Shown piece after piece: positions 1 to 33,764 of a stretch of 33,764 nucleotides of DNA. Both the position numbers and the translations under genes were made by a program. The notes under the pieces are model-generated. The model did not search any database. It was not told where the DNA came from and saw only the letters and a list, made by a program, of their open reading frames with translations. The DNA comes from Candidatus Manganitrophus noduliformans (GTDB lineage: Bacteria > Nitrospirota > Nitrospiria > SBBL01 > Manganitrophaceae): the NCBI RefSeq assembly GCF_012184425.1, contig NZ_VTOW01000012.1:1-33764 (forward strand). Reading direction: 5' to 3'. Numbering within the stretch: position 1 is the stretch's first letter; every line of letters begins with the position of its first letter.

Positions 1-127
1 CATTCATCGACAGTCTGCCTCTGGCCAAGGAGAAGATGCTCGTCGCATAAGACGATCTGACAATCAGGAGAAACCAAACATCCAGGAACCCCAACATAAA
101 ATGTCAGATCAAATCTTGGTTTTTACA
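1..127. repeat. Left copy of 127-bp terminal inverted repeat
   Basis: These 127 bases are the exact reverse complement of the last 127 bases of the window (33638-33764), and the match ends abruptly at base 128. The inner end reads TTGGTTTTTACA, so reading inward-to-outward the repeat begins TGTAAAAACC, which resembles a TG...CA insertion-sequence terminus. The repeat also carries the last codons of an open frame. It is either a pair of inverted mobile-element ends or the shared node of an assembly graph; the length equals a common maximum k-mer (127). Confidence 0.95.
3..50 (+). CDS. C-terminal fragment of an unidentified ORF inside the terminal repeat (transposase suspected)
   Basis: The frame beginning at base 3 is open and reads FIDSLPLAKEKMLVA before a TAA stop at 48-50. 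Only 15 codons are inside the window, so the family cannot be named. Lying about 77 bases from a presumed element boundary at 127, it has the usual position of a transposase C-terminus in an insertion sequence. The identical fragment occurs at the other end of the window on the opposite strand. A host gene duplicated in inverted orientation is the alternative. Confidence 0.35.
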   Translation, partial: FIDSLPLAKEKMLVA

Positions 128-241
128 GTTCAGGCATTGGAGCGAGCACGCAATGAAGCCCAAGCGAAAATCCACTGGCAATTCACTTCGCAAAATGCTC
201 GCCTTAAACTGCATCGCCTTTATCCATCACTTTCAACTTGA
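128..241 (+). pseudogene. IS630-family transposase, C-terminal remnant
   Basis: In the frame of base 128 the sequence ends in a peptide containing ERARNEAQAKIHWQFTSQNA followed by RLKLHRLYPSLST and a TGA at 239-241. This matches the conserved C-terminal tail of IS630/Tc1-mariner-like transposases, in which a W-x-F-T-x-x-x-A-R-x-K-L-x-x-L-Y-P pattern is typical. Everything upstream of base 128, including the DDE catalytic core, is replaced by the 127-bp terminal repeat, so only about 37 codons survive and it cannot be active. It suggests that another element inserted into an IS630 copy. The frame happens to stay open into the repeat, but that part is unlike IS630. Confidence 0.75.
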
Positions 242-314
242 CTGACCACTAGCAACGTTCAAAGAGATGATCAATTATACTTTGGTATAGGCGGCAATGT
301 TCCGGAGTTCCCTT

Positions 315-897
315 CTACCCTTTCTTTCCCTGCCGGGTCCTCAGCCTTTCAACCATTCTGACCAGGTCCGCCAAAGAATCGGCCTCCATTTTTTGCATGA
401 CCCGGCTCCGGTGAACCTTGACGGTGATCTTGCTGGTCCCCAATTCGGCCGCGACCTGTTTATTGAGTAGCCCCGAGACGACCCGCTCCATCACTTCCCG
501 CTCCCGGGGGCTCAGCGATTCATACCGGCTTCGCAACCTGGCCATCTCTAATTGTCCCCGGCGCGCGGCCTGATCCCGGTCGATCGCCTGCTGAACGGCA
601 TCCAGAAAGTCTCGATCGCCGAACGGCTTGATCAGAAACTCAATCGCGCCCGCTTTCATCGCCCGCACGGACGCCAACCTCGACCATGCGCTGCTGCAGT
701 TCAAGCCCGCTGAGGCCCGGCAGCCGGATATCCAACACCAAACAGCCGGGCACCTCGGCCCGGGGGCGCTCCAAAAAGTCCTGCGCGGAAGCAAACGTCT
801 CCGCCCTCCAACCGGTCGACCGAATCAGGCCTCCCAAAGCGTCCCTGACCGATGGGTCGTCATCAACGACAAAGACAATCGCTTCCGGCTCCGTCAA
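315..897 (-). pseudogene. FixJ-family response regulator, broken by an internal deletion in the receiver domain
   Basis: The N-terminal part (897 down to about 690) reads as a receiver domain with the acidic pocket VFVVDDDPSVRDAL and the phosphoacceptor Asp in VLDIRLPG. The remainder, in a different frame, carries VRAMKAGAIEFLIKPF (the conserved Lys region) and a LuxR/FixJ HTH with SPREREVMERVVSGLLNKQV. FixJ proteins normally have a beta-strand segment of the FITGHGD type between the two parts; here it is missing and the frame shifts near 680-690. The loss is about 45-50 nt. The ATG overlaps the TGA of the upstream kinase gene by 4 nt, so the two formed an operon. With the switch Thr/Ser gone and the frame broken, no working DNA-binding regulator can be made. 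An assembly or sequencing indel would not explain the missing segment. Confidence 0.8.
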
Positions 898-2012
898 GGG
901 TGCTTCAAAAAGGTGACCAGAAAGGTCGCGCCGGAGTCATTGTTCGGCGCGGCCCATAATCTGCCGCCGTGGTTCTCGACAATGGAACGGCTGATCGCCA
1001 GACCCATCCCCATGCCCTCGCTCTTCGTGGTATAGAAAGCGTCAAAGATCTTCTCGATATGCTGCGGCTCCAGCCCGATACCGGAGTCCTGAACGGCGAC
1101 GCGCACCTGATCGGTCTCACCGAAATCTGTTCTGATCACCAGCTCCCGCGGTCGATCGTCCACTCTGTTCATGGCCTCGATCCCGTTCATGATCAGATTC
1201 AACAAGACCTGCTGCAACTGCACCCGGTCGCCCAACACAGGCGGAAGATCGGGGGCCAGCTCCATTCGCAGCGCGATCTTATTTCTGCGGACTTCCCCCT
1301 GGGCCAGGACGGCGATCTCCAGAACAGTATCGTTGATGTCCAATCGCTCTTTTTGTGTTGCGGTTCTCCGCAAAAGCTTTCGAATCCGGCCGATGATCTC
1401 ACCCGCCCGCTTCCCGTCACGGACAATACGATCCACGGCCTGCCGCGCTTCCTCCAGGTTTGGCGTCGCAAAGGCCAGCCAGCGCAGGCAGGCATTTCCG
1501 TTGATCACGACGCCGGAGAGGGGCTGGTTGACTTCGTGGGCGATGGAGGCCGCCAATTCCCCCAGCGTCGTCACGCGCGTGACGTGCGCCAGCTCCGTCT
1601 GAGCCTCCTGCAGGGCCGCTTCAGCCCTCTTACGGTCCTCGATATCGGTGCTCGTCGCGTACCACCTCACGATATTCCCCCATTCGTCCCGCAACGGCAC
1701 GCCGCGGTGGAGGAACCACCGATATTCTCCGTCCGCGCGCCGGATGCGCGCTTCCTGCTCGAACGGTTTGCCCGATGTCATGGCCAAGCGCCACTCGGTT
1801 GTGAAACGTTGAGCGTCCTCGGGATGAATCGCCGCCGTCCACCCCCACCCCTCGACTTCCTTCGACGAGAGGCCCAAATATTCCAGCCAGCGCCGATTGA
1901 TGAATTCAAGCGAGGCATCGGGCCGGCCGACCACGACGAGCACAGGAATGGTATCGATCACGAGCCGGAGTTGGTCTTTCAAGGCTTCAATTTCCTGATG
2001 CGACCGCTCCAA
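894..2012 (-). CDS. PAS-domain sensor histidine kinase, soluble part (N-terminal membrane domain separated by frameshift)
   Basis: This frame encodes a short helix, one PAS domain (about residues 10-130, ending in the PAC pattern WYATSTDIEDRKRAE), a dimerisation/phosphoacceptor domain with His159 in SIAHEVNQPL, and a complete ATP-binding domain with N box NLIMNGIEAM, G1 DSGIGL and G2 GMGMGLAISRSIVENHGG. That is the FixL-like set expected to phosphorylate the FixJ-like regulator encoded immediately downstream with a 4-nt overlap. The start used is TTG at 2012, which directly follows an in-frame TAG at 2013-2015, and I see no convincing ribosome site for it. A DUF4118 membrane segment lies just upstream in another frame (1979-2270). 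The original protein was therefore probably a membrane kinase now split by a 1-nt indel, and this gene is likely non-functional or makes only a soluble kinase. Confidence 0.75.
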   Translation of the reverse strand: MERSHQEIEALKDQLRLVIDTIPVLVVVGRPDASLEFINRRWLEYLGLSSKEVEGWGWTAAIHPEDAQRFTTEWRLAMTSGKPFEQEARIRRADGEYRWFLHRGVPLRDEWGNIVRWYATSTDIEDRKRAEAALQEAQTELAHVTRVTTLGELAASIAHEVNQPLSGVVINGNACLRWLAFATPNLEEARQAVDRIVRDGKRAGEIIGRIRKLLRRTATQKERLDINDTVLEIAVLAQGEVRRNKIALRMELAPDLPPVLGDRVQLQQVLLNLIMNGIEAMNRVDDRPRELVIRTDFGETDQVRVAVQDSGIGLEPQHIEKIFDAFYTTKSEGMGMGLAISRSIVENHGGRLWAAPNNDSGATFLVTFLKHP

Positions 2013-2270
2013 CTACTTCTGCGAACTGCGCGATTTGACACGAGTCGGGTGATGACGATTGCAGTCGTCACGAAGGTAATCAGCACGACCACATCCAGCG
2101 GCTCGCTGACGCCTAAAGAAAAAACAGGCGAAAGGAAAAAGTACTGCAAGCAAAAGACGGCGACAATAGAAACAAAGGCCGATGGAATAAAGCGTCCATT
2201 GAGGGAAAGGATCACGACGACCATGAGATAGAAAAGGGCGGCCGTCGCAAAGGTATAGAGTTCGCGCAAC
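1979..2270 (-). pseudogene. DUF4118 (KdpD-like) membrane domain, detached N-terminus of the adjacent kinase
   Basis: From about 2270 leftwards the minus strand encodes three hydrophobic segments, including FATAALFYLMVVVILSL, FVSIVAVFCLQYFFLSPVF and VVVLITFVTTAIVITRLVS, with the linking motif SLGVSEPLDVV. This is the pattern of the DUF4118 domain found at the N-terminus of many PAS histidine kinases. After RLVS the frame runs into non-homologous codons and stops, while the coding potential continues in the kinase frame, so a small indel lies around 2015-2045. Upstream of about 2270 the homology stops abruptly and the first expected helix is missing. A rearrangement junction appears to have removed the true start. 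Confidence 0.65.
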
Positions 2271-2900
2271 GAGAAGCTGCTTGCCGCGGCTTCTCCGTTT
2301 GAGGATATTACGGAATACGTTTTGGCGGGAGAAACAGAGAAGATCACCCTATCGCTCAAAACATATGGCGAGCAGGCTCCCCAACTTGATTCAGTCCTAT
2401 CCCAGAGAGCGAAAGAGGAATTGAAATCGTTTGTCTCCGGGATTGAGCAGGCGCAGCAGCAAGGACATCCTGAGGAAATCGCCTTGAAGTCAGTCGGGGC
2501 CTATCTGGTGCTGATTGAATCCCTAGACAGAATCAGCTTGCAGGTGCCGGTCCAAGTGTCGCTTCTCGATTATGCAGGGTTTAAAACACGGGCGCTATTG
2601 CACAAGAGCGAGGTCGATTGGTCTTCGATTCAAAGCACCGTCAACGAGGCGCAACAGCATTGGAACGCAATAGAGCCCCGGGTCATGGATAAAGGATTGC
2701 GTGATGCGGTCAACACGGCGATGGAGGGGATGAAAAAAGCCTCCGCCGGCAGGAATACAGACATGGCGGATTTTGCAGCCCAGGTGGATCTGGCTTTGGT
2801 CGACTCGAAGGATATTTCAAGCGGACGGCAAAGTAAGTGGTGCAGTGATTTCCTATTCCTGCCTCACCGCGCCCGATTTCGGATTAAGCGGATCATTTAA
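2259..2900 (+). pseudogene. Hypothetical helical protein, 5'-truncated
   Basis: The frame is open from 2259, just after a TAG at 2256-2258, and reads sensible protein (EKLLAAASPFEDITEYVLAG) before the first candidate start, a TTG at 2322. There is no ATG and no clear ribosome site near it. The protein is charged and largely helical with Gln-rich stretches (GIEQAQQQGHPEE, STVNEAQQHWNA), has no obvious membrane segment in what remains, and I do not recognise its family. Its 5' end coincides with the point where the oppositely oriented kinase membrane domain also loses homology (about 2260-2275). I therefore think a rearrangement removed the N-terminus, possibly an export signal. The C-terminal 25 residues (after about 2820) look less protein-like and may be read-through after a second lesion. 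Confidence 0.5.
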
Positions 2901-3331
2901 CCCCCGGTCCAGGAAGCGGGAGCAACCGTAGGACCAGGACACTCCAAGCCCCGCCGATCCAATAGGACAATGCCGAAGAACGGAAAAGCGTATACTCAGA
3001 CAGGCACGAAATATATCCCACGTGTTAATGTGTACCATCCGCCATTTCGTTGGAATCGTATTGTCGCAATCGTTCCTGCGCTCACGAACTCCTCACGGCC
3101 GGTAATGCAAAACAAGACTACCCCGGTTTTGCCATTTTGGTGTAACGAAGCCTATCAGATCGCCTTTTGAACAGTTGGACAGTAGTGAGGAACGATGTGT
3201 TTAATTTCGCATCTGCTGACACATTCGTTATATGTGGGTCATTGAGTGGGAGGGTTCCAAAACTTTCTTTCTCTGATATACTTATTTTAAATATACAGTT
3301 GTCATCAGCATTAAATATTGAGGAGGCTTGA
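2901..3331. other. Intergenic region upstream of lipoprotein gene
   Basis: I see no convincing gene here. The stretch 3220-3310 becomes AT-rich, with TATACTTATTTTAAATATACAG around 3277-3298, and probably holds the promoter of the lipoprotein gene that starts at 3332. The open minus-strand frame entering this region from 3546 is antisense to the lipoprotein's low-complexity start and is not credible. Confidence 0.4.
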
Positions 3332-5173
3332 ATGCACGAAAGAAATCGGATCCGGACAATCGTTATGCTTTTACTCTTCTCTCTTGTGTTACAAAGTTGC
3401 GGCGGCGGGGGAGGAAGCTCAGGAGGAAATCCGCCCGCCGGCGCAATCACCGTGTCGGGAACGGCGGCGACCGGCGCCCCCGTCGGGAACGCCACGATCA
3501 CGATCAAGGACGCCACCGGCGCATCCAAGACCGCCACGACCGGCACAGACGGAAAATATACGATCGATGTCTCTGGAATGACCGCCCCCTTTCTGGCGAA
3601 GGTTGATCTGCCCGGTGGGACCGCCCTTTACAGCGTGGGAAGCGCGGCCGGCGTTGTCAACATCCACCCGCTCACCGATCTGATCATCCGGACATGGTAT
3701 GAGGTGCAAAACGGGGCCGTCGATACCGCCTTTTCCGATCCTGCGGCCGCTCCTCCGCCGACGGCAACCGAGTTGGCGGTGATCGTCTCCGTCATTAAGG
3801 ATCTGGTGTCGAAATGGCTCGTTGATGCCGGGTTGGACCTGGAGAACTTCGATCTGATCTCCACCCCGTTCGACGCCGACCAGAGCGGGTTCGACGGATT
3901 CCTCGACGATATCACGGTCGACACGACCAACCGCGTCATTAGCGTCGATACAGACGGTGATGGGACTGACGAGCAGGTAACCAATCTCGATCTCGACGGA
4001 GATGACGACGGGACCAACGGTGATATCACGGCCGCTACTACTATCGTGGTAAACGGCACCACCAGCACCAGCTTTACCTCCGCCTTCATCCCGACGACCG
4101 CCACGGAGCGCGAAGGCGTAGCAGGCGCACTCGCCACTCTTCAGAGCCTCGCAGCCACGGCTACCGCCAAAGGGGCTGATCTTGCGGCAACCGATTTGCT
4201 CCCCCTCTATGACTCCAATTACCGACATCGGGGGCTTGATGAAAACCAAGACGCTGCAGGATTTGCCGATGATTTGAGAGGAACTACGATTGAGTCCTTC
4301 ATCGTGGAGCGCGTCCTCTCCTTCGATTCGACGAACAACATCATTAGCATTTCCGGACGCGTCATCCTCACCCAGGATGGGGTAACAGTAGAGGAGATCG
4401 TCGATGAAGACGGAGACGGCCTCATTTTCAAGAAGCAGAGTGATGGACGCTGGCTTTTTTATGGAAACCAAGAACGGGCAAGGGCTCAGGTGGGAGTGAT
4501 TACCGAGCGGAGGATGCTCGGGATCACTTGTCCATCGGGCTGCGACGGTGTCTACTACGCCCTGAAAGTTCAGGTCGGGGCGCCGGTCGGCGAGATCGCC
4601 TCGGCGACCATCACCGGCCTGATTGGCGGATCTCAGCAGACCCTGCCCCTGACCAGTACCGGTACTTTCACGGACGACGGGGTGAACACGGAGCATTTTG
4701 ACCTCCAAGACAGCGGAAGTTGGTGGTACCAATTGAGTGGGCCGTCCGCCTTTCCTCCGGCGGGAACGGTCTACACCCTGACCGTCACCTTTGCAGACTC
4801 AAACCAGGAGGTCTACACCCGCGTCCTGGGGGCCTCGACCAGCGAAGCGTTCAACCTCCAAAGCGGGGTAGAAGCAACGGTCGGCCACGGCTCCGGTGCG
4901 ACATTGGGTAACCCGGTGACTTTAAGCTGGACCCTCCCAGTGTCGTTCCCGATCGAGGAGGTCTTCATGTATGGTTCTCTGAAGTCGACGGGGGGTGTCG
5001 GCTGCGACGTCGAAGGACCACTATTAGCATCCACGGCGACTTCAGGCACTATTACCTTGCCGACTACCTGTAATGGGCAATCCGTTGAAGTCAACCCTTC
5101 TTATCCCAGTATCAATGTGGTGGTACAGGGGAAAAACGGAGAGGAAACATCAATCTGGTATGCCTTTCAATAA
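3332..5173 (+). CDS. Large secreted lipoprotein with carboxypeptidase-regulatory-like domain and acidic calcium-type loops
   Basis: A strong ribosome site GAGGAGG lies 6-7 nt before the ATG. The first 23 residues form a lipoprotein signal (positively charged start, then MLLLFSLVLQSC), so the Cys in LQSC should be lipidated, followed by a Gly/Ser linker that tethers the mature part. Residues about 35-85 (ITVSGTAATGAPVGNATITI and onward to DGKYTIDVSG) resemble a carboxypeptidase-regulatory/SdrD-type beta domain. Around residues 205-235 there are Asp-rich loops (DTDGDGTDEQ, DLDGDDDG) like thrombospondin type 3 or EF-hand calcium sites, and another, DEDGDGL, near 355. The last third is beta-rich with paired Cys residues. 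At 613 aa it is a cell-surface protein of unknown role. It stands alone between its own promoter region and the terminator at 5202. Confidence 0.85.
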   Translation: MHERNRIRTIVMLLLFSLVLQSCGGGGGSSGGNPPAGAITVSGTAATGAPVGNATITIKDATGASKTATTGTDGKYTIDVSGMTAPFLAKVDLPGGTALYSVGSAAGVVNIHPLTDLIIRTWYEVQNGAVDTAFSDPAAAPPPTATELAVIVSVIKDLVSKWLVDAGLDLENFDLISTPFDADQSGFDGFLDDITVDTTNRVISVDTDGDGTDEQVTNLDLDGDDDGTNGDITAATTIVVNGTTSTSFTSAFIPTTATEREGVAGALATLQSLAATATAKGADLAATDLLPLYDSNYRHRGLDENQDAAGFADDLRGTTIESFIVERVLSFDSTNNIISISGRVILTQDGVTVEEIVDEDGDGLIFKKQSDGRWLFYGNQERARAQVGVITERRMLGITCPSGCDGVYYALKVQVGAPVGEIASATITGLIGGSQQTLPLTSTGTFTDDGVNTEHFDLQDSGSWWYQLSGPSAFPPAGTVYTLTVTFADSNQEVYTRVLGASTSEAFNLQSGVEATVGHGSGATLGNPVTLSWTLPVSFPIEEVFMYGSLKSTGGVGCDVEGPLLASTATSGTITLPTTCNGQSVEVNPSYPSINVVVQGKNGEETSIWYAFQ

Positions 5174-5201
5174 CAATCCTTCGGGTACGTTGGAATAGCC
5201 C

Positions 5202-5232
5202 AGGCCCCGCAGAAATGCGGGGCCTGATTCTT
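5202..5232 (+). terminator. Rho-independent terminator of the lipoprotein gene
   Basis: A perfect 9-bp stem AGGCCCCGC / GCGGGGCCT (5202-5210 with 5217-5225) closes a 6-nt loop and is followed by GATTCTTTCTT. It lies 29 nt after the stop codon at 5173. Confidence 0.85.
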
Positions 5233-6072
5233 TCTTGATCTGGCTCGTTATGGTTTCCCTGAAATTCATTACTCCGGATTAAAGATTCATACACTGCCAC
5301 TGAGGTATATAGCTCTATTGGATGAGCATTCAATTGTCGAGAAAGTTAGAAAAAGTATGGCCGTCCTGTAGGCCTACGGAAAAGGAGAAAACTGTTAAAA
5401 TGGACACGCCGATCAGCGCGGCCATCGGCAAGACGGTAGATTTATATCACGGAATCGATGGGATGAGTGACTCAAAGGGCAGGGCAGTAAATCTACAAAT
5501 GAATACCGTGGAAGTCGGCTTCCACACTATACCATTTTCAAAAACCGGAACATGTCGAAATTGATTTTACTACGGTTATCGAAGATGCAGAACCTGATGT
5601 TGATGATCACAGAGGAAATACTTCATAATGTTTGTTATCTGATATTTGTAGTGTACACTCGAGGTGAGAGTAAAAAGGCTCCTTCAGGCTCAGTTTATCC
5701 ATTCCGCTGCCGCTGTGTCGAGATTTTCAACGAGGCCATTGACTTCCAAACGCTATGCTCAGGAATCTATCCGGGTGGTTTATTCGGATAGGCTCCTCAG
5801 ACCATCTTGTTGTACTAGGAGTTTCAGAAGATGGAGGATTTAAACGCATTGCACATCGGAGCTACATTTCGAGAAGAAGCCAGAACACCCTTTTTATAAA
5901 ATCTCTTATGACGCTACCCGTATCGCCCTTGCTCCAAGGGAGGCATTCTGTCTTTGCAGCGGCTGACTGTCAGCGATGCGTTATAGCTTAGCTGTTAATA
6001 ATTAGGAGTAATTATCCTTTCCGAATATATATATTAATGTAATAATTATTCCTATACAGTATAAAATCACTT
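5233..6072. other. Long intergenic region without a recognisable gene
   Basis: About 840 bases hold only short open frames. One (ATG 5400 to 5564, beginning MDTPISAAIGKTVD, with AAAGGAGAAA 10-15 nt upstream) could be a 54-aa protein but has no recognisable family. Another stretch at 5640-5990 is open in short frames without sensible content. Between 6004 and 6050 a nearly palindromic AT-rich segment (AGGAGTAATTAT ... ATAATTATTCCT) directly precedes the TATAAAAT sequence of the RNA element at 6073. The region may be the remains of lost genes. Confidence 0.4.
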
Positions 6073-6146
6073 AAGAGGCTGGCGGTCGGAGAAATATAGA
6101 ACCCAGAGGCCCAAGACGAAAAGTACTCGTCTTGGGCCTTCTGATT
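6073..6146 (+). ncRNA. Structured leader element, copy 1, with terminator hairpin
   Basis: This copy begins AAGAGGCTGGCGGTC, continues through GAACCCAGAGGCCCAAG, and ends in a perfect 13-bp hairpin (6107-6119 with 6127-6139, 7-nt loop) followed by a T-containing tail. The same order of conserved blocks occurs at 9910 and, on the minus strand, at 25280, and all three have a TATA-rich hexamer a few bases upstream (here TATAAAAT). The next gene-like sequence downstream is the GAF pseudogene from 6355, so the gene once controlled by this copy may be decayed. I do not match it to a known riboswitch class. See copies 2 and 3. Confidence 0.65.
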
Positions 6147-6354
6147 TATAACTTTGAAATATAGACCTACTTCAAAATATCGGCAATGAGAACACTGTCA
6201 CCAAATTGGTCGAAAATAATACCAGGAAAGCTACGACAAACCTTTGAGAAAATAGCTTATCAGTATGTAGATGAACGTTCTATTGGTCATCAGTCACAGA
6301 GCTGGATAAGCTTTAAGAAATAATAGAAGCTCCCTTGATGAGATTACTGTTGCA

Positions 6355-6967
6355 TTGAATATTTTATCTGAAGAGTCTTTTGTCGATTTCACGCGTCTTG
6401 CTGCACATACCTGCGAAACACCGATTGCGTTCATTCACTTCATTAAAGATAACCGACACGCTATTAAATCAGTTGTTGGCTGGGAGTCGCAACTCGAATT
6501 ATCCGGTCTGCCATTCTTCTCTCACACCATTTTACGGCACGATGTTTTTGTTGTGCAGGATGCGTCGGTCGTCGATGAACGATTCTCCGATCATCCGCTC
6601 GTCATGTCGGGTCCTCAAATACGTTTCTACGCCGGGGCGCCGATGATCCATGTCCATGAGCAGGTGGTCGGAACGCTCTCCGTAATGAGCTCTTCCCTTA
6701 GGGCCTTCAGTCAGTATCAAATTGAATCGCTTCGAATGCTCGCTCTCCAAGTTGTCGGCCGTGTTGGTGAAGAACATCTTAAAATTGCCCGATTGCTCGG
6801 ATTGGAATTGGCCATCATTGTGCCGCTTCTGGCGAGGGGACGGACGCTCGGCGCGATTTCTTTGTATCGACCGATTCGAGCCGCCGCTATGTCCGGCGGA
6901 TCTGGCTCTTGCGGAGGATCTGGCCTGGTGGGTTGGGATTGCACTTCGGTCAGTTGTAACCATCTGA
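6355..6967 (+). pseudogene. GAF-domain sensor remnant, internally fused and frameshifted
   Basis: The first part is a clear GAF domain of the light/redox-sensor type: LNILSEESFVDFTRLAAHTC, then ERFSDHPLV and IRFYAGAPMI, closely similar in pattern to the first GAF domain of the intact kinase at 18262-21132. Around 6770 it jumps directly to the tail of a second, different GAF domain (IIVPLLARGRTLGAISL). From about 6865 the coding signal moves to another frame (LCPADLALAEDLAWWVGIAL) and ends at 6967. No good start codon exists; the first option is a TTG at 6355. An internal deletion has evidently fused two GAF domains and a later indel broke the frame. It ends 16 nt before the PAS-GGDEF-EAL gene and may once have been the sensor part of a longer regulator. 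Confidence 0.7.
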
Positions 6968-6983
6968 ATAGAGAGAAGAAGAT

Positions 6984-8654
6984 ATGTCGAACGAAAACCA
7001 AGCCTACATCACTGCACTTCTTACCATTATTACCGATGCGATCATTACGGTAGACCAGACGCAACGGATTACTTTTTTTAGCCAGGGCGCCGAGCGAACT
7101 TTCGGCTACCAGGTCACAGAGGTCATCGGGCAATCGATGAGCCTCCTCTTGCCATCCCGCTTTGTCGAAGTGCACCGAGAACAATTCCGCGCTTTCGCGG
7201 CTGGGCCTGAGCCCACTCGCCTGAGCTTTGAGATCTTTGGGCGGCGCAAGGATGGTTCGGAGTTTCCCGCAGAGGTCTCACTCTCCAAACTGAGCCTCAA
7301 CGACCAGATCCTCTTTATCATCATTCTTCGGGATATCATCGAGCACAAGCATGCCGAAGAGATGCTTCAGTTGATGGCCCACTGTGATTCCTTGACCGGT
7401 CTTCCCAACCGGACACGGTTCCGTGATCTGCTGCGACAAGCCGTTCTGGCCGGACAGTATGAAAACAAATCGGTGGCCCTGCTGCTGATGGATTTGGATC
7501 AATTCAAAGAAGTTAACGACACCCTCGGACATGATCGAGGGGATCTCCTGATACAGCATGTCGGCCGGCGTCTTAAAGAGGTCCTCCGCCCGACCGACAC
7601 GGTTGCACGACTCGGGGGAGATGAATTCGCCCTGATCCTTCCCCTGGCAGAAGCGGGGCATGCGACATTGGTTGCATCCAAAGTCTTGAAGGCGCTGGAA
7701 GAGCCCTTTGAAATCGAAGGTCTTCCCATTGCTGTTGAACTCAGTCTCGGGATCGCACTTTACCCTGAACACGGGAGCAACGCCGATAGCCTCATTCAGA
7801 GGGCGGATGTGGCGATGTATGCGGCCAAGCGGAGCGGGAGCGGCTACACCCTCTACACTCCCGAGCAGGATCCGCACAGTCCTCGCCGGCTCGCCCTCGC
7901 GGGAGAGTTGCGCCATGCCATTGACGGCAATCAGCTGCTTCTGCATTATCAGCCCCAGGTGAACATGCAGACCGGTCGAATCACCGGCGTGGAGGCGCTG
8001 GTGCGGTGGCAGCACCCGCAGTATGGAATCGTCCCGCCCGATCAGTTCATCCTCCCGGCGGAGCGGACCGGATTGATCAAACCACTGACCCAATGGGTCC
8101 TCAAGGAGGCACTCCGTCAGAGTCGAGACTGGAATCAGAAGGGACTCCCCTTCAACATGGCGGTGAACCTCTCTGCCCGAAACCTGCACGATTCGCAGCT
8201 TCCGGACCGGATCGCAGAACTTCTCGAAGTCAATGGAATGGCCCCCTCTTTCCTGGAATTGGAGGTCACCGAAAGCGCCATCATGCAAGACCAGATGTGT
8301 GCGAAGGAAATCCTCACCCGCCTGAGCAAAATGGGTATCCGGCTCTCTATCGATGATTTCGGCACCGGGTACTCCTCGCTGAATCATCATCCGGTCAATG
8401 CCATCAAGATCGACCGGACGTTTGTCAGGGACATGACGGAGAATCAAAACAACGCGGTGATTGTCCGCTCCATTATTGACCTGGGTCATAATCTCGGCCT
8501 GGAGGTGATTGCGGAGGGGGTGGAGAACCATGAAACGTGGAATCGGCTGCTCGCGCTGGGCTGCGACGCGGCACAGGGGTACTACATGAGTCCCCCTGTT
8601 TCCGCTCAAGAGATTCCATGCTGGATGAAAGAGTCGCCCTGGGGTTTGGCTTAA
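6984..8654 (+). CDS. PAS-GGDEF-EAL cyclic di-GMP turnover protein
   Basis: ATG at 6984 follows GAGAGAAGAAG. Residues about 5-125 are a PAS domain (DAIITVDQTQRITFFSQGAE, then FGYQ). Residues 130-290 are a diguanylate cyclase domain with an intact GGDEF at 211-215 and an inhibitory-site RxxD (RPTD) exactly five residues before it, so synthesis of c-di-GMP with product inhibition is likely. Residues 310-550 are an EAL phosphodiesterase domain with EAL at 337-339, the NLSARNL and ELEVTES metal-site motifs and DDFGTGYSS at 457-465. Directly after that motif the usual helix is about three residues short (SSLNHHPVNAIKID instead of the longer SSLxYLKRLPVDxxKID), which might affect dimerisation or activity. 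No membrane segment or signal peptide is visible, so it should be cytoplasmic. Confidence 0.93.
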   Translation: MSNENQAYITALLTIITDAIITVDQTQRITFFSQGAERTFGYQVTEVIGQSMSLLLPSRFVEVHREQFRAFAAGPEPTRLSFEIFGRRKDGSEFPAEVSLSKLSLNDQILFIIILRDIIEHKHAEEMLQLMAHCDSLTGLPNRTRFRDLLRQAVLAGQYENKSVALLLMDLDQFKEVNDTLGHDRGDLLIQHVGRRLKEVLRPTDTVARLGGDEFALILPLAEAGHATLVASKVLKALEEPFEIEGLPIAVELSLGIALYPEHGSNADSLIQRADVAMYAAKRSGSGYTLYTPEQDPHSPRRLALAGELRHAIDGNQLLLHYQPQVNMQTGRITGVEALVRWQHPQYGIVPPDQFILPAERTGLIKPLTQWVLKEALRQSRDWNQKGLPFNMAVNLSARNLHDSQLPDRIAELLEVNGMAPSFLELEVTESAIMQDQMCAKEILTRLSKMGIRLSIDDFGTGYSSLNHHPVNAIKIDRTFVRDMTENQNNAVIVRSIIDLGHNLGLEVIAEGVENHETWNRLLALGCDAAQGYYMSPPVSAQEIPCWMKESPWGLA

Positions 8655-8716
8655 AGGGTTCGACGGAAAACGATTGGGGGATTCAGGTTTAAACTCTTTT
8701 GAATGGAGGGGGAACA

Positions 8717-8944
8717 TTGGTTGAGAAGAGGGCGCTGACGAAGCGGGAACGGGAAATCATCTGTCATGTGGCCGACGGTTATAAAAACAGAGAGATTGCC
8801 CAAAAACTTGGAATCAGCGCCAAAACAGTTGAGACACATCGAGCCAATATCATGAACAAACTAGCCCTTCGAAACGTCGCGGAATTGATCCTCTATTGTT
8901 TTCGAAAAGGCTTAATCACGATAGAAAAAGAGGAAAAGATATAG
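8717..8944 (+). CDS. Stand-alone LuxR-type helix-turn-helix protein
   Basis: The product is about 75 aa and is almost only a GerE/LuxR DNA-binding domain: LTKREREIICHVADGYKNRE, then a recognition helix in SAKTVETHRANIMNKL and LRNVAELILYCFRKGLI. Full-length NarL/FixJ regulators have a receiver domain before this, which is absent here. I chose TTG at 8717 because GGAGGGGG at 8705-8712 sits just upstream; a TTG at 8699 is the longer alternative but would place that purine run inside the gene. It lies 62 nt after the PAS-GGDEF-EAL gene, in the same direction, and could be cotranscribed. It may be a true effector-only regulator (GerE itself is such a protein) or the surviving half of a broken response regulator. 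A close but degenerate relative lies at 16955-17275. Confidence 0.8.
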   Translation: MVEKRALTKREREIICHVADGYKNREIAQKLGISAKTVETHRANIMNKLALRNVAELILYCFRKGLITIEKEEKI

Positions 8945-9909
8945 TTTTTAATATTCGATACCCCTCTGTCATCCTTAAAAACAATTACTTGGTAAGATAA
9001 TAAATTATCCGCAATCTAATTTGCTGTGTTTGAAAAATGACTCTGGTCGCCTCAGAGGGAGCAATTGCAGAAGCAGTTAAAAACGACACAGCAGGCCGAG
9101 GTATATATCAACGCACGCTGCTGGCATCGATCAAGGATAATCCGTTGCCAAAATCGCCCACCCCCTCCAAATCGGCCGACGTACTCTTTATAATTGGATC
9201 GATCGCCATCGAAGTCCTCAGAAGCCCCGAGATCATTGCTATGGCCGAGGGCGGATATTCATCTGTTTCCACCCCTCTTTTCTAGATGGGCAAGACAAGG
9301 GGTACCCAGCACCAGTTCCCATTTCCAGGGTGAACGCAAAGCGAGTGCTCTTCGGAGTCATCAACCTGCGTATGGGCTGTCGGTTGTCTCTTTCCAGACG
9401 GCATCATAGAGGGAGCGACTTTCAAACATTCCTTGGTTATCTTCATGATCGATACTGAATCTGACGGATGGTCTTGCTGTTGGAGGAAGACCGCAGACAT
9501 CTCGCAACAGATGGCAGCACGCTTTGGGGTGCGGCTGCTTTGTTGCCTAAACAAAGACCGCATCTCAATCCAATGGATCGTTTGTTACTTCATGCTAAGG
9601 TGACCATCAGTACCAATCCACTATACGTCTCGTTGATGAGCGTGTCGAAAGGTTTATCCACTACATGTAGATGGCGAGCTTTTCCGCTGATGAAGCGCTT
9701 TGCAAAATAAAATTCTTTCTCCAGTTTCTGGCTTCGAAATGTGAGCGGATAATTTTGCCACCATACATAGATTAATTTTAAGCCCATCAGATTGAATTTT
9801 TGCTAAAAAGTGTTCCAGCCCTCTCTATCCCTTAAGATACCGATTTGCTATATTCATATAATTTTACAAAACTGATAAATCGTGTATAATTTAATCTAAG
9901 ATATACCTA
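8945..9909. other. Long intergenic region without a recognisable gene
   Basis: Roughly 960 bases contain only short frames on both strands (for example 9037-9285 plus, 9282-9563 minus and 9590-9787 minus), none with a good ribosome site or a recognisable domain. The last 80 bases before 9910 are AT-rich and include TATAAT at about 9884 and TATACC at 9902, probably the promoter of the RNA element that follows. The rest may be relics of deleted genes. Confidence 0.4.
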
Positions 9910-9985
9910 AAGAGGCTGGTGGTCAGAAAGACCAGGGAACCCAGAAGCCCAAGGTGAGAGCCAATCGACTTGGGCTTTTTTGTTT
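9910..9985 (+). ncRNA. Structured leader element, copy 2, upstream of a secreted-protein gene
   Basis: This copy starts AAGAGGCTGGTGGTC, forms a small hairpin TGGTC-agaaa-GACCA, continues GGGAACCCAGAAGCCCAAG and ends in an imperfect hairpin (9945-9957 with 9965-9977) followed by TTTTTGTTTTT, a textbook intrinsic terminator. The ATG of the secreted-protein gene is 36 nt further on. The arrangement of conserved folded 5' domain, terminator, then gene is that of a transcription-attenuating riboswitch or leader RNA. The 5' CTGG can pair with CCAG just ahead of the terminator, which could offer competing folds. Confidence 0.7.
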
Positions 9986-10020
9986 TTGGCAATCTTTTAA
10001 AAAAGAAAAGGCGCTGAATA

Positions 10021-10880
10021 TGAAACAAATCCTTCTCATCTTAACTGTTTTTTCCTTCACTGTTTCAGACCTTACCTGGGGGGCGGGAAATCAGATCAGC
10101 AAGACCCTTACGATTAATACCGGGATGGGGGTCAACAATGGTACCAATAAAAATCTTTCTACTTCCGACAATGCTGGAACCGCCTGTGCCGGAGGCAATG
10201 CCGGAAGTTGTGATGGAGGGCCCTTCGCCGATACCAGCGATCCTTTCAATATCAACGACGACTGCTCCCCCTCTTCCTTCGGTGATTTCTGCTCCTCCCA
10301 ATTTGATCCCCATCTCCCCGGCGGATTCAATTTGATCGATAACCGATTTGGAAGGGGCGCTCCTTGTGGTCCGAATGATGTCAGTGGCCCTCCCTTCCCT
10401 TATCCTTGCCAGGGAAAGGGATCGATCTATCAAACCATCCCACTTGGAATCGACGATCCGAATTCTCCCACAGTCCTTTTAACCCCTCCCAGCCTGGGAG
10501 GGGTCGGCCAGCCGTTTTATCAATTCCGCTCCGATACGTTCGGCACGCTGAGGGTTCACCATATCGAATATGGTTTTGATCTCGACATGGACGGCCAGCA
10601 GACCCTCAATACATTTTACATAATCGATTCTGTCACCGACGCCAATGGGCAGATGGTCGGGAATGCCGTCGGTACCTTTAGGATAAATTTAAGCGACGCT
10701 GGGATGGGAGGCGACGGTCCTAACTGCTCGGTTACCTCAAGCAATGTCTCCTCGGAAGGACGATTTGAATCGGGGCCGAGCGGTGTGATTACATGCGTCG
10801 ATCGAGCCGGGAATCTCTGTCAAGGTTCTCAATTCAATCCAGGAAAGTTTAGCCGAACTTCATTCACATGTCCTCCTTAG
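10021..10880 (+). CDS. Secreted protein of unknown function, Cys- and Gly/Asn-rich
   Basis: The ATG at 10021 is chosen because it starts a normal Sec signal peptide (MKQILLILTVFSFTVSDLTW with cleavage probably after WGAG or nearby); the frame extends upstream to 9954 but that part lies inside the RNA hairpin. AAAAGG 9-14 nt upstream is a modest ribosome site. The mature part is low in charge, with stretches such as NNGTNKNLSTSDNAGTAC, about ten Cys residues that could form disulfides, and a beta-rich centre (YQFRSDTFGTLRVHHIEYGF, followed by DLDMDGQQTLNTFYIIDSV). I do not recognise a family. At 286 aa it is expected to be exported to the periplasm or outside. The leader element just upstream suggests that its expression is controlled by termination. 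Confidence 0.8.
10482..10504. repeat. 23-nt perfect palindrome inside the secreted-protein gene
   Basis: ACCCCTCCCAG and its exact reverse complement CTGGGAGGGGT are separated by one base. The hairpin lies in the middle of the coding sequence, where it encodes part of TPPSLGGVG, and would form a very stable RNA stem. Confidence 0.85.
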
Positions 10881-11235
10881 GCTACGCCAGTCAAACAGGC
10901 CGTAGGGTTGGGTGGGATATCCGATATTTCATCATCTCTTTAGATCGACATAGCTACTGAAGGCGTCATGTTGAACTAACCGGCAATAAAGAACCTATCT
11001 AGGAGAGAAGCCTGCACTAAATAAGGTTGCGCTCACTCATGGTGCTGCCGAGGAATCTGGAATTTGCTTGGTTTCTCCGCCACGTCGATTGACTCCCTGC
11101 CCAGTCAATCAATTGGTATTATTACCTGGATGTCCGGCTCGACTGGAAATCTTACAAAGAGGATTGAGTTCCTTTTGGTCGGCCGAATCCTGCTGGTATG
11201 GAGCAGTTTGCTCTTCTGTCTATTCAAGCCAAACC
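10881..11235. other. Intergenic region with a small hairpin
   Basis: No gene is recognised. An 8-bp inverted repeat GATTGACT-ccctgccc-AGTCAATC occurs at 11087-11110. No T-tract follows it, so it is not an obvious terminator. The minus strand of 11100-11235 may be scrambled sequence beyond the kinase remnant at 11236. Confidence 0.4.
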
Positions 11236-11390
11236 TCAGGCGCCGATCGTGCTCTCCACCTCTATCTTCCACTTGTGCTTTATAGGACACCGATAGACCC
11301 AGCCCTGTTCCCTCCCCCACGGGTTTAGTGGTGAAGAAGGATCGAAGATTCTCTTTATACTCTCCTCCCGCAGCCGCTGGTTACCCCTGA
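11236..11390 (-). pseudogene. Histidine kinase ATP-binding domain fragment
   Basis: Read across two frames the minus strand encodes ESIKRIFDP, then FFTTKPVGEGTGLGLSVSY, then KIEVESTIGA and a TGA at 11236-11238. This is the end of a HATPase_c domain (F box and G2 box of hybrid kinases such as the intact one at 12727-15024). The HGG segment normally following SVSYG is deleted and a one-base shift lies after RIFDP. No phosphoacceptor domain is recognisable upstream, so only about 50 codons of a former kinase survive. Confidence 0.65.
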
Positions 11391-11753
11391 AATAAGAACA
11401 AAAAATAAAAAGTAGGACTAAAAGCTCACAGGTCAAAATGGTTATTGGAGGGAAAGAAAAGGCAGCTTTCCGCTGTAATTGCAGCGTTGAGGTGTTTTTA
11501 TCTTTGGTTGCACGATGCTAAAGAATATCTATGCTTGCCTTGACTCTCTTGTATACAAAACTGCAGGTAATATTAAATGCGATAGTAAACGGAAACCTAT
11601 ACGGCAATTAATCATAGTATTTGAAATAAAACAGTTGCTAGACTAATGGCGGCCAATTCCTTCTAAATGTCCTGATATCTTGACGGAGGTATAAATCAGG
11701 CATATGATTTATCTTAGTGTATACTACCTTATTTTTGGGTGTGTCCTCCCTAA
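11391..11753. other. AT-rich intergenic region upstream of the binding-protein/kinase operon
   Basis: I see no gene. The sequence is AT-rich, especially 11570-11740, and should contain the promoter of the operon starting at 11766, but no clear operator repeat stands out. Confidence 0.4.
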
Positions 11754-11765
11754 GTGAAGCTCAGC

Positions 11766-12743
11766 ATGAAATCGAATTGTTTCTTTTTTATCTTCTTCTT
11801 TTTGATTGCGGTCTTGCTAAGTTGCCAAGCGCCCCCCGAAGAGCCGCTCCAAATCGGATATATCGACTGGCCTGGTTATGAAATCCTCTACTTAGCGCAA
11901 CAAAAAGATTTCTTTCAGGAGGAAAAAGCCCCGATCCTCTTAAAAGATTTTTCCTCCTTTAGTGATCTAAGAAAAGCCCTTCAATTGGGAAGATTGGATG
12001 GAGCGGCGATGTCAATTAACGAAATGCTCCTCGCACGGCTTGGGGAGGAATACCGCGTCGTCTTTGTCCTGAATGTTTCACAGGGGGCTGACGGAATCGT
12101 CGGACAGCACGAATTTCAATCGATTAGGAATCTCAAGCATAAGCGGGTGGGTGTCGAGTTAACCGGACTCGGCGGGTATTTGTTGGCGCGCGCATTGGAA
12201 ATAGCCGATATGGAGATATCAGAGGTCATTCGCGTCAATATGACCGCGACAATCGAGGCGTACACCGCTTTCTCGGAAAGGAAAGTAGATGCCGTGGTGA
12301 CGTTTGAGCCAATCCTGAGCCGGCTGGTCACCGAACAGGGTGGAAAGATCCTTTTTACCAGCCGCGAGATCCCGGACGAAATTATCAACGTGTTGATCTT
12401 TCACAAGGATGCCTTGAAGTACCGCCGGGACGATTGTTTGAGAGTGCTACGGGGCTATCTTAAGGCGCGCGAATTCTGGAAGAAAGAGCCGGACCAGGCC
12501 ATCGCAATTATGGCGCGTCGAGAGAGGGTCAGCCCTGATTACTTCCGGCAAAGCTTGAATGGGCTGCTGATTCCCGATCTCTCGACCAATTTGACCTATT
12601 TCGGGCTCAGCGATACCGAGAACTACTTTCTGGAAAGCATAAAGAATTTCCAAAGCTTTATGGAAGAGAATGACCTCCCATATGGACCAGTCTATTTTGA
12701 AAATCTTCTCAATGATTTAAAACGCCATGAACAATTTTCATAG
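11766..12743 (+). CDS. NMT1/SsuA-like substrate-binding lipoprotein
   Basis: The start is MKSNCFFFIFFFLIAVLLSC with the lipobox LLSC, so the protein is a periplasmic lipoprotein. The mature part starts LQIGYIDWPGYEILYLAQQK, the usual opening of NMT1/ThiY/SsuA-type solute-binding proteins. It continues with ALQLGRLDGAAMSINEMLLA, then LKHKRVGVELTGLGGYLLAR (hinge/ligand loop) and VDAVVTFEPI. ATG at 11766 is preferred over an in-frame GTG at 11754; neither has a good ribosome site. There are no permease or ATPase genes nearby. Instead the stop overlaps by 17 nt the start of a membrane hybrid histidine kinase, so this protein probably presents a ligand to that kinase rather than to a transporter. 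The ligand cannot be told from the sequence; thiamin precursors, alkanesulfonates or nitrate-like anions are the family's range. Confidence 0.85.
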   Translation: MKSNCFFFIFFFLIAVLLSCQAPPEEPLQIGYIDWPGYEILYLAQQKDFFQEEKAPILLKDFSSFSDLRKALQLGRLDGAAMSINEMLLARLGEEYRVVFVLNVSQGADGIVGQHEFQSIRNLKHKRVGVELTGLGGYLLARALEIADMEISEVIRVNMTATIEAYTAFSERKVDAVVTFEPILSRLVTEQGGKILFTSREIPDEIINVLIFHKDALKYRRDDCLRVLRGYLKAREFWKKEPDQAIAIMARRERVSPDYFRQSLNGLLIPDLSTNLTYFGLSDTENYFLESIKNFQSFMEENDLPYGPVYFENLLNDLKRHEQFS

Positions 12744-15024
12744 CAAAGTCAGGAGAATCCGTTCGATCTCGGCCGTCATCGTCCTGATGATGCTGGTCGG
12801 CGGGATTCTCTTCGCCTTCATCATTGCTGGAGCTTCCTACGGGATGCAACGGAGGAACAATATCAAGGACTTGCAAATACGCGCGCAGGCAACCAGTGAT
12901 CAGCTCAACTACATTGCCGAGATCCTCCTGAATAAAGGAGACCTCAACTCTGTGCAGCGGATTGTTGAAAATATCGCCACGGATCGAACGATTACCTTCA
13001 TCGCTATTGTCGATGCCAACCTCAAGGTATTGGCATCGACTCAGCACGATCTTCTTGGCGCATCGATCTCCGAGTACAAGGAAAATCCTAAAATCTTAGC
13101 TCATTTTCGGCGTGTGATCATCAATGGGAAAACGGAATTCATCCATCGACCTGAACAGGGCCATTTTGATATAATCGCCCCCATCATCCTCGCAAACCCT
13201 TCCCGCACAATCCCTCTTCTGTCGGGGGCGGTGACAGTCGTGTTCAGGGATGACCCGCTGGTCTGGAATCCACGGGAGAGCTTCTGGAGATACCTTCAGC
13301 TCGCGCTGGTGCTGAGCGCTTTTGCAATCGCGATTCTTTATGCGGTTCTCCGTCGCTGGGTGGCCTATCCCATTGAACGACTCACACGGGTCTCCGAGCG
13401 GCTCGGCTCCGGAGAGCTGGGGATTCAAATACCGGTCTCCTCTTCCGATGAAGTCGGGCGGCTGGCAGAAACTTTCAACCGGATGTCGGTCTCCTTGGCG
13501 ACGCAGCGACGCGCCCTTCAGGCCACCGAAGAGCGGTACCTTCGAGTCTTCCACTCTTCTCCCGTTTGCCTGATCGTTGTCGATCCCGCCGGAACTATCA
13601 TCGATGTCAATGCAACCTTCCTCGCCGAGATGGATAGGCGGTCGGACCGCCAAGTCTGGATTGGAAAGCCAATCACAGAGATCCCCTTCATCAAGGCGGG
13701 AGGATTGCAGCCGGAAATTCAAAACCTCCTGGTGAATGCGACCCCTTTCAGAAGTTGGAAGGTCTCTATTCCCCTCCCTGACAAAGAACATCGCTGCCTT
13801 TTCAACTTCAGCGGCATCCCTCTTTTCGATGATAAACATGTCTTGACCGGGGCAGTCATCGCGGCAGAAGATATCACAGCGGAGCAGACGCTGGAGGCGC
13901 AACTAATCCAGTCTCAAAAAATGGAAAGTCTGGGGGTGCTGGCGGGCGGGATCGCCCATGACTTCAACAATATCCTCACCGGCATCCTCGGATACGCGTC
14001 CCTGTTGAAAAAGCGGCTGGCACGCGACGATCCGAGCCTGCCGGCAGTAGAAGTGATCGAAAAATCGGGGCTTCGCGCGCGCGCATTGATTCAACAGCTG
14101 ATGGGCTTTGCCCGGCGAACGGAATCAATCAAGTTGCCGGTCGACGTCAACAGCCTTGTCACTGAGATTGTCCTTTTACTCCAGAAGGGGATGGTGGGAC
14201 AGGGGGTCTCCATCCAGGTCGATCTTGACCCAACTTCTCCAAAGATCATCGCCAATAGCGGCCAGCTTCACCAGGCGCTGATGAATCTCTGCGTCAATGC
14301 GAGGGATGCGCTCCCCCCTGAGGGTGGAACGATCTTTTTGAAAACGCACGCTCGGTCGATGCCTTCCCTCTCCGATTCTGAACATAAGAAAGAATGGGTC
14401 GAGGTTTCAGTCCGGGATACAGGGGCTGGCATAAAACCCGAGGTCCTCTCCCGCATTTTTGAGCCGTTTTTTACAACGAAAGAGTTTGGAAAGGGGACGG
14501 GCCTGGGGCTTTCAGTCACTTATGGCATTGTGAAAGCGCACGGCGGGGAGATTTCTGTCCAATCCGAACCGGACAAAGGATCGATTTTTATGCTCCGCTT
14601 TCCAGAGGTGCGAGAAGCATCAAAGCGGAAAGAGGCCAAGGGCCAAGAGGTCCTTCTGAAGGGGAAGAAGCGGCCGATCCTCCTGGTCGATGATGAAAAG
14701 ACGCTCCTGGAGTTGGAGAAGAAACTCCTTGAAGAGAGGGATTTCGAAGTCCTGACCGCAGAGACGGGGGAGGAAGCGATCGAGATTTATCGCAAACACG
14801 GTCGTGAAATCCGCCTGGTGGTCCTCGATCTCCTGATGCCTGGGATCGGGGGATGGAATGCCTATCTACAACTCCGGGAGATGGATGCCGAGGTGAAGGT
14901 CCTCTTCACCAGCGGGTACGGCGGAGTAAAAGAATTTGAAGAGCAGATCAAAACACTCCCCTTCTTGTGGAAACCCTATCGGATAGAGGAATTCCTCGCC
15001 GCAGTTGAAAAGGCGCTCGCGTGA
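12727..15024 (+). CDS. Membrane hybrid histidine kinase (periplasmic sensor-HAMP-PAS-HisKA-HATPase-REC)
   Basis: The 765-aa product has a first membrane helix at about residues 15-38, a periplasmic sensor region of about 150 residues, and a second helix near 188-210. A HAMP domain (YPIERLTRVSERLGSGELG) and a PAS domain at about 270-395 follow. His411 lies in GGIAHDFNNILTGILGY. The ATP-binding domain has NLCVNARDAL, DTGAGI and GTGLGLSVTYGIVKAHGG. A receiver domain from about 648 has Asp701 in VLDLLMPG and the Lys in LWKPY. All catalytic residues look intact. Translation is coupled to the binding lipoprotein upstream (17-nt overlap), which suggests that the loaded binding protein is its signal. 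No output regulator is adjacent; the C-terminal receiver probably relays to a partner or tunes the kinase. Confidence 0.92.
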   Translation: MNNFHSKVRRIRSISAVIVLMMLVGGILFAFIIAGASYGMQRRNNIKDLQIRAQATSDQLNYIAEILLNKGDLNSVQRIVENIATDRTITFIAIVDANLKVLASTQHDLLGASISEYKENPKILAHFRRVIINGKTEFIHRPEQGHFDIIAPIILANPSRTIPLLSGAVTVVFRDDPLVWNPRESFWRYLQLALVLSAFAIAILYAVLRRWVAYPIERLTRVSERLGSGELGIQIPVSSSDEVGRLAETFNRMSVSLATQRRALQATEERYLRVFHSSPVCLIVVDPAGTIIDVNATFLAEMDRRSDRQVWIGKPITEIPFIKAGGLQPEIQNLLVNATPFRSWKVSIPLPDKEHRCLFNFSGIPLFDDKHVLTGAVIAAEDITAEQTLEAQLIQSQKMESLGVLAGGIAHDFNNILTGILGYASLLKKRLARDDPSLPAVEVIEKSGLRARALIQQLMGFARRTESIKLPVDVNSLVTEIVLLLQKGMVGQGVSIQVDLDPTSPKIIANSGQLHQALMNLCVNARDALPPEGGTIFLKTHARSMPSLSDSEHKKEWVEVSVRDTGAGIKPEVLSRIFEPFFTTKEFGKGTGLGLSVTYGIVKAHGGEISVQSEPDKGSIFMLRFPEVREASKRKEAKGQEVLLKGKKRPILLVDDEKTLLELEKKLLEERDFEVLTAETGEEAIEIYRKHGREIRLVVLDLLMPGIGGWNAYLQLREMDAEVKVLFTSGYGGVKEFEEQIKTLPFLWKPYRIEEFLAAVEKALA

Positions 15025-15037
15025 CGTGGCGCCTTTC
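15010..15037 (+). terminator. Terminator overlapping the end of the hybrid kinase gene
   Basis: AAGGCGC (15010-15016) pairs with GCGCCTT (15029-15035) across a 12-nt loop and runs into TTTCTCCTCTC. The stem includes the last codons and the stop of the kinase gene and lies in the 26-nt gap between convergent genes. Confidence 0.5.
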
Positions 15038-15050
15038 TCCTCTCTTCGAA

Positions 15051-15527
15051 TCATGATATTAGGGACTGCTTGGTCGATTTCCTTTCGGAAGAAACCTCAG
15101 GAAGAGTGAGCACAATTTTAATTCCTCCGGCATCGAGGGCGTCGTCGGCCCAGACGTAACCGATCGCCTCTTCCGATCCGCGTACCGTTTCGATGACGGC
15201 GGCGCTGTTTTCCCGTAGAATCGGCGCATCAATTCCCTCTTGAAAGATACGGTGTATCCAATGTTTAAGGTAGCTCGCCTGTGACATTTCAAGAACATGT
15301 TTGAGAAAGGCCTGCCTGATCTCCTGGTTCTCATGCTGGTCGATCGGTTTGAAACGCCTCCCCCGAATGAGTCGGATCTCACCGAGGTAGATCCCCTTGA
15401 CCTCTTCCAGCGAGAGCGAGTTGATCGGCGAACGGGTATTGATAATGATAGCAATCTCTCTGGTTTCTGTAGAGACGGCACCAACAAGGAAGGTCAATAC
15501 AAAGAGAAGAAAGTTCAGCTTCGACAT
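15051..15527 (-). CDS. Small PstS-like periplasmic binding protein
   Basis: The 158-aa product starts MSKLNFLLFVLTFLVGAVST, a Sec signal peptide, preceded by GGAAGGTAGG. The mature domain has the layout of short phosphate-binding-like proteins (PBP-like family): EIAIIINTRSPINSLSLEEV, then IYLGEIRLIRGRRFKPIDQH, a segment with FLKHVLEMSQASYLKHW, and ETVRGSEEAIGYVWADDAL. It is about half the length of a true PstS, and no pst transport genes are present, so transport is unlikely. It lies 24 nt downstream of the porin gene on the same strand, so the two form an operon that converges on the binding-protein/kinase operon. This suggests a role in ligand capture or sensing linked to that kinase. Confidence 0.8.
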   Translation of the reverse strand: MSKLNFLLFVLTFLVGAVSTETREIAIIINTRSPINSLSLEEVKGIYLGEIRLIRGRRFKPIDQHENQEIRQAFLKHVLEMSQASYLKHWIHRIFQEGIDAPILRENSAAVIETVRGSEEAIGYVWADDALDAGGIKIVLTLPEVSSERKSTKQSLIS

Positions 15528-15551
15528 CCTACCTTCCGTCGCGTTTAAGAT

Positions 15552-16652
15552 TTAAAATGTGAAGGCCCATTGAACGGCATATTTCCAATAATCTTCTCCC
15601 CCTGTATCGATCCATCGAATCTCCCCCTTCAAAGCGCTGATCAGGGAGACTTCGTACCGGATACCTGCAATGGTTCTTCGGTCGTCTGCGGCGGAGAGGG
15701 ACGTCATGTAGGGATCTCCTTCCTTCACCTGCATCTCCTCGTAACGGACATACGGGGTGAATCTTTCCTCAAAGGTATACCCCGCCTGGATGTAATAGAG
15801 CGTATTCATATGGGGGCCAAGATTGGTCAGTGTGTCCTCGTCTCTGATCCAATAGAATTCAGATAAAAAATTCAAACCGCTTCCTGGGATCACGTAGACC
15901 GCGGCAAGTCCGAAAATCGATTGGTCGACCTTCAGCACGCGAAGCGAGGTGGTATCAAATCCTTCTACGGTACCGATATGTCCATACCCCATGACCTCCA
16001 ATCCGGGGAGCGCCTTCGGCCCCACTTGTAAACGGAAAGAGACCGCTTTGTTCGTGTTATTGTCCCCCTCGAATGTATTCGGATCCAATTCCCCTCCCGT
16101 TTTACCGATCGGATCGATCTGCTCAATCTTCGACCCATTCGCGACGGAGAGGTCATATCCGAAGATCAGGGGACCGGGGTCATACCGTCCTGAGGTCCAT
16201 ATCCCCACCATATGGACGGGGAAAATCCCTTCCTCATACTCAAATTCAAGGAAACGAGGCCGCTCAATCGTCATATGAGTGAAGGTAGCATGATGGAAGG
16301 TGGGATTCCAATAGCCCAATGGATTGTGAAAGCGTCCGATGCGGACCTTCAGGGCGTCACTGAAGAGATAGCCAATGTGAAACCGTTGAACGATATCGAT
16401 CTCCTCGACCTCCGAAATGATCATTTCAGAGAGAAAGTCGATCCGGTCGGTGAGTGTCATTGAAACGAAAAAGTCGATTTGATCGCCCACCGCGAATGAG
16501 CCGTTATGATCTAGATCCTCTTGAAGTTTGCTTTTTCTGAAGTTAACATCACCGAACCCCTTTAGCTCGAATCCCCTTACATCAGGAAGGAATATGAACA
16601 GAAAAAAAAGAACCACCAAAAAAAATCGATGCCTTCTATCTAATCGATTCAT
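15552..16652 (-). CDS. Outer-membrane beta-barrel porin
   Basis: The 366-aa protein begins with a signal peptide (RRHRFFLVVLFFLFIFLPDV, cleavage probably near VRG), followed by alternating beta-strand pattern throughout, and ends in WAFTF with the terminal Phe typical of BAM-dependent barrels. Segments such as FELKGFGDVNFRKS, VRIGRFHNPLGYWNPTFHHA and YIQAGYTFEERFTPYVRYEE are like those of porins of the phosphate-selective (OprP/OprO-like) or general type. The ATG at 16652 has GGAGAG 8-13 nt upstream. It is first in an operon with the small PstS-like protein, so it may admit the anion that protein binds. The substrate is not defined by the sequence. Confidence 0.82.
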   Translation of the reverse strand: MNRLDRRHRFFLVVLFFLFIFLPDVRGFELKGFGDVNFRKSKLQEDLDHNGSFAVGDQIDFFVSMTLTDRIDFLSEMIISEVEEIDIVQRFHIGYLFSDALKVRIGRFHNPLGYWNPTFHHATFTHMTIERPRFLEFEYEEGIFPVHMVGIWTSGRYDPGPLIFGYDLSVANGSKIEQIDPIGKTGGELDPNTFEGDNNTNKAVSFRLQVGPKALPGLEVMGYGHIGTVEGFDTTSLRVLKVDQSIFGLAAVYVIPGSGLNFLSEFYWIRDEDTLTNLGPHMNTLYYIQAGYTFEERFTPYVRYEEMQVKEGDPYMTSLSAADDRRTIAGIRYEVSLISALKGEIRWIDTGGEDYWKYAVQWAFTF

Positions 16653-16954
16653 ATGATCTCTCTCCAGCCTGCCGGCCTATAATGTGTGTCTAGACTTAAA
16701 CTAGATTTTCGAAATGCATTCTATGCATATCAATAAATGGCCCGGAGCATTATTTCACAGTTTAATTCTTCCCAGCTCACACTATATGATTCTCGGCTTA
16801 ATTCCACCGAGGTTTTACAATTTGCTAGAGTCCAAGCAGCGTTTTGATTGCCGGATAACCCTAATCCGAAAGAGGAGGGAGATGCGGTGGCCCTCACGAA
16901 AAGGTCTCCTCCTTCGACGGATTCAAGTGTCAAGGGGATGAAGCGTAAATCAGT

Positions 16955-17275
16955 TCAATCGGTTCCAATCTGGACGATGTCCTTCTGTATTGCGTAGCGG
17001 ATCAGCTGCACAACATTGCGAAGGGCGAGCTTTTTCATGATATTGGCGCGGTGGGTCGCCACTGTCAAGACTGGATCTCCAGTCTCTCAGCAACTTACCT
17101 GTTCTTGTAACCCTCCCCAATTAGCTTGACGACCTGGCGCTCTCGTTTTGTAAGCTTCCGAGGGCGGACTGCCGAGGAGATGATTTTTCTGTGTTTGCTT
17201 TCCTGCTTCTTCAACTCAGATATATTCCCTTTAGACTGACCTTCTTTAAAGCCGGCATGGTTCTCGTAATCAGTT
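16955..17275 (-). pseudogene. LuxR-type HTH regulator, degenerate
   Basis: The minus strand encodes an N-terminal charged helix (GNISELKKQESKHRKIISSA), then RPRKLTKRERQVVKLIGEGY and KNR followed by an in-frame TAA, then VAERLEIQ, a second stop, and after a one-base shift TVATHRANIMKKLALRNVVQ and LIRYAIQKDIVQIGTD with TGA at 16955-16957. This is a LuxR/GerE DNA-binding domain closely similar to the intact stand-alone protein at 8717-8944 (LTKRERE, GYKNR, THRANIM-KLALRNV). One nonsense mutation and one indel destroy it. No receiver domain is seen upstream, so it too was probably an effector-only regulator. Confidence 0.75.
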
Positions 17276-17615
17276 AAGGAGCTTTCTTTTATTCATCAAA
17301 TCCTCCTGGGAAGGTTCTGCAAATCCGATCTGCTCTATACCCTATCCGACCAGCATGCTTCATAAGAATGAGCTCTGAAGATAAGATAAAATTTTATTGT
17401 GGTTAATTGTGCCTCAAATATCCTCCCTCTCTTTGGAAGCAATCTTGGTGTCACCCGAATCAGCAAGTGAAAGCCCATTCAGTAGAGTCTTAGAACACGT
17501 TCTGGAACAAGATTTTGCTGTTATTTGCTTGTCGAGTCCGCGGTTGTCCCGAAAGTTTATTCACATAATAGCAGTGGTATCTTCATAATGCGAAAGTTGA
17601 GGAACTATCAGGGAG
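17276..17615. other. Intergenic region
   Basis: No gene is recognised. A short plus-strand frame at 17397-17588 contains FSRVLEHVLEQDFAVICLSS, faintly like the first helix and strand of a receiver domain, but it has no DD motif, start signal or continuation. It may be the relic of a response regulator. Confidence 0.3.
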
Positions 17616-18044
17616 TTATTCTCCCACCGCAGGCGGATAATTGAGACGTCCCGGCTTCGTCCGGGCGAGTTTATTTTTGTGAAGATACTTTTTGACCCTG
17701 GTAAGAAGCTCACCCGCGCCGATCGGCTTAAATATAATCTCCTCTGCACCGACATTCACACTCCTGGCTCGCAAGAAAAAATCAAGTTTACTATGAACAG
17801 AGATCATCAATACAGGAAGTGAGTGAAAGGAGAAACTACTTTTGACTGCACGGCAGACTTCAAAGCCACTGATGGGGGACAACTTCATATCGAGGATCAT
17901 TAAGTGCGGCCGCGATATGAGGAGCTTCCGCAACGCCTCAGCTCCCCCGATGGCTCGAACGACCTCATAGCCTTCCGCCGTCAGAAGCTTCAATAAGATA
18001 GGGCAGGCGTCTTCTTTATCATCGACGATCAGAATCCGGTGCAT
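17616..18044 (-). CDS. Single-domain response regulator (CheY-like receiver)
   Basis: The 142-aa protein is one receiver domain: HRILIVDDKEDACPILLKLL (acidic pocket), the phosphoacceptor Asp in LMILDMKLSPISGFEV, Ser in VLMISVHSK and Lys in IFKPIGAGEL, plus a short basic tail. There is no output domain. I chose the ATG at 18044, preceded by GGGGGC, rather than an ATG 13 codons upstream, because the family starts at HRILIVDD. It lies about 220 nt downstream of the large GAF/PAS hybrid kinase on the same strand and is a plausible phosphate acceptor for it. The intervening sequence shows no clear terminator. Confidence 0.88.
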   Translation of the reverse strand: MHRILIVDDKEDACPILLKLLTAEGYEVVRAIGGAEALRKLLISRPHLMILDMKLSPISGFEVCRAVKSSFSFHSLPVLMISVHSKLDFFLRARSVNVGAEEIIFKPIGAGELLTRVKKYLHKNKLARTKPGRLNYPPAVGE

Positions 18045-18261
18045 ATAATGCCCCCATTCTGATTTTCTGAGTGAAAAAATCAATAGATAATAAGGAAATC
18101 GGAAACTTTAAGATTAAAAAAAGAATATTTAATATGAGAATGGTGCTTCTAAATCAGGAAGAACAGAGCCACTGAGGCACAAATACGGCTCCTTTTACAA
18201 ACCAGCTACAGGTTTGCGCTGCCTGAAGCTATTGGCTACTCCTCCTTACTTTCACGGGGCT

Positions 18262-21132
18262 TTACAATTCAATCAGACGGTTAATTGTCTTACTAACCTG
18301 TTCGATAGTATACGGTTTGGTGATCACTCCCTTGAAACCATATTTGAGATAATTGGCCATGACCGGACTGTTGGAGTAGCCGCTTGAGACGATGGCCTTC
18401 ACATGAGGGTCGATCTCAAGCAATCGCTGCATGGCCTCTTTGCCCCCCATTTTTCCAGGGATAGTCAAGTCCATAATTACCAAATCGAACGGTTGTCCGG
18501 AGGACGACGCTTCCTGATAACATGCAATCGCCTCACTTCCATCTTTAGCATATTCAACCTGGTAGCCAAGGAAACGTAAAATTTCTCCGGCTACTTCCCG
18601 CACCGCCTCGTCATCATCCATGATCAAGACCTTTCCTCTTCCAAGCAATGGCGCTTCGAGTTTCCTCTCCGGCTCAATCCCGTGAGAAGAACCAGGCAGG
18701 TAGATGGAAAATGTCGAGCCCTCTCCCACTTCGGAGTCCACCGTTATATAACCGTCGTGCTTTTTGATAATGGAGTAAGAGGTCGGCAGCCCCAGGCCAC
18801 TCCCCCTTTGCTTGGTCGTAAAGTATGGATCGAAGATCTTCGGGAGGTGCTCCCTGGAAATTCCAGTCCCGAAGTCACGAATCGAAATCTTCGCATACGG
18901 TCCCGGCGGCAGGGGAAATTGGTTTTCCGTTCCCACTGCCAGATAGTTTTCCGCCCGGACCTCTATCGTCCCTCCTTGCGGCATCGCCTGTTGGGCGTTT
19001 ATCACCAGATTGTTGATGACCTGGTTGATCTGCCCCTCATCGATCTCAACCGGCCAAAGATCGTCCGCTATTAGGGTAACAGCGTGTACATTCGATCCTC
19101 GCAGGGCAAACTGGATGGAGTCCTCGAGAAACTTCTTTATCGACATTGCTCTCTTAAGAGGGGTCCCTCCTTTAGCGAAAGTCAGCAGTTGCTGGGCCAG
19201 ATCTCTCGCCCGGAATGAGGCGGTCTCGGCATCGCTCACCCGCTTATGGAGCGGGTCCTTGCAGTCCATCGATATCTTGATAAGGGAGAGGTTTCCCAGG
19301 ATGGCCGTTAGAATGTTATTGAAGTCATGGGCAATGCCGCCGGCGAGCAGACCGATGGCCTCCAACTTGCTCGTCCGGAGGAGGTCTTCTTCCATCTTCA
19401 ACTTTTGAGTAACATCCCGGAAGGCGAGCACGACGCCAATGATGCGGCTCTGATTATCCCAGATGGGGTCAGCGCTGTCAGTGATGAACCGTTTCGTCCC
19501 GTCCCGGGAGAGGAGAATCGTGTGGTTCACCGATTCAATAGTGATTCGGCTCTGAAGAACCTTCGCCGCAGGATTTTCGATGGGACGACCGGTTTTTTCT
19601 TCGATAACATGAAAAACTTCCTCTAGGGGGCGACCCCTCGCCTCCTCCTGAGACCAGCCGGTGAGGATCTCAGCGACCTTATTTATCAGTAAAATCCTCC
19701 CCTCCACATCGGTTGTGATAACGCCGTCGCCGATTGATCTAAGCGTGACGGCAAGGCGTTCCTTTTCTGCCGCCAGGGCTTCTTCCGCCCGTTTGCGCTC
19801 TAATTCGGTGGCGGCGCGCGCCGCAAAAATTTGGACAATTGATTCGGCGGTCTTCACATCACCAATCGGGTTTCGTCTCATCACTGATAACAAACCGAGG
19901 GGGTGTTGTGCGGAATCGAAAAGGGGAGCCCCAATATAACTTTCGATTCTCTTGCCGGTCATGAGATGACTTTTAGGAAAGATATCCCCAACACCTTGAG
20001 GGTAGGAACGGAGCACCTTTCCTACGACTTGCTCACACGGCGCCCCCGCTAGAAGATATTCGAAATTTTCTACAATTACATCGTCCGAACAGACGGCGAT
20101 CGTCCGAATCACCCCCTCCTTTTCTTTTAGCACCTCACCCACGAAGGCATAGTCAGCTCCTAACACCCTCGTCAAATGGGTAACCAGCGAGCGAAAGAAC
20201 ATCTCCCCCGTTGCCGCGGAAACCCCTTGCTCGATCTCCCGCAGCGCCTCTCCCGCTCGTTTCCGCTCGGTCACATCATTCGCCAGAACGAGCTTTGCTC
20301 TCCTTCCTGAGAATCGAAGTGTGTGCGAAGTGATCCCTACGTCGATAATCGTTCCGTCCTTCTTCCGGTGCCGCCACAGGCCGGCCCGATCCAGCCCCTC
20401 TGGGGCTTTGGCAATGTTCTCTAAAAGGGAAGGAATCTCCTCGGGTGGGGAGATCTCTTTGATCGTCATAGAGAGGAACTCCTCACGGCTGTATCCATAA
20501 TGCTGGATTGCCGCCTCATTGACAGCAAGGAAAGAAAGGGTCTCTATATCATAGATCCACATCGGCTGAGGGTTGTGTTTGAATAGTGAGCGATATTGCG
20601 CTTCGGGCGTATCAAGCGCCTCTTTGGTTCGACTATACTCGGCGAGCTCCCGCCTCAGATCAAGAAGGGTCGCCGTATGGCGTCCTAATATCTGCAGGAG
20701 ATCGTTCTGCTTCGAATCAAGCTGTCTTGGAATGCAGTCGATGGCGCAGACCGTGCCAAGCGCAAGGCCGGTCGGTGTTTTGAGAGGAACGCCGGCGTAG
20801 AATCGGACATTGGGATCATACGGCACGAGAGGATTGTCGGCAAAGCGGGCGTCGGAGAGGACATTCGAGACAATTAGCAGATTGGGCTGTAGGGTGGTAT
20901 GGGCACAGATTGAGAAATCACGGGCGGTCTCGGGAATTGTCAGGCCGACCTTCGACTTGAACCACACCCGCTCTGAATCAACAAGAGCGATCAGTGCAAT
21001 TGGCGTCCCGCAGATCTTAGAGACCAGCAGAGTAATCTCGTCGAATGCCGACTCCGGTGGGGTGTCGAGGATCTGATACTGCCGGAGGATGTCAATCCGT
21101 TCAGCTTCATTATGGGGAAACGGCGGCTTCAT
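18262..21132 (-). CDS. Soluble hybrid histidine kinase (GAF-PAS-GAF-PAS-HisKA-HATPase-REC)
   Basis: The 956-aa protein has no membrane segment. The order is as follows. GAF1 spans about 20-165 (RQYQILDTPPESAFDEITLL, FYAGVPLKTPTGLALGTVCA). PAS1 spans about 175-295, ending DVTERKRAGE. GAF2 spans about 305-465, with a C-terminal helix RAATELERKRAEEALAAE. PAS2 spans about 470-595. The phosphoacceptor His602 is in GGIAHDFNNILTAILGN. The ATP-binding domain has NLVINAQQAMP, DFGTGI and GSGLGLPTSYSIIKKHDG. The receiver domain has Asp888 in VIMDLTIPGKMGG and Lys in ITKPY. All catalytic residues appear intact, so it should be an active cytoplasmic kinase integrating several signals. The ATG has GGAGTGG about 8 nt upstream. 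Two direct 12-bp repeats lie 140-165 nt further upstream. Confidence 0.93.
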   Translation of the reverse strand: MKPPFPHNEAERIDILRQYQILDTPPESAFDEITLLVSKICGTPIALIALVDSERVWFKSKVGLTIPETARDFSICAHTTLQPNLLIVSNVLSDARFADNPLVPYDPNVRFYAGVPLKTPTGLALGTVCAIDCIPRQLDSKQNDLLQILGRHTATLLDLRRELAEYSRTKEALDTPEAQYRSLFKHNPQPMWIYDIETLSFLAVNEAAIQHYGYSREEFLSMTIKEISPPEEIPSLLENIAKAPEGLDRAGLWRHRKKDGTIIDVGITSHTLRFSGRRAKLVLANDVTERKRAGEALREIEQGVSAATGEMFFRSLVTHLTRVLGADYAFVGEVLKEKEGVIRTIAVCSDDVIVENFEYLLAGAPCEQVVGKVLRSYPQGVGDIFPKSHLMTGKRIESYIGAPLFDSAQHPLGLLSVMRRNPIGDVKTAESIVQIFAARAATELERKRAEEALAAEKERLAVTLRSIGDGVITTDVEGRILLINKVAEILTGWSQEEARGRPLEEVFHVIEEKTGRPIENPAAKVLQSRITIESVNHTILLSRDGTKRFITDSADPIWDNQSRIIGVVLAFRDVTQKLKMEEDLLRTSKLEAIGLLAGGIAHDFNNILTAILGNLSLIKISMDCKDPLHKRVSDAETASFRARDLAQQLLTFAKGGTPLKRAMSIKKFLEDSIQFALRGSNVHAVTLIADDLWPVEIDEGQINQVINNLVINAQQAMPQGGTIEVRAENYLAVGTENQFPLPPGPYAKISIRDFGTGISREHLPKIFDPYFTTKQRGSGLGLPTSYSIIKKHDGYITVDSEVGEGSTFSIYLPGSSHGIEPERKLEAPLLGRGKVLIMDDDEAVREVAGEILRFLGYQVEYAKDGSEAIACYQEASSSGQPFDLVIMDLTIPGKMGGKEAMQRLLEIDPHVKAIVSSGYSNSPVMANYLKYGFKGVITKPYTIEQVSKTINRLIEL

Positions 21133-21274
21133 CAGAATACCACTCCATCGGATCAGAATCTCATTGCAGAAGTATGTTCCTGTGGAGAGAGCGCATCTAA
21201 GATGGGTCCTGTTTATCCATTGAGCCGAAGCCGATCCCGAATGGCGCTCCCATAAAAGATTGGATTTAAGTCTG

Positions 21275-21298
21275 TTGACGGGATATTTGACGGGATAT
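21275..21298. repeat. Two tandem 12-bp repeats upstream of the hybrid kinase gene
   Basis: TTGACGGGATAT occurs twice head to tail (21275-21286 and 21287-21298); on the minus strand, in the direction of the kinase gene, this is ATATCCCGTCAA twice. The spacing of about one helical turn is typical of tandem operator sites. The repeats lie 143 nt upstream of the kinase start, in a region without other features. Confidence 0.6.
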
Positions 21299-21407
21299 AT
21301 GGCGGAGGGCGCGTTTCAGTGAGAAGGGCAACCGATGCCTGGAACTGAAGGCTTGGAAGTAAGAGGCGGACCATCGGTATGGCCTTCCCATTTTTGATAT
21401 GGTTTAG

Positions 21408-22298
21408 TCAGTATCTCAGCGAATATGCGGGTTTTCTTGCCGTGCGGGTGCTGGGAATAGAAACTGATAACATAAATCCATTACAGTTGCCCTGTTCGCA
21501 AACAATTCCGACGATGGCGCCTTGATCATTAAGGCCGAAGACGCTGATTCCAGCCATAGTGGACGGAAGGTAAAGAGAAACAAAATGATGACCTGACAAT
21601 AGAAACCCACGACCGAGACCTTCTCGGTCGATATAAACTCCAATAATCTGGCCCCGATTGTCAATCCCATATGCAGATGATTCTTTCACGTAGGACGGCA
21701 CACGAGGTCGTTGAAATTTATTTTGAGTGAATCGAAAAATATTTGTGACGCGACCCTTCCGCCACAGCCCGACAATTTCCCCTGAATCGTTGATTCCTTG
21801 AGCAATGGTTAGATCAGCGCCCGGGACTGCCACTTTACTGAATACGCCTTCGGATAATAAGAAACTATTCGCTTGATCATAAAAGCCGACGATCTGGCCA
21901 TCGCTGTTAATGCTGACGGCTTTTGTGGATCGGGCTCCCGGATAATCGATTGTCAAAAATTTACCCTTCGATTTCAAAAAACCATGGATAACACCCGTCT
22001 CTAAATCCTGATAGCCTCCGACAATCTCTCCCGCATCATTAATCCCCCAAGCTTCGGTCCATAACGCATTGGGAAAATCAATCGCCGTAAAATTTCCTCC
22101 GGAGAAGAGGAACCCATGTTTCTCTCCATCCGTATAAATGAAATAGCCAACCACCTCTCCCCTATTATTGATATCATGTGGAAAGGTGTAGACTGCGCCG
22201 GGGACATTGATTAAATTGAAAGTGGCTGCCCGCGCAAATGACGCGCTCAGCAGAAAAAGGAAAATGGTGAGGATAATTATATTTTCTCGATATCGCAA
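21408..22298 (-). CDS. Secreted HAF-repeat protein
   Basis: A Sec signal peptide (ENIIILTIFLFLLSASFARA) is followed by about six repeats of roughly 40 residues built on a G-I-N-x-x-G-x-I-V-G-x-Y core and a GFL-x-x-x-G-x-F-x-x-I-D-x-P-G-A half. Examples are DINNRGEVVGYF, GINDAGEIVGGY, SINSDGQIVGFY, GINDSGEIVGLW, GIDNRGQIIGVY and GLNDQGAIVGIV. This is the HAF extracellular repeat, expected to form a beta-propeller-like fold; its function is not established. The start is TTG at 22298 with GAGG a few bases before it. It is the last of three exported-protein genes in one direction (61 nt after the previous one). Confidence 0.85.
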   Translation of the reverse strand: MRYRENIIILTIFLFLLSASFARAATFNLINVPGAVYTFPHDINNRGEVVGYFIYTDGEKHGFLFSGGNFTAIDFPNALWTEAWGINDAGEIVGGYQDLETGVIHGFLKSKGKFLTIDYPGARSTKAVSINSDGQIVGFYDQANSFLLSEGVFSKVAVPGADLTIAQGINDSGEIVGLWRKGRVTNIFRFTQNKFQRPRVPSYVKESSAYGIDNRGQIIGVYIDREGLGRGFLLSGHHFVSLYLPSTMAGISVFGLNDQGAIVGIVCEQGNCNGFMLSVSIPSTRTARKPAYSLRY

Positions 22299-22359
22299 AT
22301 CAAATCCTCTGCTTCAGTACTCTCTAACGTTCAAGTCTTGATTTGATCACTCTCAATCA

Positions 22360-23397
22360 TCATCTCCCCCCCCCTGAACCTGTGCCCGGGAAAACCGTAT
22401 TGAACCCGCTGGTATTCAAAGATCCAGAACCGGCGCCGCCCCAGCGGTCCCACCAAACCGGGGTTAGCTGAAAGCCCTCTGAATCATGATTTGGAATCCC
22501 AGGTCGGGCTGTGGAGGTCGAAGCGCTCGCATTGCATCCCCCCCGACTGCGCCTATCGTTCGCAAACTCAAAATCGTCTCCTCTTCCAGAGGGATCGCCG
22601 AAATCATTACATCGGCTAAAGTTTACTATCTGGTTGGTAACCGGATCGATGTTTTTGACAACGGTCAGATCATTCCAGAAATTGATTGGTCCTCTGCCGC
22701 CGTCTTCACCGCCATCGCGACTACCGCCGGTGGGAATCGTTTTCGCAATGACATGTGAAAGAATCGACTCACGAGGGACAAAGTTGTGACTCTCCTCTGA
22801 AACGTCATGACTCTGAAGGCCCCTAAAACCGGTAATCCAGACCCCGACATCCTGGCGGATCCGCACCTTCCCGGTCGCCGTGTCGAGAAAAGGCTGCTGT
22901 CTGAAAAACATGTCCAACTGGTTAAACCCGGTGCCGCCCAATGCGGCCACCTTCGATTCGACGATATTGAAATGGAGCTGAATCGGCTGTTTAAAACCAT
23001 TGATGAAGCTATGATCGGTCAGTCCCCAGGCCGGATCTTTCAGGGTCTGATTAAAAATAATATTCCCGGTCGGATCGTTGTTCGAGCCCTCTGCTCGCTT
23101 GACGTATGAATCGACCGAAAAATCAGTTGTTGAGATGCTTTGGAAAAAGAAGCGGCTTCCGTTCTGAAGCGAGACTGTCTCCTGCAGGAAGCCGTTCCCT
23201 CTGATTGTGTCGGAAATCGTCGCCCCAGGGATGGTTGCTGGATCGGTTCCCCAGGGAGCGGGGGCGTCGGACGGAAGTGGCGTGATGGTTGCTTGTGGAA
23301 GGGGGCCCGGAGGGGTTTGGGAAGTGCTGCCACTCCTTTGCGCCCAGACTGGTGTCGAAAGGAGGAGAAGAGCAACAATCCCTGGTAGTATCTTCAT
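22360..23397 (-). CDS. Secreted protein of unknown function
   Basis: The ATG is preceded by AGGAG, 7 nt upstream, and starts a signal peptide MKILPGIVALLLLSTPVWAQ with the AQ cleavage site. The mature 325 residues begin with a Pro-rich stretch, then a beta-rich domain (GFLQETVSLQNGSRFFFQSI, then TTDFSVDSYVKR; FNQLDMFFRQQPFLDTATGK), and end in a Gly-rich tail SGSLNTSGFNTVFPGTGSGG. I do not recognise a family. There are two Cys residues (in SRCNDFG and GGCNASA). It lies 85 nt downstream of the lipoprotein gene starting at 25006 and 61 nt upstream of the HAF-repeat gene, so the three are probably cotranscribed and exported together. Confidence 0.78.
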   Translation of the reverse strand: MKILPGIVALLLLSTPVWAQRSGSTSQTPPGPLPQATITPLPSDAPAPWGTDPATIPGATISDTIRGNGFLQETVSLQNGSRFFFQSISTTDFSVDSYVKRAEGSNNDPTGNIIFNQTLKDPAWGLTDHSFINGFKQPIQLHFNIVESKVAALGGTGFNQLDMFFRQQPFLDTATGKVRIRQDVGVWITGFRGLQSHDVSEESHNFVPRESILSHVIAKTIPTGGSRDGGEDGGRGPINFWNDLTVVKNIDPVTNQIVNFSRCNDFGDPSGRGDDFEFANDRRSRGGCNASASTSTARPGIPNHDSEGFQLTPVWWDRWGGAGSGSLNTSGFNTVFPGTGSGGGR

Positions 23398-23482
23398 AAA
23401 ATACTCCTGCTGTAAGATTGTAATGCAACTAGTTTTCTTTGTGGATCAAGCTGATCCTGCTTTATCCCGTATTAATAACCTT

Positions 23483-25006
23483 TCAATCAGGAATAGGCGT
23501 TGGTCCAAAGGCATACTTTAACGCATAGTTGCCGCCATCTCGGTAACTCACATGGACAGTTTGATCGGGTCCATCCGATTCCAGCGCCAAATAGCCATCC
23601 CCGCCTATCGTTCCGGGAGCGTCGATAAGATAAAGACTCCACTGACTTGGATCGATGCACCCCCCGACGCAGAAGGCATATTTCAGATCGCCGTTTCTGC
23701 TATCTCCATAGATGACATGAAGACGGTTTTGTCCATCGATTCTTATCTGCGTACACTTCCCGGTCCCCGGATTCGAGTCGACTGTAATGGTTGTCCAATT
23801 TCCCTTCTGGGTACAATCTTTCCCGGTTGCACAGAAGGCATATTTGACGTTCCCTTCTGGATTAAGAGATCGATAGGTAATATGGACCCCATCGCTGTTT
23901 ACAGCGAGTGAGTTCTCCCTTCCCACATTCCCTATATCATCGACAACACCCAGGGACCACTCCTGAACTGTTTTACAGCTATCCGGTGTCGTCAGCGGGC
24001 AGGTGGCATATTTCAACGTCTCATTGGCATAGTAACTGATGTGAATGGCGTCGTTGGTGATAAAAGTAGAGTTCGGCTCGGCATAATTGTTGTTCCCCGG
24101 CTCCCACCCTCCGTCCACCCTGACCCTTGTCCAGGCAGGTGATTTGGTCCCGGTAGACGCTGGCCTAAGACAATTTTGAGAACAGGTCGCATAATAAAGG
24201 GCATTATCTGACTGAATTCCGTGGACAGAATCTACAAAGGTCTGATTTTTAGCCTTGTAGCTGATATGAATCCGCTCGTTACCGTCCACCTTGATCTGGG
24301 TGTAGGTCACCGCATCCGTCGTGTCGTCCACGATAACCGATTGCCAGCGACCCGATGCGTTCGTCGCGTATTTTAAAATCTTGTTAGAATCAGATTGAAG
24401 CTGATCGATAGCGGATTGATTCGCCGCTATAGAGATCTGAGCGATGCCATAGTCCCGGTAGCTTACGTGGATCTGATGGTTCTGATCGATTGCCATGTTC
24501 CCATCTCGCCCCAACCCTTGAGGGCCGGACCCCTGATCGATGATCTCTTTTTGCCAGCTATCCAAGAAGCTGCAATCGTTTTCGCTAGCACACCAGGCGT
24601 GTTTGAGCGCCCCGTCAGAAGCCGAAAGGTAGGTGATATGAACTGTCGTTCCATTGGAATCGGAATAGACAGCGACAGTCGTGGCTTCGCCGGCATCTTC
24701 AACAGGAACATCGACCAAATGACCGTTCCCATCTATTTGCTGTTCTGTGATTCCCCCCCCATCGATCATGACTTTTTTAAAGCCAAGATCTTCTGAAGAA
24801 GTCGGAGGCTCCGTCGGAGCGGGATTGGATGATCCCTCTCCGCCATCCGAATTTCCGGATGATCCCCCTCCCCCGTCCGAATTTCCAGAAGAGTCGCTCT
24901 CTATATCATTTTTAACACTGCCCTCTCCACTGCTTCCGCATCCCGATAAGGTGATGGCGATGAGAAACAAACCGACAATCCACCCTTTCAATCCAAGATT
25001 TTTCAT
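23483..25006 (-). CDS. Secreted lipoprotein with beta-propeller-like repeats
   Basis: I chose ATG at 25006, with AAAGGA 7 nt before it, because it starts the lipoprotein signal MKNLGLKGWIVGLFLIAITL with lipobox LSGC; an ATG 12 codons upstream would spoil the signal. A repeated linker (NSDGGGGSSGNSDGGEGSS) follows the lipid-bearing Cys. The rest, about 440 residues, is built of repeats of 50-70 residues of the kind LKYA-(T/F)-C ... W ... VD ... G ... (I/V)HVSYRD, for example MAIDQNHQIHVSYRDYG, RLHVIYGDSRNGDLKYAFC and TVHVSYRDGGNYALKYAFG. This resembles BNR/sialidase-type propellers, and each repeat carries one or two Cys. No catalytic site is evident, so it may be a surface binding protein. 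It is the first gene after the leader RNA copy 3. Confidence 0.83.
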   Translation of the reverse strand: MKNLGLKGWIVGLFLIAITLSGCGSSGEGSVKNDIESDSSGNSDGGGGSSGNSDGGEGSSNPAPTEPPTSSEDLGFKKVMIDGGGITEQQIDGNGHLVDVPVEDAGEATTVAVYSDSNGTTVHITYLSASDGALKHAWCASENDCSFLDSWQKEIIDQGSGPQGLGRDGNMAIDQNHQIHVSYRDYGIAQISIAANQSAIDQLQSDSNKILKYATNASGRWQSVIVDDTTDAVTYTQIKVDGNERIHISYKAKNQTFVDSVHGIQSDNALYYATCSQNCLRPASTGTKSPAWTRVRVDGGWEPGNNNYAEPNSTFITNDAIHISYYANETLKYATCPLTTPDSCKTVQEWSLGVVDDIGNVGRENSLAVNSDGVHITYRSLNPEGNVKYAFCATGKDCTQKGNWTTITVDSNPGTGKCTQIRIDGQNRLHVIYGDSRNGDLKYAFCVGGCIDPSQWSLYLIDAPGTIGGDGYLALESDGPDQTVHVSYRDGGNYALKYAFGPTPIPD

Positions 25007-25204
25007 GACAAATCCTTTAAAGAGTCGTTCCCATAATTTCAAAAGAATACCGACGCTTCATCTGACTTTCCAAACAAAGAATCAATGACGCACTTTCTTT
25101 CTCTTTCCACATCCTAATTTTAGGCACCTGCGATCTTTGAAACTGAAATTAATGCGGTATGGACTCTTATCGTCAGCTTATAATGAATCTCCTGAGTTAT
25201 TTTT

Positions 25205-25280
25205 ATAAATAAAAAGCCCATGGTGATTGTATCTCACCTTGGGCTTCTGGGTTCTTTGGTCCTTCGACCACCAGCCTCTT
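25205..25280 (-). ncRNA. Structured leader element, copy 3, upstream of the exported-protein operon
   Basis: On the minus strand this copy reads AAGAGGCTGGTGGTC from 25280, forms GGTC-gaag-GACC, then AAGAACCCAGAAGCCCAAG, and ends in a 13-bp hairpin with one mismatch (25214-25226 with 25234-25246) followed by TTTTTATTTATAAAA. TATACT lies 4 nt upstream of the AAGAGG. The first gene in the same direction starts at 25006, about 200 nt downstream. The small hairpin keeps its pairing with a different loop compared with copy 2, which supports a real RNA structure. Confidence 0.7.
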
Positions 25281-25584
25281 AGGAGTATAAAATAATTCTT
25301 AATATTAATTGAGTATTCAATCTTGCATAATCCATATGCCTTGTCAAGCTTTTTTTAATACTTAGTTCAATCCAGCGGGTAGATTAATTCCATGAAACTG
25401 CGCGGGGAGCCCCCTTCCTCCAATACCCTCCTTATTGGTAATCGATAGGCGGCAGATCTGGTTCTGCCCAATGAACGTACAGGCTTGCTCCAGCGTTTCC
25501 TTTCATCAATACTGATGGAGGAATATAGTTTGTTTGATTGTGTCGAGCTAATCCCTTTATTGATTTACGGCGCACTAAACTTGT
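25281..25584. other. Intergenic region between divergently read RNA element and kinase end
   Basis: About 300 bases hold no gene I can recognise. The part next to 25280 is AT-rich and likely contains the promoter of the minus-strand leader RNA. No clear terminator follows the kinase gene that ends at 25585. Confidence 0.4.
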
Positions 25585-27606
25585 CTATGAAGCAGTTTCC
25601 GTAAACTGATTGATTACTTTTGCAATGACGGTTATCAGCTCATCCGGTTTGGCTTGTTTTGGGAGATATGCTTGGAAGCCGGCAGAGAGGGCTCGTTCGT
25701 GCTCATCCTCCCTGGCAAAAGCGGTCAGGGCAATCACTGGAATTTTACTGATGCCGCGTTGCCTCTCCCATTCTCTGACCTTTTCAAGCAAAACATAGCC
25801 GTCCATCGGCATCCGAATATCGGAGATTAGCAGATCGAGCCGCTTCCGCTCCAATATCTCTAATGCCTCCTGAGCCGAGGCGGCCGCCGTCACGTGGATG
25901 CCATATCCTTCCAGGGCGATCTTCAGCAATGTGCGTACATCCACTTCATCATCGACCAAAAGTAGATTCCAGTTATATAGCGCTGGAAGGCTACCGAAAG
26001 ATTCCTCCTGTTTCGCGGGGGAACGGCCCGGTTCCGAGTCATCCTCTTTTCTCTGAACATCCCGGATCGGAAGTCTGACGGTGACTGTTGCCCCCTTCCC
26101 CTCTCCCGGACTTTCAGCCAAGACGCTTCCGCCGTGCAACTCTACGAGATGTTTCACGATGGCAAGACCGAGTCCTAAACCTTTCTGCGATCTTTTGGTG
26201 CTTCCCTCAGCCCGACGAAAACGGTTGAACATATAAGGCAGAAAGTCAGAAGGAATACCCATTCCGTAATCTTTGACACGAATCTGAATATATGGATCCA
26301 CCTGCTCCAAAAAGATCTCGATGCGTCCTTTATCGGGGGTGAACTTAATCGCATTGGAGAGTAAGTTCCCGAGCACCTGTTGCAGCCGCTCGGGATCAAT
26401 CATGACAGGATTAATGGAGGGATCGAGCATCATTTTCATCTCAATCCGCTTGGCCTCTGCTGTCTGGCGAACGGTCTCAACGGCGGCCTTAATAATCGGG
26501 ACCAAACTCAATGGACGGAGATCCAGGCGAAGTTTTCCGGAAATCATATGTGAGACATCCAAAAGCGCTCTGATCAGGTGCTCCCGCGCCCTTGCATTTT
26601 GCTCAAGCGCCTCCAATACAATCTGCTGTCTTTCGGGATCAAGTCCTCCCATCCCGAGCAACTGGGCCCACCCATAGTTGGCATTTAGCGGGATTCGCAA
26701 TTCATCGGAGATGATCGCTAAGAATTCATCTTTCAGCCGATTCGCTTCCTGGGCTTCCAATCTCGCCTTCTGCTCACGCGCAAGAAGCGCTTCTCTCTCC
26801 CTCTCAGCTTGTTTGCACTCAGTGATATCCTCGGCGATTCCGGTAATCCTGCAGATCCGTCCCGATTCATCCTTAATCGGAAAGGCCCGATCTCGAATCC
26901 AGCGAACCGAGCCATCCGGCCGGATGATCCGGAACTCCTCATCATAGGAGCCTACGCCGTGCTGGATCCATAAAAGCTGATGGGTCATGACTGCTCTCTC
27001 GATCCTGTCTCGATCATCCGGATGAATCGCATCCAGCCATGTGGTCGGCTGTTCATACAGGCTCTTATAGTTCCGCCCCCATATCTTCTCATATGCGGGA
27101 CTAATATAGAGCATCCCGCTTTCATCGGTGCTGCTCATCCAGAAAACCTCGGTGATATTCTCAGCCAATTGCAAAAAACGGTACTCACTCTGCTGAAGTT
27201 CCTTTTCCATTTTTTTGCGCTCGCGACGCACTTGGCTCTCACGCAGCTCTCGCTCGACGACAGGAACCAGGCGCCGAAGATTTTCTTTTAGGATATAATC
27301 CTTCGCCCCGGCCTTCATTGTCTTCACAGCAAGATCTTCGTCGACGCCGTCGGATAGCGTAATGAATGGCAGCTCAAACCCGCTTTTCTGCAACAGGTCC
27401 AACGCGGCAGGAGCGCTGAAATTCGGCAGGTTGTAAGCGGCAATCACAACGTCCCATTCGGTTTCAGACAATGCGTTTGTCATGCCTTCGGCCGTATCCA
27501 CCCGGTCACAGGTTACCTCATAGCCGCCACGGCATAGTTCAACCAACAGCGACTCGACATCTTCCCTCGAATCTCCAACAATTAATACTCGAAGTGATAT
27601 GTCCAT
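25585..27606 (-). CDS. Degenerate hybrid histidine kinase (REC-PAS-HisKA-HATPase-REC) lacking the phosphoacceptor His
   Basis: ATG at 27606 is chosen because GAGGAG lies 7 nt upstream; a longer frame reaches 27708. The 673-aa product has an N-terminal receiver-like domain (LRVLIVGDSREDVESLLVEL), a PAS domain (about 145-270), a dimerisation domain, an ATP-binding domain (NLLSNAIKFTP, DYGMGI, GLGLGLAIVKHLVELHGG) and a C-terminal receiver (LLLVDDEVDVRTLL, Asp596 in LISDIRMP, Lys in YLPKQ). The H box reads FLAIISDELRIPLNA where relatives have SHELRTPLNA: Asp301 (codon GAT, 26704-26706) replaces the phosphoacceptor His. In the first receiver the phosphoacceptor is Ala57 (VVIAAYNLP for VISDYSMP) and one pocket acid is Gly (VGDS). 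Only the last receiver looks functional. The frame is otherwise intact over 2 kb, so it may act as a non-catalytic scaffold or be an early pseudogene. Confidence 0.88.
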   Translation of the reverse strand: MDISLRVLIVGDSREDVESLLVELCRGGYEVTCDRVDTAEGMTNALSETEWDVVIAAYNLPNFSAPAALDLLQKSGFELPFITLSDGVDEDLAVKTMKAGAKDYILKENLRRLVPVVERELRESQVRRERKKMEKELQQSEYRFLQLAENITEVFWMSSTDESGMLYISPAYEKIWGRNYKSLYEQPTTWLDAIHPDDRDRIERAVMTHQLLWIQHGVGSYDEEFRIIRPDGSVRWIRDRAFPIKDESGRICRITGIAEDITECKQAEREREALLAREQKARLEAQEANRLKDEFLAIISDELRIPLNANYGWAQLLGMGGLDPERQQIVLEALEQNARAREHLIRALLDVSHMISGKLRLDLRPLSLVPIIKAAVETVRQTAEAKRIEMKMMLDPSINPVMIDPERLQQVLGNLLSNAIKFTPDKGRIEIFLEQVDPYIQIRVKDYGMGIPSDFLPYMFNRFRRAEGSTKRSQKGLGLGLAIVKHLVELHGGSVLAESPGEGKGATVTVRLPIRDVQRKEDDSEPGRSPAKQEESFGSLPALYNWNLLLVDDEVDVRTLLKIALEGYGIHVTAAASAQEALEILERKRLDLLISDIRMPMDGYVLLEKVREWERQRGISKIPVIALTAFAREDEHERALSAGFQAYLPKQAKPDELITVIAKVINQFTETAS

Positions 27607-27890
27607 CCCACTCTCCTCTTTGAATCCGGGCTCTTGCCATATGCCGTGACCCGGTTTCCAACTTTCGGCTCCTGAATCCTTATCGCCGCCACGCAAGTTA
27701 TCCGTCATCTCTACATATATACCTTGAATATATAATCTTAATCATGATACAGTCAAGCGGAATAAAAAACGGACCAAGAACATATGGATAGGTTGTAAGC
27801 GGATTGATCAGGCCACTCTTATATCGAGCATCTAATGTTAGAAAATCGAGAGACGGTGAGAAGGGGGTGGATGAACAAGAAGGAGGTCCA

Positions 27891-28082
27891 GTGACGAAAT
27901 CGAGCCAAAATCTTAAGAAGAAAAAAGACTCAGACCAAAAGATCGATACTACCGAAGATCCGCAAGTCCGATGCGATTGTGGCCAGTTGGTTGCTCGGCT
28001 TACCTCGCTCGGCGTCGAGATCAAATGCAAGCGGTGCAAGAGGATAACCATTATTCCAGTCAAAAATAAGAATCCTAAATAA
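27891..28082 (+). CDS. Small Com-like zinc-ribbon protein, copy 1
   Basis: The start is GTG at 27891 with AAGGAGG 4 nt upstream, which gives 63 aa: a charged Lys-rich start (KSSQNLKKKKDSDQK), then VRCDCGQLVARLTSLGVEIK and CKRCKRITIIPVK. The C-x-C-G ... C-x-x-C arrangement with the sequence GVEIKCKRCKR resembles the Com family of zinc-finger proteins (named after the phage Mu translational activator of mom) and similar small prophage-like or regulatory zinc ribbons. A longer start at a GTG near 27867 is possible. It is 85 nt upstream of the giant kinase gene in the same direction, and a clear paralogue lies on the other side of that gene at 33311-33502. A role in RNA or DNA binding is a family-based guess. 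Confidence 0.8.
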   Translation: MTKSSQNLKKKKDSDQKIDTTEDPQVRCDCGQLVARLTSLGVEIKCKRCKRITIIPVKNKNPK

Positions 28083-28167
28083 AGAGAAGTAAAGGAACAT
28101 AGACCCCGAAGAGATTCTTCGAATATAATTCCAGATGTTAGAATCAGTGCACGCTAAAGGCATTCTA

Positions 28168-31100
28168 ATGGATCATTCGGACTTTAAGAGCCGCCTTTTT
28201 GGTAATCGCTTCCAGCCGACGCGACTTCTAAAGGAAGCTCAGGGAATCAAGACTCTGCTCGGAACCGATTTTGCCAAGCGTTGCGAGGTCGTCATCAAAC
28301 TAATCCCTGCCTCAAGAGTTTCTGCTACCGCTCATCAGCGTCTGGAATACGAAATGCATATGCTCGGCAAGATCCAGAGTCCGCATTTGGTCGCCCCGCT
28401 TGCTGTTGGCGTTGAGGAAGATCTGTTCTATATCGTCCGGCTGTTTGTCCAGGGTGCCTCGCTCGCGGAGCGCCTTGGTAGAAGTCCGCTCCCGATAGGT
28501 TGCGCCGTTCCAGTGACTCTGGGAATCCTCCGCTCCCTTTGTGAGGCGCATAAACATGGCCTGGTTCATCGCAACTTGAAACCGGCCAATGTGATCTTAA
28601 CAGGTGACGCTTCTCCGGAAGAGATCAGACTCATCGATTCTGGGTACTCCCTGACCGGAGGGATCGATCATTACGGCCATCACATCCCATTGGATACTCT
28701 TTGGTATACCTCACCGGAAGCGGCTGGTCTTTTAAATCGAACTCTTGATGGTCGTTCCGATCTCTATGCCGTAGGTGTTCTACTGTTTCAACTCCTGACG
28801 GGCCATCTTCCATTCGAAGGGAAAACAATCGGCGAGCTCTTGCAGCAACACCTCTCCGCTCCACCCCCCAACCTTCTCACCCTGAGCGTGAGCGTGCCTC
28901 GCATCTTAGACGAGCTGTTGCAACGCCTGCTTCGGAAGGATCCTCGCGATCGGTATCAATCCGCCGAGGCGGTGAGTGCCGATCTAGCTTACATTGCCAC
29001 CGCTTTGGAAGAGGGTATTCGTGAGCCCACTTTCGTCCTCGGCTCGCACGATCGATATCAGCAGCTCACTGAGTCCTCCTTTGTTGGACGAAGTCGAGAA
29101 CTGAAAGAGCTTCAGAAAGTCTTTGATTTGGCAAAGGGAGGAAAAGGGGGGTTGGCTTTCGTGGAAGCGGAGTCGGGAGGCGGCAAATCGAGGCTACTCT
29201 ATGAGTTTACACAAAGAGCTCTGCAGCAAGGAGCAAGGGTCTTACATGGCACGGGACAGAGTCAAGTCGGCGCAAAGGCATTTCAGATCCTCGATGACGT
29301 CGCCTCTGAACTGATCTCGATCATCCGCTTCGATCCCTTACTAGGAGAGAGGATTGCCCAAGGCCTGGGGGATCACCGCGAAGCTGCCATCATCACCTTG
29401 CCCAAGCTCGCTAAAGTTTTGGGAGAGGGAAATTCGGCGCTTCTCGGCAACGAACAGCATGGCGAGATCCGGGCGATTCAAGCCTTGAGGGTGTTGCTCG
29501 ATCTACTCGGGTCCCAGACAAAGCCAGCCATAGTCATACTCGATGACGCTCAATGGTCGGATAGTCTGAGCGTGAAACTACTCAGAGAATGGCAGAGCCA
29601 GAAGGAGGCAGAGGATCGCTCTGGCCGTTTTGTGATGATTATTCTTTCATTCCGCACCGAAGAGGTCCCGAAGGACCACCCCATACGGTACCTGAAGCCA
29701 CTCACAGAACTGTCACTCGACCTTCTTGGGCAGGAAGATATGAAAGCCTTGCTCGAGTCGATGGCCGGTCCATTGCCTCAGGAAGCGACGACAGCAGTGG
29801 CCCGGCTTGCAGAAGGGAACCCCTTCTTGGCCGGAGCGGTTCTACAGGGCCTTGTTGAGACGGGCGCTATTGCGTATAACGCATCGGGATGGCGCGTGGA
29901 AGCGAGCATCTTGGTTAATCTCCAGGCCTCCGGAAAAGCCAAGGCGTTTTTGGTCCGCCGACTGGAGCAACTCCCGCAGGAAGTTTTTTCTTTTCTGACT
30001 GTGGGCGCGGTGCTTGGGAGGAGCTTTGATCTGGAGTTTGCCCTGACGATCACGGGCCAAACGTCGCAAGAAGGCTTTGCAATGGTGGGAGAGGCGCAAC
30101 GGCGGCACATCGTCTGGATGGATGCAGACAGCCGACGGTGTACTTTCCTTCATGACAAGCTGCGCGAGAGCTTGCTCGGACGACTTTCTGAAGAAAATCG
30201 CAAGCGTTTGCACCGAGAAGCGGCAATACTGCTCGAATCGCGGGATAGAAATCTTGTCTTTGACCTCGCCTACCACTTTGATGCCTCCAGCGACCCCGCA
30301 CGGGCCTTCCCGTATGCGCTCGCCGCAGCTGAACGGGCCCGCTCTCAATATGCATTGGAAGTGGCAGAACAGCAGTATCGCATCGCCGAGCGGGGTCTTC
30401 TCGCGGAAGATGAGGCACTCCGCAGTCGGGTCATTGAGGGACTTGGCACAACAATGATGCTACTCGGCGACTATGACAAGGCCGGTGCGTATTTCGAACA
30501 GGCCCGTTTGCTTGCAAAGGACAAATTCAAGCGTGTGGAAATTGATTGTCTCCTTGGTGATCTGGCCTTTAAAGGTGGAGACCTGCCCCGCGCCGATGAA
30601 AGGCTGCAAAGTTGTTTACGATCACTGGGCTACAAGGTCCCGAATCCAAAAAGCTTGGTCTGCTTACTGATGGGGCTGTCGCGGGAAGCTGTGGTGCAAG
30701 CTTTCCATACCTTTCTCCCAGGACTCTTCTTGCATCGTCGGAAGCTGGAAGGAGAAGAAGAGCGGCTCCTAGCCGCACGCCTCTATATTCGGATGGGATA
30801 TATATGGTGGTTTTTACATGGACCGATCGCATGCTTATGGAGTAACCAGCGGTCAATGAACATTGCTGAATGTTATCCCCCCTCCCCTGAGTTGCAGCTA
30901 ATCTATGACACTCAAGCGCCCGTCATGAGCGCTCTTCCCAACTTTAGCCGGTCGCTACGTTATCCTCAAAAAGCCCTTACTTTCGCGAAGGCCCGGGGCG
31001 ATGTCTGGGGGCAGGGGCATTCCTACGCATTTATCGGAATGGCCTACTATAACAGATCCGACTTCCCCGCAGCCGTCGAGAATTGCAGGGAGGGGATCAG

Positions 31101-33144
31101 ACTCCTCACGCGCGCGGGAGATCTTTGGGAAGCCCTGATCGCAGGCTTTACCCTGTCAGCAGCGCTATACCGAATGGGGAACTTCCGAGAGGCGATTTCT
31201 GAAGCGCGTCGTGTCTTCTACTTGGGAAGACAGATTGGAGACATACATGGGAGCAGTTGGTGCCTGGAAATCTGGTCGAAGGCGTCTGGTGGGAGGGTGC
31301 CGACAAATCTCGTCCAAGAGATGATGGAACTCACCAAGCATGACCCGCAAATTTTTGAGGCCGCGCTCCAGGCAGAGGGGATCCGGCTCTTGGGGGAGGG
31401 ACGCTTCGGAGAAGCTGCGTCAGCCTTCGAGAAGGCACAAAAAGTAGCGGATACCGCCATGCTCAGGAGCGACTATGTCGCCGGCATTCAGACCTGGGTG
31501 GCCACCTGTCTGCGTAAAGAGGCTGAAGCCAGACCTTTTCTGGATCAGGTGGGGCGACAAGCGCTGTTGCGTCGCGCGCGCCGGGCGGCACGTCGAGGTC
31601 TCCGTATGGCCCGCTGGTACCAAAACGGCCTTCCGCACGCGCTTCGTGAAACCGGCCTGTTGGCAATGCTTGAGGGGCGTATCGAGCAGGCAGAGAAATG
31701 TCTCAAAGAGAGTCTAGAGGTTGCAGAACGCCAGGGCGCCAGGTATGAAGCGGCCCAGACCCGACTCGCTCAAGCAGAATTGCATGCAATAATGGCTCAA
31801 CCTGGTGCGAACCTTGAAGTCGAAGCAGCTCGCCGAGAGGTTATCGCATTTGGAGCAGGCTTTGAAATGGGGACCGAAGGAATGGCCTGTGAGAATAACC
31901 CGCAAACGAAACCGGTCACGCATTCTCTTGTCGATCGATTTTCTACCCTCCAAGAGGTCGGCCGAAAAATCGTCGCGGCCCATTCTAAAGAATCGATTTA
32001 TTCCGAAATCTACAACGGGATGCTAGCCTTGCTTCGAAGCGAAGAGTGTCGTATCATCGATATAAATGATACATATAAGGAAGGAACGCCCCCAAACCCC
32101 GTAAGCGAAGTCGAAAGCAGCGAGTTTATTATCGAGCTGGTTCGTCAAAGCCTTAAAGCAGGGGGTTCTGTCGTTTTCACGGCAGATATGGCCAATGATA
32201 TTGGAGATCGCCTGCTGAATGCCAAGGTTGCCTCGGTGCTCTGTGCACCCATCGTCGTCCGAGGAAGTGTCCGGGCCGTTGTTTTCACCCTACATCGACA
32301 GATCCGGAGTCTTTTTGGTGAGGACGAGAAGCTGCTGGCGGAGTTTATTGCTGCACTGGCCGGGGTGGCGCTGGAGAATGCCGAGGGATTGGCTGAGATA
32401 CAAGAGCTATCGAAATCCCTGGAGAGAAAAATTGAAGAGCGAACGGCTCAGTTGAAGGAAAAAAACCGTGATCTTGAATCGTTTGTTTATGCTGTCTCCC
32501 ATGACCTAAAAGCCCCCGTTGTCTCCATGGATGGATTCGCTTCCAGGGTATTAGAAGACTATGGGGAAAAATTGGATGACAACGGAAAGCGCTATCTGAA
32601 CCGTATTCAAGCAAACGTGAATTTTATGCAAAAGCTCATCGTTGATCTTCTAGAGTTTTACAAAGTGGGAAAGCGATCAGAAAAGCCGGAAGTGTTACAA
32701 ACCGAAGTGGTTTTGCGGGAAGTCTTGCAACTATGTATCGGTCCCATCCAGCGGCGGAATACCAAGCTCTCGATCCATTCTCCTCTTCCGACAACCTTTT
32801 TTGACCCGACCTCCTTGAAACAGATTTTCTTAAACCTCATTACAAATGGGGTTAAATTTATGGGGAATCAATCTTACCCTAGGATCGAAATTGGAGGTCG
32901 GGAAATAGACGGATTCGTAGAATTCTATGTAAAAGACAATGGAATTGGAATTGATCCACAAAATCATGAGCAGATCTTCGGAGTTTTCCAACGCCTCAAA
33001 GAGGTTGAGGTAGAAGGCTCGGGAATTGGGTTAGCGACGGTCAAAAAGATTATCGATTCGGCGGGCGGAAAGATCTGGCTTCAATCTCAAAGGGGACACG
33101 GAACGACTTTCTTTTTCTGTATCCCAAAAAACCGAAAAGGATAA
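28168..33144 (+). CDS. Giant fusion: Ser/Thr kinase-like domain, AAA ATPase, TPR-like repeats, GAF, histidine kinase
   Basis: ATG at 28168 is preceded by AAAGG (7 nt); an upstream ATG at 28135 has no ribosome site. The 1658 residues order as follows. Ser/Thr kinase fold about 1-280: VVIK lysine is present, but the catalytic loop reads LVHRNLKPANVIL, with Asn136 for the catalytic Asp, and the metal loop reads DSG (Asp157) instead of DFG. ATPase about 300-560: Walker A ESGGGKS (Lys340) and Walker B VILDDAQWSD. A long helical TPR-like region spans about 640-1190 and a GAF domain about 1215-1390. A coiled coil ending IEERTAQLKEKN is followed by His1445 in AVSHDLKAPV and an ATP-binding domain with NLITNGVKFM, DNGIGID and GSGIGLATVKKI. 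Such fusions of kinase, ATPase and histidine kinase are known in environmental bacteria. Here the histidine kinase looks active but the Ser/Thr kinase part probably is not. Confidence 0.92.
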   Translation: MDHSDFKSRLFGNRFQPTRLLKEAQGIKTLLGTDFAKRCEVVIKLIPASRVSATAHQRLEYEMHMLGKIQSPHLVAPLAVGVEEDLFYIVRLFVQGASLAERLGRSPLPIGCAVPVTLGILRSLCEAHKHGLVHRNLKPANVILTGDASPEEIRLIDSGYSLTGGIDHYGHHIPLDTLWYTSPEAAGLLNRTLDGRSDLYAVGVLLFQLLTGHLPFEGKTIGELLQQHLSAPPPNLLTLSVSVPRILDELLQRLLRKDPRDRYQSAEAVSADLAYIATALEEGIREPTFVLGSHDRYQQLTESSFVGRSRELKELQKVFDLAKGGKGGLAFVEAESGGGKSRLLYEFTQRALQQGARVLHGTGQSQVGAKAFQILDDVASELISIIRFDPLLGERIAQGLGDHREAAIITLPKLAKVLGEGNSALLGNEQHGEIRAIQALRVLLDLLGSQTKPAIVILDDAQWSDSLSVKLLREWQSQKEAEDRSGRFVMIILSFRTEEVPKDHPIRYLKPLTELSLDLLGQEDMKALLESMAGPLPQEATTAVARLAEGNPFLAGAVLQGLVETGAIAYNASGWRVEASILVNLQASGKAKAFLVRRLEQLPQEVFSFLTVGAVLGRSFDLEFALTITGQTSQEGFAMVGEAQRRHIVWMDADSRRCTFLHDKLRESLLGRLSEENRKRLHREAAILLESRDRNLVFDLAYHFDASSDPARAFPYALAAAERARSQYALEVAEQQYRIAERGLLAEDEALRSRVIEGLGTTMMLLGDYDKAGAYFEQARLLAKDKFKRVEIDCLLGDLAFKGGDLPRADERLQSCLRSLGYKVPNPKSLVCLLMGLSREAVVQAFHTFLPGLFLHRRKLEGEEERLLAARLYIRMGYIWWFLHGPIACLWSNQRSMNIAECYPPSPELQLIYDTQAPVMSALPNFSRSLRYPQKALTFAKARGDVWGQGHSYAFIGMAYYNRSDFPAAVENCREGIRLLTRAGDLWEALIAGFTLSAALYRMGNFREAISEARRVFYLGRQIGDIHGSSWCLEIWSKASGGRVPTNLVQEMMELTKHDPQIFEAALQAEGIRLLGEGRFGEAASAFEKAQKVADTAMLRSDYVAGIQTWVATCLRKEAEARPFLDQVGRQALLRRARRAARRGLRMARWYQNGLPHALRETGLLAMLEGRIEQAEKCLKESLEVAERQGARYEAAQTRLAQAELHAIMAQPGANLEVEAARREVIAFGAGFEMGTEGMACENNPQTKPVTHSLVDRFSTLQEVGRKIVAAHSKESIYSEIYNGMLALLRSEECRIIDINDTYKEGTPPNPVSEVESSEFIIELVRQSLKAGGSVVFTADMANDIGDRLLNAKVASVLCAPIVVRGSVRAVVFTLHRQIRSLFGEDEKLLAEFIAALAGVALENAEGLAEIQELSKSLERKIEERTAQLKEKNRDLESFVYAVSHDLKAPVVSMDGFASRVLEDYGEKLDDNGKRYLNRIQANVNFMQKLIVDLLEFYKVGKRSEKPEVLQTEVVLREVLQLCIGPIQRRNTKLSIHSPLPTTFFDPTSLKQIFLNLITNGVKFMGNQSYPRIEIGGREIDGFVEFYVKDNGIGIDPQNHEQIFGVFQRLKEVEVEGSGIGLATVKKIIDSAGGKIWLQSQRGHGTTFFFCIPKNRKG

Positions 33145-33310
33145 AAGGGGGTTTTGGTTATTTTGCTGTCACAGTGGAGCGTCCTGCATCATGGCGGGTG
33201 GAAGGGGTGAAAAACCCCCTAAAATTGAACTACTAGAAGATGATTGAAATTCATTGACCTATTGAATCATATCTTTGCAATATTTATCTTTTCAAGCGCC
33301 TAAGTTCTCC
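33145..33310. other. Short gap between convergent genes
   Basis: No gene is visible. A weak hairpin AGGGGT-gaaaa-ACCCCCT lies at 33203-33220 without a T-tract, so it is only a possible bidirectional termination site between the giant kinase gene and the zinc-ribbon gene. Confidence 0.3.
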
Positions 33311-33502
33311 TTATCTCCCTCGCGATTTTCCCTTCTTGAGTGGGATAATGGTTACTCTCTTGCACCGCTTGCATTTAATTTCAACGCCTGTCTCAGTAAG
33401 CCGAGCCTGTAGACGACCGCACTCGCATCGAACCTCCCCGATCTTATCAGGATCGACCTCATGAATTAATTCGTCGGGTTCATGGCCCGGCTTTGTGTTC
33501 AT
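33311..33502 (-). CDS. Small Com-like zinc-ribbon protein, copy 2
   Basis: ATG at 33502 follows GAGGAGATTCC, which is a good ribosome site; a longer frame to 33529 is less likely. The 63-aa product has an acidic N-terminus (HEPDELIHEVDPDKIG), then VRCECGRLQARLTETGVEIK and CKRCKRVTIIPLKKGKSRGR. It has the same C-x-C-G and C-x-x-C pairs as the protein at 27891-28082, with near identity over about 30 residues but an acidic rather than a Lys-rich N-terminus. It is transcribed towards the giant kinase gene, so the pair brackets that gene in opposite orientations. The family (Com-like zinc ribbon) is inferred from the Cys pattern; function unknown. Confidence 0.8.
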   Translation of the reverse strand: MNTKPGHEPDELIHEVDPDKIGEVRCECGRLQARLTETGVEIKCKRCKRVTIIPLKKGKSRGR

Positions 33503-33637
33503 GGAATCTCCTCTACTGGTTCTAATCACTTCCGTGAGCGATGTATAGAAATGTTTGCTTCAGGGGAAGAATCCTAAAGTGAAAGATGAGTCACCATTTT
33601 TATTCCTCATGCAAGATGTCCATCCGAGTTCGGCACA

Positions 33638-33764
33638 TGTAAAAACCAAGATTTGATCTGACATTTTATGTTGGGGTTCCTGGATGTTTGGTTTCTCCTG
33701 ATTGTCAGATCGTCTTATGCGACGAGCATCTTCTCCTTGGCCAGAGGCAGACTGTCGATGAATG
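33638..33764. repeat. Right copy of 127-bp terminal inverted repeat
   Basis: Exact reverse complement of bases 1-127, with identity ending at the first inner base (33637). The inner flanks of the two copies differ completely: an IS630 remnant on the left, unremarkable AT-rich sequence on the right. The repeat edge at 33638 starts TGTAAAAACC. Confidence 0.95.
33715..33762 (-). CDS. C-terminal fragment of an unidentified ORF, second copy
   Basis: Same 15 codons and TAA stop as at 3-50, in reverse orientation, as a consequence of the terminal inverted repeat. The rest of the gene lies outside the window. Confidence 0.35.
   Translation of the reverse strand, partial: FIDSLPLAKEKMLVA

Follow-up and report, generated by a model that had tools for sequence, protein, structure and literature searches.

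Pseudo-histidine kinases are an already recognized group, and HisKA domains without the phosphoacceptor histidine make up about 0.9% of a bacterial set (722 of 76,471; PMC12632262). Among the precedents that have been tested, DivL of Caulobacter crescentus acts on CckA and DivK, sensing DivK~P and controlling cell fate although it has neither kinase nor phosphatase activity (PMC4211667), and RetS of Pseudomonas aeruginosa, a hybrid kinase without autokinase activity, acts on its sibling kinase GacS (PMC5992135). In plants, the subfamily-2 ethylene receptors (ETR2, ERS2) are membrane receptors that still signal through diverged histidine-kinase domains lacking the histidine, with Ser/Thr kinase activity reported in vitro. 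To our knowledge, few His-less bacterial HisKA domains have been studied, and in the part of the literature that we covered no bacterial H→D case was found by name.

The gene described here lies in a window of 33,764 nt (the whole stretch of DNA that was analysed) from Candidatus Manganitrophus noduliformans. Like DivL (PDB 4q20), its product has a HisKA-HATPase core without the histidine that is kept by selection. However, DivL carries Tyr550, binds ATP weakly and works via DivK~P and CckA, whereas in the window protein a receiver stands at either end and the phosphorylation site is occupied by Asp301 rather than by the Tyr that would mark a DivL orthologue. The window protein shares with RetS a C-terminal receiver apparently able to take phosphate in trans, but the degeneration is reversed: in RetS the HATPase is degenerate and the H box retains its His and Thr, while the window protein lacks His but is complete at the ATP site. 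The resemblance to the ethylene receptors is one of description. As in the pseudo-receivers (PsR; Bourret et al. 2025, PMC12632262), the N-terminal receiver of the window protein is without the phospho-Asp and one acidic residue, although Asp12 (DD2), which pseudo-receivers lose more often than any other position, is retained, and related receivers of the genus (L166 and L177, below) are also without the Asp. This H→D form is an independent member of the pseudo-histidine kinases: its ATP site is intact, its N-terminal receiver is a pseudo-receiver, and it arose once, within one genus.

Results

Gene organization and domain architecture

The gene runs on the minus strand from 27606 to 25585 and comprises 673 codons and a stop, with no internal stops, in agreement with the open frame originally reported; the plus strand over the same interval contains many stops. 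An alternative in-frame ATG at 27708, which would add 34 codons, was rejected because similarity to the orthologue starts at 27606. The features are as follows, all on the minus strand.

25585..27606, hybrid pseudo-histidine kinase of 673 aa (REC-PAS-HisKA-HATPase_c-REC; Pfam PF00072 twice, PF08447, PF00512, PF02518)
27613..27619, Shine-Dalgarno sequence AGAGGAG, 6 nt upstream of the ATG at 27606
27232..27606, N-terminal receiver, residues 1-125, degenerate (Gly11, Ala57), with S85 and K107 kept
27436..27438, codon 57, Ala at the receiver phospho-Asp position (Asp kept by the orthologue)
26809..27219, PAS domain, about residues 130-266 (the orthologue has one extra PAS after it)
26542..26751, DHp/HisKA domain, about residues 286-355
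26704..26706, codon 301, GAT (Asp) for the phosphoacceptor His, within ISDELRIPLNA
26692..26694, codon 305, Ile for the ExxT phosphatase Thr (T305I), window copy only
26062..26541, CA/HATPase_c domain with complete N, G1 and G2 boxes
25603..25977, C-terminal receiver with D552, D553, D596, T628 and K650
25804..25809, one-codon loss in the loop after D596 (P600-M601), window copy only

The HisKA and HATPase_c domains are recognizable by profile, PF00512 scoring 34.8 bits (cut-off 26.9) and PF02518 100.2 bits. An AlphaFold2 model built with 17 sequences has a mean pLDDT of 81 and a pTM of 0.43, so that the domains are confident and their arrangement is not. The modelled core matches HK853 complexes with a TM of 0.88 by target length and DivL (4q20) with 0.81, and the model carries no information on activity.

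The phosphoacceptor histidine is replaced and the ATP site is complete

The histidine expected in the H box of a canonical hybrid histidine kinase is replaced by Asp301, as the original prediction had read from GAT at this codon. Every aligned homologue that covers this position has His there, except the window copy and its orthologue, which have Asp. The window genome (5.2 Mb, 22 contigs), in which 165 places match the Asp301 protein, has 19 HELRxPLNA sites against a single DELRxPLNA site, that of this gene. Within the genus, the DELR pattern was found only in the window genome and in that of the orthologue (G001), and among 295 sampled genomes of the phylum it occurs in the window genome alone. 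No S-D-E-[L/I]-R-T-P site was present in 42 genomes reached via loci of other phyla; this pattern is narrow, and it does not follow from such a census that H→D is absent elsewhere.

Other parts of the kinase core are retained. The predicted completeness of the ATP-binding motifs holds: N414 and N418 (NLLSNAIKF), the D447-G449-G451 region (KDYGMGI, 445-451) and GLGLGLAI (476-483) are all present. The C-terminal receiver likewise keeps the predicted Asp596, together with the remainder of the canonical set (D552, D553, T628 and K650), yet its loop is one residue short, reading DIRMP-MDG for DxxMPxxDG, and the residue after the conserved Lys is changed (P651Q). Of about 95 receiver-like loops in the loci examined, no other is short in this way, barring two odd matches, while P651Q is common to the window copy and the orthologue. 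Neither change was part of the original prediction, and the same is true of T305I, through which the window copy departs from the E/D-x-x-T/N motif for transmitter phosphatase activity in helix 1 of HisKA (DELRI; DELRT in the orthologue).

The N-terminal receiver is degenerate in a wider group

The predicted absence of the phospho-Asp and the Gly in the acidic pocket were both confirmed, with Ala57 at the former position and Gly11 where Glu is usual; Asp12 is kept. A pseudo-receiver has the receiver fold with at least one of D, DD, T and K missing, and here the fold is confident and both A57 and G11 depart from the set. The phospho-Asp position is Asp in 16 of 16 receivers compared outside the window receiver's own degenerate group. 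The orthologue keeps Asp (IADCNIP) with EN as the acidic pair. After the receiver of G001, the nearest relatives are those of L166 (genome G002) and L177 (G003), both with Asn for Asp; in a receiver tree the window, G001 and L166 form a 99/98 clade that L177 joins at 85/94. Receiver degeneration is thus a theme of the group, apart from the change in the kinase.

L166 (G002:C5, 345-968 and 1039-1872) is a REC-PAS gene that ends beside an IS1595-type transposase, and the kinase core of the Asp301-protein family was not found on that contig beyond the IS1595-type element. L177 (G003:C1:3485529 region) has the architecture REC-PAS-PAS-LuxR, in which the phospho-Asp-less receiver is joined to a DNA-binding output.

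Origin of the H→D substitution

The one known orthologue comes from a 72%-complete genome of the same genus (G001; Nitrospirota contig JAHFEM010000011.1, L016/L013). It is 76% identical over 672 aligned residues, spans 795 codons from the homologous start and has one PAS more than the window copy. Its H-box region reads ISDELRTPLNANYGW, with the same GAT for Asp, so the orthologue alignment originally proposed as a check finds the change shared. A tree of 29 cores groups the two Asp proteins in a single clade with 100/99 support, adjoining L093 (G004), L101 (G003) and L108 (G005), which are about 68-70% identical in the core and keep His. The nesting of the Asp pair inside His-type sisters indicates a single H→D event on its stem.

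At 8 of the 87 columns invariant in 13 His-type homologues, both Asp proteins have the identical new residue (H301D, I310N, A330V, R336Q, Q341R, D347A, V459M and Q465R), six of them in the DHp domain; D406 is changed in both, to different residues, and 3 further columns are changed in the window copy only and 7 in G001 only. Enrichment of shared changes in the DHp domain is suggestive (6 of 28 invariant columns versus 10 of 160 in REC1, PAS and CA together, Fisher p=0.018; versus 3 of 58 in CA alone, p=0.053). The DHp domain was not the sole part that moved, since the C-terminal receiver has shared changes in 7 of 40 columns. Since the split of the pair, DHp has been the best conserved structural domain (84%).

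No Asp-type gene was found in the close relatives G003 and G005, even though G005 stands closer to the window genome (IF-2 98% identical). The gene is thus dispensable, and the genus does not depend on its role. Lateral transfer between the two species, considered because close relatives are without the gene, was rejected, as the dS of the pair (0.65-0.89) resembles that of core genes (IF-2, Der and a TypA/LepA-type GTPase; dS 0.67-0.78, omega 0.04-0.11). The kinase pair therefore dates from about the species split, and vertical descent with loss in G003 and G005 fits. The gene rpoB was not found in G001 and was hence left out of this comparison.

The gene is maintained by purifying selection

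Comparison of the window copy with the orthologue, likewise proposed at the outset, points to purifying selection: dN is 0.128, dS 0.887 and omega 0.14 by NG86, and 0.142, 0.647 and 0.22 by maximum likelihood. A control hybrid kinase (12727-15021) gives an omega of 0.13-0.15 for the same genome pair, with a higher dS. When evolution was simulated without selection, 15-23 stops arose on average and never fewer than 7, whereas none is observed. In a relative rate comparison, 35 changes are window-derived and 44 orthologue-derived (p=0.37), so the window branch is not accelerated. The gene is maintained and is not a pseudogene, though an omega averaged over the pair would not reveal constraint lost only very recently and only on the window side.

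Neighbouring genes and repeats

A probable lipoprotein gene without a Pfam match (window 23483-25042; L016 1-1173; omega about 0.32-0.39) adjoins the Asp kinase in both genomes, in differing relative orientation. It was rejected as an operon partner because in G001 it and the kinase are on opposite strands. This neighbour aside, gene order around the orthologue is not conserved, and no conserved operon partner was found. A partly palindromic dispersed repeat of about 50-90 nt, GAAAGACCAGGGAACCCAGAAGCCCAAGGTGAGA...TTGGGCTTTTT, occurs at window 9926-9980, 25211-25265 and 6072-6115 and in the orthologue contig L016 at 1199-1290, 2381-2462 and 4370-4437. An inverted repeat of about 100 nt (75%; 27966-28066 and 33333-33433) flanks a Ser/Thr-kinase-AAA-TPR-GAF-histidine-kinase gene (28135-33144), with related copies in L016 at 2097-2198 and 2866-2954. 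Positions 1-127 and 33638-33764 of the window, at the two contig ends, are exact inverted copies of each other; this 127-nt terminal repeat resembles a k=127 overlap of the assembly graph at a repeat.

Discussion

In HisKA chemistry, Asp is unable to stand in for His as the phosphodonor. With Asp301 in place of His, a phospho-histidine intermediate is impossible, and autokinase activity has presumably been lost. The shared substitution and the purifying selection on the gene support the pseudo-histidine kinase originally predicted as a scaffold or switch, and we consider it probable that this protein is kept for a non-canonical role. Most likely it modulates one or more sibling kinases, the role favoured by the many related His-bearing kinases in the genome. 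The DHp domain would dimerize and dock response regulators or sibling kinases, the CA domain may still bind ATP, and the C-terminal receiver would take a phosphoryl group from another kinase only, by trans-phosphorylation. A His-bearing sibling kinase in the same cell could thereby be modulated through heterodimerization, docking or use of the pseudo-kinase as a phosphoryl sink. For such a role we infer ATP binding, a partner kinase and a direction of regulation. Against this reading stand the single orthologue, which comes from an incomplete genome, the dispensability of the gene in near relatives and the failure to find a conserved operon partner.

A different account is that the kinase had already lost its activity in the common ancestor and that what is left of the gene is eroding, more quickly on the window side. 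The window copy does have more catalytic losses than the orthologue (A57, G11, I305 and the codon near D596), which speak against the pseudo-kinase reading in that they could mark advancing decay, and the gene is missing from related species. However, the low omega, a frame free of stops and frameshifts at a dS of about 0.7, the unaccelerated window branch and the intact motifs of the ATP site and C-terminal receiver largely refute erosion, which we regard as unlikely. The earlier suggestion of a gene at the start of decay, tied to orthologues that all keep His, is equally at odds with an orthologue carrying Asp.

Also unlikely is a dedicated trans-kinase subunit without an acceptor of its own, in which the intact CA domain would serve solely to phosphorylate the His of a sibling kinase in a heterodimer and Asp301 would place a permanent negative charge close to the docking surface. 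Were this true, the pair would work only with both partners present and would act as a coincidence detector.

Changed chemistry, in which the CA domain would use ATP to phosphorylate Ser/Thr or other residues, has precedent in ETR2, ERS2 and EIN4 as Ser/Thr kinases (PMC3611092), and here the ATP-binding boxes are complete and Ser300 adjoins Asp301. No residue of the Asp clade suggests a new acceptor, however, and the bacterial precedent, DivL, is without kinase activity (PMC4211667), making this quite improbable. A transmitter phosphatase without kinase activity, also raised originally, could draw on the dispensability of His for HisKA phosphatase activity (PMC12632262) and on the orthologue, which keeps the ExxT threonine within DELRT. 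In the window copy that position is Ile305, and changing this Thr in RetS (T428A) abolished phosphatase activity (PMC5992135); with the codon lost near Asp596 as well, such a role is not supported for this copy, and we hold it to be very unlikely. Finally, although GAT is one base from a His codon, the sequencing or assembly error once envisaged at codon 301 has a negligible chance of being correct, as GAT also stands at this codon in an independently assembled genome, where the gene has diverged and shares seven further changes with the window copy.

Returning to a pseudo-kinase kept to modulate sibling kinases, its origin can be placed, its sisters bear His, its ATP site is complete and there is an orthologue with fewer residues lost. 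Together these make it a clean case in which to ask what replaces phosphotransfer in a pseudo-kinase.
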